A DNA stretch of 64,000 nt from the NCBI GenBank assembly GCA_009712635.1, contig WASS01000020.1, forward strand, positions 1,311,208 through 1,375,207, written 5' to 3'. Position 1 is the stretch's first letter, and the number at the start of each line of letters is the position of its first letter. The notes under the pieces are model-generated. The model made no database searches. It was not told the DNA's origin and was given only the letters and a program-made list of their open reading frames with translations. Origin of the DNA: Hungatella sp. (lineage in GTDB: Bacteria; Bacillota; Clostridia; Lachnospirales; Lachnospiraceae). Made by a program: the position numbers and the translations under genes. Positions 1 through 64,000 of the stretch are shown piece after piece.

Positions 1-138
1 GCCTATATGCCGGAGGATACATGGCTGATTGGATATCTTCTTTCCTATGGTGTGTATGTAGAAGTGATTGAGCCTGGTTATTTACGGAAGATTTTGTCTG
101 ATGAAGCAAAGAAAATTTACGAAAAATATAAACCTTGA
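1..138 (+). CDS. C-terminal end of a WYL-domain-type transcriptional regulator (partial)
   Basis: Only the last 45 codons lie in the window. The frame is open from base 1 to a TGA at 136-138. The visible peptide has the pattern WLIGYLLSYGVYVEVIEP followed by a basic, helical tail. This resembles the C-terminal extension of WYL/YafY-type regulators, which sense a ligand and control neighbouring genes through an N-terminal HTH that would lie upstream of base 1. It precedes the ClbS-like gene by 73 bp on the same strand. Family assignment rests on a short tail, so it is tentative. Confidence 0.5.
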   Translation, partial: AYMPEDTWLIGYLLSYGVYVEVIEPGYLRKILSDEAKKIYEKYKP

Positions 139-211
139 CAGATGATGTCAGAGTTTATGTGCTATTATTTCATTATAGCGACACAAACTATAATATTAGG
201 AGGATTATTAC

Positions 212-754
212 ATGGGCAGAGCAGCAACAAAGTCAGATCTGATAGCATCGGCAAATAGCAATTTTGAAAAACTGAACATGCTTATTTCCGGATTGACAGA
301 GAAAGAATTGTCAGCTCCATTTGATTTTACAGCAGACATTAAAAAGAAAGAAGCGCATTGGGGCAGGGATAAAAATCTTCGAGATGTTCTGATTCATCTT
401 TATGAGTGGCATCAGCTGCTGCTTAATTGGGTTCAGACGAATATAAATGGAGAAGACAAACCATTTATTCCAGAGCCTTATAACTGGAAAACTTATGGAG
501 CCATGAATGTGGAGTTTTGGAAAAAGCATCAAAACACATCATTAGACGATGCAAAGAATTTGTATGAAAAATCACATGCCGATGTGATGAAGTTAGCGGA
601 AAAGTTTTCTAATGAAGAGCTGTTTTCGAAAGATATTTATAAATGGGTTGGCGGAAGTACGTTAGGTTCGTATTTTGTCAGCACTACAGCAAGTCATTAC
701 GATTGGGCCATTAAAAAGCTAAAGGCACACAAAAAAAGGTGTTTAACCCTGTAG
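212..754 (+). CDS. ClbS/DfsB family four-helix-bundle protein
   Basis: A 180-residue soluble protein with no signal peptide or membrane segment. It begins MGRAATKSDLI and has the features of the ClbS/DfsB (DUF1706) family: a LRDVLIHLYEWHQLLLNW helix near residues 57-74, a PEPYNWKTYG segment near 88-97 and a C-terminal HYDWAIKKLK helix. ClbS itself is a colibactin self-resistance hydrolase; most relatives in Firmicutes have no known substrate. An AGGAGG Shine-Dalgarno near 199-204 fixes the ATG at 212. It appears to be a single-gene unit ending at a hairpin. Family call is fairly secure; function is not. Confidence 0.8.
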   Translation: MGRAATKSDLIASANSNFEKLNMLISGLTEKELSAPFDFTADIKKKEAHWGRDKNLRDVLIHLYEWHQLLLNWVQTNINGEDKPFIPEPYNWKTYGAMNVEFWKKHQNTSLDDAKNLYEKSHADVMKLAEKFSNEELFSKDIYKWVGGSTLGSYFVSTTASHYDWAIKKLKAHKKRCLTL

Positions 755-763
755 GGAAAGCAT

Positions 764-812
764 AAATGCACTTCGTGAAAGCAAAAGATTGCTCACACGG
801 GTGCATTTTTTG
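764..812 (+). terminator. Rho-independent terminator-like hairpin
   Basis: AATGCAC near 765-771 pairs with GTGCATT near 801-807 across a loop and is followed by a T run. It lies just after the ClbS-like stop codon and before the convergent TetR gene. Confidence 0.5.
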
Positions 813-836
813 TGAATATGGCTGCTTTAATTTTAT

Positions 837-1379
837 TCACTTTAATTGAGGAAATGTTGAATGAATCATCTTACTTGCAACTTGCACAATAATGTTATTA
901 TACGACTCATCAAAATGAGACTTTGAGGCTGTAACGGCCGTTATACAGCATTGTACTCTTACACGATTTTCAATTGTATTTTCCACATAGTTAACAGACA
1001 TAAGTCTGTCTAAAAGTAATTCAGTTACATAATATGGTAAAAAAAGACTATGAGTTCCTTCGTTAAAAAAAGGAAATGTTTCTTTGATATCATTTTCTCT
1101 GAAATCATGAAGAAATTTTTGTAAGAAACTTTCAGGTTCAGTAAAGAACTCTTCATAATAATTCAGGGAACCAATGGTGTTCTCAATAAAATCCGATACA
1201 AGTTCCTGATATAAATCATAGATATCGGAGTAATGGTGATAAAATGTTCCCTTGTTTATCAAAGCATGGGAGGCAAGTTCCGTAACCGTGATTTTTTCTA
1301 TGGGCTTCTTCCTCAACAAATCCATCATAACACTTTTAATATTTCTTTTTGTTTTAATAACTCTCAAATCTTCTTTCAT
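837..1379 (-). CDS. TetR/AcrR family transcriptional regulator
   Basis: A 180-residue regulator. The N-terminal HTH covers about residues 10-55, with the sequence ITVTELASHALINKGTFYHHY typical of TetR helices 2-3. The C-terminal ligand/dimer domain is divergent. It is transcribed away from the ABC exporter pair starting at 1545, and the 165 bp between them carries two inverted repeats overlapping both predicted promoters. The inference is local repression of the exporter and of itself, relieved by an exporter substrate. The ligand cannot be read from sequence. Confidence 0.9.
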   Translation of the reverse strand: MKEDLRVIKTKRNIKSVMMDLLRKKPIEKITVTELASHALINKGTFYHHYSDIYDLYQELVSDFIENTIGSLNYYEEFFTEPESFLQKFLHDFRENDIKETFPFFNEGTHSLFLPYYVTELLLDRLMSVNYVENTIENRVRVQCCITAVTASKSHFDESYNNIIVQVASKMIHSTFPQLK

Positions 1380-1450
1380 AAAAACCTCATCTTCTATTCA
1401 ACAGATTCTTTTCCCATGGGTTAATCAACGAATTCAAGAAATCGTTTATT

Positions 1451-1505
1451 ATTGAACCATATATAATCATTGATGATTGACTAATCAACTATAGTTCAAT
1501 AAAAT
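1451..1505. promoter_or_regulatory. Divergent TetR/ABC promoter region with overlapping operators
   Basis: Rightward promoter: TTGACT at 1477-1482, 17 bp spacer, TAAAAT at 1500-1505. Leftward promoter: TTGATT and TATATA with a 17 bp spacer on the minus strand across the same bases. The palindrome TGATTGACTAATCA (1474-1487) covers both -35 areas. An 11-bp inverted repeat with one mismatch (ATTGAACCATA at 1451-1461 and TATAGTTCAAT at 1490-1500) brackets it. These are the likely TetR operators. Confidence 0.6.
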
Positions 1506-1544
1506 AATACTCGCTCACAAAACAAAAGTAAAGGAGAAAGTAAT

Positions 1545-3281
1545 ATGATAAAAACGTTGATGAAGAGTATTAGAGAATATAAAAGAGCCTCTATTTTAAC
1601 ACCAATATATATAACTTTGGAAATAATATTAGAATGCTTATTACCATTGGTGATGGCTAATTTAATTGACAAAATGACCGGTTCATCGTTAACACCAATC
1701 ATACGCTATGGAGTTATATTAATTATTATGGCAATGTTATCCCTATTCTTTGGATATATGTCAGGAAGGATTGGTGCTACGGCATCCTGCGGGTTCGCCA
1801 AGAACTTAAGACAGGATGTTTTTTATAAGATACAAGGCTTTTCTTTTGCTGATATTGACAAATTCTCCACATCATCTCTGGTGACAAGAATGACAACGGA
1901 TGTGACCAATGTGCAGAATGCATATCAAATGATTATCAGAATCGCAGTTAGAACACCACTTATGCTTATTTTCTCAGTCATTATCAGTCTGACCATCAGT
2001 GTGAAAATGTCCCTTATCTTTCTAATTATGATTCCCGTTGTAGCAGCTGCATTATTCTCAATTGTATTTATAGTATTCCCTATATTTAAACGGATTTTTG
2101 AGAAATATGATGCTATGAACAATTCTGTTCAGGAAAATATACAGGGAATCCGTGTAGTGAAATCTTTCGTAAGAGAGGACTATGAACAGGAGAACTTTCA
2201 CAAATCGGCCGCTGATGTGTGCAAAGAATTCACAAAAGCAGAAAGAATTATTGCTCTGAACAATCCGATCCTGATGTTTTGTATTTCCCTTGCCATCTTT
2301 CTTGTATGTTTTATAGGAGCAAAGACAATTATTAACAGCGGTGCAACCGAATTAACTACGGGACAGCTATCTTCACTGATTAACTACGGGGTACAGATTC
2401 TTTCCTCTCTTATGATGTTGTCCATGGTTTTTGTTATCTGTTCCATGGCTACAGAATCTGCCAATCGTATCTGTGAGGTATTAAATCATGAAAGTACGCT
2501 AACCTCCCCTGAAAATGGGGTGACGGAAGTAAAGAACGGAAGCATACAGTTTGAAAACGTTTCATTTAAATACTCAGACAAAAGTAAGAAACCCGCTTTG
2601 ATGAATATCAATCTGGACATAAAATCGGGGCAAACCATAGGTATTCTTGGTGGAACAGGCTCCTCGAAAACATCGTTAATCCAGCTGATCTCCAGACTTT
2701 ACGATGTCACAGAGGGAAAGGTCTCTGTCAGCGGAATTGATGTGAGAAATTATGATCTGGAATCCCTCCGTGATGAAGTTGCAGTCGTATTACAGAAAAA
2801 TGTCTTATTCTCCGGTACAATTAAGGAAAACCTGCGCTGGGGGAAAAAAGACGCCAGTGATGAAGAGCTTGTGAGAGTATGCAAGCTGGCTCAGGCAGAT
2901 GAATTCATTGAGCAGTTTCCTGAAAAATATGATACCTATATAGAGCAGGGCGGAACCAATGTTTCGGGAGGGCAAAAACAGAGGCTCTGTATTGCCAGAG
3001 CTCTGCTGAAAAAACCTAAGATTCTGATTCTGGATGATTCTACCTCTGCAGTGGATACAAAGACAGATGCCATGATTCGAAAGGCTCTTCGTGAAGAGAT
3101 TCCAGATACAACTAAAATCATTATTGCACAGAGAACATCATCTTTGGAAGATGCAGATCAGATCATTGTAATGGATGGCGGTAGGATTACGGAGCAGGGA
3201 ACTCATGAAGAATTGCTGGCTTACAACGGAATCTATCAGGAAGTTTATCAGTCACAGACTAATGGAAAGAAGGAGGACTAA
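1545..3281 (+). CDS. ABC exporter, first half (transmembrane + degenerate ATPase domain)
   Basis: A 578-residue type IV (B-family) ABC half-transporter. Six membrane helices occupy about residues 1-310 and the ATPase follows. Walker A is GGTGSSKT (about 367-374), the signature is VSGGQKQR (about 471), Walker B is ILILDDSTSAVD (about 493) and the H-loop reads AQRTSSL (about 527). The usual catalytic Glu after Walker B is Asp and the switch His is Gln, which marks the degenerate partner of a heterodimeric exporter of the BmrCD/TM287-288 type. It is 3 bp from the next gene, so the two form one operon. Probable role: multidrug or lipid export at the cytoplasmic membrane. Confidence 0.9.
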   Translation: MIKTLMKSIREYKRASILTPIYITLEIILECLLPLVMANLIDKMTGSSLTPIIRYGVILIIMAMLSLFFGYMSGRIGATASCGFAKNLRQDVFYKIQGFSFADIDKFSTSSLVTRMTTDVTNVQNAYQMIIRIAVRTPLMLIFSVIISLTISVKMSLIFLIMIPVVAAALFSIVFIVFPIFKRIFEKYDAMNNSVQENIQGIRVVKSFVREDYEQENFHKSAADVCKEFTKAERIIALNNPILMFCISLAIFLVCFIGAKTIINSGATELTTGQLSSLINYGVQILSSLMMLSMVFVICSMATESANRICEVLNHESTLTSPENGVTEVKNGSIQFENVSFKYSDKSKKPALMNINLDIKSGQTIGILGGTGSSKTSLIQLISRLYDVTEGKVSVSGIDVRNYDLESLRDEVAVVLQKNVLFSGTIKENLRWGKKDASDEELVRVCKLAQADEFIEQFPEKYDTYIEQGGTNVSGGQKQRLCIARALLKKPKILILDDSTSAVDTKTDAMIRKALREEIPDTTKIIIAQRTSSLEDADQIIVMDGGRITEQGTHEELLAYNGIYQEVYQSQTNGKKED

Positions 3282-3284
3282 CCC

Positions 3285-5174
3285 ATGAATCAGAATAAAC
3301 AACACAGCTTCGGGCGCCTGGTCCGCTATTTATTTTCACATTACAAATTCCAGTTAATTGTAACTTTAATCTGTATTGTGATCAGTTCATTCTCCTCTTC
3401 AATTGCAACGATTTTTATTCAAAGGTTAATTGATGAATGTATTACTCCTGGCGTAAATCAGGGATTTGAAGCGATAGCAGGCAAATTTACCTCAATACTG
3501 TTAACCATGGGCTTCATCTATATCTGCGGCACCATTGCATCAATCATCTATAATCAGATCATGGCAATTGTCACACAGGGAACGCTTAGAAATTTAAGAA
3601 ATGATATGTTTGATAAAATGCAAACACTTCCAGTTAAGTATTTTGATACACATATACATGGAGATATCATGAGTACTTATACCAATGATACCGATGCCAT
3701 AAGACAGCTCATCGGACAGAGCCTTCCAACGCTTTTTCAGTCTGCTTTAACTATAACGGTAATGTTTCTTACCATGTTATACTACAGTATCTGGCTTACC
3801 CTAGTAGTGATGATCGTAATCTTCCTGATGCTGAAGATTACAAAAAAACTGGGTAGTATCACTGCAGCCTTCATGATTCAGCAACAAAAATCTTTAGCAA
3901 AAGAAGAAGGCTTTATTGAAGAAATGATGCAGGGGCAGAAAGTTGTTAAAGTATTCTGCCATGAAGAAGAGAATAAAGAAGCATTTAAAAAATTGAATGA
4001 ACAGCTTTTTAATGACGGAGAAAAAGCGAACCAGAACGGAAATGTTCTGATGACGATTCTGGGTAATGTAGGAAACCTTATGTATGTTCTTCTTGCAGTC
4101 ATTGGAGGACTTATGGTCTATTTAAAGGCACCAAACATCTGTCTTACTGGTGTCAGCATTGTTTCAATTGGTATTATTGTTTCGTTTTTAGGCATGTCAA
4201 GACAGCTTTCCCAGACCATTGGTCAGGCATCTATGCAGGTCTCCATGATTGCAATGGGACTTGCCGGGGCAACCCGTGTATTTGAGTTAATGGATGAACA
4301 GCCTGAGGAGGACCATGGCTATGTGACTCTGGTAAATGTGAAAAAGGATGCCGAAGGCAACTTAATAGAGACGAAAGAAAGCACAGAAATGTGGGCTTGG
4401 AAACATCCTCATCAGGATGGAACAGTCACCCTTACTGAGCTTACTGGAGACGTCAGACTGGAAGATGTTGACTTCGGCTATGTACCTGAAAAACTGGTGC
4501 TGAACGATGTATCCCTGTTTGCAAAGCCAGGACAAAAAATTGCATTTGTCGGCGCAACCGGTGCTGGAAAAACTACCATTACAAATCTGATCAATCGTTT
4601 CTACGATATTTCAGAAGGTAAGATTCGTTACGACGGAATTAATATTTCTAAAATAAAAAAACCAGCTCTTAGAAGTTCGCTGGGTGTAGTATTACAAGAT
4701 GTGAATTTATTTACCGGTTCTGTTATGGATAACATCCGTTATGGCCGCCTGGATGCCACAGATGAGGAATGTATTGCTGCTGCAAAATTAGCAAATGCGG
4801 ATGATTTTATAACAAGACTTCCAGACGGCTATGAAACAATTCTGACAGGAAATGGTTCCAGTCTCTCCCAGGGACAGAGACAGCTGATTTCAATTGCCCG
4901 TGCAGCCGTTGCTGATCCCCCAGCCATGATCTTAGATGAAGCGACTTCATCCATTGATACAAGAACAGAAGCCCTGGTTCAGGCAGGTATGGATAACCTG
5001 ATGAAAGGAAGAACTGTATTTGTCATTGCACACAGGCTTTCAACTGTAAAAAATAGTGACGCGATTATGGTTCTGGATCATGGGAAAATAATGGAGAGGG
5101 GTTCCCATGAAAGCCTGATCGAACAAAAAGGTACCTATTATCAGCTTTATACGGGTGCGTTTGAATTGGAATAA
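3285..5174 (+). CDS. ABC exporter, second half (transmembrane + canonical ATPase domain)
   Basis: A 629-residue partner of the preceding gene. It has the same six-helix plus NBD layout but a longer acidic linker (about residues 345-385) between membrane and ATPase domains. Walker A GATGAGKTT (about 422), Walker B AMILDEATSSID (about 547, with catalytic Glu) and H-loop IAHRLST (about 580) are intact, whereas the signature is LSQGQ rather than LSGGQ. In heterodimers this signature faces the degenerate Walker site of the partner, so the pair has one active and one impaired ATP site. A GAGGACTAACCC ribosome site overlaps the end of the upstream gene. Confidence 0.9.
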   Translation: MNQNKQHSFGRLVRYLFSHYKFQLIVTLICIVISSFSSSIATIFIQRLIDECITPGVNQGFEAIAGKFTSILLTMGFIYICGTIASIIYNQIMAIVTQGTLRNLRNDMFDKMQTLPVKYFDTHIHGDIMSTYTNDTDAIRQLIGQSLPTLFQSALTITVMFLTMLYYSIWLTLVVMIVIFLMLKITKKLGSITAAFMIQQQKSLAKEEGFIEEMMQGQKVVKVFCHEEENKEAFKKLNEQLFNDGEKANQNGNVLMTILGNVGNLMYVLLAVIGGLMVYLKAPNICLTGVSIVSIGIIVSFLGMSRQLSQTIGQASMQVSMIAMGLAGATRVFELMDEQPEEDHGYVTLVNVKKDAEGNLIETKESTEMWAWKHPHQDGTVTLTELTGDVRLEDVDFGYVPEKLVLNDVSLFAKPGQKIAFVGATGAGKTTITNLINRFYDISEGKIRYDGINISKIKKPALRSSLGVVLQDVNLFTGSVMDNIRYGRLDATDEECIAAAKLANADDFITRLPDGYETILTGNGSSLSQGQRQLISIARAAVADPPAMILDEATSSIDTRTEALVQAGMDNLMKGRTVFVIAHRLSTVKNSDAIMVLDHGKIMERGSHESLIEQKGTYYQLYTGAFELE

Positions 5175-5263
5175 AGGCTAAATTTTAAATATTTTTCCAA
5201 TCTGTTGGTATTGTAATTAAATGTGGTTGCTTACTGGTACTATAATCCCATACATTTTAGCTA

Positions 5264-5292
5264 TTGCAATGAATTAATAATGGTGATAAAAT
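5264..5292 (+). promoter_or_regulatory. Sigma-A type promoter of the uvrA-like/marR pair
   Basis: TTGCAA at 5264-5269 and TAAAAT at 5287-5292 are separated by 17 bp, 56 bp upstream of the start codon at 5349. AT-rich repeats (CATATATTAACCATATCATATAAT-like, split over 5308-5333) between promoter and gene could be the MarR site, but I could not define a clean palindrome. Confidence 0.5.
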
Positions 5293-5348
5293 ATAGTTAA
5301 CCCACTCATATATTAACCATATCATATAATCAACAGCGAGGGTAAAGT

Positions 5349-7622
5349 ATGTCCGATAATTATATTAATGTATCAGGTGCAAGGGAACGAAATCTAAAAA
5401 ATATAAATGTTCTGATACCCAAAAAAGAAATTACAGTTTTTACAGGTGTTTCCGGTTCAGGGAAATCATCTTTGGTTTTTGATACAATAGCAGCGGAATC
5501 CCAGAGACAATTAAATGAGACCTACACTAGTTTTATCCGCCATCGTATGCCACATTACGGAAAACCTGATGTGGACACCATAGAGAACCTGTCTGTAGCC
5601 TTTATTATCAATCAAAAAAGAATAGGCGGAAATGCCAGGTCAACGGTTGGGACTATTACAGATATTTATTCTGTATTACGTTTATTGTTTTCCAGAATTG
5701 GAGAACCATTTGTCGGTTATTCAGATGTATTTTCATTCAACAATCCTGCTGGAATGTGCGAACATTGCGAGGGTTTAGGAAAAATCGAAACCATAAATAT
5801 TGAAAGACTGTTAGATAAAAATAAATCCTTAAATGAGGGAGCCATCCGTTTTCCAACTTTTGAACCCGGCGGGTGGCGATTAACCCGCTATATTCATTCA
5901 GGCTTTTTTGATAATAATAAAAAATTGAGAGACTATTCTGCCCAGGAAATTGAGCTGTTACTTTATGCCGACGGAATCAGGATTAAAAATCCAACACCCG
6001 AATGGCATAAAACCTCCTTGTATGAGGGATTAATACCACGTATTGAGCGGAGTTTTCTTAAAAAAGAGGATGGCGAAAAGATCAGATATGGAAAAGAAAT
6101 TGAACAATTTGTTGTAAAACAGGACTGTCCCCACTGTCACGGAACACGATTAAATGATAAAGTGCTGTCTTGTAAAGTGAACGGTAAAAATATTGCGGAA
6201 TGTGCAGCTATGCAAATTAATGAGCTTTTAGATTTTGTGGGGTCAGTTCATGCTCCTGTAGCGGCTACAATTGTTTCGGAACTTGTCAATCGAACCAGGC
6301 ACATGATATCTATAGGTCTGGGCTATTTAAGTTTAAATAGAGAAACATCTACACTTTCGGGAGGGGAATCTCAAAGAATTAAAATGGTTAGCCAACTTGG
6401 CAGCAGTCTGACTGACCTTACTTACATTTTTGACGAACCTAGTATAGGGCTTCATCCTCATGACATAAGCAAAATCAACGAGCTTATGAGGTTGTTACGT
6501 GACAAAGGGAACACGGTTCTGATCGTAGAGCACGATCCAGACATGATAAAAATTGCAGATCATATTATTGATATGGGACCAGGCGCGGGAACCCATGGAG
6601 GGGAAGTTGTATATCAAGGAAATTTAGATGGGCTGAAAGCAGCGGGTACTCTTACGGGAAAATACTTATCCTGCTGCCCCAAACTAAAATCTGATATTCG
6701 TGCAGCGAAAGGTTGGCTTTCTATTCAAAATGCGGCCTTGCATAATTTAAAGAACCTTTCGGTTGATATACCAAAAGGAGTAATGACTGTTGTAACAGGA
6801 GTTGCAGGTTCGGGAAAAAGTACGCTTATTAATGGTGTATTACCACGATTTTATCCAGAAACAGTTTTTATTGACCAGAAAGGAATTCAAGCATCAAAAC
6901 GTTCTAATATTGCCACCTTTACTGGTATCTTTGACATAATCAGAAAATTATTTGCAAAAAGGAATGGTGTAAGCGCCTCTCTATTCAGTTTCAATTCACA
7001 AGGAGCTTGTCCTGTCTGCAAAGGTCTGGGAGTTACTTATACAGATTTGGCGTTTATGGATACAATTGTTACGGTATGTGAAGAGTGTCACGGGAACCGA
7101 TATAAGGACGAAGTACTTGCCTATCAGCTAAGAGGAAAAAGCATTAACGATGTTCTTAAAATGACGGTCACGGAAGCCTTAGAATTTTTTCAGGAAAAAG
7201 AAATCGTTACAGTACTAAAACGGCTTTCAGACGTAGGTATCACTTATGTTTCTTTAGGACAACCATTAAGTACGCTTTCAGGTGGTGAATTACAGCGAAT
7301 TAAACTTGCTTCCGAACTTGAAAACGGTGGTCAGATTTATGTTTTGGACGAACCATCAACAGGTTTGCACATGGCTGATATAAAACAGTTAATTGGTGTA
7401 ATGAATCGTCTTGTCCAACAAAATTCCACTCTTATTGTTATAGAACACAATTTAGATATTATTTGCCAGGCAGATTGGATCATTGACATAGGTCCCTATG
7501 CTGGACAGAATGGTGGTAAAATAATGTTTACAGGATTACCGAACGATTTAATCAACTGTCCGGATTCTTTAACTGGGAAGTATCTGAAAAAGTATATTAA
7601 TGAAAAACAGGAGGTGCACTGA
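5349..7622 (+). CDS. Short UvrA-like (UvrA2-type) ABC ATPase
   Basis: A 757-residue protein with both UvrA ATPase halves. Walker A GVSGSGKSS is at 33-41 and GVAGSGKST at about 484. Signatures are LSGGESQR (about 336) and LSGGELQR (about 640), and Walker B motifs are FDEPSIGLH and LDEPSTGLH. Zinc-module cysteines are CEHC (about 137), CPHC (about 260) and CPVC/CEEC (about 554/577). True UvrA is about 940 residues, and the missing length matches loss of the UvrB-binding region. Such UvrA2/DrrC-type paralogues are linked to resistance to DNA-binding drugs. The stop codon abuts the ATG of a MarR gene, which argues for drug-responsive control rather than housekeeping repair. Confidence 0.85.
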   Translation: MSDNYINVSGARERNLKNINVLIPKKEITVFTGVSGSGKSSLVFDTIAAESQRQLNETYTSFIRHRMPHYGKPDVDTIENLSVAFIINQKRIGGNARSTVGTITDIYSVLRLLFSRIGEPFVGYSDVFSFNNPAGMCEHCEGLGKIETINIERLLDKNKSLNEGAIRFPTFEPGGWRLTRYIHSGFFDNNKKLRDYSAQEIELLLYADGIRIKNPTPEWHKTSLYEGLIPRIERSFLKKEDGEKIRYGKEIEQFVVKQDCPHCHGTRLNDKVLSCKVNGKNIAECAAMQINELLDFVGSVHAPVAATIVSELVNRTRHMISIGLGYLSLNRETSTLSGGESQRIKMVSQLGSSLTDLTYIFDEPSIGLHPHDISKINELMRLLRDKGNTVLIVEHDPDMIKIADHIIDMGPGAGTHGGEVVYQGNLDGLKAAGTLTGKYLSCCPKLKSDIRAAKGWLSIQNAALHNLKNLSVDIPKGVMTVVTGVAGSGKSTLINGVLPRFYPETVFIDQKGIQASKRSNIATFTGIFDIIRKLFAKRNGVSASLFSFNSQGACPVCKGLGVTYTDLAFMDTIVTVCEECHGNRYKDEVLAYQLRGKSINDVLKMTVTEALEFFQEKEIVTVLKRLSDVGITYVSLGQPLSTLSGGELQRIKLASELENGGQIYVLDEPSTGLHMADIKQLIGVMNRLVQQNSTLIVIEHNLDIICQADWIIDIGPYAGQNGGKIMFTGLPNDLINCPDSLTGKYLKKYINEKQEVH

Positions 7623-8045
7623 ATGGCTGCCAAAGAATTAGAAGAAAGTTATATTCCTTTTCAATGCATGATTGTATCAGATTCAAATCGTTTCAATGTT
7701 GAGGGTGTATCTACAGCACAATATTATATACTCGATACATTGAACAAGCAAGGTGTGAAAACCACGAAAGAGCTTTCTGAAATGAGAGGAATCTCACAAT
7801 CTGGAATTTCAAAATTAACAAAACGTTTGATGGAAAAAAATTATATTATTCAGGAAAGGCAGACGAATGACCGCCGCTCTTATAATATCGTTCTTACCAA
7901 AGAGGGAAAGGCTTTTTTAAATCGTGTTGAGGATTTTGGCAATGAAATTATGAACCTGATTGAAGAAGCATTAACAGCGGAAGAAATACATGCTTTTTCA
8001 ATGATGTGCAAAAGGATTACCAACTTATACGCGGAAAAGCACTAG
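7623..8045 (+). CDS. MarR family transcriptional regulator
   Basis: A 140-residue winged-helix protein. The recognition region TTKELSEMRGISQSGISKLT lies at about residues 43-62. The wing carries the family signature RQTNDRRSYNIVLT at about 78-91. The start codon directly follows the TGA of the UvrA-like gene, and the Shine-Dalgarno (AGGAGGTG) is inside that gene's last codons, so translation is probably coupled. Likely an autoregulator of the two-gene operon that responds to the compound handled by the ATPase. Confidence 0.88.
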   Translation: MAAKELEESYIPFQCMIVSDSNRFNVEGVSTAQYYILDTLNKQGVKTTKELSEMRGISQSGISKLTKRLMEKNYIIQERQTNDRRSYNIVLTKEGKAFLNRVEDFGNEIMNLIEEALTAEEIHAFSMMCKRITNLYAEKH

Positions 8046-8095
8046 TCAGACTTACGGGAATTTAACCGGTTTAATGACTTCTGCAGTATAAAAAC

Positions 8096-8132
8096 TGACT
8101 CCCAGAATATTTTTCAAACATTCCGGGAGTCA
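8096..8132 (-). terminator. GACTCCCAGA-family hairpin terminator, copy 1
   Basis: TGACTCCCAGAAT pairs with ATTCCGGGAGTCA. On the minus strand the stem is followed by a T-rich stretch, so it would end the MerR/ABC-remnant transcript; it can also serve the convergent marR. The same arm sequence recurs at 32136, 48710 and 53161. Confidence 0.65.
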
Positions 8133-8138
8133 AACATT

Positions 8139-8357
8139 TTATATATCTATGCTTAAAAGATACAACGGTGCTTCATCTACTCGAATATTATCTGGCAGTG
8201 ATGATGACTGTAGCTGAACACCAAGTTTCCGTCGGAGAGATCCGCCATCTGCACGTGGTTCACAATCTACCACACGGAGGCAATCAATTTCTTTTATTGC
8301 CGTAATCGATCCGTAGCGTTTTATTAATCCTTTTATACTTACAGCACATTCACTCAT
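8139..8357 (-). pseudogene. Gutted ABC transporter ATP-binding protein (remnant)
   Basis: The 72-codon frame begins like a normal ABC ATPase (AVSIKGLIKRYGSITAIKEID). It then jumps directly to the region after the Q-loop (RRKLGVQLQSSSLPDNIRVDEA) and stops soon after. The Walker A segment between these parts (about 40 residues expected) and everything downstream (signature, Walker B) are missing. It keeps a good ribosome site (GGGGGTGAT) and sits 5 bp after the MerR gene, the normal place for the drug-exporter ATPase controlled by MerR/TipAS regulators. It cannot hydrolyse ATP and is best read as a decayed partner gene. Confidence 0.7.
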
Positions 8358-8362
8358 TCATA

Positions 8363-9163
8363 TCACCCCCCCAATTCCAATAGATTTATATTTTCGCCGC
8401 CTAAGTATATTCTTAGTGCCGGCCCCAGGAAGCGTTCAATTGCTTCCCGGAAATCATTTGTTTCATCAGGCCAATTCCTAATATCCATCCCCGCACTAAC
8501 AAGCGTTTTCAGTAGTCCCAGATCACCGTCTGTGAAATTCGTAACCATCTCCCACCAGCGTTTTGCCAACTCCTGTCCTTCACGTGATGCAGGATCAGCG
8601 CCTTTTGGGTACAGTAAATTCAGCTCAGCAAGAAGTTCTTTTGTATTTTCAATAATAACCTTGCTTTTATCCTGTGAATCAGTTTTCTGGAATCTCTCTG
8701 ATATATTTTTCAATTGTTCGGAGCCAAAATAACTCAGCATGAAAGCATATGGACTTTCCTGCCTCATCAGGTACATGATGGCCATGAGCTTATCCAGGCT
8801 GATTTCCTTGCCTTTCCTGGTTTCACAGATCACTGAATCGAGTATTTTAGCGATATTATTCAGATTCTCAATTTGCCCTGACAGAATATCACGCTGCTCC
8901 ACAAATGCGTCTTCAAGATCTGAAGCTGATTTAAACTTCAATATTCTTTCTCTTATTTGCCCAAGAGAGAATCCACAGGACTTAAAGAACAAAATCTGTT
9001 GCAGCTTGAAAATATCGTCACGCGTGTACATTCTACGTCCGCCTTCGCTGAGAACTGGTTTCAGCAGATTTGTTTTATCGTAGTATTGCAGTGTCCTGAC
9101 GGAAACCCCGGCTTTTTCAGCCAGATCACCTATTGTGAAAAATTTCATTTTTTGATTATCCAT
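8363..9163 (-). CDS. MerR family regulator with TipAS-like drug-binding domain
   Basis: A 266-residue protein. The N-terminal MerR HTH (residues 6-75) contains FTIGDLAEKAGVSVRTLQYYD and a GGRRMYTRDDIFKLQQI wing. A coiled-coil dimerisation helix follows (about 85-125), then a C-terminal all-helical domain (about 150-250) with the TipAS pattern EGQELAKRWWEMVTNFTDGD. TipAS domains bind thiopeptides and other antibiotics and trigger promoter twisting. AGGAGGTG upstream supports the ATG at 9163. Its expected exporter partner downstream is broken, so the regulator may now control only itself or distant genes. Confidence 0.9.
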   Translation of the reverse strand: MDNQKMKFFTIGDLAEKAGVSVRTLQYYDKTNLLKPVLSEGGRRMYTRDDIFKLQQILFFKSCGFSLGQIRERILKFKSASDLEDAFVEQRDILSGQIENLNNIAKILDSVICETRKGKEISLDKLMAIMYLMRQESPYAFMLSYFGSEQLKNISERFQKTDSQDKSKVIIENTKELLAELNLLYPKGADPASREGQELAKRWWEMVTNFTDGDLGLLKTLVSAGMDIRNWPDETNDFREAIERFLGPALRIYLGGENINLLELGG

Positions 9164-9185
9164 TCTACACCTCCTTACGCATTTC

Positions 9186-9216
9186 AGTTTATCACATTAC
9201 GTAACGTCACATGCAA
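9186..9216 (-). promoter_or_regulatory. MerR-type promoter with 19-bp spacer
   Basis: On the minus strand TTGCAT (9211-9216) and TAAACT (9186-9191) are separated by exactly 19 bp. The spacer contains the palindromic core TTACGTAA. Overlong spacers with a central dyad are the hallmark of promoters activated by MerR proteins, which fits autoregulation of the gene at 9163. Confidence 0.6.
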
Positions 9217-9249
9217 GTGTTTATGAACATTTACTTACAAATGGAAAAG

Positions 9250-9287
9250 GAGCATACCTCCTGACTTTATTGTCCATTGGTATGCTC
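9250..9287 (-). terminator. Hairpin terminator of the XpaC-LemA-TPM-TIM barrel operon
   Basis: GAGCATAC (9250-9257) and GTATGCTC (9280-9287) form an 8-bp perfect stem. On the minus strand it is followed by CTTTT, about 90 bp after the stop codon at 9374. Confidence 0.6.
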
Positions 9288-9373
9288 TTACACTTCACAT
9301 ATGGTGTACCATTATTCTATTTAACCTTTAAATCTAAGTTTTCTTAGCTTTCTCTTAGAACCAGAAGTCCTGT

Positions 9374-10165
9374 CTAGGCATAATACGCCTTTAACCAATC
9401 TACTGACTCCTGTAATGATGCAACTGTTTTTGTTTCAACCACACACCTGCAATGATTGCGCCTGGCAATATTAAGCTTTTCAAGTAAATTAATATTTCCT
9501 TTACCGAGAGTCATATGATTTTGTTTTCCCATAGCATCGTGTATATGAAAATGTTTTAACTTAGTTTCATTTTGCATAATATACGGTTCATCAACATTAC
9601 TGGCCGAATAGGAATGCCCAATATCCCAGGTAAGTGTAAATATGGAACTATCAAGTAAAATTTCAATTGCCTCTTTTTGAAATTCTGTAAACCCCTCTGT
9701 ATTTTCTATGGAAATATTTATTCCTTCTTTACCAATCACAGTTTCACACATAACTTTGAAAGATTGAATATTTTTTAAGTATATATCACGATATTTATCA
9801 AATAGAAATACCTTTTGATCTGGGAGCGTAAAATAAACACCTCTACTCAAGTGCATGTTTAAAAGTGGAATTCTCAGCTCTTTCGCAACTAATAAAGACT
9901 GTTTAACTGTATCTAAGTAAGCCTTGGCTACAGCATAATTGAAATCACTTATATTAAGATTTTCGTCAAGATGGATCGTGTAATAGACTTCGTATTCCTT
10001 AGATATATCCTGAATCACTCTGAAATTTTTCAAAATCTCCACTTGATATTGTGGTAAATTCATGTTTAATTCGATAAATTTAAGGCCAAGGCTCTTACAA
10101 AGTCTTGCATTTTCCTCCAAACTGACCAGTTCGATTAATGTGGGCATACCAAATTCAATACTCAT
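9374..10165 (-). CDS. Sugar phosphate isomerase/epimerase-like TIM-barrel protein
   Basis: A 263-residue xylose-isomerase-like (AP_endonuc_2) TIM barrel. Likely metal ligands are the His in YTIHLDEN (about 84), His in LLNMHLS (about 118), Glu in ISIENTEG (about 153), His in WDIGHSY (about 181), HIHD (about 209) and the final Glu in VVETKT (about 244). It is the last gene of the operon that starts at 13084, 33 bp after the TPM gene. Substrate is unknown. It could equally be an endonuclease IV-like fold with another role. No membrane or export signal. Confidence 0.75.
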   Translation of the reverse strand: MSIEFGMPTLIELVSLEENARLCKSLGLKFIELNMNLPQYQVEILKNFRVIQDISKEYEVYYTIHLDENLNISDFNYAVAKAYLDTVKQSLLVAKELRIPLLNMHLSRGVYFTLPDQKVFLFDKYRDIYLKNIQSFKVMCETVIGKEGINISIENTEGFTEFQKEAIEILLDSSIFTLTWDIGHSYSASNVDEPYIMQNETKLKHFHIHDAMGKQNHMTLGKGNINLLEKLNIARRNHCRCVVETKTVASLQESVDWLKAYYA

Positions 10166-10198
10166 TATCTCCTCCTGTTTGCCATGGATCTTTTAAGT

Positions 10199-11869
10199 TT
10201 ATTTGTTTCTTCCTGCCCCGCCTCCACGGGTGCTTCCGCCACCACCTGTGCTTCCGCCACCTCCTGATGTTGAGCGGCCTCCACCTGAACCAGAACTCAT
10301 TCCACTTGATCGGCCTGCTCCACCACCAGAGCTGGAACCCCCGCTTCCACTGCTTCCCCAACTGCTGCTTTGAGAGCTGGATCGGCCTGCTCCACCACTG
10401 CTTCCCCAGCTGCTGCTTTGAGAGCTGGATCGGCCTGTTCCACCGCTGCTTCCCCAGCTGCTGCTTTTGGTGCTGGAGTCTGAACTACTGCTGCTTCCCC
10501 AGAAGCTGCTTTTAGTGTTGGATCGGCCTGCTCCACCGCTGCTTCCCCAACTGCTGCTTTTGCTACTGGATCGACCTGCTCCACCACTGCTTCCCCAACT
10601 GCTGCTTTTGGGAGTGGAATCTTCTGCTGCACTGCTGCGCCATAAGCTACCTGACGAAGCTGAATTACCACCCATGGGGGGCATTCCGCCTATAAAATCA
10701 TTTCTGTGGGGATAACCATGACGTCCCCAATAGCCTTGGGGGCCATATTTTCTAATATACCTTTTTTTATAAGGGTTAAAAGGAATTCCATACACTTGCC
10801 TATAAAGTTTTCTTCTATTTCCTCTAACAAATAATATTATAATAATTATCATCAGTAATGGCGCTGGATTTGGAATAGGCTTTTGTCCGATCTTATCTGT
10901 ATTAACTACTTCCTTTACTGGTACTGTACTTTTCACTCTTTCAAAATTATTTTGAAACAGTAAATAAAGGTGGTCAGCCGTCGCTGATGCTCCCTGGCTG
11001 TAATTTTGTGCCGCAAACTCCGGTTCCAGGACCTGATCCAATATTCCTCTTAACACCCCATCTTTTACAAATCTTTCTGATTCTTTCCCAGGAAGGAGCC
11101 AATAATTATCATCCCCTCTGTATAATACCAATACTGCATCCCGGGTTCCGGCATTAATCTCTTCAAAGGTATTGATTGTGTCTTCCTGAAAACTGATTCC
11201 CTCTTTACAATACTCTTTAGTCACTACATAAACGGCTGCATTATACTTATTTTTTGATTGGGTACTTTTCTTATTAATGTAATTGATGGTATCTTCGCTG
11301 ATTATACCAACCTCATCAATGACATACTGACCAGCTTTATGGCTGATGGTTCCTCCATTATCGGAAGCATTTTTCCATTGCCCTCCCAGTTCCTGAATAA
11401 ATGCTCCATAAACCTTTTCAGCACCCGCGCTATAGTCTTTTGCTGCGAAATCAGGCTCCAGATATTCATTTAAAATGCTGGATATCTTTCCACTGGATAG
11501 CGTATCTTCCAGTCCTGTTCCCTGCATCGCCCAATAGTCATCATCGCCAACAGACATCAGGATCAGCAATCCATTGTTTTTTTCTTCTGAACCAATTTTC
11601 CATTTATTAAACAGGTCCATAGAATAATTTTCCATGGACTCCCCATTTGTAAAGTCAATTGTTACCAGAACTACCTGAGTCCCGGTCTGTTCCTCCAGTC
11701 TTCTGCCGTATTCTATTATCTCATTTTCTACATCTTCGCTGATCACATCGGCAAAATCATTGACGTAAAATGCATTGGAAGGCTCCAGTGTTTCTGCCGC
11801 AGCTGTTTGAAACGGTAACATACCTGCCAATAACAAAATCAGCAGCAAATAGCAAATACTTTTTTTCAT
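10199..11869 (-). CDS. Tandem TPM-domain surface protein with serine/glycine-rich repeat tail
   Basis: A 556-residue protein from the ATG at 11869, chosen because it has AGGGGGAT upstream and begins a signal peptide (MKKSICYLLLILLLAGML...AAA). Longer in-frame extension upstream lacks an RBS. Two TPM domains follow (about 35-165 and 180-320; first one begins YVNDFADVIS), then a membrane helix (MIIIIILFV, about 360-372). About 170 residues of low complexity follow, built on a 16-residue unit of the type SSSWGSSGGAGRS. TPM/YgcG proteins are membrane-anchored with the TPM domain outside, and often sit beside LemA, as here. Its function is unknown; suggested roles are in envelope repair or photosystem-like assembly. 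Confidence 0.85.
   Translation of the reverse strand: MKKSICYLLLILLLAGMLPFQTAAAETLEPSNAFYVNDFADVISEDVENEIIEYGRRLEEQTGTQVVLVTIDFTNGESMENYSMDLFNKWKIGSEEKNNGLLILMSVGDDDYWAMQGTGLEDTLSSGKISSILNEYLEPDFAAKDYSAGAEKVYGAFIQELGGQWKNASDNGGTISHKAGQYVIDEVGIISEDTINYINKKSTQSKNKYNAAVYVVTKEYCKEGISFQEDTINTFEEINAGTRDAVLVLYRGDDNYWLLPGKESERFVKDGVLRGILDQVLEPEFAAQNYSQGASATADHLYLLFQNNFERVKSTVPVKEVVNTDKIGQKPIPNPAPLLMIIIIILFVRGNRRKLYRQVYGIPFNPYKKRYIRKYGPQGYWGRHGYPHRNDFIGGMPPMGGNSASSGSLWRSSAAEDSTPKSSSWGSSGGAGRSSSKSSSWGSSGGAGRSNTKSSFWGSSSSSDSSTKSSSWGSSGGTGRSSSQSSSWGSSGGAGRSSSQSSSWGSSGSGGSSSGGGAGRSSGMSSGSGGGRSTSGGGGSTGGGGSTRGGGAGRNK
10300..10630 (-). repeat. 48-bp tandem repeats in the TPM gene
   Basis: About six imperfect units of 48 bp encode S-x-K/Q-SSSWGSSGGAGR, each with one conserved Trp. 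The units differ by a few bases, so the array has probably expanded by slippage. All minus-strand frames stay open across it, which explains the long spurious ORFs here. Confidence 0.75.
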
Positions 11870-11880
11870 AATATCCCCCT

Positions 11881-12429
11881 CTATTCGTATAATTCCAACG
11901 GTTTTACAAACGTTATCCTGCTTAAGATATTGGCAGGAAAACGCTGCAGGCATCTGTTATAGGAAGCTGCCTTTTCATTGTAACTGTTGTGAGAAATGAT
12001 AAGTTCTCTGGATTTTAAATTGACAGGAAAACTGTCACAATAATAACGGTCTTTCTCTGATAGATTCATCAAATTCAGTTTTTCATGCAGTTCCATAGAA
12101 GCTTTGATCAAGTTTTCCTTTGCCTGATATTTGTCCCCCGGAGTATCAGCCTTTTTCAGTGCCTCCAGACGCTCTGATATTTCTTTTATTTCTTCCTCTT
12201 CCCGGTTCATATACCGGCGTGCTACTACCGTCAGATTATAGCACTGATCGGATATGTACTCCAAATCGCTTTGTATTCCTTTTTCCCCTTTGTTCTCCCC
12301 CTGGTAAAAAACAGACAGTGTCTCTTCCTTTAATTTTGTGAGGGAAAGATGAGCTCCCAGCAGTATGGAAAACAGAATAATTAATGCAGTGATACCTTTT
12401 GCCGTTTTCCTATTCTTTAAAAATTCCAT
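11881..12429 (-). CDS. lemA: LemA family protein
   Basis: A 182-residue protein from the ATG at 12429, which has GGGGGA at proper spacing; a start 12 bp upstream is also possible. It has an N-terminal membrane anchor (about residues 8-27, KGITALIILFSILLGA). A long helical domain follows, with the family ending SYNEKAASYNRCLQRFPANILSRITF (here split in reading: YN...YN...FP). LemA proteins are membrane proteins with a mostly helical exposed domain and no known reaction. It overlaps the upstream gene by 20 bp and lies 11 bp before the TPM gene, the usual LemA/TPM pairing. Confidence 0.85.
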   Translation of the reverse strand: MEFLKNRKTAKGITALIILFSILLGAHLSLTKLKEETLSVFYQGENKGEKGIQSDLEYISDQCYNLTVVARRYMNREEEEIKEISERLEALKKADTPGDKYQAKENLIKASMELHEKLNLMNLSEKDRYYCDSFPVNLKSRELIISHNSYNEKAASYNRCLQRFPANILSRITFVKPLELYE

Positions 12430-13084
12430 CGGTTCCCCCATTTTCTAAAGATAAAGGTGCCATATCATTTAAGTAGCCATCCTGTCGGAGCATCGTCTCC
12501 ATGACGTCTATGTCGATGGAGGATTCCAAAACTTTATCTTCATATATATTAACTCTGATTTTATGATAAATAGTTACCAGCTGCTTTAGGAAATCTGCGA
12601 TGTTTTGAAGGCCTGCTGACCTGTTCTCTGCTTTTTCTCCCTCTATCTCCATCTCGGCATAATTGTGCAGCAGTTTTATTGTCTCCGGCAGATAATATTC
12701 AAAAAAGCGGCTGGCTTTGGAGTATCTTTGAGGATTGTTTCTGATAAATTCAATAATCTGCCTGGAATCGTCTTCAAAGCTTTGTATCTGTTTTCTTATC
12801 TCTTCATTTTGAATGGTACTTTTTATCTGCTTCATTTTATCAAGATCAGTCATAGCGGTTAAGAGCACATCATTCAAATTCCAATCTCCGGTATCAATAC
12901 CCTGATATCTTTTTTTAGTGAGCAGGGAGGATATAACAGATGCTGATAAATGAATGAAGACAGATAAAATAAGAACTATGAAATAATCCCATAAGCGATA
13001 TAAGGGAAACATTAAAGAATAAAGGAACCACAATAATCCAGTTAGATAAATTGGAATTACAGATTTATATTTTATTATTTTCAA
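12410..13084 (-). CDS. XpaC-like membrane protein (5-bromo-4-chloroindolyl phosphate hydrolysis family)
   Basis: A 224-residue protein with two N-terminal membrane helices (about 9-27 and 33-54). The cytoplasmic helical part carries the family motif RYSKASRFFEYYLPETIKL at about 120-138. XpaC was named for a colour phenotype in Bacillus; it is not a demonstrated phosphatase. It is the first gene of the operon and overlaps LemA by 20 bp, matching the frequent XpaC-TelA/LemA clusters linked to envelope stress. Confidence 0.75.
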   Translation of the reverse strand: MKIIKYKSVIPIYLTGLLWFLYSLMFPLYRLWDYFIVLILSVFIHLSASVISSLLTKKRYQGIDTGDWNLNDVLLTAMTDLDKMKQIKSTIQNEEIRKQIQSFEDDSRQIIEFIRNNPQRYSKASRFFEYYLPETIKLLHNYAEMEIEGEKAENRSAGLQNIADFLKQLVTIYHKIRVNIYEDKVLESSIDIDVMETMLRQDGYLNDMAPLSLENGGTDGIFKE

Positions 13085-13415
13085 AACAGCACCTCTTTTT
13101 CGAACGTATTATGGTTATTTTTATTTTCTTTGTAATTGTGGGGGTAACTGTTGAGGGGGAAATTCGTTACAGTTTGGCATTCTTAAATATCAAACCACGT
13201 TATCAGGACAGAATCTGCAACAAAAAACGACAATAATATCATATCATACTTTTCATCAATTGTGTACATTTAACAGAATTATTAATTAGCGATATTCTGT
13301 CTCAAATAGTGTGAATCCACTGGCGTTTAATCAATACCGTATATAAATTTTACTACTAAAATAGAGGTCGATTAATTAAATTAACCAACCTCTTACTCTG
13401 TACAAGAACATCAGC
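13085..13415. other. Intergenic region between GH9 and the XpaC operon
   Basis: No gene is visible. It contains the GH9 terminator near its right end and must hold the promoter of the minus-strand XpaC operon, but I could not pick a convincing -35/-10 pair. Confidence 0.5.
13363..13393 (-). terminator. Terminator of the GH9 gene
   Basis: AGAGGT (13363-13368) pairs with ACCTCT (13388-13393), extended by AT pairs. On the minus strand it is followed by ATTTT, 23 bp after the GH9 stop. Confidence 0.65.
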
Positions 13416-15275
13416 CTATACATTACTGCCCGGCTCATAACCAAATACTTTAACTCCTGCATCATATACCGGAATATATGGGGTTTTTACTGTATTTCCG
13501 TAGTTTACTCCAGAAAGATCCTTATAGGAAAAATCATTGGAATTGTTCCAGGTTACTGCAGCTGGCGCAGCAATCCGAAACTGAACTTCTTTTCTGTAAG
13601 CAGACTGTCCGCCTGGATAAATCCTGGTTCCGGTAAAATCTGCATTGACATAATAGATATTGGACCCTTTATCCCAGGGAAGTAATTTGGATACAACAGC
13701 ACCGTTATTGTAGTTAGTGGTTACTGTAATATCAGAAGCTTTATATCCCAACTTTATTACTTCAGAAATATCGATAAAGTATTTAAAGGACAGCTTATCT
13801 CCCATTCTTGCAGGCCAGCCGGATTGATTGTTAAGGAGTGCCTTGATTTCTATAAAATTACTGCTGGAGGCATTGATTCCAGCTTCCACAAAAAACTCAT
13901 CATTGGTTACCGGTTCAATTGCTTTAAAATCAGCAATAGGCATTCCGCCGTATCTTCCATATAACTTAGCAAGGGCACCTACAAATCCTGCATTGTAATC
14001 ACAGGCAATTTCATTATTTACATAATTACCTATATCATCGGTGTAGCTGTCATCTCTTCCGGGACCGCCAACTAAAGCACCGTAGATTGTATGTCTGTGA
14101 TAAGTGGGAACGGTCTGACTGTCAGCCCAGGAACTGTGAGCAGTTCTGTGGTGAGGTCTCTTTGGAGGATTCACACCAAAGCCAACTACAAAACTGTGTC
14201 CTGCGCTGCCCAGTGCATAGTCCACCTGCTGCCTGGCAAAAGCATTATAAACAGCTGCCCTGGAAGCTGTACAGCCGGACCAGTCTGCATAAACACTTGC
14301 TAAGAAGGCTGTGGTAGTGGCATATCGCAAAGCTCCCCAGCTATCCAGCCAGGCAAGACCTTTTGGTGTATAGGAGATACGTTCTCCGTTATAACCGGTG
14401 GACCAGTAATCCAAATGCATTTCTGCGGATGTCTTATAGATTGCTTTGTTTGTGATTCTGGCAAGAAGGATTTCTGTACCATAATGTACATCGTCCCAGT
14501 TATGAGCCCATTTGTAAGCAATGGTATTGGTCTGGGATTGTGTTCCCCAGTTTCCCACATAGGATTCTGCTTTGTTTAAATAAGTGGTTTCACCTGTTGC
14601 AAGATACAGCCAGGTACCTGCCCAGCTAAGTTCATCATAAAAGCCGCTGTAAGAGGTGTAAAAACCATTGGCTGCGGTATAGCCTGCATCACTTTTAGTG
14701 GTATCTGCAAAAGTAAAAAGCTCTTTGGCATGACGGATGCATTCTGCGGCATAAGTCGGATTGCTTTCAGCAAATATAGCTCCTGCTGCGGCTAAAGCTG
14801 CTGCCGCCCCGCCCGCTACGGAAGAACCTGGTCTTGATAAATCCACCTTAAAGGACGGACGTACCATCTGCATCACCTCGGCAGGTCCCCACCAGGAATG
14901 ATCAGCATTGCCGTCACCTACCTGGTAATAGAATACATTGGCAGATGGATGGCATTTTATCAGATAATCGGTTGCCCACTTAATTTCCTGCAACAGATAA
15001 TCAAGCTGTCCACTCTGTTCTAATGCATCCCTTGATTCATAAACACTCCAGGCTAACATCGCTGCCGTGTACGCCATCGGCAGGTTGAATTTGGGGTGAT
15101 CTCCTGCATCGTACCAGCCACCGGTCAGATCAAGTCCGGCGTCTGCTCCGTCCGTCAGGCCGGAATCCCCTCTCCAGTTATTCCGAATGGTATCTGGCAG
15201 TTTTCCTGAACGCTGGAACTCATAAAACATGATTGCTTTTTGTAATGCTTCTCCGTAGTTATAATTCACATTCAT
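13416..15275 (-). CDS. GH9 endoglucanase with C-terminal CBM3, no signal peptide
   Basis: A 619-residue family 9 glycoside hydrolase that cleaves beta-1,4-glucan by inversion. The catalytic module covers about 5-440. It contains the [13 protein letters not shown] motif with the nucleophile-activating Asp (about 53-58), HHRTAHSSW (about 374) and the proton-donor region [18 protein letters not shown] (about 415-432). A CBM3c-like module (about 455-605) follows. Nearly all GH9-CBM3c enzymes are secreted, but this one starts [15 protein letters not shown] directly at the mature N-terminus. AAGGAGG lies 8-14 bp before the ATG, so no upstream signal peptide exists. It may be cytosolic, use another export route, or have lost its leader. 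Confidence 0.92.
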
Positions 15276-15367
15276 TTTTATTTCCTCCTTGTAATTAACA
15301 TTTTACATACACTAAAAAGGAATTAAAAATAATATTGTAAACTAACTTATGGTTATGGCAAGTATAA

Positions 15368-15411
15368 AAGAAAGCCACCGAGGTCAGAGTGACACTTTCG
15401 ATGGCTTTCTT
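15368..15411 (-). terminator. Terminator of the fda-gpmA operon
   Basis: AAGAAAGCCA (15368-15377) pairs perfectly with TGGCTTTCTT (15402-15411) just after the gpmA stop. A second T stretch follows on both strands. Confidence 0.75.
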
Positions 15412-15416
15412 GGCTT

Positions 15417-16169
15417 TTAATTTTTTGTTTTTCCCTGATTTGCTACCTTCTTCATCTTTGCGGCTATCACATCAGGATTTCCTAAAAACTGTTTTTTTAT
15501 TACCGAAAGTGTATCATCAAGCTCATATACCAATGGGATTCCCGTAGCCAGATTAAGCTCCACGATTTCCTCCTTGGAAAGATGCTCCAGATACATTACC
15601 AGTGCCCTCAGGGAATTTCCATGAGCTGTAATCAGTACCCTTTTTCCTGCCATAAGCTGTAGTCTGATTTGCTTTTCAAAGTAAGGAATAACCCGTGCAA
15701 TAGTATCTTCCAGACTTTCTGCTAACGGTAATTCGTTTTCTGCTACATTATGATATGCTTTCTGATGCGCCGGATTTCTTTGATCCTGGGGTTCTAAAGA
15801 AGGTGGTTTTATATCAAAAGAGCGCCGCCAGATTCTCACCTGTTCTTCTCCATATTTTTCAGCCGTCTGAGACTTATTTAATCCCTGTAATGCTCCATAA
15901 TGGCGCTCATTAAGCTTCCACGTCTTTATTACAGGGAGCCATTCCGCATCCATTTCCTCTAATGCAAAATTCAGCGTATGGATTGCACGTTTCAGATAGG
16001 AAGTATAGCAGAGGTCAAATTCATATCCTTGCTCCTTAAACAACCGGCCAGCTTCTCTTGCTTCCTCTTTGCCGGCTTCTGATAGGTCAACATCCGTCCA
16101 GCCAGTAAACAGATTTTCTAAATTCCAAATGCTTTCTCCATGACGAAGTAATACTAATTGATGACTCAT
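15417..16169 (-). CDS. gpmA: 2,3-bisphosphoglycerate-dependent phosphoglycerate mutase
   Basis: A 250-residue glycolytic enzyme that interconverts 3- and 2-phosphoglycerate. It has the phosphohistidine motif [12 protein letters not shown] (about 5-16), [12 protein letters not shown] (about 19-30), the [11 protein letters not shown] motif (about 86-96) and the second catalytic His in [11 protein letters not shown] (about 183-193). The ATG at 16169 follows AGGAGGG by 7 bp; the longer frame would need TTG. It follows the class I aldolase gene by 12 bp, so two glycolytic steps are co-transcribed. Confidence 0.95.
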
Positions 16170-16181
16170 ATTCAATCCCTC

Positions 16182-17066
16182 CTATAAGGATGCTTCGTAA
16201 ATCTCAATAATTGAATTCAATAATGCCGCATCAAATTCCTGCTGTGTCTGCTTTACAGAAAGGTCAGAAAGAAGTGCTCTGGAAAAGCTGGCTATCAGTT
16301 TTGGATTCTGCTTCAACAATTCATCTGCCTCTTTACGGCTGTAACCACCGGATAGTGCCACAATCCGCACAATTCTCGGATCATTCATTAAATCATTGTA
16401 CGTTCCAGCCACAGAAGGAATAGACACCTTAAGCATAATGTTCATTGAATCATCCATTTTTTTCAGATGGCTTATAATTTCCGCAACCAGCATTTCCTCT
16501 GCTTCCTGTTTATTGCTGCTATGAATATCTACCTCTGGTTCCAGAATTGGTACAAATCCGGCATCACATATTTTCTGACCTAATTCAAACTGCTGTTCTA
16601 CAATCGCATGAATTCCGGTCCTGTTCGCTTCATGAATAACGGAACGCATCTTTGTTCCAAAAATGTTTTTGGCGGCCGCTCTGCTTAAAAGCTCATCCAG
16701 CTTAGGAATGGGCTTCATCAACTGAACCCCGTCCTTTTGTTCATCCAGTCCATTATCAATTTTCAGAAATGGGACAATTCCTTTTTTCTCCCATAAGTAA
16801 TCGGCAGTATACAGGTTGTCAATTTTACGCTCCATTGTTTTTTCAAACAGAATTGCCCCTAAAATATGTTTAGATGAAAATGCCTTGCTTACGATAATCC
16901 GGCTTCTCATCTGCTGAATCAGATCATACATTTCATCCTCTGTATGGTATTCTGACGCCTCAATTCCATAGTCTCTCAAAGCTTTCGGTGTGCTTCCTCC
17001 ACTCTGATCCAACGCTGCAATGAAACCTGCACCATACTTCATTCGTTCTAATTGTTCTGATTTCAT
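16182..17066 (-). CDS. fda: Class I fructose-bisphosphate aldolase
   Basis: A Schiff-base (class I) aldolase of the bacterial Fda type, about 294 residues. Diagnostic parts are GFIAALDQSGGSTPKAL near the N-terminus, the PFLKIDNGL segment, the EPEVDIHS segment and IMLKVSIPS, which holds the Schiff-base lysine. It splits fructose-1,6-bisphosphate and is first in an operon with gpmA. Two ATGs are possible, at 17075 and 17066. AGGAGG lies only 2 bp before the first but 11 bp before the second, so I use 17066 with modest certainty. Confidence 0.92.
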   Translation of the reverse strand: MKSEQLERMKYGAGFIAALDQSGGSTPKALRDYGIEASEYHTEDEMYDLIQQMRSRIIVSKAFSSKHILGAILFEKTMERKIDNLYTADYLWEKKGIVPFLKIDNGLDEQKDGVQLMKPIPKLDELLSRAAAKNIFGTKMRSVIHEANRTGIHAIVEQQFELGQKICDAGFVPILEPEVDIHSSNKQEAEEMLVAEIISHLKKMDDSMNIMLKVSIPSVAGTYNDLMNDPRIVRIVALSGGYSRKEADELLKQNPKLIASFSRALLSDLSVKQTQQEFDAALLNSIIEIYEASL

Positions 17067-17206
17067 GTTATACATAACCTCCTTTATCTCCTACGAAATT
17101 TACTTTTAACTGATACACTATTTCACTTCCGTTAACATGTTAGTTGATACTAACCTATTTTATATATCAAGTATGCATCCTTTTTATATATATGTCAAGA
17201 ATCCAG

Positions 17207-18064
17207 TTATAATAATTTAAAGCCCCTTTGCCTGCTGTAACTAGATATTTCATTATATTGAACCTGAATTCTGTCAAAACAATCTTGTATTGTATTTTTA
17301 CTTAATCCAGATAATGCTGCTTCCACGTCGCTGGCAAAACCTTTGGGGATAAATGCTTCTTTTTGCATTTGTAATCGCCCCAAACTGCCTTTCTCATTAA
17401 GTATATACATCCCATTTATAGCATACAGAACTTGCAGTAAGCTGACTGCACACCGAAACAATGAACCGGCAGCATATAGAACATCTCCTTTTCCAACTGC
17501 CTTCGTACCACACTGTTTTGAAAACTCACATTCCCATAAAAATTTTTCTATTACAGCTTTCTGGTAACTTTTAGGTATTTCTATCAGCCTTTTTTTCTGT
17601 TCTGTAATAAAGCTGTTATTGCTGCTCAAAACTTTACAATATGCGACCTCTCCCATATAAATAGAATTCACAAACCCAAACGGATGACCGCATTGGTAGT
17701 CAATGGTGATTTTTCCATCAATACAATCATCAATTACAGTAATCACTTTTTGGGTATTCCTGAAAAGAATATCTACGGCAATACCATCAATTTTCAACCA
17801 GCCTCCGCCGTTAATCCACGGTCCCCATTGGCCGGGATCGGTTACAATATTTATTCGATGTTCATCATCAAGTGAGACAGCCTTTTGTCTGAATGATGTA
17901 AGGTCAAACAATGCTTCATCATAGTATATTCCTATATCTATATCAGAATCATTATTCGCCGTACCCGTAGCGCGGGAACCACCCAAAACGATGGCATCAA
18001 TACCGGCAACTCCGGCAAAGGCGTGTATGATCTGTGTTAATATATTTTCTATTTTATTATTCAT
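17207..18064 (-). CDS. Nucleotidyltransferase-domain protein
   Basis: A 285-residue protein with an N-terminal polymerase-beta-like nucleotidyltransferase fold. The motif GGSRATGTANNDSDIDIGIY (about 28-47) has the metal-binding DxD, and a third Asp may be in GIAVDILF (about 98). The C-terminal part (about 150-280) is helical, as in DUF4037-type or aminoglycoside nucleotidyltransferase-like proteins. The substrate (nucleotide transfer to a drug or a protein) cannot be told. It stands alone between the aldolase operon and the ABC-F gene. Confidence 0.75.
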   Translation of the reverse strand: MNNKIENILTQIIHAFAGVAGIDAIVLGGSRATGTANNDSDIDIGIYYDEALFDLTSFRQKAVSLDDEHRINIVTDPGQWGPWINGGGWLKIDGIAVDILFRNTQKVITVIDDCIDGKITIDYQCGHPFGFVNSIYMGEVAYCKVLSSNNSFITEQKKRLIEIPKSYQKAVIEKFLWECEFSKQCGTKAVGKGDVLYAAGSLFRCAVSLLQVLYAINGMYILNEKGSLGRLQMQKEAFIPKGFASDVEAALSGLSKNTIQDCFDRIQVQYNEISSYSRQRGFKLL

Positions 18065-18163
18065 ATAAATTTCTCCAACTCTGTATTTTCTATTCCTTAT
18101 TGAAAGCCGTTATTATGAATATAAAAATTCAGGACCTTTACAAGGAAGTTCAGTGCCATCGAA

Positions 18164-20176
18164 TTACTGACAGTTCTCCCATTTATCATAAAGGCAATTC
18201 AGCTCTTTTTCCATAGTTTCTTTTTTCAAGAATAGTTGCTGTAAATATGCGAAATTGGTACTATTATCATTTATCTCTTGTTCCAGCTCTTTTAATCCAG
18301 CTTCTATGGCTTCAATTTCACTCTCAAGAATATCTGCCTTTTTCGTATTCAATTTTCTTGATCTGTTTTCCGTTCTGCTGTATTGATTTACTACCGTCCC
18401 AATGGACGTCTTTTTTTCATTAGAGAGAGCTCTGGTCTTTTCGTTTGACAGTTCCTCACATTTTCCCGCCTTTTGCAATTCTTCCTGATAATAAGTATAG
18501 TCTCCCGGATAAGTGATAAGACGGTTATTTTCAAATGACATGATTTTACCTGCAACTTTATTGATAAAATACCGGTCATGGGATACAAATAACAGGGTTC
18601 CTTCAAATGCGGATAAAGTTTCCTCCAGTACTTCTCTGGAATCAATATCCAAGTGATTGGTCGGCTCATCCAGAATCATAAAATTCACTTTTTCAAAGGT
18701 TAAAGAACATAATCTTAACCGGCTCTTCTCCCCACCGGATAAGAATCTTATTTTCTTATGAACATCGTCTTTAAAGAATAGAACTCTTGCCAGCTGGTTT
18801 CTTGCAGCTTCATAAGTAATATTGTGAAAACCTGAAAAGTACTCAAGTATGGTCTGGTCCTCGTCTTCAAAAACAACCTGCTGGGGCAGGTAACCGATTT
18901 TCACCTGCGCGCCGATTTTTACTGTACCGGAATCTGGTTTTAATTCTCCTAATATCAACTTAAGCAGAGTGGATTTGCCGCAGCCATTTTTCCCTATAAT
19001 GCAGGCGCTGTCCTGATAATAAACTTTCATATCAATATCTTTTAGCAATACGGCATCACTAAAACTTTTACTTAGGTGTTCAGTTTCTAATACCATTTTA
19101 CCGGAACGTTTCGCACTTTCCTGATTAAGGCGAACCTTCCTGTTTTCAAGAACCGGCTTTTCCAATACTTCAATCTTTTCCAGTCGTTTTTCCAATTCCT
19201 TTGCCCGCTTAAACATCGCTTCACTGTCTCTCATATTTCCCCAGATACGGTATCGCTCAATCTGCTTTTCCATCTGTTCGATCTTTTTCTGCTGATTAAT
19301 ATAATTCCTGTAGTCAATTAAGAACCGTCTCTCTTTCTCCAGTACATAATAACTATAATTACCTAGATAAATATTGGCCCGGCTAAACTCCAACTCCACG
19401 ATTTTCATAGCAACATGATCCAGAAAATATCTGTCATGGGAAATAATCAGGACAGAACCTTTATAATCCATTAAAAAACTTTCCAGCCATTCTGTAGTTT
19501 CTAAGTCCAAATGATTGGTTGGTTCGTCAAGAAGCAGGATGTCTGGCTCCTCAAGAAGTATCTTTGCCAGAATCACTCTGGTTTTTTCACCGCCGCTTAA
19601 ACTGTGAAATGGCAGCTGTTTTAAATTATCATTAATTTTAAGTCCTTCTGTTATCTTGTTTATCTTCGTTTCCAGCTCATATCCTCCGGCTATCTCATAC
19701 TCCTGGGTGAGCCGTCCGTAACTTAACAGTGCTTTTTCAAGTTGCTCACCTGAAAAAGTCTGAAGCTTTTCTTCAAGCTCTGATATCCGTCTCTTTAAAT
19801 CAGAAACTTTTTCAAATGCCATGCGGATTACATCAATGGCTTTGGTATCCTCACTGTAAACAGGTATCTGGTTTAAATACCCTACCTTAACCCCTTTACG
19901 AAGATTTACCTCACCAGCCTGATAATCTTCAAAGGTTTCCTCTATATACGAAGTCTCTCCAGCCTTCATCTGCTCCGTATTCTCATTCGTTCCCTGTAAA
20001 TTTAAATTACTTTCCTTAAACTTACCCATAATAATCTTCATAATTGTGGTTTTCCCACACCCATTCTTACCAATTAACCCAATCCTCTCCCCGGTTTTTA
20101 CCTCAAAGCTGATTGTTTCAAATATCTTGTTTGCTCCATAAAATTTCGTTAAATTATTAATACTTAATTCTATCAT
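18164..20176 (-). CDS. ABC-F ribosomal protection/translation factor
   Basis: A 670-residue soluble protein with two ATPase domains and no membrane segments. Walker A motifs are IGKNGCGKTT (about 36) and IGKNGCGKST (about 402). Signatures are LSGGEKTR (about 196) and LSGGEKSR (about 483), and Walker B motifs are LLLDEPTNHLDLE and MILDEPTNHLDID. The charged linker between them (about 265-350) is the P-site tRNA interaction motif region. The long C-terminal tail (about 570-670) is a charged coiled coil. The layout fits antibiotic-resistance ABC-F proteins. A leader ORF followed by an intrinsic terminator directly upstream strongly suggests drug-inducible expression by ribosome-mediated attenuation. 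Confidence 0.9.
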   Translation of the reverse strand: MIELSINNLTKFYGANKIFETISFEVKTGERIGLIGKNGCGKTTIMKIIMGKFKESNLNLQGTNENTEQMKAGETSYIEETFEDYQAGEVNLRKGVKVGYLNQIPVYSEDTKAIDVIRMAFEKVSDLKRRISELEEKLQTFSGEQLEKALLSYGRLTQEYEIAGGYELETKINKITEGLKINDNLKQLPFHSLSGGEKTRVILAKILLEEPDILLLDEPTNHLDLETTEWLESFLMDYKGSVLIISHDRYFLDHVAMKIVELEFSRANIYLGNYSYYVLEKERRFLIDYRNYINQQKKIEQMEKQIERYRIWGNMRDSEAMFKRAKELEKRLEKIEVLEKPVLENRKVRLNQESAKRSGKMVLETEHLSKSFSDAVLLKDIDMKVYYQDSACIIGKNGCGKSTLLKLILGELKPDSGTVKIGAQVKIGYLPQQVVFEDEDQTILEYFSGFHNITYEAARNQLARVLFFKDDVHKKIRFLSGGEKSRLRLCSLTFEKVNFMILDEPTNHLDIDSREVLEETLSAFEGTLLFVSHDRYFINKVAGKIMSFENNRLITYPGDYTYYQEELQKAGKCEELSNEKTRALSNEKKTSIGTVVNQYSRTENRSRKLNTKKADILESEIEAIEAGLKELEQEINDNSTNFAYLQQLFLKKETMEKELNCLYDKWENCQ

Positions 20177-20235
20177 AACTCTGCCTGACCTTTCTTTTAG
20201 TTAAAACCTGATTCTGCTTTTTCTTAAAAATGAAC

Positions 20236-20266
20236 GCAAAAAACCCAAAGCCAATAAGCTTTGGGT
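20236..20266 (-). terminator. Attenuator terminator in the ABC-F leader
   Basis: On the minus strand ACCCAAAGC, a short loop and GCTTTGGGT are followed by TTTTTT. It lies 60 bp before the ABC-F start codon and after the leader ORF, so it would end transcription before the gene unless opened. Confidence 0.8.
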
Positions 20267-20304
20267 CGTAATTCTTATAATTATCACCGTAATAACAAAT
20301 GATA

Positions 20305-20436
20305 TTAATCTGAATACTCCAAAAATCTTATATGGTTAACTTTAAATCTATTAAATTTGGACGCACTTCTAGCCTTAACCTGAAATAATGCGATCATAAT
20401 AGATTCCAATTTTGCCCATTTAAGTGTGGAGTTCAT
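20305..20436 (-). CDS. Leader peptide ORF upstream of the ABC-F gene
   Basis: A 43-codon minus-strand ORF. It starts with ATG at 20436 after GAGGAAAGG and ends with TAA at 20305, 39 bp before the attenuator stem. The peptide starts MNSTLKWAKLE and ends FLEYSD, with basic and hydrophobic residues in between. Short leader ORFs upstream of a terminator are typical for antibiotic-inducible ABC-F and erm genes, where a stalled ribosome favours an anti-terminator. I could not derive the competing anti-terminator pairing with confidence. Not a recognised family. Confidence 0.65.
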   Translation of the reverse strand: MNSTLKWAKLESIMIALFQVKARSASKFNRFKVNHIRFLEYSD

Positions 20437-20559
20437 GTTTGTTATTACCTTTCCTCGTTTAAAAATACTATATTTCTTTTATAATAAGCCAGAAAACATA
20501 TCCCGTCAAGTGTTTTAAGCATTCTAGCAGATATAGGATTACTATAATAAAACCGTAGG

Positions 20560-21114
20560 TCAGCGTAATGCAAGGTGCCTGGTATATGGTTCCAGCAGGA
20601 ACAGGAGCTGTGCCGTAACTTCCTGTACACTACAAGGCATGGAATTATTGATCCACCATTCCAATACTCCAATAAACCCGGAGGTCAAAAAGTGAGTAGT
20701 AATACCATTTGATAATTTGTTGTCTTCTGACTTTTTCCCTATGACCTCGGTTACTGTTTGAGCAATAATCACATATAAGCGGCTACGGAAAAATCCAAAT
20801 CCTTCGTTGTTAAGAAGCAGCTTGTAAATTGTAAAATTTTTTTCCAAATATTCAAAAACACTTTGAATTGCACTCTTATCTAAAGTGGTATTGGAACTAT
20901 TGGCACAGTGATTTACCAGCAGCTCAATATATTTTTCAATACACTTGTCAAGTAGGTCGTATTTATCCATATAATGCAGATAAACAGTCCCACGGTTTAT
21001 ATCTGCACGCTCTGCAATATCATTAATAGTTATTTTTTCAAATTCTTTTTCAGATAAAAGGTCGATAAAGGTATCCATAATCAACTGCCTTGTTTTTTTA
21101 ATTCTTCTATCCAC
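20560..21114 (-). CDS. TetR/AcrR family transcriptional regulator
   Basis: A 184-residue regulator. The HTH ITINDIAERADINRGTVYLHY is at about residues 28-48. The C-terminal domain has the GFIGVLEWWINNSMP pattern common in Clostridium TetR proteins. It is divergent from the ketopantoate-reductase-like gene at 21273, and two identical-type 16-bp palindromes lie between them. Inferred to repress both genes. The ligand is unknown. Confidence 0.9.
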   Translation of the reverse strand: MDRRIKKTRQLIMDTFIDLLSEKEFEKITINDIAERADINRGTVYLHYMDKYDLLDKCIEKYIELLVNHCANSSNTTLDKSAIQSVFEYLEKNFTIYKLLLNNEGFGFFRSRLYVIIAQTVTEVIGKKSEDNKLSNGITTHFLTSGFIGVLEWWINNSMPCSVQEVTAQLLFLLEPYTRHLALR

Positions 21115-21152
21115 AGCGCTCTCCTTCAGGTATTCAACAAATCAATATATTA

Positions 21153-21168
21153 TGTTGAGTTTTCAACA
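21153..21168. promoter_or_regulatory. TetR operator, copy 1 (TGTTGA-N4-TCAACA)
   Basis: Perfect dyad TGTTGA-GTTT-TCAACA, close to the TetR start codon. The second copy at 21233 has its centre exactly 80 bp away. Confidence 0.7.
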
Positions 21169-21232
21169 ATTGGAATGAACATAACCATTGTAACTCCAAT
21201 CACGAATCAGTACACTAACAGTACCAAACACG

Positions 21233-21248
21233 TGTTGAAAAGTCAACA
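21233..21248. promoter_or_regulatory. TetR operator, copy 2 (TGTTGA-N4-TCAACA)
   Basis: Perfect dyad TGTTGA-AAAG-TCAACA, located 24 bp before the start codon of the PanE-like gene. Binding here would block its transcription start or elongation. Confidence 0.7.
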
Positions 21249-21272
21249 TATGATTCGTCAGGAGGTTGTTTT

Positions 21273-22205
21273 ATGAAAATACTAATTTGGGGCCGCGGTG
21301 TTATAGGAACACAGTATGCCTGGGCATTGGAAAACGCAGGCCACACGGTTGAGTTCTATGTTCGGGAAGGTAGGAAGGCGCAATATGGTTCCTATGTAAA
21401 TTTGGAACTATGGGATACAAGAAAAAGCAAAAAAGACCCCATAGTAAAAGAAAAATGGGATATTGTTATGCACGAAGAGATAAAGGAAAATCACGACTAT
21501 GACCTGATTTTTATAAGCGTCAACCCGGAACAGATATCAAGTGTTGTTAAGTACCTGGCACCGCGAGTTGGAAATGCAACAGTCCTTTTTTTCAGCAACT
21601 TTTGGCAAGACCCCCAATTGGCTGTTTCGCCAATTCCGCGCAATCAGATTGTTTATGGCTTCCCCGGTGGAGGCGGCGGATTTGAAGGGAACACTTTGTA
21701 CGGTGGGTTTTACAAAACAGTTCAGTTTGGAACTTTTGAATCCCAGCCCACCAAAAGGGATTTAGAGGTTCGTAAGCTTTTTGTTCAGGCAGGTTTCAAG
21801 ATCATGGTTCAAAAAGATATAAAAAGCTGGCTCTGGAATCATTTCGCGTTCAACGCTGCAATGGAAGCCGAAGTTTTAAAAAGCGGTAGTTTTAAAGTAG
21901 TAATTTCTTCACGAGAAGCACTGGATGGAGTAGGCCGTAACTTGAAAGAAATAACCCCTGTTTTAAAAGCAAGGGGATCAAAACTTGATTTTTTGACAAT
22001 CGTGTTGAGCAGTCTGCCGCCGAAAGTAGTAAGTTTTATTATGACTCAGGTAGTATTTTCTCCAAAAAGCATGGCTTATGCGCTTATGGCGCATAACCAC
22101 TTTAAAGTTGGCTATTCAGTACAGGAAATTATTACAGCTGCGAGAAAGTACGGAGTCAAGGTACCACGGCTTTACGAAGTAGAAAACTTAATTAAGGAGC
22201 AATAA
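21273..22205 (+). CDS. Ketopantoate reductase (PanE/ApbA)-family oxidoreductase
   Basis: A 310-residue NAD(P)-dependent dehydrogenase. The N-terminal Rossmann motif is ILIWGRGVIGTQYAWALENAGH (split: GRGVIG at about 6-11). The GGGGG loop and QFGTFE segment of PanE lie mid-protein, and the catalytic Lys/Asn region KSWLWNHFAFNAA at about 187-199. PanE makes pantoate, but regulation by a divergent TetR suggests a different, inducible substrate. AGGAGG upstream confirms the ATG. A terminator at 22207 follows directly. Confidence 0.8.
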   Translation: MKILIWGRGVIGTQYAWALENAGHTVEFYVREGRKAQYGSYVNLELWDTRKSKKDPIVKEKWDIVMHEEIKENHDYDLIFISVNPEQISSVVKYLAPRVGNATVLFFSNFWQDPQLAVSPIPRNQIVYGFPGGGGGFEGNTLYGGFYKTVQFGTFESQPTKRDLEVRKLFVQAGFKIMVQKDIKSWLWNHFAFNAAMEAEVLKSGSFKVVISSREALDGVGRNLKEITPVLKARGSKLDFLTIVLSSLPPKVVSFIMTQVVFSPKSMAYALMAHNHFKVGYSVQEIITAARKYGVKVPRLYEVENLIKEQ

Positions 22206-22206
22206 A

Positions 22207-22252
22207 CCAGGACCTCCTGTCGTAGAATAATAACTATGCCAGGAGGCCCTGT
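22207..22252. terminator. Bidirectional terminator
   Basis: CCAGGACCTCCTG and CAGGAGGCCCTG arms with a short AT loop follow the PanE-like stop codon. Confidence 0.65.
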
Positions 22253-22343
22253 TCTGTTGAGGGAAGATGCAAACTATTTATTCGCTTAAACAGAGTCTCC
22301 CATTCACAAACATGGATTATTTATGTAATTATGGCATAGTATG

Positions 22344-23273
22344 TCAAGCATACATACGTACCCAGGATAATAAAAGAGTTGTAAACTCTCTTGAACATCT
22401 GTGCTCTAAATTATCAAAATAATTATAAGAACAAGTACCAGAATACAATTGAGAAAAAGATTTTATAGCTTCAGCAGGACAGATATTATCTTTTCCACCT
22501 GCGGTAAGTAATACAGGACAATTTAATCTGTTAACATGAGAGATGGTATCGACTAATCCCAAAGCTTGCCAGCCATCATCTATATTATCAATTGAACAAA
22601 GTGGTTCGTAATTATAAGAAATAGCACCCACACTCTTTGCCATAGGCAAATTAGTAAGGAAAGGTACATCTGCTGCTACACATCTTACTCCCTTGTCTTT
22701 AAAAATGGAACCTAACAACAAAGAGCAGCCTCCGCCTTGACTTGTTCCAAAAAATGAAACTCTATTCTCTATTACTTCACTTTGCTCCATTGCCCACTTT
22801 ACTGCTAAAATACAGTTAACAAGCCATAGTTTATATCCTTTTTCGGCATGGCTTGTTATTGTGTCAGCCAATACAGGCCAGGTATGATCCCGTTGTTTGC
22901 TTTCATCTGGTCCATTAGGCGTGGCATATCCCAGTGGTGATATGTGAAGAACATTATATCCTTGTGACACAAGTTCCGGGTGAGTACTGATTTCTGCACT
23001 ATATCCAGGAGTATGGATCAGTAATGGTGCTGGTCCGGACATTACTGGCTGCCAGTACCCATAAAACGCATCCATACCTTCAGGTTTGAATTTTACATAT
23101 CTAAACTCGTTTTTTACATGTCTGATTCCAAAACTAAAAGAGAATCCATTGTCAGAAAGAATTTCAACATCACATTTTATTGAATTAGCCATTTTCCATA
23201 TTGACTCTACCCATTTATCAACATCTTCAGATATTGGATATTTCTTAAATTCATTTAACTCTGAATGCATCAT
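22344..23273 (-). CDS. AXE1-family alpha/beta hydrolase (acetyl esterase-like)
   Basis: A 309-residue cytosolic hydrolase. The nucleophile elbow is GTSQGGG (about 176-182), the acid is Asp in TAGGKDNICP (about 261-270) and the catalytic His is in NLEHRC (about 290-295). The fold and PLLIHTPGYSAE segment match cephalosporin-C deacetylase/acetyl xylan esterase (AXE1) enzymes. Substrate could be an acetylated sugar or xenobiotic. It is 18 bp after an XRE regulator gene and shares its transcript. Confidence 0.75.
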   Translation of the reverse strand: MMHSELNEFKKYPISEDVDKWVESIWKMANSIKCDVEILSDNGFSFSFGIRHVKNEFRYVKFKPEGMDAFYGYWQPVMSGPAPLLIHTPGYSAEISTHPELVSQGYNVLHISPLGYATPNGPDESKQRDHTWPVLADTITSHAEKGYKLWLVNCILAVKWAMEQSEVIENRVSFFGTSQGGGCSLLLGSIFKDKGVRCVAADVPFLTNLPMAKSVGAISYNYEPLCSIDNIDDGWQALGLVDTISHVNRLNCPVLLTAGGKDNICPAEAIKSFSQLYSGTCSYNYFDNLEHRCSREFTTLLLSWVRMYA

Positions 23274-23291
23274 TTATCTCTCCTTATTTCA

Positions 23292-23993
23292 TTACTTTGC
23301 AATGTTTAATCTATCACTTTCAGATTCATAATCTCTTAGAATATGAAGCGCATTTTTATTAAGGACACCATATAAAACTGCAGCTTCAACCTGAGGATAG
23401 ATATATTCTGCGTACGGTAGCATAATCCTGATTAATCTATAATCAAGATCACCTTTAAGGATTTTTTGAAAAATAATAGAAATTGAATTGCTGTCAAGAA
23501 ACGGAATTAATCGCTCAAGCAAATTTTCATTGATTGTGTCATACATTGCGTTTTCCAGCAGTTTGACAACTGCATCATCATTTATATATTCCGCAAGTGA
23601 TACAATGCTTGAAATATCTATTCCATGTTTTGCAAGACCTTTAGCCATTTTGTCAAGCAGACTTGGCTTTAATAACGGTGCGATATTTACAATATCAGAT
23701 ATGCATTGCTTGTCCAATTCACAGCATAACTCTTGCCCTTCCAGTGCACTTTCAAGAATGGCGACTTCCTTTTCAGTTGGATTGCCAGAGCTTATAAGTT
23801 CATCAAGAGTGATGCCGAAAACATTTGCAACTTCAATTAAAATAGATATATCGGGGAAACTATCTCCGCATTCATATTTTGATATTGCCTGACGTGTCAG
23901 GTTGAGTTGTTCAGCAAGTTCCGATTGTGTCATGTCTGCTTTCTTACGAAGCCTTGATATATATGCACCAAATTTTTTTATATCAAACATCAA
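23292..23993 (-). CDS. XRE-family HTH regulator with helical C-terminal domain
   Basis: A 233-residue protein. HTH_3 domain at about residues 7-66 (AYISRLRKKADMTQSELAEQLNLTRQAISKYECG). The rest is an all-helical region of unknown type, rich in acidic residues, that may sense a ligand. First gene of an operon with the AXE1-like esterase, so it probably controls that gene. Confidence 0.85.
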   Translation of the reverse strand: MMFDIKKFGAYISRLRKKADMTQSELAEQLNLTRQAISKYECGDSFPDISILIEVANVFGITLDELISSGNPTEKEVAILESALEGQELCCELDKQCISDIVNIAPLLKPSLLDKMAKGLAKHGIDISSIVSLAEYINDDAVVKLLENAMYDTINENLLERLIPFLDSNSISIIFQKILKGDLDYRLIRIMLPYAEYIYPQVEAAVLYGVLNKNALHILRDYESESDRLNIAK

Positions 23994-24105
23994 AGATACC
24001 TCCTTTTATTCAGAATATCCTGAATGCAAAGGTAAATCAAGCAAAGGATAGTTGCTATTTATCATGCGTATATGTTCCCTTTTTTTCATAATCAATGGTT
24101 ATTAA

Positions 24106-24666
24106 TTAATTTTTCGGTACTGCGTCTGTCGCCTTATCAATAAAAGCAGCAATTTTACCGGGACTTTCCTTCATACCACTATTGACCCACTTTTTTATTA
24201 TGGCTATACTGCCATATGCGGTAAATGTATACCAATCATCGAATAACTTTAAATCTATCTGTATTGCTTCATTCTTCCATTTTTCAATATTAAAATCATG
24301 GCTGATATAAAGAATACGTTCTAATAAATCTTTATTCCCATTCTCTGAGAATAATACTTTGCATATATTGCTATTTGCTTTTATATACTTGCAAATTTCA
24401 TATGATAGTTTTCCAGAAGCTTCAAGGTCCATAGTACGCCCCACTACCTGTCTGATATCTTCATATAACTCATCTTCAATACTTGATAAAAGTTCAAACT
24501 GATTTGCATAATGTGAGTAAAAAGTATTTCGGTTTATATCTGCTTTCCTGCATATATCTGTCACTGTAACTTTGCTGATCGGACGTTCTTTCATTAGTTC
24601 CAGTAAACTGTTTTTTATAACCATCTTTGTGTATCTTACTCGTTGGTCCGCTTTTTCGTATGCCAT
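24106..24666 (-). CDS. TetR/AcrR family transcriptional regulator
   Basis: A 186-residue regulator. HTH ISKVTVTDICRKADINRNTFY at about residues 29-49. C-terminal motif SIAIIKKWVNSGMKESPGKIA is common among clostridial TetR proteins. Divergent from the membrane protein gene at 24826. The 159-bp gap holds a strong promoter and a GAACGTTC palindrome. Confidence 0.9.
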   Translation of the reverse strand: MAYEKADQRVRYTKMVIKNSLLELMKERPISKVTVTDICRKADINRNTFYSHYANQFELLSSIEDELYEDIRQVVGRTMDLEASGKLSYEICKYIKANSNICKVLFSENGNKDLLERILYISHDFNIEKWKNEAIQIDLKLFDDWYTFTAYGSIAIIKKWVNSGMKESPGKIAAFIDKATDAVPKN

Positions 24667-24749
24667 AATATTCTCCCTAAATAGATCAGTAAACGAACAA
24701 TAATTATATGATTTGTAAGATATCGAACGCTTTGTTATTGTACTGACTG

Positions 24750-24792
24750 TTGATTAAGTAACACTGTATCAGTATAATATATATGAACGTTC
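24750..24792 (+). promoter_or_regulatory. Sigma-A promoter and GAACGTTC operator candidate
   Basis: TTGATT (24750-24755), 17-bp spacer, TATAAT (24773-24778). A perfect palindrome GAACGTTC at 24785-24792 sits at the expected transcription start. Related CGAACG/CGAACA half sites occur upstream (near 24694 and 24724). Position suggests the TetR represses the membrane protein gene. Confidence 0.65.
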
Positions 24793-24825
24793 AACTCAAT
24801 TATAATTTTAACTGGAGGTAAAACA

Positions 24826-25824
24826 ATGGGAAATATAACCATAGTTCCTGTATGGATGATTCAAGATATTTTAGTTTTAATTATTGCCACTTTAATGATT
24901 TTTTATATAATAGATAATGAAGAGCGTCCAAAGATTGTATTAATGCAATTCGTATGCTTTGTCTTTTTTTACGCCTCGGCCTTTGAAAATGTTGCTGTGT
25001 TTATGGGATCTATAGGAAAAGAAGGTTTTTACTCCTATGGGCACAGTATCCTAATGATATTCAATGTACCATTAACTGTTCCAATTATCGAGTTTCTTAT
25101 CGTTTACTCAACGTTACGTGTTTTGAAGACGATAAATATACCGTCATGGACTAAACCTTTCATTGCTGGACTTAGTGCTATGATTTTTGACTTTTCACTG
25201 GATCCGGTGGCAGTAAAACAGATTTTTCAAACTTCAGAAGGAATCATTGGCAGGTGGAGTTATTACCCGCTCCCTGGTGAACCTGTCATCTATGGGGAAC
25301 CTGTCATGAATTTTACGGGTTGGATCTATATAGCCGGATACTGGACTGCATTTATCTTAATTGGTGAATGGTGGCATAAAAGAAGTGGTTACAGTAAGCT
25401 GATTGGTTATCTATATCCGGTTTTGGCTTCCATTCTTGCTCTGATATGCCTGGTTTCACCTATATCCAATTTCTTTAATTTTATGGGACCATTTTTCACC
25501 AGAACTTCTAATATGCAATGGGTAATGCTTGTCTCACTTTCTTTAATTTCAGTAGGAATTTTAGTTTTAGCCTTAGTCAAGTACTGGGATGGCAGGTTTG
25601 TCAGCTCCTTGGATTACAGAAAGGATTTTCCTATCATGTTTACTTTCCTGGGTTTTCCTTTCGCTAATACCTTGTTTTGTATTATTGGTGGATACATGGA
25701 AGTATTATGGCTTGTTGTCCTGGCACAGGTGTTACTATTGGCAGGCTGGAGTGGTATTTATATTTTGAGTAAAAAGTCATTTACAATGAAGGACTCAAAA
25801 CAAGTTAGCCAAATCAAGCCTTAA
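24826..25824 (+). CDS. Multi-pass membrane protein resembling the carotenoid-biosynthesis DUF422 family
   Basis: A 332-residue protein with about eight hydrophobic helices and no soluble domain. The segment VPLTVPIIEFLIVYSTLR, the motif DFSLDPVA (about 125-132) and GEPVMNFTGW (about 160-169) resemble the conserved pattern of DUF422 carotenoid hydratase-like proteins. No other carotenoid gene is near, so the function is open. GGAGG precedes the ATG. Regulated by the divergent TetR in all likelihood. Confidence 0.5.
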   Translation: MGNITIVPVWMIQDILVLIIATLMIFYIIDNEERPKIVLMQFVCFVFFYASAFENVAVFMGSIGKEGFYSYGHSILMIFNVPLTVPIIEFLIVYSTLRVLKTINIPSWTKPFIAGLSAMIFDFSLDPVAVKQIFQTSEGIIGRWSYYPLPGEPVIYGEPVMNFTGWIYIAGYWTAFILIGEWWHKRSGYSKLIGYLYPVLASILALICLVSPISNFFNFMGPFFTRTSNMQWVMLVSLSLISVGILVLALVKYWDGRFVSSLDYRKDFPIMFTFLGFPFANTLFCIIGGYMEVLWLVVLAQVLLLAGWSGIYILSKKSFTMKDSKQVSQIKP

Positions 25825-25850
25825 GGGCTTGCCGCAGAATTTTATCATCA

Positions 25851-25879
25851 ATAAGCCCTTGGCAAAGCCCAGGGCTTAT
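25851..25879 (+). terminator. Terminator after the membrane protein gene
   Basis: ATAAGCCCT (25851-25859) pairs perfectly with AGGGCTTAT (25871-25879). An upstream AAGGGCTT at 25823 could compete for the same arm. Confidence 0.6.
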
Positions 25880-25935
25880 GATTTATAACATCAAACAGCG
25901 AAACGTTCAGAATATAAAATATTGGTGCTCTAAGC

Positions 25936-26913
25936 TCATAAGCTGCCTGTTAAATTGCCAGATAAGGACATATTATCCGGCAGCGTCAGTTCATACATAA
26001 TCGGACCGCCAAACAGAGTGCCTGTCAACCGGTCAAGTTTAGGTGTGTAAAAAAAGGCTTGCATCATGGCATCAAAAAGACATTCTGCCGCAATACCTCC
26101 TGCAAAAGCTCCAACCAGCCCTCCAAGTATACCACCTATCACAGTTCCCAGGTCTCCCATGATCCAGCCAAAAAGCAAAGTACCACCCATTTCTCCTAAC
26201 AGGCCTCCTCCGAAAGCTCCTCCCACACTCACCAGAATCTCTGCTCCTGCTTGTTTTTTATCCTGTGTTTCTATCAATTGCCAGGTAATAATTCCCAGTG
26301 TGAAGACAATAAGAGCGGTACCAAAATACCGCATATATGACAAAATCTTAAGTTGATCCTTCCCTGCATACTTTACCACATATGGCTCCAGATTAAAATT
26401 CTTATCTTTTATAAAATCATCATATGTTTTTTTATTGTAAGCAGCCGTATTTCCCCATACATCTGATGTTTTATTCGCCCATTTTTTAATAGAATCATTA
26501 ATCATATCATAGAGGTCCTCATTGGGATCTATAATGTCATTACTAAAAAAAGGTTTTTTATATGTCCTGATTACAGGATCGTAATCAAATAATTTTATAG
26601 AATCACTTATTTTACTTAGATATTCAGCCCTAAGCTTAAAATTTTTTATGGTTTCATAGGAAAATACAACTCCTGCTCTGGCTGCCTGCCATATATTCTG
26701 TACCTGTGAGTTATCTTTTTCTGGACTCCCAGACTGCTGTTTCTCCATCTGCAGCAGATTGTTGGCTTCTTCATATGCCTTAGCACAATTCTTCAAATCA
26801 TCAATCTGCGCCTGTGGTTTGCTGTACCGGAACCGTTCTATGGTGTTCACTTCATTGTTATACAAAGCATCAATCAATGTTTGAGTGTCATCAAAATCTA
26901 AGGTATAGTTCAT
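25936..26913 (-). CDS. Unrecognised protein with C-terminal glycine-zipper membrane hairpin
   Basis: A 325-residue protein without signal peptide. Residues 1-190 are soluble, helical and Asp/Lys/Tyr rich. Then comes a membrane helix (YFGTALIVFTLGIITWQL, about 192-209) and a long glycine-zipper hydrophobic hairpin (about 220-275, repeats like GGGLLGEMGG and GGILGGLVG), ending in a polar tail. Soluble domain plus glycine-rich hairpin is seen in pore-forming or membrane-inserting toxins, but I see no known toxin motif. It lies downstream of a JIP23-like gene with a hairpin between. I cannot assign a function. Confidence 0.75.
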   Translation of the reverse strand: MNYTLDFDDTQTLIDALYNNEVNTIERFRYSKPQAQIDDLKNCAKAYEEANNLLQMEKQQSGSPEKDNSQVQNIWQAARAGVVFSYETIKNFKLRAEYLSKISDSIKLFDYDPVIRTYKKPFFSNDIIDPNEDLYDMINDSIKKWANKTSDVWGNTAAYNKKTYDDFIKDKNFNLEPYVVKYAGKDQLKILSYMRYFGTALIVFTLGIITWQLIETQDKKQAGAEILVSVGGAFGGGLLGEMGGTLLFGWIMGDLGTVIGGILGGLVGAFAGGIAAECLFDAMMQAFFYTPKLDRLTGTLFGGPIMYELTLPDNMSLSGNLTGSL

Positions 26914-26986
26914 TTTCTTCCATTCCTTTCTTATTATCTAAAAGAGCATATAGCTCCTGTATATTTTGAACTTATATTAAGAAAGG

Positions 26987-27018
26987 TTCTGCTATTTCTC
27001 AGTTCAGAAATAGCAGAA
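26987..27018 (-). terminator. Perfect 13-bp hairpin between the JIP23-like and glycine-zipper genes
   Basis: TTCTGCTATTTCT and AGAAATAGCAGAA pair fully around a 6-base loop. The T tract on the minus strand is weak (CCTTTCTTAAT), so it may be a partial terminator that sets the ratio of the two products, or a processing site. Confidence 0.6.
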
Positions 27019-27038
27019 TCTTTAGCTGCCTCTATAAA

Positions 27039-27662
27039 TCAGGCCTTTCTTGTAACCTTATATTGTGCAATGGGAGACGTAGCTGACCCTATCATAGAGC
27101 TGACAACATAGGTGCCGTTATCAGCATTAGAACTAATACCTGACGATGTCAGCTTACTCTCCACCTCACTCCATGACTGTACACTCGGCCAGTAATCTTT
27201 GCTTTGAACATCAACATAAGAACTATTGCTTCCGATATACGGATTATCCCAGGCAAACAAAAAGTCTGAGCCTGAATCTCCTCTAAAAACCACACTTCCC
27301 ACCGAACCAGTAAAGATTCCTGCCTTTACATGCAAAAATACGCTGTATTCTCCATTGGCTATTGTTGTATCAAAGGGATATTTTTCAGTCTCACCTGACC
27401 AGTTCCTATTGGCCTGATACCTTAGTGTCTCACCACTGGCATTGAATATCATTACCAATGTGCTCGCTCCTTGTCCATACTCATTCTTCATGGCATTGAC
27501 AGCCTTTGTAGCGGCCATCTGAAGCGAATCTCCTCTGGAATCGGTTGCCGTCAGCTGCTGCATGGCTACCTTAGATAAAATAAGCGGTGTTATATTTGGT
27601 TCTTTTACATACTGCGGATAACTTTTTACTACATCACTATTAACTTCACTTCCTATTATCAT
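27039..27662 (-). CDS. JIP23-like (23-kDa jasmonate-induced protein-type) beta-rich protein
   Basis: A 207-residue protein without signal peptide. The central part has the pattern of the plant JIP23 family: YGQGASTLVMIFNASGETL (about 92-110), a NGEYSVFLHVK strand (about 133-143), GSVGSVVFRGD (about 150-160) and a FAWDNPYIGSNSSYVDV segment (about 165-181). This fold is also close to aegerolysin-like lipid-binding sandwiches. GGGGGAT upstream fixes the ATG. It precedes the glycine-zipper gene. Such proteins are rare in Firmicutes; the role is unknown. The family match is from remembered pattern, not a search. Confidence 0.55.
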   Translation of the reverse strand: MIIGSEVNSDVVKSYPQYVKEPNITPLILSKVAMQQLTATDSRGDSLQMAATKAVNAMKNEYGQGASTLVMIFNASGETLRYQANRNWSGETEKYPFDTTIANGEYSVFLHVKAGIFTGSVGSVVFRGDSGSDFLFAWDNPYIGSNSSYVDVQSKDYWPSVQSWSEVESKLTSSGISSNADNGTYVVSSMIGSATSPIAQYKVTRKA

Positions 27663-27739
27663 TTTGTATCCCCCTTGTTTCTTTGATAATATAAATTATG
27701 CCATACTAGTCCCAGTGGTGTATTAGATCCCTTGTATGC

Positions 27740-27775
27740 AAAAATCCCGGACAGCCACCTTCCGGCTACCCGAGA
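27740..27775 (-). terminator. Terminator of the VOC gene
   Basis: The 12-bp arms at 27745-27756 and 27764-27775 pair completely if G-U pairs are allowed, followed on the minus strand by TTTTT, 28 bp after the VOC stop. Confidence 0.75.
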
Positions 27776-27803
27776 TACATATGCTAAGCAACACTCTTTT
27801 TTT

Positions 27804-28196
27804 CTATACTGAGATATACCAGTATACGCCGTACTTATCAATGATTTCCGCACAGCAGGAACTCCATGGAAGGGACCCCAACTCTAATAGCACCGTTCCA
27901 TCCTCCGCTAACATCTCATATGCCCTTTTTACTTCTTCTTCACTTTCAAAGTTAATCCCATAGCTCATAGTTGGGCGAGATCCTTCTAATGATGATGTGA
28001 GCATGATATTAACAAAGTTATCATTATCTGATTCACTGACAGCAAATATCTCTTGTCCATTTTTAAGTAATGACGCATGCATAAATGTGCCATCCGGAAA
28101 TTTCTCATGGTATCCCAAGGTTAGTCCAAATGCTTCTGTGTAAAGTGCTACAGCCTCAATGGTATTTTTTATATATAAGGTTGCTCCTAGTTTCAT
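27804..28196 (-). CDS. VOC (PhnB-like glyoxalase fold) protein
   Basis: A 130-residue protein from the ATG at 28196, which has AAGGAG 8 bp upstream; the longer frame uses a GTG inside the RBS. It begins MKLGATLYIKNTIEAVALYTEAFG and ends with DKYGVYWYISV, the two halves of a PhnB-like VOC fold. These proteins often bind or modify small molecules but most lack a known substrate. Metal ligands are not obvious. A similar gene is present at 46554. Confidence 0.8.
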   Translation of the reverse strand: MKLGATLYIKNTIEAVALYTEAFGLTLGYHEKFPDGTFMHASLLKNGQEIFAVSESDNDNFVNIMLTSSLEGSRPTMSYGINFESEEEVKRAYEMLAEDGTVLLELGSLPWSSCCAEIIDKYGVYWYISV

Positions 28197-28256
28197 CCTG
28201 TACACTCCTTCATTAATCAGATTTTATAAAGCCGGACATCTGCGACTATTGTATCA

Positions 28257-28796
28257 TCAAGTATTTATAATATCACATACAAGTTTTGCTATATCCTCAT
28301 TACTTTCTTTCATACCACTCTTAGCCCACTCCAATAATACTTTAAAAAGCCCTCCTGCTATAAATTCAATGGTATATCTCTCTTTTATTGGAGAGTAAGA
28401 TTTTTTACTTATACTTTGATGAGATAACCAATGAAAATATTCAATCCCCCTCTCAAGTATCAAATTCTCCAAATTTGAATGGATTAAATTCGTAATTAGT
28501 CTCTCATGTTTTCTAAAGTAAGAAAAATACAAGAGTAAACTCTCATAGTTATCAATTTTTTGCCAACCTAATATTTGTTTCGAGTATTCGTCAAACAATT
28601 CATTAAGATAACTAATAATAATATCTTCCTTTTGGTTATAATTTCTATAAAATGCCATTCGTGACACACCAGCTTTTTTAGTTAACTCTGTGATAGAGAT
28701 TTCTTTAAAATTCTTTTGTTCCATCAAAAGCATAAGTGCCGTAAAAATACTTTCTGTTGTTATTTTATTTTGTGAATTAATATTTTTATTTACCAC
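28257..28796 (-). CDS. TetR/AcrR family transcriptional regulator
   Basis: A 179-residue regulator. HTH ISITELTKKAGVSRMAFYRNY at about residues 33-53. C-terminal TetR_C-type region ends with LLEWAKSGMKESNEDIAKL. It is the third gene of a minus-strand run after nitroreductase and FMN reductase, and is followed by the VOC gene, so it may control either. Confidence 0.88.
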   Translation of the reverse strand: MVNKNINSQNKITTESIFTALMLLMEQKNFKEISITELTKKAGVSRMAFYRNYNQKEDIIISYLNELFDEYSKQILGWQKIDNYESLLLYFSYFRKHERLITNLIHSNLENLILERGIEYFHWLSHQSISKKSYSPIKERYTIEFIAGGLFKVLLEWAKSGMKESNEDIAKLVCDIINT

Positions 28797-28862
28797 AAAC
28801 TTTTATTGTCTTTTAATTTTCTACAACGATCTGGCAATTCCAAACAGCAGGCTCAAGTTACT

Positions 28863-29405
28863 TCATTGAATGCTCTTACCTAAATCTCTTGCTGCCTCCA
28901 GACTTGAAAGACCTTTAATGTCCCCTTTTTCCATGACTTCAGATTGAGTCACGATCCCGAAGTCCTTCCACCCCATATACTTGGTTATGGCTTTATAATG
29001 GCTAATCGTTGGTTCTACCGCCTCCGTATCCGTATCGCCATATACGGAAAGCATTGCTGCAGCTGTTATAGGCATCGGTTTTGCTGTGCCCACATTCATT
29101 CTGTCTATTACAGATTTTATTTGACCTGTCATGCCATGCCAATAAACAGGACTGGCTAATACTAACATATCAGCGCGATATAAAGCATGGTGTATTTCTT
29201 GCATATTATCTTTTATTACACATTCTCCCAAATGAGTAAAACAATACTTACAATCGGTGCATCCAGTGATTTTCATTCTGCCCACATTAAATTTAGTAAC
29301 GCTATTCCCGCCAGATTCCGCTCCCTGAATAAATGCATCAATTAAAAACTCCGTGTTCCCGTTTTTTCTTGGACTTCCATTTAATACAACAATTCTTTTA
29401 GACAT
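28863..29405 (-). CDS. NADPH-dependent FMN reductase/flavodoxin-like oxidoreductase
   Basis: A 180-residue protein from the ATG at 29405 (AAAGGAG upstream). Flavin phosphate loop IVVLNGSPRKNGNT (about 4-17), a CTDCKYC cysteine cluster (about 49-55) and ASPVYWHGMTGQIKSVIDR (about 83-101) identify the iron-sulfur-flavoprotein-like NADPH:FMN reductase family. It is 37 bp downstream of a nitroreductase, so the pair likely reduces quinones or nitro compounds. Confidence 0.88.
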   Translation of the reverse strand: MSKRIVVLNGSPRKNGNTEFLIDAFIQGAESGGNSVTKFNVGRMKITGCTDCKYCFTHLGECVIKDNMQEIHHALYRADMLVLASPVYWHGMTGQIKSVIDRMNVGTAKPMPITAAAMLSVYGDTDTEAVEPTISHYKAITKYMGWKDFGIVTQSEVMEKGDIKGLSSLEAARDLGKSIQ

Positions 29406-29442
29406 TTCCAACTCTCCTTTCAATGGCTTGATAATAAAAATA

Positions 29443-29946
29443 TTACCACCTTTCGTAATGGACTTTTTCCGTGTGATATCGATCTATAAATTGATTCTTA
29501 TGTCTCTCTGGATAACCAATCGCAATCAATGCAAACGGTTTAATATTTGATGGTAGTTGGTACATCTCCCGCACATAACTGATAGCAGAATCTACAGATG
29601 AGATACTCATCCACACTGCTCCTAGTTCCAAATAAACAGCTTCTAATAAAATATTCTGAGCCGCAGCACTCATGTCCAACATCCAATCTGGTTCATATCT
29701 GAATTTTTTGCTATTAGCCACTAAAATAAGTGTTAACCCAGAATTAAAAACCGGTCTCGCATCCGGCATGGCCTGGGATAGTTTCTGTAGAGATATTTTA
29801 TTTTCAACAACAATAAACTCCCATGGCTGTTGATTTACTGCTGAAGGTGCTTGCATAGCTGCCCGTAGCAATTTATCTATTTTTTCTTTTTCCACAGGTA
29901 TGTTTTTAAATTCCCGAATACTTCTACGAATAAATATTTCTTTCAC
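29443..29946 (-). CDS. Nitroreductase family protein
   Basis: A 167-residue FMN-dependent nitroreductase. FMN-binding RRSIREF (about 7-13), APSAVNQQPWEFIVVE (about 33-48) and a C-terminal ALIAIGYPE (about 141-149). It starts with GTG, 7 bp after GGAGG. A LysR gene is divergent 122 bp away and probably controls it. Confidence 0.9.
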   Translation of the reverse strand: MKEIFIRRSIREFKNIPVEKEKIDKLLRAAMQAPSAVNQQPWEFIVVENKISLQKLSQAMPDARPVFNSGLTLILVANSKKFRYEPDWMLDMSAAAQNILLEAVYLELGAVWMSISSVDSAISYVREMYQLPSNIKPFALIAIGYPERHKNQFIDRYHTEKVHYERW

Positions 29947-30020
29947 AATACTACCTCCATTTGTGTTTTTTATTGATATGTGATATTATGTTAACACGAT
30001 TTGTTTAATAGGTAAAATCA

Positions 30021-30040
30021 ATTGTTTTTATTGATACAAT
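30021..30040. promoter_or_regulatory. LysR-box candidate
   Basis: ATTGT-N10-ACAAT dyad in the gap between the nitroreductase and LysR genes. The sequence GTTTTTATTGATA occurs here and again at 29965 with one extra T. Such paired sites are typical for LysR-controlled divergent promoters. Confidence 0.45.
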
Positions 30041-30068
30041 CGAAAAATCAGATGGAAGGTGTAACATT

Positions 30069-30953
30069 ATGGACATACGTTTAATTATCGCATTTGTAAC
30101 TGTGGCTACGCTGCATAACTTCACAAAGGCAGCGGACCGGCTTGGATATGCTCAATCATCTATTACCTCTCAAATTCAACTATTGGAGAAAGAATTAGGG
30201 GTGAAATTATTTGATAGATTGGGCAAGAAGATCTGTCTTACACCCGAAGGCGAGCAATTCCTTATAGATGCAAGGCAACTTCTTTTTTTATGGGAAAAGT
30301 CAAAAAGCTCTCTCTCTTTATTAAAGTCTCCACATGGTAATTTAACGATAGGTGTGAATGAATCTATCTGTTCTGTTAAATTGCCTAAATTATTAGAAGA
30401 ATATCGCAAACAGTATCCAGAGGTTAATTTTTATATAAAAATCGGTTCTGCGAATGAATTGGAATCGTGGTTAAAAGAAAATCAAATTGATGTGGCCGTA
30501 TTATTGGACAAGGAATGGAATGTTCCAGAGATAACAGTACAATTATGTCAAGAAGAACCATTATGTCTTTTTGTTTCACCAGATCACCCTTTAGCTGGTG
30601 CAGACAACGTACTTCCTCACGATGTATCAAGTCATCCCATGCTTTTAGTATCGAACAGTAGTTGCTGGAAGAATATTTTTCAGGAGATTATGGAAGAAGC
30701 GAATGAACCATTTAGAATTATGTTGGAGACGGCCAGCATTTCTGACCTGAAGCAATTTGCTGTACGTGGCTTTGGAATAGCAGTATTGCCCTTGTATGCC
30801 GTAAACGAGGAACTGGAATCCAATCAGCTATCTATGATTAATTGGAAGGGGGGAAATTTAAAATTGTTTACTCAGGTTGTACACCATAGAGATAAATGGC
30901 TCTCTCCTTCTTTAGAAGCATTTTTACAAATATGCGCAGAGGTTAAATGGTGA
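30069..30953 (+). CDS. LysR family transcriptional regulator
   Basis: A 294-residue LTTR. N-terminal winged HTH FTKAADRLGYAQSSITSQIQLLEKELGVKLF (in pieces, about residues 18-48). The periplasmic-binding-like effector domain spans about 90-290. Divergent from the nitroreductase gene, so it is a likely activator of the oxidoreductase operon in response to a redox-active compound. Confidence 0.92.
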   Translation: MDIRLIIAFVTVATLHNFTKAADRLGYAQSSITSQIQLLEKELGVKLFDRLGKKICLTPEGEQFLIDARQLLFLWEKSKSSLSLLKSPHGNLTIGVNESICSVKLPKLLEEYRKQYPEVNFYIKIGSANELESWLKENQIDVAVLLDKEWNVPEITVQLCQEEPLCLFVSPDHPLAGADNVLPHDVSSHPMLLVSNSSCWKNIFQEIMEEANEPFRIMLETASISDLKQFAVRGFGIAVLPLYAVNEELESNQLSMINWKGGNLKLFTQVVHHRDKWLSPSLEAFLQICAEVKW

Positions 30954-30990
30954 TAAAAGTTTCCGCAAACCAATTAAGTCCAATGGAAGC

Positions 30991-32082
30991 TTAAATCTTT
31001 AACAGTACTTCTACCTGCTCTCTTCGCTCAAATAGGACACATCCACCAACATGCTCTCCCATCAGAACATCTTCCCTCTGTAAATTTTGGAATAGTTTAG
31101 AATTTAATGCTTCTCTAACTGATGTATCTCTGACATTAATATCCGAATATGGTGAAAACGGACATGGCTCTGCTCCACCATGGGAATTAATGTGAAAGAA
31201 TCCTCTTCCTGCAGCAAGGCATCCGCCAGATGTCTTCTCATCTCCGGGGAATGAAATAAATACCATCTTGTCATACGATTGTCTGATCTCATTCAGTCTG
31301 TCTTTCAAATATTCTCGTTCTTCATCTCCTGGTGCCAGCTCTGTTGCATCTTTGGTAACAGGTACAAATTCCACATAAAATACGACTTTACAGCCCTTCT
31401 CTTCAAGTTGGTAAAGAAACTCCTTTGATGTCACTTCTTTCAAATTCGCAGTTGTCACAGTAACCGATGCACCAAACAGCACTCTATTCTTCTTCATTAA
31501 ATCCATTGCATAAGTTAGCTTCCGAAATACGCCTTCCCCTCGTCGTTCATCTGTCTTCTTCTCACGTCCTTCAATACTGAGAACCGGAACAAGGTTGCGA
31601 TATTTTTTCAGTAAAACTATGTAAGAATCATTGATCATTGTTCCATTTGTAAAAATAGGAAACAGTATTTCTGGTATTTCACCTGCTGCTGTGATTACAT
31701 CCTTTCGTATCATTGGTTCTCCACCTGCCAATAGAATAAATCCAACTCCAAGATCACGGGATTCTATAAATATTCTTTTCCATTCCTCATCCGTCAGCTG
31801 GCAAACCGGGGCCGAATCAACACAAGCCTGATTCGTACGAGCATAACATCCTGTACAATGCAGGTTACATTTGCTTGTAATACTCGCAATTAAAAATGGA
31901 GGAATATGCTCACCATTTTCCTCGGCCTGTGCCCTTTTCTTTGAGGCTTCCATGCTGCTAAATGCATATTTTGCCATAAAGATACTCTCCTGCGGATTGG
32001 ATAAGGTGGCCTTTATCGCGCCCTTCACGATATTTTCAACGCCCCCTGTCAGATACTTTTCCAAATTAAATTCCAGTACCAT
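30991..32082 (-). CDS. Radical SAM/SPASM-type protein
   Basis: A 363-residue protein from the ATG at 32082 (AGGAGG upstream; the longer frame would run through a terminator hairpin). The radical SAM cluster is SKCNLHCTGCYA (CxxxCxxC, about 68-79) and the SAM-binding region is LLAGGEPMIRKDV (about 114-126). C-terminal cysteines at SGGCLAAGRG, EPCPFSPY and VGGCVLF form a SPASM-like auxiliary cluster. N-terminal residues 1-60 are an amphipathic helical extension. Such proteins modify peptides or other molecules; no precursor peptide was found nearby. Confidence 0.85.
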   Translation of the reverse strand: MVLEFNLEKYLTGGVENIVKGAIKATLSNPQESIFMAKYAFSSMEASKKRAQAEENGEHIPPFLIASITSKCNLHCTGCYARTNQACVDSAPVCQLTDEEWKRIFIESRDLGVGFILLAGGEPMIRKDVITAAGEIPEILFPIFTNGTMINDSYIVLLKKYRNLVPVLSIEGREKKTDERRGEGVFRKLTYAMDLMKKNRVLFGASVTVTTANLKEVTSKEFLYQLEEKGCKVVFYVEFVPVTKDATELAPGDEEREYLKDRLNEIRQSYDKMVFISFPGDEKTSGGCLAAGRGFFHINSHGGAEPCPFSPYSDINVRDTSVREALNSKLFQNLQREDVLMGEHVGGCVLFERREQVEVLLKI

Positions 32083-32135
32083 TTCCTTTTCCTCCTGTTT
32101 TACTATTGTCATTAAATTATTCTGAATTAAAAATA

Positions 32136-32172
32136 AGACTCCCAAAATTATTGATATAAAATCTGGGAGTCT
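32136..32172 (-). terminator. GACTCCCAGA-family hairpin terminator, copy 2
   Basis: AGACTCCC and GGGAGTCT arms. On the minus strand the second arm is followed by TTATTTTT. It ends the GH31 transcript before the radical SAM gene. Confidence 0.7.
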
Positions 32173-32279
32173 GTACTCTACGATTGAGTATACTGTAAAA
32201 CTCCAACTATTTTTTTTAGCAAGGACTATTCTGTTTTCCATCAGTAACTTCTTCAGTGTAACAGCAATGGATTTGAGTT

Positions 32280-34313
32280 TTATAAACTGATTGCCTTACG
32301 CTCAAATACCGGAGTGTATTCAATTGGCGCATCAACTGCTACCGTTATGCCGCCGGTATACGTTTCTCCGGTTGAGGTCAATATCCACTCACCGGCAGGG
32401 AGATATACGTCTCTCTTGAATTCATTTAGATGAAGAATCGGCGCTACAAGATATTTGTCACCAAACATATACTGATCCTGAAGTTCCCAACATTTCTCAT
32501 CTTCCGGAAATTCATAGAACATAGTACGAATCAAGGGTGAGCCATTCCTATGCGCTTCTTCGTAAAGCTTTTTGATATATTCATGCATACTGATACGGAT
32601 ATCGTAGTATTTCTTCATAATCTTATAATTGTCTTCTCCATAACTCCAAAGCTCATTTGGCTGGCCTGTATGAAGGTAGCCGCCACCCCAGTCTCTGTTA
32701 TCCAGCGGTGGAATGTTGTAAGGGCCTCTGTCTCCATGCATGCGCAGTACAGCTGAATATACAGCAAACTGATACCAACGTATCAGTAGATTTCTGAAAT
32801 CTGGATTATTAACATCCTCTGTCATAAAACCACCAATATCTGTAGTCCACCAGGGAATTCCTGCAAGTCCCATGTTCAGTCCGCACTGTAACTGGTCTGC
32901 AAAGGCCTCAAAAGTACTTGGCACATCACCGGACCAAACCACATTGCCGTACTTCTGGGAGCCGGCCCATGCACAACGCAGTAGATTTACAACAGGCTTA
33001 TTTTCCTTACTCATTTCGTCATAGAATAAGCGGCTGTACATCTGCGGATACATATTGCTGATACTAAGTGCCGGTCCATCACAATATCTGTAATTCTCAA
33101 AATCATACACACCATAATCGGGTTCAGAGTTATCCAGCCAGAAAGCATCAATGCCTAAATCGTAGTAATTTTTCTTACACACTTCCCATACATACTTACG
33201 TGTCTCGGGATTGAAAGGGTCTATTTCCACACAGTCTCCCTGATAATCATAGGTTTGAGCGGCACCACGCTCTGTCTTAATCAGAAGACCTCTTTCCATC
33301 ATCGGGCCAAAGTTTTCACTCTTGCGGTCCACAGAAGGCCATACAGATACGATAACCTTGATTCCCATAGCATGAAGTTCATCTACCATAGCCTTAGGAT
33401 TGGGCCAGTACTGCGTATCGAATTTCCAATCTCCCTGTACGGTCCAATGAAAAAAGTCAATTACAATCTGGTCAATCTTTATGCCTTCCTTCTGATACTG
33501 CCTGGCAACTGTCAGAACCTCATCCTGAGTTCTGTAGCGCAGCTTGCATTGCCATAGCCCCATCAGATCTTCCGGAAACAGATCAGCATGACCGGTAACT
33601 GCGGTATAGTTTGCCAGAATCTGCTTCGGTGTATCTGCTGCAGTGATCCAGTAATCCATCTCCTTTGTAGATCTGGCAATCCACTCGGTATAGTTCTTAC
33701 CAAAGGTTACACTGCCAACAGCCGGATTGTTCCAAAGGAAGCCATAGCCGAAGGAAGATACAGCAAAAGGAACCGAAATCTGGGAATTACGCTGTGCCAG
33801 TTCCAGGACACAGCCCTTTAAGTCCATATCATTTTGTTGATATTGGCCCATACCAAAAATTTTCTCACCTTTATTACTTTCAAATTTTACATTCAAGGAA
33901 TAGTCGGATCCACCAATGATTCCCTTCCACTGTCGGTTAATCAATTTCAAGCAACGGCTCTCTTTAGAAATGGTTCCATCATACATACGGTAATATTCAC
34001 GAAGGAACAACTTGTCGTCTTTATAAAATGAAATGATACCCACAAAATTCACTACTACTTTAATATGACCATTGGTAATTGAAGCAAATTCCCTTTGATC
34101 GATCGTTCCATCTCCTACCCAATGATTTTCCTTTTCAATCTTTACACTGCTATGTATAGTCTCAATATTTTCTGTCAATGCCCATTCATTTCCATTAAAT
34201 TTGCCAAGCATGGTGGTTCGTATTCTGACAGAATCCTTGCCCCAGGCTTCAATTCGCCCCATTTCGCCATTATTGTGAAATACCAATGCCCCATTGTCAT
34301 CTAAAAATTTCAT
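32280..34313 (-). CDS. GH31 family glycosidase (alpha-xylosidase/alpha-glucosidase type)
   Basis: A 677-residue cytosolic enzyme. The nucleophile Asp is in DAFWLDNSEPDYG (about 398-410) and the acid/base Asp in VVWSGDVPSTFEAF (about 465-478). N-terminal beta domain (1-210), TIM barrel (about 240-560), C-terminal beta domains. The DNSEPD motif is more like alpha-xylosidase/broad GH31 than maltase. No signal peptide, so it acts on imported oligosaccharides. A divergent AraC regulator lies 184 bp upstream. Confidence 0.9.
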   Translation of the reverse strand: MKFLDDNGALVFHNNGEMGRIEAWGKDSVRIRTTMLGKFNGNEWALTENIETIHSSVKIEKENHWVGDGTIDQREFASITNGHIKVVVNFVGIISFYKDDKLFLREYYRMYDGTISKESRCLKLINRQWKGIIGGSDYSLNVKFESNKGEKIFGMGQYQQNDMDLKGCVLELAQRNSQISVPFAVSSFGYGFLWNNPAVGSVTFGKNYTEWIARSTKEMDYWITAADTPKQILANYTAVTGHADLFPEDLMGLWQCKLRYRTQDEVLTVARQYQKEGIKIDQIVIDFFHWTVQGDWKFDTQYWPNPKAMVDELHAMGIKVIVSVWPSVDRKSENFGPMMERGLLIKTERGAAQTYDYQGDCVEIDPFNPETRKYVWEVCKKNYYDLGIDAFWLDNSEPDYGVYDFENYRYCDGPALSISNMYPQMYSRLFYDEMSKENKPVVNLLRCAWAGSQKYGNVVWSGDVPSTFEAFADQLQCGLNMGLAGIPWWTTDIGGFMTEDVNNPDFRNLLIRWYQFAVYSAVLRMHGDRGPYNIPPLDNRDWGGGYLHTGQPNELWSYGEDNYKIMKKYYDIRISMHEYIKKLYEEAHRNGSPLIRTMFYEFPEDEKCWELQDQYMFGDKYLVAPILHLNEFKRDVYLPAGEWILTSTGETYTGGITVAVDAPIEYTPVFERKAISL

Positions 34314-34497
34314 AGCACATCCTCCTATCGATCAATTGATTTCTGGGATTACAATGATATAATACTCTATAGATGGTTACATTTCTTCTGAAATACTATA
34401 TATTTTTGATACTATTCTATGATTTAAGTTGTTATTCAGATTATTATTCATTTTAAACTAACCGCAGGCAAGCATGCGATATGCACGGGGTATAAAT

Positions 34498-35376
34498 ATG
34501 AAGTTTTCAATTGAGGCATCTCAAGATAATAAAGAGCAGCGCCAGCACAGTTCGTCACTGGTTCCCTACAGTATTTATGATTGCAATATACCGGATTGTT
34601 TTCCCAACGTACCCATGCACTGGCACAACGAATTTGAAATTGATTATGTATTGCAGGGAAAGGGCGATTTTATCTGTGGAGACGAACATTTCCCTGTAAG
34701 CTCCGGGGATGTGGTTATGATATCTCCTAATATGCTGCATGCCGCCTATCCTTCTTACAACATGAATCTGCATTATATAGCCTTTGTATTTCATGCGAGT
34801 ATGCTTGGACTCGAAAGCAATGATCGCAGCAGCACCCATTGTATACGACCGCTAATTACTGGACAACTGCGTGTAAATTTGAAATATGACTTAAGCCACC
34901 CTGATTATTCGGTTATCCGTTCCCTGACAGAGACACTTATAAGTTATGCAAACAAAAACAATCCTTATGATGACCTTTTACTAAAAAGTAATCTATTGCA
35001 GCTGTACTGGTATTTTGAAAAAAAAGAAAATCTATCTTCCTCCCGGGACGATGATATCAGTTATTCCGCTCTAATTCGTCCTGCTCTGGAGTATATGACC
35101 TATTACTATATGGATTCCATTACGATTAATGAGCTTGCAGCTCAATGCGCTATTAGTTCAAGTCACTTCATGAGCTCCTTTAAAAAAGCCGTTGGCTGCA
35201 GTGCAATTGAATTTCTGACCCATCTAAGGATTAAAGCTGCATGCGCAGCACTGACAGAAACAGAAGATGACATATCAACAATCTCCTGCAACTGCGGCTT
35301 TAACAACCTGTCTAATTTTAATAAGCAATTCAAACAACTTACAGGATGTTCGCCTCGGGAATACCGAAAACGTTGA
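34498..35376 (+). CDS. AraC family regulator with cupin sensor domain
   Basis: A 292-residue protein from the ATG at 34498; a longer start at 34474 lacks an RBS. The N-terminal cupin (about 30-110) contains MHWHNEFEIDYVLQG and the C-terminal double HTH (about 195-292) contains SSSHFMSSFKKAVG and FNNLSNFNKQFKQLTGCSPREYRK. Divergent from the GH31 gene, so it likely activates it in response to a sugar. Confidence 0.92.
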   Translation: MKFSIEASQDNKEQRQHSSSLVPYSIYDCNIPDCFPNVPMHWHNEFEIDYVLQGKGDFICGDEHFPVSSGDVVMISPNMLHAAYPSYNMNLHYIAFVFHASMLGLESNDRSSTHCIRPLITGQLRVNLKYDLSHPDYSVIRSLTETLISYANKNNPYDDLLLKSNLLQLYWYFEKKENLSSSRDDDISYSALIRPALEYMTYYYMDSITINELAAQCAISSSHFMSSFKKAVGCSAIEFLTHLRIKAACAALTETEDDISTISCNCGFNNLSNFNKQFKQLTGCSPREYRKR

Positions 35377-35415
35377 AATTCCTTACCCTACCTGTCACAG
35401 TAGAGTAAGGAATTC
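35375..35415 (+). terminator. Terminator of the AraC gene
   Basis: GAAATTCCTTACCCTA pairs with TAGAGTAAGGAATTC with one mismatch, overlapping the AraC stop codon. Confidence 0.7.
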
Positions 35416-35480
35416 ATTCCTGTCAGATAACCAGTTACACATTTGATGCCACTAACTTACATTTCTTCATATTAGCGCTA

Positions 35481-36125
35481 TTAAACAGATAATGAAATAT
35501 TTTCAGTCCACTTTCTATCAACTCCAACTAATAAGCCATCTTTTTCCATAGGCATATCTACAACTCTTTTTCTTATTATGTATGAAGAGATATTATCTAA
35601 AATTTTTGTGCAGTTTAAACTCTCTTCAATGATTCCACAGGTATATATTTGAAACTTTGAATCATCATAAATATTTAGTGTTATATATTCAATGTTACTT
35701 TGATACACATCATTTTCTATTGTATCTTGCATATTAACTGCATTTATAATATTTACATTTCTTAAGTCACATCGTTCTTCAAGTAGATACTTATCAAGTT
35801 TTAGAAATACTACTAAGTCGGCATCAACACATACTGTTCCAAACAAAGGTTTACCTGGAATTGTATTAATACGTTCTCTAACAAATTGATTCATTTTTTC
35901 GCCTATTTCTCTAGTCCACGGTTCTTGACAAACATAATCTATTTCTTCTTTTGATAATAATGGAAAGATTTCTTTATCCATGTCACGTGCATATGCTAGT
36001 TTTTTAACAATAGTTGATTTACCACTACAAGTAGTTCCAATAACTATAATTCGTTTATTCTTATTTTCATTAAATATATTCTCCAATATTTTTTCAAGCT
36101 CACTTGCTTTTACAATACTTTTCAT
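35481..36125 (-). CDS. P-loop kinase-like ATPase
   Basis: A 214-residue protein with a Walker A motif IVIGTTCSGKSTIVKKL (about 27-43) like adenylate/shikimate kinase-type small-molecule kinases. A DADLVVFLKLDKY segment (about 100-112) matches the nucleoside-kinase fold. No LID motif is clear. Shares a minus-strand operon with an XRE regulator 70 bp upstream. Substrate unknown. Confidence 0.65.
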   Translation of the reverse strand: MKSIVKASELEKILENIFNENKNKRIIVIGTTCSGKSTIVKKLAYARDMDKEIFPLLSKEEIDYVCQEPWTREIGEKMNQFVRERINTIPGKPLFGTVCVDADLVVFLKLDKYLLEERCDLRNVNIINAVNMQDTIENDVYQSNIEYITLNIYDDSKFQIYTCGIIEESLNCTKILDNISSYIIRKRVVDMPMEKDGLLVGVDRKWTENISLSV

Positions 36126-36195
36126 AAGTTCAATCCCCCTCCATATAAGTAATTATCACTTCAGCTTCCTATTATGTTCATATAATTTCCAATCT

Positions 36196-36810
36196 CTATT
36201 CCGACCAATCCATCTGACAATCTGGTATACCTTGACTACGACATTTTTCAATAACATTATTCTTTTCTTCAATATTTCCAATCGTATATTTTAAAACAAG
36301 TCCTCGAAAAACAATATATTTTATATTATTCTTTTTGAAATCAACAAACCAATTGCCACCTTTGTTCTCATCATTAATCAAAACCTTAGATAACTTTTCA
36401 GGTAAATCTATTACATTTGATGAAAATGTGATTGCAGTCCAGTAACGTGGAAAACATTTCGTCTTCCATAATTCAATTTTATTTACATTAATACAGTCTA
36501 GAATTTCTTCATTATCAATACTTTCTTTAATGAGAATTCCCTCATATATTCCTTCATTTTCATTAGCAAGTGATTTCCCACATGATTTCTTTTCTTTTAC
36601 TCCATCGATTGATAACTCATCTTTCAATAGCACATCAATTGTTACTCCAAATATACGGCTTAATTCTAATAATTTTTCTGTCTCTGGTAGTGAAATGTCC
36701 ATTTCCCATTTAGAAATAGACTGCCTAGTAACTAAACATTTTTCAGCTAACGTTTCCTGTGACATTCCATTCTTGTTCCTTAAGCATTGAATTTTTTCAG
36801 ATAATTTCAT
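36196..36810 (-). CDS. XRE-family HTH regulator
   Basis: A 204-residue protein. HTH_3 at about residues 5-60 (LRNKNGMSQETLAEKCLVTRQSISKWEMD). The C-terminal part (about 95-204) is a small alpha/beta domain of unknown family, rich in Trp and Asn. Same strand and probably same transcript as the kinase-like gene. Confidence 0.85.
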   Translation of the reverse strand: MKLSEKIQCLRNKNGMSQETLAEKCLVTRQSISKWEMDISLPETEKLLELSRIFGVTIDVLLKDELSIDGVKEKKSCGKSLANENEGIYEGILIKESIDNEEILDCINVNKIELWKTKCFPRYWTAITFSSNVIDLPEKLSKVLINDENKGGNWFVDFKKNNIKYIVFRGLVLKYTIGNIEEKNNVIEKCRSQGIPDCQMDWSE

Positions 36811-37064
36811 TGCTATTACCCCTTTCTAATTAGACAACAATATAATATCAATAATCATCCTATATTTCTACCAACTTGAAAGTTCTGTTTAGCAACCACA
36901 ACGTGCATTCCTTGATTCTTTTCATCCTCCGCATCATGACTTTATTACATTGTTAATAAACAATCCCCTACAAATTACCATTTATATATGAGCCAAATAA
37001 GTATCAAATTTACCAGGCAATGTCAATACTGGCGCTTTGTTCACTTCCATCAACACCTATACTT

Positions 37065-37475
37065 CTATATCACTATGCCATCACAGTGGTCTATCTCATG
37101 TTGTATAATCTGTGCTATCCATCCGGAAAACTTCTGGCACTGTTTCTTAAAATTTATATCCTGAAACTCCACCTCTATTTCTTTATATCTGGTGGTATTG
37201 CGAACTCCAATCAAAGAAAGACAGCCTTCCTCCGTCTCGTACACACCAGACTTTTTTACAATCACTGGATTAATCATAGCAATATTGGCAAAACCTATAC
37301 TCACTGCTATTATTCTCTTCTTGATACCAATCATGTTAGCCGCCATTCCTACACAGCCTTCTTCATTTGCTTTTAGAGTATCAAGCAAATCCTGAACCAC
37401 CTGCTTGTCCGCTACCGTCGCCGGTTCTGACTTCTGACTCAGAAAAACGACATCCCTCATTACTGGTCTAATCAT
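37065..37475 (-). CDS. def: Peptide deformylase
   Basis: A 136-residue enzyme that removes formyl groups from nascent proteins. All three motifs are visible: GCVGMAANMIG (about 40-50, motif I variant), EGCLS (about 83-87, with the metal-binding Cys) and QHEIDH (about 124-129, with two metal His and the catalytic Glu). At 136 residues it belongs to the short clostridial type. It is an additional or mobile copy rather than the fmt-linked one, since no fmt or priA is near. Confidence 0.9.
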   Translation of the reverse strand: MIRPVMRDVVFLSQKSEPATVADKQVVQDLLDTLKANEEGCVGMAANMIGIKKRIIAVSIGFANIAMINPVIVKKSGVYETEEGCLSLIGVRNTTRYKEIEVEFQDINFKKQCQKFSGWIAQIIQHEIDHCDGIVI

Positions 37476-37732
37476 TACAAACCTTCTTTCATTTACTCAA
37501 AATAGTTTTATATATTTTTGTATTTTATAATAACACGTATCTTTACCAATTAATATTGAAATCTGTACAAGGTTGTCAAATCGTAGTCATAAACAACATA
37601 ATGATCCCATATATCCGTCTCTTTTCGTGTATACATATAATACCTTTGACATCTAAAAATAAGTGATTTATAATAACATAATTAAAAATAAAAGCAAGGT
37701 CCTCACTGGATTATTGTAGAAAGGAAAATAAT

Positions 37733-37948
37733 ATGGGAAAATTTGAAAGTGCAACAGCAATTGGTTTGAGAAATAAAGAAACAGATAAATTAATCGTAAT
37801 ATATCCTTTTAAGGCAGAAGGAAGCGATGAAGAAATTACGAAAAAAGTAACGGATTGGTATTATATGCAGAATTGCGCCGCAGAGGAAGAACTTAGAAAT
37901 GCATATGTGGATATATTGACTGAAGCTGAATCTAAATCTATAAAATAA
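37733..37948 (+). CDS. Small hypothetical protein
   Basis: A 71-residue acidic protein with AAAGG 9 bp before the ATG, beginning MGKFESATAIGLRNKETDK. One of very few plus-strand genes in this section. No motif was recognised. Followed by a strong terminator, which supports it being a real transcription unit. Confidence 0.6.
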   Translation: MGKFESATAIGLRNKETDKLIVIYPFKAEGSDEEITKKVTDWYYMQNCAAEEELRNAYVDILTEAESKSIK

Positions 37949-38022
37949 AGTACCAACAGAGAAATAATTGCTATGAAATATCTCCGGTAGTGTAATAAAT
38001 CCTGTGTCTCTGAAAATAAAAG

Positions 38023-38077
38023 GCTTCTTTCTGGAAATGATTAGATAAATAATTCTTTTTCAGAAGGAAGCTTTTTC
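38023..38077 (+). terminator. Terminator of the small plus-strand gene
   Basis: GCTTCTTTCTG (38023-38033) pairs with CAGAAGGAAGC (38061-38071) with one G-U, then TTTTTC. Confidence 0.75.
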
Positions 38078-38199
38078 TATGGAAATTAAGATATTTAGAT
38101 TGTCGCGGAGTACAGGAAGTTCTTGTCTTTTGTGTAGATGGGCTGCTGGTTTCAAAGAGGCAATTTAAGCCGTTGTATCCGCAACGATTGAATCAATAC

Positions 38200-39018
38200 T
38201 TATAATTTTTCATATGTGTTTTTTAGTAACAATGCATCTTTCTCCACCAATGGTCCCTCTGCAATTATACAGCCTCTAACGTCATAATCTTTTATTGCTT
38301 TTAAACACTCTAGATAATTAAAATCGCTTTGCAATATGGGAAGATGGTTTATCTCACCTTTTTCATTGTAATTTACTCCTCCCATATGAATATGCAAATC
38401 CTCTAGAGCAGATCTTCCCAGCTTATTCATCACATATTGCAATATTTTTGCAAAATCATCATATTTTTTTAAACAGCCGTTCTGTCTTGCGTGTATATGA
38501 GAAAAGTCTATACATAACTTACAAGAACTTATTTCTTTGCAAAGAGACACTAATTCCTCAAGCGTTCCAAACTGAGTTTTTTTTCCTGTAGTCTCAAGCC
38601 TATAATCTATCCCTTTATACGGAAGCTTTAATAAGTTTTCTTTTATAGTATTATAGGTTTCTTCCTTTGATTTCTTTAAATAAAAGCCTGGATGAAATAT
38701 TAGACTTCTTCCCTTAACCTGCGACAATGCTTCCATTGCATTTGTTATTCTTTTCATTGACTGTACTTGCTTTTCATATTCATCTGCGTTTAGATTTATA
38801 TAATGTGATCCATGTGCCGACAAATAAAAATCATTGTCTAGCTTAGTTTTTAATATTATGTTCTTATTCTTATCTGTTACATTCACACTTCTCACAAACA
38901 GAAGTTCCATAGCATCAAGTCCTATTGATTTTAGATAAACAATACCAGAAGCATAGTTTAACTTCTTTAATCCACTTCCTATTGGTAAGCCTGATATCCC
39001 AAACAATAGATTATCCAT
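38200..39018 (-). CDS. Endonuclease IV-like TIM-barrel protein
   Basis: A 272-residue TIM barrel from the ATG at 39018 (GAGGGG upstream). It has the Nfo-type order: LSAHGSHYINL (about 65-75), IFHPGFYL (about 105-112), RLETTGK (about 139-145), CIDFSHIHARQNG (about 166-178), DLHIHMGG (about 209-216) and a late Glu in IIAEGPLV. These correspond to His and Glu metal ligands. Either an AP endonuclease or a sugar isomerase relative. Confidence 0.75.
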   Translation of the reverse strand: MDNLLFGISGLPIGSGLKKLNYASGIVYLKSIGLDAMELLFVRSVNVTDKNKNIILKTKLDNDFYLSAHGSHYINLNADEYEKQVQSMKRITNAMEALSQVKGRSLIFHPGFYLKKSKEETYNTIKENLLKLPYKGIDYRLETTGKKTQFGTLEELVSLCKEISSCKLCIDFSHIHARQNGCLKKYDDFAKILQYVMNKLGRSALEDLHIHMGGVNYNEKGEINHLPILQSDFNYLECLKAIKDYDVRGCIIAEGPLVEKDALLLKNTYEKL

Positions 39019-39101
39019 GTTTCCCCTCACACTTTCACCTCGGTGATGAACCGGAATTATAAGTCGTTTATGGAAATTATAATTTACTAATTATACCGCA
39101 C

Positions 39102-40100
39102 TTATTCCCACCAATGCTTTATTTCTGCAATGCCAACATCCCACACTTTAGCGTTTCCGGTGACTATAATTTTTATATCTTTTAATTTTGCATTAAAAAA
39201 TGTTTTCACTTTTTGTGCATTTTTATCTTCGTCTTTATCACTAAATAATATCAGCTCATCCCCATTAGCTACAATCGTAACCGAACCTTTATATTCTTCA
39301 TCATCAGGAATGCCAATTTGGGCATAGATCCAGGGATTATTCTTGCCTACATGAAACAGGTACTCCCTGCTTGTTCCGTCATTGCTGCTATACACGTTTA
39401 ATGTAGGATTTATGTTTTCACCTTGTACCCTAAAAGACGAAATTTTTTCGGTAGCCGGCGCGGTTGCACTTAGTTCATTTATTGCTACAACAGTTCCTAT
39501 TCTTTCATTTACATGCACGACATAATCAATTATTTCAGAAACAGTCATAATCGTAATGAATAGTATAAGCATAGATGCTACCGAGGCAGCAAGCCTTTTA
39601 AAAGTAATCTCTGAGGAAAATCCTACTTTATAAGCAATAAAGCCTATAATTGCACCCAAAGTATTCGATATGATATCCATAATGTCAAACGTACCCAGAA
39701 AAGTTAAAGACTGAAACAATTCCAGAAAGCAAATCACTGATATAAACAATGTGATAAACTTTCTAAAACGGATACGATACAGCAACGGAATTATAATTCC
39801 AAAAGGGATAAAAGCAGCAATGTTCCCAAAATCGAATAACCATGACATCGATAGTTCCGGAAACCTCAGGGGAATACCTTCTGGTAAAAGTATAAATGTA
39901 TATTTATTATAATCTGGATTCTTTTCTAATCTATTAAACCCAAGGAATATAAAGTACAAAATTAAAGCTGTATAAACAATCGTTCCTATAAGAATAAGTC
40001 TGCGTAATTTAGTATTGATAGTGTATGAATTAACAGATAACACTACCTTGTCATTTAATGTTTCTTTTTTTTTGCTTTTCACTTTTAGCACCCCATTCAT
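39102..40100 (-). CDS. VanZ family membrane protein with extracellular tail
   Basis: A 332-residue protein. The VanZ core of about four helices lies in residues 30-195. It contains FGNIAAFIPFGIIIPLL (about 91-107) and the acidic FDIMDIISNTLGAIIGF (about 137-153). A C-terminal soluble domain (about 200-332) follows. VanZ proteins can lower susceptibility to glycopeptides or lipoglycopeptides. The Shine-Dalgarno is weak. Confidence 0.75.
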   Translation of the reverse strand: MNGVLKVKSKKKETLNDKVVLSVNSYTINTKLRRLILIGTIVYTALILYFIFLGFNRLEKNPDYNKYTFILLPEGIPLRFPELSMSWLFDFGNIAAFIPFGIIIPLLYRIRFRKFITLFISVICFLELFQSLTFLGTFDIMDIISNTLGAIIGFIAYKVGFSSEITFKRLAASVASMLILFITIMTVSEIIDYVVHVNERIGTVVAINELSATAPATEKISSFRVQGENINPTLNVYSSNDGTSREYLFHVGKNNPWIYAQIGIPDDEEYKGSVTIVANGDELILFSDKDEDKNAQKVKTFFNAKLKDIKIIVTGNAKVWDVGIAEIKHWWE

Positions 40101-40163
40101 AAAATATTATAATTAATTTACCACTTCAAGCAATAATAAGAATCATCTATTATATCAGCCATT

Positions 40164-40205
40164 ATGTTTATAAGCTTGCTGTTTTATCCATAATTTCGGA
40201 TTGCT
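40164..40205. repeat. 42-bp dispersed repeat, copy 1
   Basis: 39 of 42 bases match the copy at 49043-49084. Contains TTTTATCCATAATTT. Both lie next to decayed coding sequence. Confidence 0.7.
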
Positions 40206-40207
40206 AG

Positions 40208-40434
40208 CTATATTTGCATTTTTTTAAACTCCTCTGCGCTTTTCAAATAAGCAAGGATAAACTTATGCGGATTTTCTGGTGTTGAACTTAATAGCTGATA
40301 TAAACAAATTCGATATGTATGGGTCAAAATCTGTTTGCTTAACTTCTGGAAGACAAAGTATATCACGAGCAAATTCTAATACAATTTCATAATTTCTTTC
40401 ATAAACCAGACCTTTCTCATAAATAAATTCATAT
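40208..40434 (-). pseudogene. Frameshifted C-terminal remnant of an unknown gene
   Basis: Two overlapping minus-strand frames read like protein. One reads ...YERNYEIVLEFARDILCLPE then DFDPYISNLFIS; the other continues QLLSSTPENPHKFILAYLK and ends KKMQI. A single frameshift near 40297 would join them into one C-terminus. The 5' part is absent. No family recognised. Confidence 0.45.
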
Positions 40435-40438
40435 TAAA

Positions 40439-41677
40439 TTACGAATTAGTTTTTGAAAGCATTTCCATTACGTCCTTAATTCTCTCATAAACGCTGAATA
40501 TTCTTGTTTTTGTTGAAGCTTCTATACAGTTATTGTTTATATATAAACTATAGTCAATTTTATCGTAAATCATATTTATTTTACTAAACTCGACTAAATC
40601 ATACCGAAAGTTAATATCTTCTTTATTCTTCAGGAATTTTAAATGTTCCTCAAGTATTTTAAAATATCTGTAGCAAAGGGGCGTAATTAAATCTATTTCA
40701 TCTAATTGAAACGCCGGGTAATCAGCATTGAAAATTTTCCCCTCCCAATAATACTCTAATGCACAAGTTGAGATGTTTTTAAAATATTTTAACAATTCTT
40801 GTTTAATAGATTTTATCGTAGTTGCAGTACCTGTATTATCATCTATCAATAAAATATTTGTACTTTCTGGATATTGAGCACTTAATAAATGCACCTGGTC
40901 AATCAAGGATAATTCACAATAATGATTATTATCATATTTTGAAAACCTAACATATTCATACCCTGCCAGACCGCAACATCGATTCATGCTATTGGTATAT
41001 TTTTGCATAGATATAAAAAATGGTGGTATTAGTGCAGCCCCTTGTAAAGGTGAAATGATAATATCGTGTTCCCCAATATAATCACATAATGCAAAATAAG
41101 TAATAAACATAATAAGAATATTATCCATCTCTGAATATTCACGGACATCGGAAATATTAAGATCCTTCATATCTGATATTATACTATCAATTAAGTCAAA
41201 AGATAGTGGTGGGAATTGATTTAATTCTTCATCAAAAATAATTTGAGTTATATAGTCAGTCAAATCTATTAGATATTCTTTGAGTGCTTTATAATAATTA
41301 ACATCCAAAGACGTATAAGAGAATATAACACCAACTAATTTTGCTATACATGACAACATATATTCCGTGAGCGAGAATATAATATATCTTTTATTATCGT
41401 AGGATAATTCTAAATTTAAAATTATCGGTGCATCAAAAGCTATATTTTTTACTAAATCTGTTGTTTCATTTAAATCCGTTGAATAATAAGTATAATTTCT
41501 GTTACAGTAAAACGGCTTTTTCAGACTAAAATACTTCTCTAAAATCGGAAGATTTTGGTTGTACTCTTCTTCAAACCTATCAGCCTCAATATACACCTCC
41601 CCGGCAAAACCGAACTTATATTTAGATAATATAGTTTGATTTAGGAATGGTTTAATCATATTATATAAGTCATTCAA
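40439..41677 (-). CDS. Protein with phosphoribosyltransferase-like motif
   Basis: A 412-residue cytosolic protein of unknown family. The only clear motif is NILLIDDNTGTATTIKSIK (about 284-302), which matches the PRPP-binding loop of type I phosphoribosyltransferases, preceded by a hydrophobic DIIISPLQGAALIPP strand (about 220-234). It is 31 bp downstream of a 5'-nucleotidase-like gene on the same strand. The two may act on the same nucleotide, but this is inference. Confidence 0.6.
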   Translation of the reverse strand: MNDLYNMIKPFLNQTILSKYKFGFAGEVYIEADRFEEEYNQNLPILEKYFSLKKPFYCNRNYTYYSTDLNETTDLVKNIAFDAPIILNLELSYDNKRYIIFSLTEYMLSCIAKLVGVIFSYTSLDVNYYKALKEYLIDLTDYITQIIFDEELNQFPPLSFDLIDSIISDMKDLNISDVREYSEMDNILIMFITYFALCDYIGEHDIIISPLQGAALIPPFFISMQKYTNSMNRCCGLAGYEYVRFSKYDNNHYCELSLIDQVHLLSAQYPESTNILLIDDNTGTATTIKSIKQELLKYFKNISTCALEYYWEGKIFNADYPAFQLDEIDLITPLCYRYFKILEEHLKFLKNKEDINFRYDLVEFSKINMIYDKIDYSLYINNNCIEASTKTRIFSVYERIKDVMEMLSKTNS

Positions 41678-41708
41678 ACTGACGCCTCTCTATCTCCCAA
41701 AACTCTGA

Positions 41709-43085
41709 TTATTTTAATAACCACCGTTCTACAAATGCCTTCTCAACAAAGACTTCTTTCATAACGTATTCTTGTATTATATCTCTCAAATATTCTTTGT
41801 TATATTGCTCGTCCTGATTCCTGGCTAATGTTTGGTAGCCAGTTCCCCTTTGAAGATAATCAGAGGAAGCTACCGTATACCACTGCTCCATATTAAGGCT
41901 GACGCCATGAATATAAATATTCAAAATATTCCTGCCATCATGTTCAATTACTGCGTTTGATACATGCAGCCTCCCCACATATTTCCCCCGAAATCCCGCA
42001 CCTTTCCCATCCGCATAACAATAATCCGTATCCAAGGAATTTTGCAAGGCTTCCCACAAGTCTTTTCCTTGTATCTTAAAGCTGGTGGGATTTAAAGGAG
42101 ATGGACAAAGTTCTATGATCTTTTTTCTTGAAACATCACCCTTTTTAATCCCCCCGTTTATCACGCCACTATTTATAATTGCAAGATCACACACAAGGAA
42201 GTCCTGTAAGGCATCCGCAAGGAGATTCGTCATAGGGTTCTCTTCCACAACATCATGCCATAGATTTTTATTTATTCTGCAGAATGGTTCACTGAGTCTG
42301 TCAATAGCCTTTTTTTTGTTCTGTTTAATTAGTTCTTGAACTATAGTAGATTCTTCTGAATTTAGGATGTTGATATTAATTCCTTCTATCAGTTGCACTT
42401 GATTCCTGTTTACTTCGACTTCAAGCTTTCCAATATGTTCTCCCTGTGCTCCTGAAGTATGGATAATCGTTCCATTTACTATTTCCGGCTGGTCCATTAA
42501 TATATGGAAATGACCGCCTATTATAATATCAATACCACTTATTTTTACTGCTATTTCCTTATCCTTGTCCATCCCAAGATGTGAAAGCAGTATGCACAAA
42601 TCATACTGATCCTGAGATTCATTGATTTCATGCTGTACTGCTTCCAGGTAATCGATAAGCGTAAAGCCAAGCAATTCGTTAAAAGGTCCAAGGTCCGGTG
42701 ATGCCCCAATGATTAGTATTCTTAACCCATTTTTATTTATTATAATACTTCTTTTTACTTCTTCTATTTCTAAATTTCCAAGACAGCGCAGATTACAACT
42801 CAGCAACGGTATCTTCGCATTTGCAGCCATATATTTTAACACATCCAACCCTTGAAATATTTCATTATTTCCAACTGCCAAAGCATCGTACCCAGTAGAA
42901 TCAAGCAATTCCATCGCTGCCAATCCGTCGGTTCCAAGCAATTCAATTCTTTTAAAATCCGCAAAATCTCCGGCATCAAGTACAAGAGTATTGCTATCCT
43001 TACATTCGCTAATTTGGTTTACTATTTTAGAAAAGTTCTCGAAATTACTATGTATGTCGTTTGTATGTAATATCGTTAAGCGCAT
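41709..43085 (-). CDS. Cytosolic 5'-nucleotidase/metallophosphatase (YunD-like)
   Basis: A 458-residue two-domain enzyme. Metallophosphatase motifs: HTNDIHSNF (about 7-15), LDAGDFADF (about 36-44), VGNNEIF (about 72-78, Asn in place of the usual His in GNHE, as in YunD-type proteins), LSHLGMDKD (about 166-174) and GGHFHI (about 189-194). The C-terminal substrate domain contains NSGVINGGIKKGDV. No signal peptide, unlike UshA. Operon partner of the PRTase-like gene. Confidence 0.88.
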   Translation of the reverse strand: MRLTILHTNDIHSNFENFSKIVNQISECKDSNTLVLDAGDFADFKRIELLGTDGLAAMELLDSTGYDALAVGNNEIFQGLDVLKYMAANAKIPLLSCNLRCLGNLEIEEVKRSIIINKNGLRILIIGASPDLGPFNELLGFTLIDYLEAVQHEINESQDQYDLCILLSHLGMDKDKEIAVKISGIDIIIGGHFHILMDQPEIVNGTIIHTSGAQGEHIGKLEVEVNRNQVQLIEGININILNSEESTIVQELIKQNKKKAIDRLSEPFCRINKNLWHDVVEENPMTNLLADALQDFLVCDLAIINSGVINGGIKKGDVSRKKIIELCPSPLNPTSFKIQGKDLWEALQNSLDTDYCYADGKGAGFRGKYVGRLHVSNAVIEHDGRNILNIYIHGVSLNMEQWYTVASSDYLQRGTGYQTLARNQDEQYNKEYLRDIIQEYVMKEVFVEKAFVERWLLK

Positions 43086-43407
43086 ATTTTCACCTCACCT
43101 ATGTATCCCCTGTTTTTAAAAATGACTGCTTAAAATATAGCACTAAACTGCCAGCGCAGTGGTTCGTCAACCAATAGTTTAGTACTTATTCATTTTAATC
43201 TTTCTCTATTCTACTACTTCAAATTCCTGTGGTAAACCTATAAAATAGAATCTCAAACTATTTTATAGGAGGTCATATATTCAAAATCCATGATACCACG
43301 CTTTTTAGCACAAAAAAGACATAACACCTTCTTGGCGAAGAGTTATGTCTTTCTTGTGTCATTTACTCAAATTAGTTGCAGACTTCTAACGGAGCAAAAC
43401 CTTATTT
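43086..43407. other. Intergenic region with terminator
   Basis: No gene. Contains the promoter region of the 5'-nucleotidase operon on the minus strand (not defined) and the CPBP gene terminator at 43315-43352. Confidence 0.5.
43315..43352 (-). terminator. Terminator of the CPBP protease gene
   Basis: AAAGACATAAC (43315-43325) pairs perfectly with GTTATGTCTTT (43342-43352). On the minus strand a TTTTTTG tract follows. Confidence 0.75.
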
Positions 43408-44337
43408 CTACTCCAACGGCCCCTCTTCCTGCCGATACGCTTCGTTTTTACCCAACGTCATTTTACGGCCCGCCTTTATTAGCAATATGACAGCTAAAAC
43501 GATAAACGGTAGTCCTCCAATAAAGCCGGTGATTGCCGGGCCAAGTAGTGGGTTATATCCGCTCTTTGCGAAAATGATTGGCAGTGCAGCGCCAGCATTC
43601 ACCGTTGAATGGATCATGGCAGCTGGAATGACACTTTCCAGTTTTATTGATATATATCCTTCGATAATACCAAGCACAACGCAAAAAACCATCATGGCCA
43701 GAATGCCGAGCCATGGATAGCCCCAATAACCGGTTCCGTAATTGTGACCCATCACGATAACGGGCAAATGCCAAATGCCCCATATTGCCCCTGTTATAAT
43801 TAACGCGGACCTGTCAGATAAAAAAATGCGCAGTTTAGGGAGCAGATACCCTCTCCAGCCAAGTTCTTCACCCATGGTGGGTATGATATTTACAATTGGG
43901 CCGATAAAAACAAGAATCAGAACTTGAACAATTAGCAGTGTGGACACGTCAAGTCCCTGTTTACCACGTGAAGCAACCATCCCTTTTAAAGTTGTAAGCT
44001 CCGGGTCAAATGAACCGGGGAAAATCAGGAAATAAAGCGCTCCGCTCAGAACCAACAAGACTGTCGGACCGAAGTACAATAGCAGATACTCTTTCACATG
44101 CCCCTTGAAGTGAGGGCGAAGATACATATTCCCAAATCCTTCTTTTGTTATAATCCGTGTTAATAAATTGGATAGTGCAGGCATAAACATAGCGACTGTC
44201 AAAATTACTACTGACGCCCCGTTTCCATAGGTGAGCCCACATATCGGTACCAGCAGAAAAACGATCCAGGCAAGGATGATTGTAAGCGCAATAAATATAA
44301 TCAGTCTTTTTTTTGCCGCCAATTTTTCGTGTTCCAT
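43408..44337 (-). CDS. CPBP family intramembrane metalloprotease
   Basis: A 309-residue protein with about eight membrane helices. The CAAX-protease/bacteriocin-processing motifs are present: GEELGWRGYLLP (about 156-167), WGIWHLPV (about 186-193) and MIHSTVNAG (about 241-249). Roles include peptide processing, self-immunity or membrane regulation. It follows an XRE-TPR regulator by 23 bp in the same transcript. Codon use is more GC-rich than flanking genes. Confidence 0.9.
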   Translation of the reverse strand: MEHEKLAAKKRLIIFIALTIILAWIVFLLVPICGLTYGNGASVVILTVAMFMPALSNLLTRIITKEGFGNMYLRPHFKGHVKEYLLLYFGPTVLLVLSGALYFLIFPGSFDPELTTLKGMVASRGKQGLDVSTLLIVQVLILVFIGPIVNIIPTMGEELGWRGYLLPKLRIFLSDRSALIITGAIWGIWHLPVIVMGHNYGTGYWGYPWLGILAMMVFCVVLGIIEGYISIKLESVIPAAMIHSTVNAGAALPIIFAKSGYNPLLGPAITGFIGGLPFIVLAVILLIKAGRKMTLGKNEAYRQEEGPLE

Positions 44338-44360
44338 AGTAACATTACCCCCTATTTATA

Positions 44361-45470
44361 TTATTCGCAGTTATGTTGAAGCTTTTTAATTAAACTCTGA
44401 AAACACTGCTCATCTGAGAGAACCGAAAACACCGGATTACTAACAATCACATCAGACATGCTTTTCCTGATTGTTTTTTCATCCCGCGGAAGATCTGTTC
44501 CCAGATCAAGCTGAACCAGCCATCCGTCCAGACGGTCGAAAAAAGCATCGCCATGCAAGCGCAGGGGATAAATATCGCTTATTACGATATCGGTGTACTT
44601 TTGCAGCATTTCAAGCGCCTTATCATGATTTTTCTGAGCAATAAATCCCTGCGCGGCTGAAATATAAAGGCCGACCAGGACACCGGGGTGCAGATGCCTC
44701 ATGTCAAACGTTTCCGCTACGACAAGCGAGCGCCGCAGTACCTCGTCGAATTTGGAGGGATCATCCGCACATAGGGTAAGATATGCGGGAAAGAAGTTGA
44801 ACAGGACGACGATGTTCTGAAACATTCCGACCTGCAAAACGGATTTCGCTTCCTCGGTGCGCCCCGTCATTTGGTAAGCGGAAGCCAAAAGCGATTCAGG
44901 GGGCAGCGCAGGCGCAACTGATCCAGCCAGCAGCTCCAGCGCGGTATTGGCATCACCGGAAATAAGGCTACACAGGGCTTCCATAAACAAAGCCTGCCTG
45001 GTAATTGATACATCATCGCATTCTTCTCTGATCCGGATAAAAAGAGCCTTGGCTTCTTCAGTCAAAGATGCCGTTTTTCGGGGGTCTTTCAGTAATTCTA
45101 CATGGTTGATCATCAGTATTCCCAGATTCAGCAGCAGCGGAAAGCATGAATAGTATTTTTTAATTGTTTTTCGGCACTCTTCCATCACCGAATCAAACGG
45201 TTTTGACGCAAAATCAGCCGACAGGTTTCGGTACAGCTTTTGAATATTCTCTTTTGTCATCTGCGGTTGATAATCTATCAATTCGTCAATGCTGATGTTA
45301 AAGTATGCAGCCAGCCGTGGAAGAAAGGTTACGTCTGGATAACTTTGACCCGTCTCCCATTTGGAAACAGATGCCTTGGACACGCCAATGTAATTTGCAA
45401 GCTCTTCCTGGGTGATGCTCTTTTCCTTGCGCTTATTTATAAGCACTTTTGCAATATTAATTTCCTTCAT
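44361..45470 (-). CDS. XRE regulator with TPR-like domain (quorum-type architecture)
   Basis: A 369-residue protein from the ATG at 45470 (GAGGTG upstream). HTH at about 6-60 (KSITQEELANYIGVSKASVSKWETG). Residues 70-360 are helical repeats of TPR type, as in RRNPP-like peptide-responsive regulators. Located directly before the CPBP gene, so peptide sensing plus peptide processing is a plausible, unproven pairing. Base composition is richer in G+C than its neighbours. Confidence 0.85.
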   Translation of the reverse strand: MKEINIAKVLINKRKEKSITQEELANYIGVSKASVSKWETGQSYPDVTFLPRLAAYFNISIDELIDYQPQMTKENIQKLYRNLSADFASKPFDSVMEECRKTIKKYYSCFPLLLNLGILMINHVELLKDPRKTASLTEEAKALFIRIREECDDVSITRQALFMEALCSLISGDANTALELLAGSVAPALPPESLLASAYQMTGRTEEAKSVLQVGMFQNIVVLFNFFPAYLTLCADDPSKFDEVLRRSLVVAETFDMRHLHPGVLVGLYISAAQGFIAQKNHDKALEMLQKYTDIVISDIYPLRLHGDAFFDRLDGWLVQLDLGTDLPRDEKTIRKSMSDVIVSNPVFSVLSDEQCFQSLIKKLQHNCE

Positions 45471-45681
45471 ATCAATCACCTCTGACTATATTTTAGTTGG
45501 TAAGCAGACGGAAATCAATGGATTTGCAGTTGATTATGGTAGAATAAATCAACCTATGCGATACTTTTAGCCTGAACTGTTGTTATATTGGGTGTCTTCT
45601 GAAGCAAAAGGAGCCAGTATATTTATTTGCCATTTTGCAGTTGATCTCCTGGTTCCTCAAAAGGCATTTCCGTTAGCCCAA

Positions 45682-46422
45682 TCAATTGCTATTACTGATC
45701 AACTCCTGATATTTTTTGTTCAAATACTCCGATGTTTCTTCTTTATTCGACGGATGATCGTGTCCTAACAAATAGATTTCAAAGTCCATCCCCTCTATAA
45801 ATGCTATTAATGACTGGAGTCTTTGTTTATTATAAGCTCCATTTTCCTCATAATGATCTTCACAATCTGCATCACCGACAAATAACATTTTTTCCTCATG
45901 AAAGAACACGAATAAAGCATCTCTTGAATGAGTTGAATCTCTTGGAATAAGTGAAAGTGTTACACCACCCAAAACTAATTTAGTTATGCTATCAATCTCT
46001 ATAGCAGATGGTATCACACGTATTTGTGATACATCCTCATACACCTTACAAATACACTCGTTGCAAAATGCAATATCCTCTCCAGTTTGTTCACGCATTT
46101 TCATTTCTTTCAATGTCCATTTCCAATGGCTGACTTCTTTTAATTTTTTATTCGTTAACTCACTTGCAATGGTTTTTCCGTGAACATAAGGCATACCAAA
46201 AGTATGGTCCCAGTGCCAATGTGTAATAACTGTATACCTTGGCAATTCCAGCCCTTGATTTTTTAGTTCTTGATAAAATTCTTCAACATGAGATTTACAG
46301 CTTCCTGCATCTATTGCAATACTATAATTACTTCCTTTTATGTAATATAAGAATGGTCGATCAAGTTCTTCTACACCAGGCAAATAAAAAACTTTGTCTG
46401 ATAATTTCACTAATTTCATCAT
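45682..46422 (-). CDS. Metallo-beta-lactamase fold hydrolase
   Basis: A 246-residue protein. Zinc motif THWHWDHTFG (about 66-75, HxHxDH type), a DSTHSRDAL motif (about 161-169), GDADCEDHY (about 181-189) and LLGHDHPSN (about 219-227) with the last ligands. General hydrolase fold; real substrate unknown. Confidence 0.88.
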   Translation of the reverse strand: MMKLVKLSDKVFYLPGVEELDRPFLYYIKGSNYSIAIDAGSCKSHVEEFYQELKNQGLELPRYTVITHWHWDHTFGMPYVHGKTIASELTNKKLKEVSHWKWTLKEMKMREQTGEDIAFCNECICKVYEDVSQIRVIPSAIEIDSITKLVLGGVTLSLIPRDSTHSRDALFVFFHEEKMLFVGDADCEDHYEENGAYNKQRLQSLIAFIEGMDFEIYLLGHDHPSNKEETSEYLNKKYQELISNSN

Positions 46423-46553
46423 TCACTACACACAATCCTTCCATATATAAATAAGACATCCTCTTCCGATTTGCCCAGCATAATAGCTCCTGTGCGCAAA
46501 ATGATAGTTTGCAATCTTCCAGGATTTTGACGATGCATATTTATAATGGTAAT

Positions 46554-46919
46554 CTAAACAAAAAGGCACCAGTAAACACCAAATTTATCAATTAGAGAGA
46601 ACATACATGGGCTATAATCACATGGTCCAATAGGGACGTAAATATTTGCTCCGTCTTTCAACACTTCATAAGCTTTTTTAACATGAACTTCGCCGCCATC
46701 TCCAAAATGGAAACAAAATTGCATGGTATTTCCGATAACAAGATTCTCTGTAATCTCAGAAACAGCTAATATCTGACCATGGGCATTTAACTCGGAGTGC
46801 AAATATCCACCATTATCATCAGGATATAAACCAAGAATTTCAGCGTTTAAAGCTTTTTGATAAAGAATTACTGCTTCAACACTTCCCTTTACATATACTT
46901 GCATCATTGACCTTAACAT
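46554..46919 (-). CDS. VOC (PhnB-like) protein, second copy
   Basis: A 121-residue protein with GGGGG 8 bp before the ATG. Conserved features include CFHFGDGGEVHVKKAYEVLK (about 66-85) and the ending DKFGVYWCLFV, like the VOC gene at 27804. A diverged piece of this same gene is embedded in the mosaic at 48443-48550. Confidence 0.82.
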   Translation of the reverse strand: MLRSMMQVYVKGSVEAVILYQKALNAEILGLYPDDNGGYLHSELNAHGQILAVSEITENLVIGNTMQFCFHFGDGGEVHVKKAYEVLKDGANIYVPIGPCDYSPCMFSLIDKFGVYWCLFV

Positions 46920-47269
46920 GCTGTATACCCCCTACAAATTCAGATTGTTTGACAAATTACATTCTGTTTATTTTATATAGTCGCATAAATTTTAGCTCTA
47001 GTAATGGAATACATGCTTGTCTTTGTACTTTTCTCAATTCCATATTCCTCAGGTTTGTCATCCTAATGAATATTTTGCATTGAAATTCCACAATCTCCAA
47101 TAAACTTTTTTGTTCTCTACATATCTCTTTTACGTAGAAATCTGTTCCTAAAACAATATACTCTCTACAATGGAACGAAATACCTTCTGAAATTTCTTCG
47201 AGTCTTTATAAACTGCCGTAGAATAATTAGGCCATGTCTATTTTTATTACAATTAATTTGCAAAACTAA

Positions 47270-47341
47270 TTATACGTCATCATCCTTCTTAAAAATTTGG
47301 CCATCTTTAATGACAATTAATTTGTCAATGTTTTGAACCAT
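47270..47341 (-). pseudogene. Short gene tail, ABC-ATPase-like
   Basis: Minus-strand frame MVQNIDKLIVIKDGQIFKK then DDDV and stop. The IVIKDGQI pattern is usual at the C-terminus of ABC ATPases. It begins 7 bp after a CCTTGGCG junction. Confidence 0.3.
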
Positions 47342-47348
47342 ATTTAAT

Positions 47349-47356
47349 CCTTGGCG
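47349..47356. repeat. CCTTGGCG junction element A
   Basis: Reads CCTTGGCGTAG followed by ATATATTAGCTAATA; the same 11 bases occur at 48945 and 59183. Confidence 0.5.
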
Positions 47357-47534
47357 TAGGCGATATATTAGCTAATACTTATCGATTAAGCATCAATTTT
47401 TGCCGGTATGTTAATTAAACTTTCTCATGGTTAATATTTTGCACGTTACGCTTGCTCAACAGGGTCACTCCCCATAATACAACTATTCAGACTCTCCGGC
47501 ATGAAGAAAAATCCAAAAATAACATTAATCATTG

Positions 47535-48311
47535 TTATACAAGAGCCCCACCGCCATCTACAATTATGAACTGGCCCTGAACATAACTGGAACTATCACT
47601 GGATAGATAAAGAACTGTACCATTTAATTCCCCTTTCCTTCCTGGACGTCCTGCCGGATTCAACGTATTATATTGGTTCAAAAAATTTTCTGACTTAAAT
47701 AAAGTTTCACTCGTCATTTCACTTTCAAAAAGAGCCGGTCCAATGGCATTCACAGTGATACCATATTTTGCATAAGAAGCCGCCATACCTCTTGTTAATC
47801 CAACCACTGCAGCTTTAGATGAATTATAAGAATGTCTGATAAATACATCAAACTTATCTGCAACAACTGCATTTACGGATGCAATATTAATAATTTTACC
47901 ATAGCATCTTTCCTTCATCTGTGGAATTACATATTTACTTGCTAAAAATATTCCCTTCACATTCGTATCAAAAGATTTATCCCAATCCTCCATGGTCATG
48001 CTGTCTACGCCGCCACGAACAGCAACTCCTGCATTATTTAACAAAATGTCAATGTGACCGAAGGTATAAAGCACGGATTGCATTGCTGTTTTTACACTTG
48101 CCTCATTTGTAACATCACAGCCAACTGCAACTACCTTTCTGCCAGTTTTCTCAATTTCAGCTTTTACTTCGTTTAACTTTTCAATACGTCTTGCCAGTAA
48201 TGCAACGTCTGCTCCTGCTTTCGCATATGCTAGTGCTGCATCTGCACCAAGCCCTGAACTTGCTCCTGTAACTACAGCTACTCTTCCAGATAAATCAAAT
48301 AAATTTTCCAT
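47535..48311 (-). CDS. SDR family oxidoreductase
   Basis: A 258-residue classical short-chain dehydrogenase. Cofactor motif TGASSGLG (about 15-22), NNAG (about 88-91), catalytic Ser in NIASVN (about 140) and YNSSK (about 158-162). C-terminus GQFIIVDGGGALV. Similar to gluconate 5-dehydrogenase or 3-oxoacyl reductase types; substrate not certain. AAAGG upstream supports the ATG at 48311. Confidence 0.9.
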   Translation of the reverse strand: MENLFDLSGRVAVVTGASSGLGADAALAYAKAGADVALLARRIEKLNEVKAEIEKTGRKVVAVGCDVTNEASVKTAMQSVLYTFGHIDILLNNAGVAVRGGVDSMTMEDWDKSFDTNVKGIFLASKYVIPQMKERCYGKIINIASVNAVVADKFDVFIRHSYNSSKAAVVGLTRGMAASYAKYGITVNAIGPALFESEMTSETLFKSENFLNQYNTLNPAGRPGRKGELNGTVLYLSSDSSSYVQGQFIIVDGGGALV

Positions 48312-48379
48312 ATTTATATACATCCTTTCTTAGAATCCAATATTTATGAAAATCTCAATGTAATATAATATCATCAGGT

Positions 48380-48430
48380 TCACTGTTTTCCAAGAGAACC
48401 GCTTTACCGAAAATATGATCTCCATCCGTT
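48380..48430 (-). pseudogene. Fragment matching the SF0329-like gene
   Basis: The plus-strand text TCACTGTTTTCCAAGAGAACC and GAAAATATGAT-CCATCC matches 59630-59705 inside the SF0329-like gene, with an internal deletion of about 24 bases. It is out of frame. Confidence 0.55.
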
Positions 48431-48442
48431 CCTGTCTCATGT

Positions 48443-48550
48443 GCTATAATCACATGGTCCAATAGGAAAGTAAATAGTTGCTCCATTTTTCAACACTTCA
48501 TAAGCCTTTTTGACATGAGATTCGCTGCCATCTCCAAAATGAAAACAAAC
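48443..48550 (-). pseudogene. Internal fragment of a VOC gene
   Basis: Reads CFHFGDGSESHVKKAYEVLK then NGATIYFPIGPCDYS in the VOC frame. This is a diverged copy of residues 66-101 of the VOC gene at 46554. Both ends are truncated. Confidence 0.7.
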
Positions 48551-48551
48551 G

Positions 48552-48638
48552 AATATCCTTTATTGTGTGTCCATCTTCTTTGGCTTGCTGAAGAAGATGA
48601 AAAATATACTTTCTGATTTCCTCTGTTTGATTGGCCAT
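48552..48638 (-). pseudogene. N-terminal fragment of an unknown gene fused to the VOC fragment
   Basis: Starts with ATG at 48638 after AGAGGGTG and reads MANQTEEIRKYIFHLLQQA then KEDGHTIKDIR. It then runs out of frame into the VOC fragment, giving a 47-codon chimera. The first 30 residues look like a real gene start cut off by recombination. Family not identified. Confidence 0.5.
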
Positions 48639-48709
48639 CTATCACACCCTCTCTGATTGGATATTTATTTAGGATTACATTTGTGAATACTAAAAAGCCT
48701 TAAAAAACA

Positions 48710-48744
48710 GACTCCCAGAATATTCTGCAAAAATTCTGAGAGTC
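48710..48744 (-). terminator. GACTCCCAGA-family hairpin terminator, copy 3
   Basis: GACTCCCAGAAT pairs with ATTCTGAGAGTC with one mismatch. On the minus strand TGTTTTTTAA follows. Confidence 0.65.
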
Positions 48745-48913
48745 AATACTTCTTCAATATATTCATTTACTTAAGATGTTAATCTATATCGGCATAATCA
48801 GAAATTGAACTAATATTTTCAATTATATCAATTCTTTTAAATTAATTTATTGTAGCTACCTTTATTTTACCATATAGAGGCCATAACGTATATTATCATT
48901 TGTTATTTTACTC

Positions 48914-48952
48914 AACAAATTTCGACACAAATCTCATAATTTCCCCTTGGCG
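48914..48952. repeat. Element B (TTTCGACACAA...CCTTGGCG)
   Basis: ACAAATTTCGACACAAATCTC followed by ATAAT and CCTTGGCGTAG. The first half matches element D at 61028 with only two differences; B lacks about 45 bases that D has before CCTTGGCG. Confidence 0.6.
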
Positions 48953-49042
48953 TAGTTCATATATTATCAATATGTACTAATAAGAGTCACTTCTTATTAA
49001 AGAGAAACCCCTTCGAAACTAACCACAATTAGGTAATCGTAA

Positions 49043-49084
49043 TATGTTTATAAACTTGCTATTTTATCCATAATTTGGGATTGC
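49043..49084. repeat. 42-bp dispersed repeat, copy 2
   Basis: Partner of 40164-40205, 39 of 42 bases identical and same orientation. Confidence 0.7.
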
Positions 49085-49138
49085 TTATAATAGTCTGGAT
49101 GTTTTTTACGCCTTAGGGTGACTTGCTCTCTTTTTCAT

Positions 49139-49693
49139 TTACAATTCCTCCCGAAGCTGATACCCTATCTTTTCTCTCTTCAGGCTTTGGTCCAAAAGCG
49201 GCATTTCGACGGATAATTTCTTCCTCCACTTTACGGCGGCCAGCATACTCCTCCTTTCTCGCGGACTGCTATCCTGGCAATTATCGGTTATAATATCTCC
49301 GTCGGTGATAAGCGTTGCATATTTGCAGGAAATATAGGACTTTACCTCTTTCAGCACCTGCCGGAATTCTCTGATCCACCCTTCCGCAGAAAAAAATAGT
49401 TCCCAATTACCGTCTGTTCTTTGATTCAACAGGATATGTGTTTGTACGGGTTCTTTTCTGATACACCCAACACCTCCTTTGCGATTTCTGCTATCTCCTT
49501 CCGAAAGCCCCGGCTGTCCTTTGGGCTTAAGTTTGTCTCCCGTGACTGGTCTTACACCAGCTAGATTAGTACCATGCCTGGCACACAAGCGAAAGCCAGT
49601 CACGAATTGTGACTGGCTTTCGCTTATTGGTTTGACTTTCATCTCTGAATCGCTATATCCTCCGCCGGATTGATTCCATCGCGGGATTTTCAT
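49139..49693 (-). CDS. Unrecognised ORF, probably a fusion or remnant
   Basis: An open frame of 184 codons that overlaps the collagen-like gene's stop by 4 bp. The N-terminal third runs through a perfect inverted repeat (49587-49625) and is not protein-like. The C-terminal part (about residues 85-184, e.g. TDGNWELFFSAEGWIREFRQ) looks like real coding sequence of an unknown family. Likely a remnant joined to intergenic DNA. I do not claim a product. Confidence 0.3.
   Translation of the reverse strand: MKIPRWNQSGGGYSDSEMKVKPISESQSQFVTGFRLCARHGTNLAGVRPVTGDKLKPKGQPGLSEGDSRNRKGGVGCIRKEPVQTHILLNQRTDGNWELFFSAEGWIREFRQVLKEVKSYISCKYATLITDGDIITDNCQDSSPRERRSMLAAVKWRKKLSVEMPLLDQSLKREKIGYQLREEL
49587..49625. 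terminator. Perfect 17-bp inverted repeat after the collagen-like gene
   Basis: AAGCGAAAGCCAGTCAC and its exact complement with a 5-base loop, 65 bp after the collagen-like stop. No T tract follows on the minus strand, so it may be a terminator of another kind or a recombination-related structure. Confidence 0.5.
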
Positions 49694-50478
49694 TCCACCC
49701 TCAAAGTAATGACGTCACCGGCAGAAAGGGATAAGATACATGAATCCGAAAATTCACCGGTAGCCGACAGTGTGGGAACGGACGTAGAGACGGCCACGAC
49801 TCCGTTGACCGCGAGAGAAATCACCGCGTCGACGTTATTCGAGATGACGGTCGTATAGTCGATAATATAATTCCCGGTTTCCAAAATTGTTATTTCCGTT
49901 ATCCCCGGGGTATGACTGATACCGACAAGCGGCCCGTTATTGGTGAACGGTATATCTCCCGGCAGCAAAACCGCTGATTCCGATTGGGCGGTATACGGAG
50001 TGTATAAATACCCATAAACGGTGATGCCTGGGCCTGTCGGTCCTGTCGGACCGGTGGGGCCCGTCGGCCCGCCGACGTCGTCCTCGGAAACCACCAGAGA
50101 GCCCTTGAGCGGTACCTGGGCTGAGAAATAGACAACCGCCGTGCTAATATTCACAAGGGATACCGAAGTCGGAGCGCTTATCACATCAATGATCCCAGTG
50201 CCGTACACTTCGCCCGTCTTGATGGGAGAAGAGCCGGCCAGGTAATCCCCCTGGGAGGAGGACAGCGCAAAAGCCGTGCCATTCGTGGAGGGGGATGCTT
50301 GGGTCGCAAGCCACCAATTTATGAGATATCTGCCGTTCTCCTGAAAGGTGATAACACCTGTGACCGGCTCGTAATCGATATTTCCGGCTTTGTAAACAAT
50401 GGCATCAAAGAGCACATTGGCATTAGCATCCACTGATGTCGAGGTATTCAGCTCCAATTGCAGTGCAGTATTACCCAT
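49690..50478 (-). CDS. BclA-like collagen-repeat spore-surface protein
   Basis: A 262-residue protein without signal peptide. An N-terminal beta-sandwich (about 1-135) with GRYLINWWLATQA is followed by a very short collagen segment (GPTGPTGPTGPTGPG, about 137-151). A C-terminal jelly-roll domain (about 155-262) has ILETGNYIIDYT, as in BclA C-terminal trimerisation domains. Lack of export signal fits exosporium proteins made in the mother cell. GC-rich, unlike neighbours; divergent from the SBBP gene. Confidence 0.8.
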   Translation of the reverse strand: MGNTALQLELNTSTSVDANANVLFDAIVYKAGNIDYEPVTGVITFQENGRYLINWWLATQASPSTNGTAFALSSSQGDYLAGSSPIKTGEVYGTGIIDVISAPTSVSLVNISTAVVYFSAQVPLKGSLVVSEDDVGGPTGPTGPTGPTGPGITVYGYLYTPYTAQSESAVLLPGDIPFTNNGPLVGISHTPGITEITILETGNYIIDYTTVISNNVDAVISLAVNGVVAVSTSVPTLSATGEFSDSCILSLSAGDVITLRVE

Positions 50479-50646
50479 AAACTTTACCCTCTCGCCCCTT
50501 CCGGCTATAAAATTATGTCACCTGTTCCTATAATTATATTATGCCACGGGCGTTGCGGTGTGACAAGATGCGCCTTTGCGACATATGATAGATTAATTTA
50601 TTTCAAAAATAAAATAGGCTTATAAGCCGAACATGAGGTGTTTTAT

Positions 50647-52704
50647 ATGCCAGACACAGCGATAAAAACTTTTAATAATAGCCTCCTGTTTATCCCTAAT
50701 GAAGGGCAGGCGGATTCCCGCGCGAGATTTTGCGCAGCAGTGCACGGAAGCAACTTCTTTTTTCAGGATGACCGGATCACCTCCGTCCAATACGCCGGGT
50801 TTTCAGGAAAATCCGCCGCGGGCGCGGCGTTGGAGCTGTCGTTTATCGATGCAAATGCCGGGACAGCACCGGAGGGATATGAGCAAAGTGCGGGACATTT
50901 TAATTATTTCACAGGCGGTGACTCCACGAAATGGCGCACACATCTGCCTGCTTACGGAAAACTGAAATACGCGGCCGTTTGGGACGGAGTGGATCTGGAG
51001 CTTGAGGGAAGCGCCGAGGGTCTCAAATTCAACTGGCTGCTTCAGTCAGCCGACCGGGTTGGTGCGATCCGTCTCCGCTGGGAGGGCGCCAAGAGCCTCA
51101 GTATTTTGGACGACGGCAGCCTGTGCATCAGGCATGACCTCGGGGCGCTTACGGATCCAAAGCCTGCCGCCTGGCAGGAGATTGGCGGTAAATCCATGCC
51201 CGTCGACTGCGCATACTGCCTTAACGGCGGCACTGAGATCAGTTTTGAGCTTCGCGGTCCGCACGATCCCACAGCGCCACTATTAATCGATCCTGTAATC
51301 CAGTACTCCACCTATCTCGGCGGCAGCGCCACTGACTTCGGCAACGGCATAGCCGTGGATGGAGAGGGGTGCGCCTATGTGTCCGCCTCGACTTTGTCCG
51401 CAGACTTTCCGGTGACACCTGGCGCCTTCCAGACGACGCTCGTCGGCAGAACCGACGTGTTTGTCACAAAATTTGCAGCCGACGGCGCGAGTCTTGTCTA
51501 TTCCACGTATCTCGGCGGGAATGGCAGCAATATCGGGTTCTCAATCGCCATCGACGCGCAGGGCTGCGCCTATGTCACGGGCTATACCAACGCCACGGAC
51601 TTCCCGGTGACGCCCGGCGCCTTCCAGACTGCTTACGGTGGCGGCACGGACGACGCGTTTGTCACGAAGCTCGCGCCCGACGGCGCAAGCCTCGTCTACT
51701 CTACCTATCTGGGCGGCATAGACTACGATTCGGGCAACGACATCGCGGTGGACGCGCTGGGGTGCGCTTATGTGGGAGGCTTCACGTATTCCGCCGACTT
51801 CCCGGTTACGCCCGGCGCTTTCCAGATGGTATACACCGGTACGGGCGACGCGTTTGTCACCAAACTTGCGGCCGACGGCGGAAGCCTCGTTTACTCTTCC
51901 TACCTGAACGGCAGCAAGAACGCGGCCTGTCTCAACATTGCGGTGGATTTACAGGGCTGCGCCTATCTCACGGGAAACACGAATTCCACCGACTTCCCGA
52001 TTACGCCCGGCGCTTTCCAGAAGACGTACGGCGGCGGCGTGGACGACGCGTTTGTCACGAAATTCTCAGCCGACGGAACAAGCCTCGTCTATTCCACGTA
52101 TCTCGGTGGCGATCTGGTGGATTCCGGCTCTGGCATTTGCGTGGACGCGGAGGGCATTGCCTATGTGACAGGATCTACTTCTTCCGCCAATTTCCCGGTG
52201 ACGCCCGGAGCCTTCCAGACGGCAATCGCCGGAGACGCGAATGCGTTTATTACTAAGCTGGCGCCCAGCGGCGGAAGCCTCCTAGCCTCGACTTACCTGG
52301 GAGGCAGCTTAATTGATTCAGGCAAAGCCATCACCGTGGATATGCGGGGCCACGTCTATGTGGCAGGAAGCACAAACTCCGATAATTTCCCAACAACTCC
52401 CGCGGTACTACCCTCCCAGCTGCAGGGAGACTCGGATGCTTTTGTGAGTATCCTCACTCCGGACCTTAGGCGGCTTCTCGTTTCCTATTATCTTGTTGGA
52501 AGCAGATCGGACTACGGGGACGGCATCGTGATCGGGGGCGACGGCGGCGTTTATGTGGTCGGGGGCACCTCTTCCACAGACTTTCCCGTGACGCCCGGCG
52601 CTTTCCAGACAACGTACGGCGGCGGAGATTCAGACTGTTTTTTGACAAAAACTGCCTTTGCGTTTTATGAGAAAGTCTCAATTGTGATCCAGGGAATTCT
52701 TTAG
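50647..52704 (+). CDS. SBBP-repeat beta-propeller protein
   Basis: A 685-residue protein from the ATG at 50647 (GAGGTG 7 bp upstream; a GTG at 50638 lies inside the RBS). Residues 1-215 resemble the DUF7948-type domain found before SBBP repeats (FIPNEGQ, GHFNYFTGG, VWDGVDLE). Seven repeats of about 65 residues follow, each with YSTYLGG, a G-AYV strand and DFPVTPGAFQ, consistent with a seven-bladed propeller. No signal peptide. GC-rich. Next to a collagen-like spore protein, so a spore-surface role is likely but unproven. Confidence 0.85.
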   Translation: MPDTAIKTFNNSLLFIPNEGQADSRARFCAAVHGSNFFFQDDRITSVQYAGFSGKSAAGAALELSFIDANAGTAPEGYEQSAGHFNYFTGGDSTKWRTHLPAYGKLKYAAVWDGVDLELEGSAEGLKFNWLLQSADRVGAIRLRWEGAKSLSILDDGSLCIRHDLGALTDPKPAAWQEIGGKSMPVDCAYCLNGGTEISFELRGPHDPTAPLLIDPVIQYSTYLGGSATDFGNGIAVDGEGCAYVSASTLSADFPVTPGAFQTTLVGRTDVFVTKFAADGASLVYSTYLGGNGSNIGFSIAIDAQGCAYVTGYTNATDFPVTPGAFQTAYGGGTDDAFVTKLAPDGASLVYSTYLGGIDYDSGNDIAVDALGCAYVGGFTYSADFPVTPGAFQMVYTGTGDAFVTKLAADGGSLVYSSYLNGSKNAACLNIAVDLQGCAYLTGNTNSTDFPITPGAFQKTYGGGVDDAFVTKFSADGTSLVYSTYLGGDLVDSGSGICVDAEGIAYVTGSTSSANFPVTPGAFQTAIAGDANAFITKLAPSGGSLLASTYLGGSLIDSGKAITVDMRGHVYVAGSTNSDNFPTTPAVLPSQLQGDSDAFVSILTPDLRRLLVSYYLVGSRSDYGDGIVIGGDGGVYVVGGTSSTDFPVTPGAFQTTYGGGDSDCFLTKTAFAFYEKVSIVIQGIL
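51290..52660 (+). repeat. Seven tandem SBBP units (about 195-200 bp each)
   Basis: DNA for the seven propeller units. TTCCCGGTGACGCCCGGCGC-like text recurs in most units. The last two units are the most diverged (for example NFPTTPAVLP). Confidence 0.75.
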
Positions 52705-52727
52705 TCTTCGGGGAAGGGGCAGGCTAC

Positions 52728-53030
52728 ATGCTGTATGAGGGAAACGTGGGAAAATCTGGCGCGATTATTACCGCTTATGTTTTGGACAATACGCTGCCGT
52801 CCGTTTCAGCGGAGTCTGTCCGCATGCTTACGCACTTAAACATTGCGTTTGCTCTGATCAGGGATAACCGGGGCGTCTACGGCAATCTCACAAATCTTGA
52901 CGATAACCCCCTGCTTCGAAGGATCACCCCCGTCTGAAAATTCCCCTCTCGGTGGGCGGGTAGGGCGCGGACGGTTTTTAGCAGGCGGCCTTAACTCAAA
53001 ATGGGCGGCAGACCTTCGCGCGAAGGCCTA
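52728..53030 (+). pseudogene. GH18 chitinase-type gene, frameshifted and truncated
   Basis: Begins MLYEGNVGKSGAIITAYVLD with LTHLNIAFALIRDN, a GH18 N-terminal barrel pattern, and stops at 52937. A one-base shift then restores LKIPLSVGG-GADGF-QAALTQNGRQTF, where two in-frame TAG codons replace an expected Trp and Ser. The catalytic DxxDxDxE strand is absent. It lies 23 bp after the SBBP gene. GH18 proteins in this setting often act on spore cortex or exosporium glycan; this copy is dead. Confidence 0.75.
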
Positions 53031-53096
53031 CTTCCATGGTCAGATTCACTTCCAAAAGAATGCCTTAAAACAGTAGTTAATAAATAATAAAATACG

Positions 53097-53120
53097 TGCC
53101 GCCAGTAATGGCGGCATTAT
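53097..53120 (+). terminator. Terminator at the right end of the GC-rich island
   Basis: TGCCGCC, a 6-base loop, GGCGGCA, then TTATTAT. It ends the SBBP/GH18 transcript. Confidence 0.65.
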
Positions 53121-53160
53121 TATAAAGATGCGAATGGTTTCCCGTTTATTTTCAAAAGAC

Positions 53161-53193
53161 AGACTCCCAGAAATATTTACAATCTGGGAGTCT
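53161..53193 (-). terminator. GACTCCCAGA-family hairpin terminator, copy 4
   Basis: AGACTCCCAGA pairs perfectly with TCTGGGAGTCT, 42 bp after the NlpC/P60 stop. The T run on the minus strand (TGTCTTTTG) is modest. Confidence 0.65.
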
Positions 53194-53234
53194 GCACTCA
53201 TTTAATGTTAATTAAAGCAATACTATCATTTTTA

Positions 53235-53864
53235 TTACAAGAAGTTTAACCGAATTGTATGATTATAATAATTCTTGGCTTGAGAGTCTGTATATGCTTT
53301 ATCAACCCATTTTTGTGAAGAGCTGCCTAAATCTGAACTCTGGTTACTAATTGTAATATAACCGGTATGTGGTCCCTTACTACCATTAGAATGAGAGTAG
53401 TTAATCTGTTTAACTACACCATCAGAACCTTTAATTACATCGGTTATAACAAGTACATGACCGCCGTTATCGAATCTAATAGTACACCCTGGTGTCATAT
53501 CTGCCGCTCTTGATAATTTAGAACCATAACTTGTACTTGTCAGATTAGCAGCTGAAATACCATACGCATATGTTAAGGACGTGCCAGGAATTTTTGCCTC
53601 AAAATATCTTCTCACTGCTCCACCAGTTGCTTCATTTAATGCATAATATACTAATCCGGAACAATCTACTGCTGTTTTATCCGGATTATTAGTAGCCCAT
53701 GTCTGTAATGCACTACCTGTTTTTCCAGAATTTATAAGGTTTAATATGATTTTAGAAGGTGTATTTTTCGCACCCAACTTGTATGGCAGATTAATCTTAG
53801 TTCCGCCAATAACGATGTTAGTATATTCATTACATTTGTTAATTAAATCCGTTGTGAAACTCAT
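53235..53864 (-). CDS. NlpC/P60-like cysteine peptidase
   Basis: A 209-residue protein. Catalytic Cys in AVDCSGLVYYALNEA (about 66-80) and His in NGGHVLVITDV (about 133-143), with a third polar residue after NYSHSNG. NlpC/P60 enzymes cut D-Glu-diamino acid bonds in peptidoglycan, but this one has no signal peptide, so it may work on spores, in lysis, or inside the cell. Followed by terminator copy 4. Confidence 0.75.
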   Translation of the reverse strand: MSFTTDLINKCNEYTNIVIGGTKINLPYKLGAKNTPSKIILNLINSGKTGSALQTWATNNPDKTAVDCSGLVYYALNEATGGAVRRYFEAKIPGTSLTYAYGISAANLTSTSYGSKLSRAADMTPGCTIRFDNGGHVLVITDVIKGSDGVVKQINYSHSNGSKGPHTGYITISNQSSDLGSSSQKWVDKAYTDSQAKNYYNHTIRLNFL

Positions 53865-54277
53865 AATATTCTCTCCTTTAAATATATTATTTTATAAGCG
53901 CTTATACCTATAAATAATGTTTTTTATTGTAAAGTGTAAACAAAAGAATATTATAATCTGTTCAACCGTTCCAGAATAACGTTCCAGGTATTTAAAGGTG
54001 ACGGTTTCAGTGAGGCTACCGCCTTATGGTAAGCAATATTATAGGGAATTATGAACCAACGGTAAAAAGATATCGTCAACGATTTCCATAACTCTTTCGT
54101 TAGAAATTGGCTCATGGGTTGTGAGAACTTCATACCGTTCTCCATACCACCGATGTACAGAAACGTTGGTTCTAATCTGATTAACAGAGGCAGGCAATGC
54201 ACCATTCAAATATCATTCTTTTGGGTAAATCATTGTCCCAAGCTGTCTTGGTAACAACAACAGGCTATAGCTTCCAG
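53865..54277. other. Intergenic region with possible decayed gene
   Basis: On the minus strand around 54030-54200 the frame reading ASVNQIRTNVSVHRWYGERY and HEPISNERVMEIVDD looks protein-like but has stop codons at both sides. A competing 84-codon frame overlaps it. Neither can be supported as a gene. Confidence 0.35.
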
Positions 54278-55105
54278 TCATTGTTTTGGTTTATAGCTTG
54301 CTTCCTTAAATAAGGATGCTAGTACTGCTACTCTAGCATAAGATAAATCTCCAACAGCCCCATATGCAGCAGTGGTTAATGATATATTCGAATAGCCTTC
54401 ATATTCAACATTTTTTTCAATCTTCACTTTACTTTTCCAATCTTCATAAAATATTGCTTTGTTAGAATCATCAAAACTAATAACCTTAAATGTAAAATGT
54501 ACACGCATATAATTAGGCCCATCCAAAAATACGATTGAAGGTTCTGCCTTTACAGTACCAACAATTTTAACTTTATTCTCTTTTGCTTCTTTAATATAAT
54601 TAGCTACATCCTCATTCAGTGCAGCTGATTTATTCATCACAGAAGTCAATTTGTTTCCCCACTGTTCATCTAGTGTTGTATAGTCTACATTTACGATCTG
54701 ATAAACGAATTGCTCTACATATTCAGCCCATTTATCAATGTCTTCCTTTTTATAGCCGTCTAATTCTAAAAACTGAACTGGCGTTAGGTTTGAATTATAG
54801 CTTTTGTATTCGTGCTTCAAATCATATAACTCATTAGGCGCATCGGCTAATATATAAGGGAAATCCTTATAGTTTTCAGGCAAATCAGTTGTTCTAATTG
54901 CTCTGCCCCATGGGTCTTTTGGTGCATTTTTCACTTGTTCTGCTGTTGATAATGCTTTATCGTCAATAGGGAGTTTTTCTCCTTGGCTTCCAACCGCCAT
55001 TTTAGCCATTTCTTGACGTGTGATTTCTGCCAATGCCATCTGTGTTCCTGAACTGCTTAGAAGTAAAGAAACTATCATGATGGCTGATATACTACGTTTT
55101 TTCAT
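54278..55105 (-). CDS. Secreted hypothetical protein
   Basis: A 275-residue protein from the ATG at 55105 (AGGGGTG upstream). Signal peptide MKKRSISAIMIVSLLLSSSG with cleavage near ALA-E. The mature part is polar and helical at first (residues 30-160), then beta-rich (about 170-275). Not recognised. It is the only clearly secreted protein in this section besides the TPM protein. Confidence 0.75.
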   Translation of the reverse strand: MKKRSISAIMIVSLLLSSSGTQMALAEITRQEMAKMAVGSQGEKLPIDDKALSTAEQVKNAPKDPWGRAIRTTDLPENYKDFPYILADAPNELYDLKHEYKSYNSNLTPVQFLELDGYKKEDIDKWAEYVEQFVYQIVNVDYTTLDEQWGNKLTSVMNKSAALNEDVANYIKEAKENKVKIVGTVKAEPSIVFLDGPNYMRVHFTFKVISFDDSNKAIFYEDWKSKVKIEKNVEYEGYSNISLTTAAYGAVGDLSYARVAVLASLFKEASYKPKQ

Positions 55106-55253
55106 TTTATACACCCCTGTTTTATTCTCTTTTTATACTGATGAATCATATATAGCAAAATATTATATCTTCTGTAATTTCAATCTTTAGATCTTTATTT
55201 AAAAAATAATGTATTATTAGTTTATTTAGTTCTCCTTCTTGCTGATTTTCTTC

Positions 55254-55394
55254 CTAATAAACTACTATGTGTTTTGTAATATAAGGTGGATAGTCTTTAC
55301 TATCATCTACTGAGTGTACGCTATCACAAATATCATATAAACCCCTTGTTATTGTTGTTTTCCCCGTTCCATTTTTCCATACTATTGCTGTTAT
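55254..55394 (-). pseudogene. Fragment of a P-loop ATPase gene
   Basis: A minus-strand frame without start reads ITAIVWKNGTGKTTITRGLY then DICDSVHSVDD and stops. NGTGKTT is a Walker A motif. The frame begins exactly where the serine hydrolase gene ends, so two broken gene ends seem to be joined here. Confidence 0.5.
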
Positions 55395-56227
55395 GTCAAT
55401 GCCATCTCAATTATTTCCATATTCTCAGGATGAGGTCTGTCCATATCCGATAATATACTAAAAACAGTCTTTTTCTCAGGGATAATGACTAATTTTTGTC
55501 CTCCAAAACCACATGCGCAAAAATATGGGATGCTTGAATAACTTCCCAACCACCAACCCAAGCCATAAGGAGTATTTTCAGGAAAACCTCCACTAGAATA
55601 TTCCAACACACTAAGTTTATAATATTCTTCAGAAAACAAACGTTTTCCTTCTATTACACCTTTATTTAACAATAACTTTCCGAATTCATCTAATAACTTG
55701 ATAGAAACCTTCATTCCTTGAATATCATCTCTAACCCATTCGAAATCTCTATTTTTAAAGTATGATAATATCTTTATTCTAAACAATTGCGTTACCTCAA
55801 TTCCATATACCGCTTCTAATAAATAGACTATTATCTGTGGGTCAGGCTTATATTGAAAAGAAACACCTGGTTCGCTTTCAAATATCAATTCCATTACTTC
55901 GTTCATATTTGCTGGAATAGGATCTTGTTTGGCTGGCCATACAATTCCAGTGGTGTTAGACAATACATGTTTGATTTTTAATTTATACCAGTTAATATCT
56001 GCTATTTCGTTATGCTCAATATAATCAATGACGCGATCCTCTATACTTCCAATTTCCCCTTCATATATAGCAATACCAACTAGCACAGACAAAAAAGATT
56101 TGAATATGCAGCCAACTGGAAATAACTGCACCTCACTTTCGTTTTCCCGTGTAAATTCAAATGCTATCTGTCCATCCTTTATCATATGCACAGCCCTTAG
56201 ATTTGTATAGCGACTTAAAGTAAACAT
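55391..56227 (-). CDS. Serine-hydrolase (beta-lactamase class C-like) family protein, nucleophile Ser replaced by Cys
   Basis: A 278-residue protein from the ATG at 56227 (GAGGGAT upstream). The fold is that of the beta-lactamase/transpeptidase group. The SxxK motif reads CIFK (in PVGCIFKSFLSVL, about 38-50), the usual YxN reads YKPD (about 127), and the third motif reads ACGFGGQ (about 242). With all three altered, it is probably not a normal serine hydrolase. The C-terminus may be truncated at the joint with the ATPase fragment. Confidence 0.75.
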   Translation of the reverse strand: MFTLSRYTNLRAVHMIKDGQIAFEFTRENESEVQLFPVGCIFKSFLSVLVGIAIYEGEIGSIEDRVIDYIEHNEIADINWYKLKIKHVLSNTTGIVWPAKQDPIPANMNEVMELIFESEPGVSFQYKPDPQIIVYLLEAVYGIEVTQLFRIKILSYFKNRDFEWVRDDIQGMKVSIKLLDEFGKLLLNKGVIEGKRLFSEEYYKLSVLEYSSGGFPENTPYGLGWWLGSYSSIPYFCACGFGGQKLVIIPEKKTVFSILSDMDRPHPENMEIIEMALT

Positions 56228-56262
56228 ATTATCCCTCACACAAAATCAAATTTTTATTCCAT

Positions 56263-56826
56263 CTACAGCTTTTCTAATATAACCCATATATTCTCTTCCT
56301 GTGGGATTATTATATCTATATCCACTTCCGGGTGAGCCTTCACATATTCGGTAAGCATATCTATCAAATTTTCCTTTGACTTCATATAATCATCCACAAT
56401 GACATCAACAGAGACTCCAAGACGTTTCAGTAGTAGCGCAGATACCGTCCCCGTCCTGTCCTTCCCTGCTGTGCAAAAAAACATTACATTTGATGGAGCA
56501 TTAAGTATAGTATCCAGAATAATGTCCATCTGTTCATCCACCATACTACGGTAGACTTCATGAAGATGCGCTCTGGATTTTGGCGTATCTCCACCACCCG
56601 TTACTGGGAGATGATGATAGGTAAATCCTGCTAATTTCCGTAATGAGCATGGATTACGTTCTAGTTCCTGCGCAGAGCGTAGATCCACAAGCGTGGTTAT
56701 ATCATTATCCAATAACCATTGAATCTCTTCTTCTGTTATATGCACTGGTACGTCACTTCTTATGTATCGCATGCCACCAATTGGCAATGCACGTGTGTTT
56801 AATGTTGATTTTAACAATGATTTCAT
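56263..56826 (-). CDS. Protein tyrosine/serine phosphatase (CX5R type)
   Basis: A 187-residue enzyme. P-loop FCTAGKDRTGTV (about 117-128) with Cys and Arg, and an upstream VDLRSAQELERNP (about 47-59) typical of the Y_phosphatase3 family. Such enzymes remove phosphate from tyrosine or phospholipids. It lies 35 bp downstream of nothing on its strand except an AT-rich gap, so it is probably the first gene of a pair with the serine-hydrolase gene. Confidence 0.85.
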   Translation of the reverse strand: MKSLLKSTLNTRALPIGGMRYIRSDVPVHITEEEIQWLLDNDITTLVDLRSAQELERNPCSLRKLAGFTYHHLPVTGGGDTPKSRAHLHEVYRSMVDEQMDIILDTILNAPSNVMFFCTAGKDRTGTVSALLLKRLGVSVDVIVDDYMKSKENLIDMLTEYVKAHPEVDIDIIIPQEENIWVILEKL

Positions 56827-57296
56827 CTAGTCTTTTCTCCTTGCCACTCAAATATATAAGTTCAAATTTGTCTTTCTCATAACTTATTAAATATAATGGG
56901 AAGCTACAACACCTTGCAAACTGGAAGTTGTAGAGTTCTTTACATAGATAAAATATCAAAATTTATGCTATCGCTGAGCGAACAAACTAAAATTTCTTAT
57001 TCAGCACGAAATACGATTGACTAAGAATCCGAAGTTTTATTTTATCACCTAGATAAATAACTTCAATGCTTTATTTCATTTTATGACGAATTGTAAAATT
57101 ATTCAATTAAATAATCCCAATTCATTATTCTATTATCAGATTCTTCTCCAAAATGTAAATTGGATATTTATTACCATAAATATCTTTATCCACATATGGC
57201 TTTCTAAACATAATGGGAAGCCCAGTTTAACTTCTCAGTTTACTTATTTTGTGGTCAAAATAATGATATTTAACTTATACATTACCCAGATTAATT
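56827..57296. other. Intergenic region with repeat copy 1
   Basis: No gene. A 7-bp hairpin CTACAAC/GTTGTAG lies near 56903-56930. The main content is the first copy of the 149-bp repeat. Confidence 0.5.
57048..57196. repeat. 149-bp repeat, copy 1 (downstream of APH)
   Basis: About nine in ten bases match 58502-58650 in direct orientation, including a run TTATTCTATTATCAGATTCT and TTATTTCATTTTATGAC. The two copies bracket the APH gene. Confidence 0.75.
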
Positions 57297-58229
57297 TCAA
57301 CCCCTATATTTTTTTAGTAGTGGTATGAATGTCTCATTGCACCATTCTGGCAATCTATTGCAAAACCAATCTTCGTCAATCCACGATTCGTAATGTAACA
57401 CTATGCCCAATAGAATTTGTAATGCAAAATAGATATCAATTTCATCAGTATTAACCTTGCAACCAGTTGTTTCTTCATAGGCTTTTACTATACTAATTCT
57501 ATAATCTGCATCATCTACAAAGCAATAAATGCTACCAAAATCCAGCATAGCAGTACTATATCCGAATAAAGAAAAATCGATCGGTATTAGCCCATCATTA
57601 GTAATTAAAATATTTGATAATGATAAGTCCGAGTGCACAAGAATACATTCAGCTTTTGACTGCTTTAATTTATCACCAATTAACTCCAAAGAATCGTTCA
57701 TGATTGCAAAATATTTATTATCAAGTCGTTCATTCTTAAGCAAATTAAAAAGAATCTCTTGTAACCTTTGACATAAATTCTTATCATATATAAAATAGTA
57801 ATCGGCGTTGTAGCCTTTTGCAGCCATATGAACCTTTCCCAGCATCTCACCCAATTTATACCCAAGTGCTTCGGACAATTCACTTTTGTCTAGAATTCTG
57901 CCCGGAAGCCATGTAAGCATTGTTACAACAGTGCCGTCCCTTAACACTGTAACAAGTTCATTATCATTATTCTTAATTGGTGATTGCACATACAAGCCAC
58001 TAGATTTTAGATGTTCTAAAAATTTGAGCTCATTTTCACGATTTTTAATAAAATCGATATCTTTATAAAACGGTAATGTGGTAAATCCGGTTTTTGATTT
58101 ATGTATTCTTAACAGAAACTTATCGTCAATGCAGTAAATCATATTTTCATTATGGCGGATTAACTCAGCTTTTGCACCTGTTAAACCATATCGATGCAAA
58201 GCATCTCCTAATATATCTAGCTCACACAT
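57297..58229 (-). CDS. Aminoglycoside phosphotransferase (APH/choline kinase-like) family protein
   Basis: A 310-residue kinase. Brenner motif VHSDLSLSNILI (about 199-210) has the catalytic Asp, and IPIDFSLFGYS (about 216-226) the metal-binding Asp. The N-lobe contains a DDKFLLRIHKS strand with a candidate ATP-binding Lys. It could modify a drug, a sugar or a small molecule; the classic resistance specificity cannot be deduced. Flanked by direct repeats, so it may move as a unit. Confidence 0.8.
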   Translation of the reverse strand: MCELDILGDALHRYGLTGAKAELIRHNENMIYCIDDKFLLRIHKSKTGFTTLPFYKDIDFIKNRENELKFLEHLKSSGLYVQSPIKNNDNELVTVLRDGTVVTMLTWLPGRILDKSELSEALGYKLGEMLGKVHMAAKGYNADYYFIYDKNLCQRLQEILFNLLKNERLDNKYFAIMNDSLELIGDKLKQSKAECILVHSDLSLSNILITNDGLIPIDFSLFGYSTAMLDFGSIYCFVDDADYRISIVKAYEETTGCKVNTDEIDIYFALQILLGIVLHYESWIDEDWFCNRLPEWCNETFIPLLKKYRG

Positions 58230-58501
58230 ATTATACCTCTGCTAATATTTAATTTTTTATTTACAATCATTAGCATAAAACCTACTCAGTTTCCCATTAT
58301 TGCTATAACATACTCTATTTTCTTTTCCTTTACCCAAAAGCCCCGTTTACATATTATTTAAAGTTCTAGATAATTACTTACTACATTAGAAATATTATAT
58401 AAATATAACAACCTTATATGTCGTTCCAGCCCCCGTAGTTATTGCATAATCTTCGACACTGAGTTTTCAAAAATATCACCCTCTTCAAATATTTCTAACG
58501 A

Positions 58502-58650
58502 CCTAAATAAATAACTTCAATACTTTATTTCATTTTATGACAAATTGTAAAATTATTCAATTAAATAATCGTAATTCATTATTCTATTATCAGATTCTTC
58601 TCCATAATTTAAATCAGGATATTTATTACCCTAAATATCTTTATCCTCAT
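58502..58650. repeat. 149-bp repeat, copy 2 (upstream of APH)
   Basis: Direct copy of 57048-57196. Its left neighbour (58425-58500) also resembles 63812-63905, so the full repeat is longer on this side. Confidence 0.75.
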
Positions 58651-58748
58651 TGTCTGGTAATACAGACATTTGCAAATTATAATGTCAAATTGTCACCTTT
58701 ACATATCTTCAATAATACACAATCAGCCATTAAAACGGCAAATTAAAT

Positions 58749-58782
58749 AAGGCACATTCTCACCACTGAAAATATGCCTTTT
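58749..58782 (+). terminator. Small hairpin with T run
   Basis: AAGGCA pairs with TGCCTT, followed by TTAAT. Weak. Confidence 0.35.
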
Positions 58783-58977
58783 AATATCTATCTCTGATTT
58801 ACCAAGTGTCCCATATCCTATAAGTGAAAATAATAGCCACAAACAGTCATGTCTGTAGCTTATATTTTAAGCGAAAGTGGACCTCTTAAATGCCATTCAA
58901 GTGTTCTCCTTGCCTATGAATATGCCATCTTTTTCCCTATTTTTAAAAGCACTTTGGAAAGATTTTGCCTTTAACTA

Positions 58978-59193
58978 CCCTATGTCATCCGCGGAAGAGC
59001 CAAAAAAACGGGGCTAAAAATCGCATTTTTTAACCCCATTTTTTGCTCATTTTTTAGTCAATAGCCACAACATGTTGTGGTCTAACCCCTGTTTTTCTTA
59101 TCCAAACCACAATACGTCATCATTATCACCGCTTCAACATGTGTTGATGCTGTAATACAGATTACTGAAAGGCGCACTTTGTCCTTGGCGTAG
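58978..59193 (-). repeat. Element C: 216-bp structured repeat ending in CCTTGGCG
   Basis: Begins CCCTATGTCATC and ends CCTTGGCGTAG. Contains a GGGG...CCCC hairpin (about 59017-59038), the perfect palindrome CCACAACATGTTGTGG (59065-59080), GTCATCATTATCAC at offset 138 and a CAACA-TG-TGTTG hairpin. Element E matches at the same offsets. A 58-codon minus-strand frame (59082-59258) crosses it, reading ...STHVEAVIMMTYCG..., and E keeps STHVETVIMMTRC. Confidence 0.75.
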
Positions 59194-59291
59194 ACATTAA
59201 ATTGACTAATAGCATTAGGAACATCACCTGCTAGTAACATCACACTGCCCATATTCATTAATACCTACAGGAGCCTCCGTCAATCTGCTTC

Positions 59292-59813
59292 TTACTCTTC
59301 ATAATTCTCTGCATTTAATCTTAACCTATAGAACTGTTGAAGCCATTCACTTTGCTCTTCCATCGTTTCTTTCAGCTTTCTGAGGCTTCTTTTTCCAACT
59401 CGTCTATCTAACACAGCAAACATTTTTTCTAATGGATTTTCAGATTGAATGCTGTCCTGAATACTTTGATTACGGTAATTCTCCAATGACTTACAGAATT
59501 CATTATCCGTATATTCCTGTCTTGCTTGCATTGAAACAGAATCCATGAGTGCCCAAAACTCATCCCAGTATTCGCCTATACCAAAGTGATTTGAATTCTT
59601 TTTATATCCTTTTTCAATAAAATAAGTGTTCACTGTTTCCCAAGAGAACTGCTTCACCAGTTTGTTATCAATGTAAACTTCGAAAATATGACACCCATCC
59701 ATGCCAACATAAGTTGTACAGTTATACCGAACCCGTCCGTGCAAACTGTCTGCAAGCATTTCCTGCTCAAGGTATTTTCGCATTCCACTCCAAGATCCTA
59801 ATATTTTTCCCAT
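59292..59813 (-). CDS. SF0329-family-like hypothetical protein
   Basis: A 173-residue cytosolic protein starting MGKILGSWSGMRKYLEQEM with GAGGGGAG upstream. It has a small beta region (GRVRYNCTTYVGMDGCHIF, about 26-44) and a charged helical C-terminus ending in QQFYRLRLNAE. This pattern fits the SF0329 family, function unknown. A broken piece of this gene lies at 48380-48430, so related copies existed in the genome. Confidence 0.65.
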   Translation of the reverse strand: MGKILGSWSGMRKYLEQEMLADSLHGRVRYNCTTYVGMDGCHIFEVYIDNKLVKQFSWETVNTYFIEKGYKKNSNHFGIGEYWDEFWALMDSVSMQARQEYTDNEFCKSLENYRNQSIQDSIQSENPLEKMFAVLDRRVGKRSLRKLKETMEEQSEWLQQFYRLRLNAENYEE

Positions 59814-59935
59814 TCAACTCCCCCTATAAATCCAAATCTAGCGGCTTAAACTTTTCCAGCAGATATACCATTTTAAAAGTTATTTCTCCACGCCTGTCAT
59901 AATTCCAATGAATAGTAAGTTCTTATTCTATTTCA

Positions 59936-60946
59936 TTATTCCTTTTCATGCCACATTTTAATTACCTTTTCAACTTCAGCAATTAACTGTTCTTTATCCG
60001 GAATATAATAAGTATATTTTGATGCGAAAATATTACTTGATAGGCCACCTAATGCATATTCAGCAGTCAGAGCATCTTTATCTGTACAAAGAATAATGCC
60101 TATCGGTTTATTATCATTTTCATCATTTACTTCATTCTCATTATAATTTAAGTACATATTCAACTGACCTGCTGCTTCTGGCATAAGTTTGGTTGTTTTT
60201 AATTCTATGATAACATATGACTTCAAAGGCTTATTATAAAAAACCATATCTGCATAATAATGGGTATTATTTATTGTTATTCTCTGCTGTGATCCTACAA
60301 ACATAAAACCTTTCAATTTGCTCCACGAGTGCTTTTTCTAAATCACTTTCCAATACTGGTTTATCTTCAGGTATCCCAAGAAACTCAAATACATATGGAT
60401 CCTTAATAATATCTTTAGGTTCTGTAATTTCAATACCCTTTGTTGCTAACCTCAATACTTCCTGTCTATTTACCTCACCTTTTGATAGCAACAGTCGTTC
60501 ATATAACGAGGTATTAATTTGCCGTTTTAATTCTCGTACAGACCAATTTGAATTAACTGCTTCTCTTTCATAAAAACCACGTTTATCTTTTTCTGCAATA
60601 CTTAATAGTTCGCAATAATGAGACCAACTCAATTTGCCAGACAGCGTCTGGCATTTTTCATAATTCATATAAAATGATCTCATATTCTGCAAATTGGACC
60701 GGGAAAATCCTTTCCAAATTCAGCAGTCAATGTCTTAGAAAGTTGTTTTAGTGTTTGCTCCCCATACTCAGCTCGAATACTATCATTTTGCTCGTAACGA
60801 ATTATAATTTCCCCTATCTTCCAATAGGAAATTATTAATTCGTTATTAACTTCTCTTGCAATATTTCTCCTTGCTGTATCAAGAATACTTCTTATTTCAC
60901 CTACCAGCGGTTTAATAATTTTATTATCCATACTTTCAACTCCTTT
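59936..60946 (-). pseudogene. DUF1016/YhcG-type PDDEXK nuclease gene with two frame lesions
   Basis: Three frames together give a full YhcG-like protein. The N-terminal helical domain begins MDNKIIKPLVGEIRSILDTA. The middle has NMRSFYMNYEKC and NWSVRELKRQI. The C-terminal nuclease domain contains YADMVFYN and VIIELKTTK. The first break, near 60700, is a one-base loss in a T run after EFGKDF. The second, near 60320, is a short deletion that removes the expected FLLELGKG stretch and shifts frame. Three products could be made but a normal enzyme cannot. Confidence 0.85.
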
Positions 60947-60958
60947 CTTAAAATGATT

Positions 60959-61196
60959 CAACAATTTTCCGCTTTATTTTCATGCTGTTTCAATGGCTTG
61001 ACTGGTCCATGAATATTGCTATTTTCGACAAATTTCGACACAAGTCTCACAATGCCTTGAAGCGACAATAATGATGTCGTCAGAACCTGGTGGTTCCTTG
61101 GCGGAAGGCTCTTTTTCTTAAAGATCAATCAAAAACCTTTCATTTTTAAATTTCCACATCCGCACTTTCATATTGAAAGCATCATTATATACAGTT
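60959..61196. other. Gap upstream of the DUF1016 pseudogene
   Basis: Contains element D. A 53-codon minus-strand frame beginning with TTG (about 61120-60959) reads SLQGIVRLVSKFVENSN and may be only the shadow of the repeat. Confidence 0.4.
61028..61103. repeat. Element D (TTTCGACACAA...CCTTGGCG)
   Basis: Starts ACAAATTTCGACACAAGTCTC and ends CCTTGGCGGA. Shares its first 26 bases with element B. A GACAATAATGATGTCG stretch inside forms an imperfect hairpin (GACA...TGTC). Confidence 0.6.
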
Positions 61197-61730
61197 TTAT
61201 ATAACAGACGATATTCCCGAAGTAAATAGCATATCTATCAAGTTATATAATTCATCTGGGGGCAAATCTTTTTGCCTGCGTTGCCAGAGACGAAGCAGTG
61301 AAAATGCAGTTGAGACTTGAAACTCTAATAAATATGGTGTTACTGAATTATCTTTAGGGAAACAATATTTCTGTGCATCAGAAAAAAATTCACCTTTCAA
61401 CTTTTCACTAAAGCGGATATTACCATAATCACCTAATAAAGCATTTAGGCATGCTCCTTTTTCCTCGAAAAGTAGGAGTATATCCCGTGTATCAGCTTGC
61501 TCTTTGTTTTTCATCTTCTCCCGGATATAATCCAATATATCGTTTTCCACGAAGCTAAGCAAATCGTAAACATCGGTAAAATACTGATAAAAGGTACTTC
61601 GGTTATATCCAGACTTGTTTGTAATTTCCTGTACTGTGATTTTCTCAATCGGTTTTTGGCAATAAAGTTCACAAAAAACGCCGATAAGTGATTGTCTGGT
61701 TTTTTTCGTTATTTCAGGCTGTTTTTTCAT
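61197..61730 (-). CDS. TetR/AcrR family transcriptional regulator
   Basis: A 177-residue regulator from the ATG at 61730 (AAGGGG upstream), beginning MKKQPEITKKTRQSLI. HTH ITVQEITNKSGYNRSTFYQYF at about residues 28-48. Divergent from the flavodoxin gene, with a perfect 7-2-7 inverted repeat overlapping that gene's -10 box. Confidence 0.9.
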   Translation of the reverse strand: MKKQPEITKKTRQSLIGVFCELYCQKPIEKITVQEITNKSGYNRSTFYQYFTDVYDLLSFVENDILDYIREKMKNKEQADTRDILLLFEEKGACLNALLGDYGNIRFSEKLKGEFFSDAQKYCFPKDNSVTPYLLEFQVSTAFSLLRLWQRRQKDLPPDELYNLIDMLFTSGISSVI

Positions 61731-61760
61731 TTCTTGCCCCTTTCGCAAGTAATGATGAAT

Positions 61761-61789
61761 TTGAAACAAAGTCGTATAATTCATTATAC
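61761..61789 (+). promoter_or_regulatory. Flavodoxin promoter with TetR operator
   Basis: TTGAAA (61761-61766), 17-bp spacer, TTATAC (61784-61789). The inverted repeat GTATAAT-TC-ATTATAC (61774-61789) covers the spacer end and the -10 box, so binding there would block polymerase. Confidence 0.7.
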
Positions 61790-61828
61790 AACACGTTGTC
61801 TTATAGTCAAGATGTGAGGAGAATAAAA

Positions 61829-62254
61829 ATGAAAATAGCTGTCAGGTATCAGTCCATAGGAGGCAATACAAAATCAGTAGCGGAAGCTATCGCGGGTAAA
61901 GTAGGTGTTAAAGCAGAGCCGATTACTGTACCGCTTAATGAGCCGGTTGACTTTTTATTTATCGGTGGCGGCGTATATGCGCATGGTTTAGACGATTCCC
62001 TAAAAAGTTTTTTGGAAAATTTAGATGCGACAACAGTCAAAGTCGTGGCTGCTTTTTCGACTGCCGGAGCTATGGATGGAGCAATAAAAATAGCTTCTAT
62101 CGTTAAGGAGAAAGGGATACCTGTGCATGGCGAAACCCTGCCTATGAAACTCGGTGTGCGCAATCATGGTTATTTTGTCCATAAAGGTTTTATCGAATTG
62201 ACCGACAAACAGCTTGCCGCTGTTAATGATTTCGTAAAAAAGGTGATTGGATAA
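61829..62254 (+). CDS. Flavodoxin family protein
   Basis: A 141-residue protein from the ATG at 61829 (GAGGAG upstream); the longer frame is not needed. FMN phosphate loop MKIAVRYQSIGGNTKSVAEAI (in part, about 2-20), IGGGVYAHGLDDSLKSFL (about 51-68) and AFSTAG (about 81-86). The loop reads SIGGNTK in place of the usual S/T-x-T-G-N-T, still able to bind FMN. Likely an inducible redox carrier or quinone/nitro reductase partner under TetR control. Confidence 0.85.
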   Translation: MKIAVRYQSIGGNTKSVAEAIAGKVGVKAEPITVPLNEPVDFLFIGGGVYAHGLDDSLKSFLENLDATTVKVVAAFSTAGAMDGAIKIASIVKEKGIPVHGETLPMKLGVRNHGYFVHKGFIELTDKQLAAVNDFVKKVIG

Positions 62255-62288
62255 CGGTTTTGCATAGCTACAAGAAGTTCATATCGCC

Positions 62289-62327
62289 ATAGGGTCACGG
62301 TAAATCAACCGTGACCCTATTTTTTTG
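62289..62327 (+). terminator. Terminator of the flavodoxin gene
   Basis: ATAGGGTCACGGT (62289-62301) pairs perfectly with ACCGTGACCCTAT (62308-62320), followed by seven T. Confidence 0.9.
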
Positions 62328-62667
62328 CAAAAAATCCATAAAACAGCTTGACAATATTCATCTGAAACAGAACCTTTGTGACTGAAAGCAATATAATTTC
62401 CACAAATCACGAAGCGTTACAGAAAGTAACTCTACGCTTTATCTATGGAACAAATATTCCAGGTATACAGAGTGCTGCTGCCTCCTAGAATGGGCGTAAA
62501 GCCTAAGAGTTCTCATAAAGCACACTGTCCTATTTGAGTTTTTGCCATGATTATATCATTCCTCCTTAACTGTAATAATTTATAAATTTCAACTACAAAT
62601 CAGCATATATTTTCTTATTGATTTATAGCTACAAAATTCAGTTTTCCAGCTATCATCACCGAAATCA

Positions 62668-62882
62668 CCCTATGTCATCTAAGTTTTGTCCTAAAAATCA
62701 GGGCAAAAATCGGGCATTTTTTAGCCTGGTTTTTGCCCGTTTTTTGCATTGCAACCACAACATCTTGTGGTTGCAGCGGATTATTTATCGTTTTGGTCAC
62801 AACGTGTCATCATTATCACAGTTTCAACATGTGTTGAGTGGGTGAAAAAGATTCCAAGAAAGCACAGCAAGGCCTTGGCGTG
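62668..62882 (-). repeat. Element E: 215-bp structured repeat ending in CCTTGGCG
   Basis: Second copy of element C: CCCTATGTCATC at the start, GGGCAAAAAtC/GgTTTTTGCCC hairpin, GCAACCACAA-catc-TTGTGGTTGC hairpin (62751-62774), GTCATCATTATCAC at offset 138, CAACA-TG-TGTTG hairpin, CCTTGGCGTG at the end. Confidence 0.75.
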
Positions 62883-63176
62883 AAATATGACTTCCCTGCA
62901 AATCAAGCAGTTAGTTGTTTTAAACTCGTTATTTCTTCACGTCCTTTTTTTATTGTACCATAGACTTATGGACTTAGGGAGACCTATATGCCATATCTCC
63001 CACAATAGAATAATTATTTTACTAGTAGCGAACGCTGCCAACAATAAAGCCCTTGAACTATAACTTTCTGTACTTTATTCTATAATATTTTATCAAAAAA
63101 CACTAAAACCTCAGCTCACATTGACGTAATTCAAAATTGCGTTAATCATATTATAAGCTATTGGATTGATAATACT

Positions 63177-63817
63177 TTAATAATGCCACTTCATAATATC
63201 CAAACCTGTTAATACTATAAGCTTATATAGTAAGAATTCAATAATTATTAACAGTATAGATAATCCAATCACAATAAATCTGGAAGAAAAATATCCTATC
63301 TCTTTGCCACATGTCTTAATTTGCTTGTATTCAATATTATACATAATAATTAATATGCAAAGAGTGTTTAATGGAAGAATAAGTGTATTTACAATGGATT
63401 CATTATTCTTAATGGCATACAAAAAATAAAAAATAGAAGTTATTAACCAAATAATTAAAACAATAATGTAAGCTGTTCTTAATGAAGCGATATTAGTATT
63501 TTTAGTTTCTAACTCATCTTTCTCTATCTTTAAATTTGTTAGTATTCTTATTATATACCAAATAATTAAAGATGCAGCTATAACTAGAGCAAGTACTAAA
63601 TATAATTTCTCCTTAGTTGAAACATATGATTTATCTACTAATCCGTTGTATAAAGAAAAATCTTTACTCTCAATGGCCTCTTCTGCAGCTTCAGTAGCTA
63701 GTTTTATAAATCTATGATCATGAATTGATTCTACAATATTAAAATAAAGATAAACCGATAAAAAGATTGTGATTATAATATAAAGCTCTGTTTTCCAATG
63801 TCTTCGCTTCGTGTCAT
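63177..63817 (-). pseudogene. Membrane protein gene with an N-terminal frameshift
   Basis: A long minus-strand frame is open from 63818 to the stop at 63177 but has no start codon except a mid-protein TTG at 63422. A good start (ATG at 63817, GGGAG upstream, MTRSEDIGKQS) lies in another frame. One frameshift near 63780 would join it to LYIIITIFLSVYLYFN. The protein would be about 213 residues. It has one membrane helix near the start, a charged helical part (STKEKLYLVLALVIAASLIIWYI holds the second helix, about 75-97) and three more helices near the C-terminus. Family not recognised. Confidence 0.6.
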
Positions 63818-63955
63818 TTCAGCTCCCATAGTTATTACATAAACTGTGACACTTAATTTCCAATCATGTCACTCTTTTCAAATGTGTTATTCTAGCAACC
63901 TCAAATTAATAAATTAATACTATATTTCATCTTGTGACAAATTGTAGTATTAGAA
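63812..63955. repeat. Third, diverged copy of the 149-bp repeat family
   Basis: Matches 58425-58560 in order: CCATAGTTATTACATAA, GACACT, CACTCTTTTCAAAT, then AATACTATATTTCAT and GTGACAAATTGTA. It covers the start region of the membrane protein pseudogene, so the repeat may be a duplicated gene-upstream region. Confidence 0.5.
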
Positions 63956-64000
63956 TTCCGCCAATTCTAGGGGGTCCTGCTACCAATGCAAGCCAATCCA

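Follow-up and report, generated by a model that had tools for sequence, protein, structure and literature searches.

Analysis of a 64-kb stretch of DNA (the window) indicates that two related intergenic elements, C and E, are very probably attachment-site (att) junctions of islands inserted at the HVE codons of rlmD/rumA, close to its 3' end, by a large serine recombinase (LSR), with exchange of the gene's tail and build-up of arrays in one orientation. The repeats are best read as joints from serial island insertions at the tail of an rRNA methyltransferase gene, not as a free-standing regulatory RNA.

In the mechanism that we propose, an LSR would place islands in the tail of rlmD/rumA-type genes, at their HVE codons. 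Every island would bring a substitute rlmD C-terminus at its start and a conserved arm (P-arm) at its end, so that integration would swap the RlmD tail. Islands would enter beside rlmD or into existing junctions, which would produce arrays of like-oriented units between rlmD and the native downstream DNA, several of them carrying anti-virus defence genes. C would be the outermost junction, where the last P-arm meets a target-type 3' end beside native DNA, and E an internal one.

Make-up of the elements and their neighborhood

The initial annotation had described C and E as units with CCCTATGTCATC at the left end, CCTTGGCG at the right end, a central hairpin (CCACAACATGTTGTGG in C) and, in both, GTCATCATTATCAC at offset 138 followed by CAACA-TG-TGTTG. 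These coordinates and motifs were confirmed, as was the minus-strand peptide STHVE[A/T]VIMMT. The sequence between the anchors, described as very different, aligns along its full length: C and E are true homologues, 66.7% identical across 216 nt. The 216-bp unit has the right ends and anchors but splits into two separable modules, positions 1-164 being found beside rlmD genes and beside other right flanks, and positions ~141-216 also occurring alone at other loci. Read on the minus strand, each element is a P-arm of ~65 nt (CGCCAAGG...TCAACACATGTTGA), the island end, joined to an rlmD/rumA 3' end (VEAVIMMTYCG...) with a terminator-like stem. Both elements stand, and a third site of the right-hand type had been missed between them (Table 1).

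Table 1. Features of the junction region in the window
Feature	Position	Strand	Remarks
C, target-side half: rlmD-type 3' end (VEAVIMMTYCGLDKKNRG and stop, 59082-59084) and following DNA to GATGACATAGGG	58978-59139	-	
Terminator-like stem behind the rlmD-type stop codon of C	58996-59049	-	
Second hairpin of C, CCACAACATGTTGTGG	59065-59080	-	compensatory change in 0/6 pairs
C, island-side half (P-arm), CGCCAAGG...TCAACACATGTTGA	59128-59191	-	63.1 bits, E 8.9e-17
Unit between third site and C	59192-61043	-	SF0329-family gene 59292-59813; DUF1016/PDC-S02 nuclease pieces 59936-60964
Third attachment site: P-arm, then target end of RHCETCVEICRK-stop type	61044-61104	-	47.5 bits, E 7.0e-12
Unit between E and third site	61105-62667		TetR-like regulator 61197-61784 (-); flavodoxin-like gene 61829-62254 (+)
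E, target-side half: rlmD-type 3' end (VETVIMMTRCDQNDK and stop) and hairpins	62668-62829	-	
E, island-side half (P-arm), end of the unit to its right	62818-62881	-	55.1 bits, E 2.7e-14

C matched 23 of the 41 genomes searched, far above chance, which disposes of the possibility that no other genome has it. Within Lacrimispora, its own genus, 22 of 25 genomes matched (its own counted), compared with 1 of 16 outside the genus; plasmid and phage records searched with C (263 bases) gave no match. A segment like the target-side half of C directly follows rlmD in G016 and others, and positions 54138-55161 of the window match G016 DNA lying 1.1-2.4 kb behind rlmD at 91-93% identity. The best explanation is that the P-arm of C forms an attR-like junction with the native DNA that follows rlmD. 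The rlmD gene of contig C11 would then be the one to which C belongs; the assembly is broken within the island and lacks the link from the window contig (C7) to C11. The target-side half of E has its best match in DNA that follows another rlmD-family gene of this genome (76.7% over 146 nt).

Beside C and E, no gene was recognised as a recombinase or integrase. In the unit between E and the third site, the TetR match scores 22.6 bits, below the Pfam cut-off of 24, and the flavodoxin matches are weak and below cut-offs. The unit to the right of E contains genes for an 822-aa HD-CE/HSP90-like and a 611-aa AAA-like protein that lie across or past the window edge. A PADLOC match (RT_UG24) would make the 822-aa gene a reverse transcriptase, a label that we rejected because Pfam gives HD-CE and HSP90-like domains. 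Array cargo includes Gabija-, Lamassu- and Zac-type genes.

The rlmD tail as probable target and the recombinases nearby

The target gene product scores 375 bits with NCBIfam rumA/RlmD, against a cut-off of 184, and the minus-strand peptide of C and E is the C-terminus of such a methyltransferase. The coding remnant suspected initially was right to this extent, but the codon test revealed no clear synonymous bias: over 14 distinct target ends (25 of 26 rows, one gapped row being dropped), differences at positions 1, 2 and 3 numbered 242, 154 and 241, position 2 being the most conserved. The other two reading frames contain stops in 14/14 ends. The RlmD tails are open except at L105 in G023, where the gene is apparently frameshifted. 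ARAGORN found no genes (0) on the contig start behind rlmD, despite the tRNA-like look of that sequence.

An empty and an occupied site could be compared for one island type. In G016 rlmD is uninterrupted, while in G024 those codons are occupied by a ~19.5-kb island joined at GTTGA, with flanks that are 99.2-99.9% identical between the two genomes. The recombinase of this island belongs to a different LSR family (type B) and shares 21-22% identity with the four full-length LSR-A proteins compared. Its frame is in pieces, one of 496 aa and a tail of 113 aa, separated by another ORF, and G024 gave no P-arm match. At L028, the 565-aa frame of a serine recombinase is intact and extends into the same core. 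The two estimates of the crossover do not coincide: GTTGA in the G016/G024 pair versus, in the P-arm family, a dyad centre at CA, five bases before GA.

In the P-arm, dyad symmetry peaks at 0.50 paired at that centre; no other centre tested exceeded 0.36. The recombination site proposed initially stood but its folded single-stranded form did not, the evidence favouring a duplex site with dyad symmetry and a large serine recombinase. At ~40 bp, the conserved CGCCAAGG is farther from the dyad centre than would be expected of an LSR half-site. Also counting against the model, only 5 of 39 homology break-points fell within 12 bp of a core (0.25 expected), four of the five being one unit's right end in four comparisons.

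P-arms cluster behind rlmD. On eight large contigs, 36 of 49 lie within 60 kb downstream of an rlmD-family gene on the same strand, where 0.85 would be expected, a count that is partly circular because the P-arm model was trained partly on sites picked near rlmD. Four of the 13 others lie 73-102 kb behind one. The input comprised 66 rlmD rows, leaving out short matches that are scars and rows from genomes without P-arms; the eight contigs carry 21 rlmD-family genes, and all 21 full rows were kept. A cleaner test comes from nine genomes of other genera, in which 12 of 20 P-arms share a contig with rlmD and all 12 are downstream on the same strand within ~25 kb (distances worked out by hand).

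All recombinases examined in the arrays were serine recombinases. LSR-A (~420 aa; PF00239, PF07508 and PF13408) was found at no less than 58% identity in 6 of the 41 genomes, with a P-arm 4.2-10.4 kb downstream in all six. Its gene starts directly behind rlmD in three (G005, G008 and a broken copy in G025), whereas in two (G003 and a broken copy in G007) the start comes 135-158 bp after a P-arm; in the sixth (G001) it lies 17 kb behind rlmD, with no P-arm found ahead of the gene. The LSR-A unit follows a P-arm in G003 and rlmD in G005, and homology begins at the core. An LSR-A unit (L097) is also present on a contig of Lacrimispora xylanisolvens DSM 3808. Counting LSR genes of all kinds, nine in four further genomes (G009, G011, G015 and G022) have a P-arm 0.4-19 kb downstream and two in G002 have one at 34-35 kb, while 19 of the 37 listed have none downstream, as judged against a subset of 18 of the 95 P-arms. 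The window genome gave no LSR-A match at E≤1e-40 and 10 PF07508 matches, nine of them listed. LSRs probably act on these P-arms, and units without an LSR may move in trans.

Alternative readings and the stem

The alternative that survives best, although we consider it unlikely, is that one or more rumA-type ICEs like those of streptococci, in which the LSR C-terminus lies in attR, have simply decayed; C and E would be leftover att sites, with no exchange of small units. Such elements are present in the genus (the G024 island and L028), and the same gene-tail exchange is known from streptococci. However, the CGCCAAGG P-arm, present in C, E and the arrays, is missing from G024, and arrays with 6 or 7 P-arms (G005 and G008) and units of ~1-12 kb between successive P-arms do not obviously look like decayed ICEs. 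Confinement of the CGCCAAGG P-arm to LSR-less remnants would have told against decay, but LSRs have already been found near it.

It is very improbable that a structured intergenic RNA or terminator-bearing repeat is itself the conserved unit and was copied round the genome. Folding is strong on both strands (minus-strand z -3.6 for C and -5.0 for E; plus-strand z -2.9 and -5.7). Over 26 copies the first stem keeps 86-87% of cells paired, against at most 61% in the slid control, and its covariation score of 0.140 was reached by 0/500 shuffles and exceeds all slid versions (≤0.068); for cells with change on both sides, the observed value was likewise reached by 0/500. The number of stem pairs changed on both sides, eight, was reached by 17/500 shuffles, and two of the slid versions (range 4-11) exceed it, with 9 and 11; since controls reach this count, we set it aside and used the paired cells and the score. 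The pattern named initially as pointing to a coding remnant, synonymous bias without covariation, was therefore not what we observed: there is no clear bias, and the covariation score, but not the count of doubly changed pairs, exceeds its controls. Against the RNA reading, the stem lies directly behind an rlmD-type stop codon, the half of each element outside the stem depends on the locus and is either RlmD C-terminus or island end, the position of the element tracks rlmD, and the Rfam check proposed initially returned no match at the gathering threshold in the window. The initial RNA suggestion was thus correct in the kept pairing of the first stem, as each of the three readings offered was correct in part.

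Because of its place directly behind the stop codon, we read the stem as terminator-like, and it may end rlmD transcripts. Both strands show an A-run ahead of it and a T-run after it, which would let it work in either direction. Position behind the stop, stem, T-run and paired cells are all present, yet a simple terminator scan was silent on the minus strand, flagging the E stem (62701-62738) on the plus strand only and nothing at C.

Even less credible is a non-autonomous small transposon (MITE-like, or IS200/IS605-like and single-stranded) with ends CCCTATGTCATC and CCTTGGCG, which we rejected: copies are dispersed, with hairpins and a sharp left edge, and the left flanks of L013, L016 and L021 are 97-98% identical for ~1.9 kb, until they reach or come close to that edge, with the element itself more divergent, but the outer ends are not inverted repeats, the halves are found separately, and the empty/occupied pair records one crossover at an internal core, not at two outer ends.

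Relation to known systems and meaning

Under the favored reading of C and E as island junctions, the closest known systems are the SCC and Enterococcus cassette chromosome (ECC) elements at rlmH and the streptococcal ICEs at rumA, and the rlmD arrays look like a new variant. SCC/ECC comprises CcrAB islands at the 3' end of rlmH (PMC6222049), and shares with the rlmD arrays LSR-inserted islands at a methyltransferase gene 3' end, dyad-symmetric att sites, direct repeats, variable cargo and a remnant with att sites. Dyad symmetry and an open target-gene tail, the att features of SCC/ECC, are found at the rlmD sites, the L105 tail excepted. The arrays differ in their target (rlmD/rumA, not rlmH), in their recombinase (LSR-A scores 79, 64 and 51 bits with CcrC, CcrB and CcrA, against NCBIfam cut-offs of 900, 900 and 700), in the conserved ~65-nt sequence of their island end and in reaching 6-7 sites.

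The streptococcal ICEs use a single serine integrase in rumA, and on integration the integrase gene and rumA trade 3' ends (PMC4701971); the target gene is the same here, and such an exchange is seen in G024 and L028. Unlike in these ICEs, no integrase gene was recognised at the C and E junctions, and the P-arm arrays have another recombinase and end sequence. An integrase gene ending inside attR is present in L028, in pieces in G024, and not at C or E. CIMEs are integrase-less elements that retain both attL and attR and accumulate as tandem arrays at a single gene end (PMC5704250). The window contig, with five P-arms, no LSR-A in the genome and the rlmD-side end of the island unassembled, may be of this kind, but CIMEs as described there include neither a conserved island end nor arrays of defence genes at rlmD. 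Our own literature searches, covering neither bioRxiv preprints nor most subscription papers, found no account of defence-unit arrays at rlmD or of the P-arm island end, and nothing on Lacrimispora with serine recombinase.

Integrons are arrays of like-oriented units behind a fixed site, each unit closed by a recombination site. The rlmD arrays share this layout, but have serine recombinases and, as the fixed site, a housekeeping gene tail; compared with attC, the rlmD-array site shows one arm with one dyad at the core. Tentatively, the rlmD tail could be a serine-recombinase counterpart of the integron, both in Lacrimispora and in certain other genera of its family: a fixed site that gains, loses and shuffles small defence cassettes, each closed by a single conserved attachment arm and often without a recombinase of its own, with a cassette-borne LSR acting in trans.

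Tail swapping offers a reason for the variation seen in the RlmD C-terminus among related genomes. Should the minimal reading alone hold, the arrays would still clearly exemplify SCC-like islands at a further rRNA methyltransferase gene; with movement of units in trans, they would represent a second, unrelated route to integron-like cassette shuffling. As one recognisable arm marks the unit boundaries in the arrays, their genes can be extracted from genomes one unit at a time, and any uncharacterised gene flanked by two arms is a candidate for a new defence system.

Attachment-site junctions behind rlmD

The two intergenic repeats C and E (see table) and their relatives are a set of attachment-site junctions. 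The positions and every anchor that the initial annotation gave for them were confirmed, but its description of the sequence between the anchors as very different was not; because C and E can be aligned over 216 columns at 66.7% identity, they are plain homologues and not merely sequences sharing a structure. C was matched in 23 of the 41 genomes searched, namely 22 of 25 from the genus (its own genome counted) and 1 of 16 from other families. Alignment of 31 longer copies (from 54 collected) with their flanks revealed that positions 1-164 are common and that the right-hand sides diverge. Read on the minus strand, this shared segment starts with HVEAVIMMTYCG, and in many loci it is preceded by VYVSCGPETLARDLEYFKKKGYEAKKAWGVDMFPWTN, the tail of an RlmD-type rRNA methyltransferase gene (rlmD/rumA). 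The full-length gene carried by the window's genome reaches 375 bits with the NCBIfam rumA/RlmD model (cut-off 184). In C, E and other copies, the right-hand side is replaced by a conserved island end of ~65 nt, the P-arm, with ends CGCCAAGG and TCAACACATGTTGA.

Empty and occupied sites were found in two genomes. In G016, rlmD passes uninterrupted into the common part, and from there onward ~7.6 kb can also be aligned to G024, where an additional ~1.9 kb lies within this stretch. In G024 the same flanks, 99.2-99.9% identical to those of G016, are held apart by an island of ~19.5 kb with new joints at GTTGA. This island supplies rlmD with a replacement tail (HVETVVCLSRKNPDDRIEIDLSLDELDI), and the old tail is now preceded by a recombinase-like one (SWDKEST), a type that locus L028 carries on an intact serine recombinase frame of 565 aa. 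The exchange of gene tails seen in the G024 island and L028 is the one described in streptococcal ICEs that occupy rumA (PMC4701971).

Part of the window is 91-93% identical to the DNA lying 1.1-2.4 kb downstream of rlmD in G016; the window is thus native DNA behind rlmD, and C is interpreted as an island's outer junction. The assembly of the window's genome places the rlmD of this type at a contig edge (C11), and the window's own contig (C7) ends within the island, so the join between them is not visible there.

At three loci in three genomes (L013, L016 and L021), the left flanks are 97-98% identical as far as the element's left edge or close to it. The target-side halves are much less alike, as though this half had been swapped at GATGACATAGG. 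In L013 a large ORF (1031 aa) precedes the left flank.

Coordinates of the features discussed (window positions unless a contig, locus or genome is named)
Feature	Location	Remarks
Repeat C	58978-59193	P-arm site
P-arm site	61044-61104	between C and E
Repeat E	62668-62882	P-arm site
P-arm site	C7:1380805	right of E
P-arm site	C7:1390062	right of E; detected by the first profile only, 22.5 bits
Match to G016 DNA behind rlmD	54138-55161
Island in G024	1384053 to 1403542
Second dispersed intergenic repeat	57047-57195, 58493-58650, 63890-63952	first two copies 93% identical, on either side of the phosphotransferase gene
APH-type phosphotransferase gene	57297-58229
Divergent genes	49690-52704	one product with GPTGPTGPTG collagen-like repeats, the other of 688 aa with repeated YSTYLGG...AYVTG motifs
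Gene for the YSTYLGG...AYVTG protein type	C7:1377473-1378165	recurs rightward, within the array
tRNA-like text	L073:1-430 (own genome, C11 start, behind rlmD)	resembles two tRNA halves with an insert between; no tRNA called by ARAGORN
P-arm and serine recombinase genes	G000:C20:57115-64028 (own genome)	P-arm at 57115, genes at 62045 and 63759

The second dispersed repeat, possibly a MITE-like element, gave 6 matches in its own genome with a 158-nt query and was present in 9 of the 24 other genomes searched.

Hairpins and the crossover core

Across 33 sites, the DNA around the core, the stretch in which the crossover is placed, shows dyad symmetry at one centre, 5 nt ahead of the GA of GTTGA; 0.50 of positions pair there, and no other tested centre exceeds 0.36. 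The CAACA-TG-TGTTG sequence, annotated initially as a hairpin, is present, and is explained by this symmetry at the core of an attachment site. The target-side arm is GTCATCATTATCAC, and its mirror image is found on some island ends.

The first hairpin, a 22-bp stem with a T-run in gene orientation, is read as a predicted terminator. Its pairing is kept, as had been proposed, with 86% of cells paired in 26 distinct target-side copies; for both hairpins together the value was 87%, versus at most 61% with slid partners. Checked for covariation, the two stems together scored 0.140, a value that none of 500 shuffles attained, with slid versions giving at most 0.068. The number of pairs changed on both sides, 8, was however attained in 17 of the 500 shuffles, and two slid versions had more. 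None of the 6 pairs of the second hairpin showed change on both sides. Folding of the plus strand is about as good as that of the minus, and a simple terminator scan flagged only the stem of E, on the plus strand; the predicted terminator is possibly active both ways.

P-arm arrays and their recombinases

A profile built from 22 sites, then a sequence-only model from 33, located 95 P-arm sites at E<=1e-4 in the 41 genomes; they occur in 20 of the 25 members of the genus and in 3 of the 16 remaining genomes. Five sites lie on the window's contig, the last of them detected by the first profile only. Of the 49 sites on 8 large contigs, 36 were on the same strand as an rlmD-family gene and no more than 60 kb downstream of it (0.85 expected), a count affected by the choice of some training sites near rlmD and with a binomial P that assumes independence the sites do not have. 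The cleaner test came from other genera of the family, where 9 of 199 genomes carry sites at E<=1e-6: 12 of these 20 sites share a contig with such a gene, and each of the 12 lies on its strand, about 25 kb or less downstream.

One family of large serine recombinases (LSR-A; ~420 aa, with resolvase, recombinase and zinc-ribbon domains) was found at >=58% identity in six of the 41 genomes, including that of the query, and each of the six genes is followed on its own strand by a P-arm at 4.2-10.4 kb. LSR-A directly follows rlmD as the next gene in three genomes (G005, G008 and, broken, G025). In G003 and, broken, in G007, its start is 135-158 bp past a P-arm. The G001 copy is 17 kb downstream of rlmD, and no P-arm was found ahead of it. 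The LSR-A region of G003 (contig L097, Lacrimispora xylanisolvens DSM 3808) can be aligned to that of G005 from the core onward, preceded by a P-arm in one and by rlmD in the other. The recombinase of G024 and L028 (LSR-B) belongs to a different family. More distant LSRs, single, paired or triple, occur near P-arms in G009, G011, G015 and G022, and in at least four of the six viral-collection contigs with a P-arm match, one of those four having its P-arm on the opposite strand. Since no LSR-A match was obtained in the window's genome at E<=1e-40, its array may be immobile.

On another contig of that genome (C20), a P-arm lies ~5 kb before two serine recombinase genes, the first only 21-26% identical to full-length LSR-A proteins. 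Serine recombinase pairs or triplets on G009:C25, G015:C83, G022:C45 and G011:C1 are followed on the same strand, after 8-19 kb, by a P-arm that is itself 98-135 kb behind an rlmD-family gene. The viral-collection contigs L116, L119, L120 and L121 carry LSR genes with an island end of the same family.

Cargo, rearrangement and known systems

Between sites on the window's contig were found a DUF1016-type nuclease in pieces with an SF0329 gene; TetR-like regulator and flavodoxin-like genes; HD-CE/HSP90-like and AAA-like genes; and ZacA, ZacB and ZacC with a KAP/PifA-like gene. Units (the DNA between successive P-arms) of G005 hold, among others, LmuA/LmuB-type (Lamassu) genes and a TIR-like gene with GajA/GajB (Gabija). 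Among 18 hand-picked array proteins, 14 matched a PADLOC model at E<=0.001 (9 of them below 1e-30) and four matched none; some labels come from shared domains alone, and the count is not a measure of enrichment.

Comparison of 11 arrays gave 21 homology blocks with 39 internal ends. Five of these ends, against 0.25 expected (P 0.0005), are no more than 12 bp from a core, but four of the five are one unit end that recurs in four comparisons. Since most homology ends lie away from cores, the arrays also change through ordinary rearrangement.

Junctions of this kind are already known from rumA ICEs, from SCC/ECC at rlmH (PMC6222049) and from CIME accretion (PMC5704250). The arrays behind rlmD differ from SCC/ECC in target, recombinase and island-end sequence. 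No description of P-arm arrays at rlmD was found in the literature searched, which excluded most subscription papers and preprints. The units of these arrays may be exchangeable cassettes.
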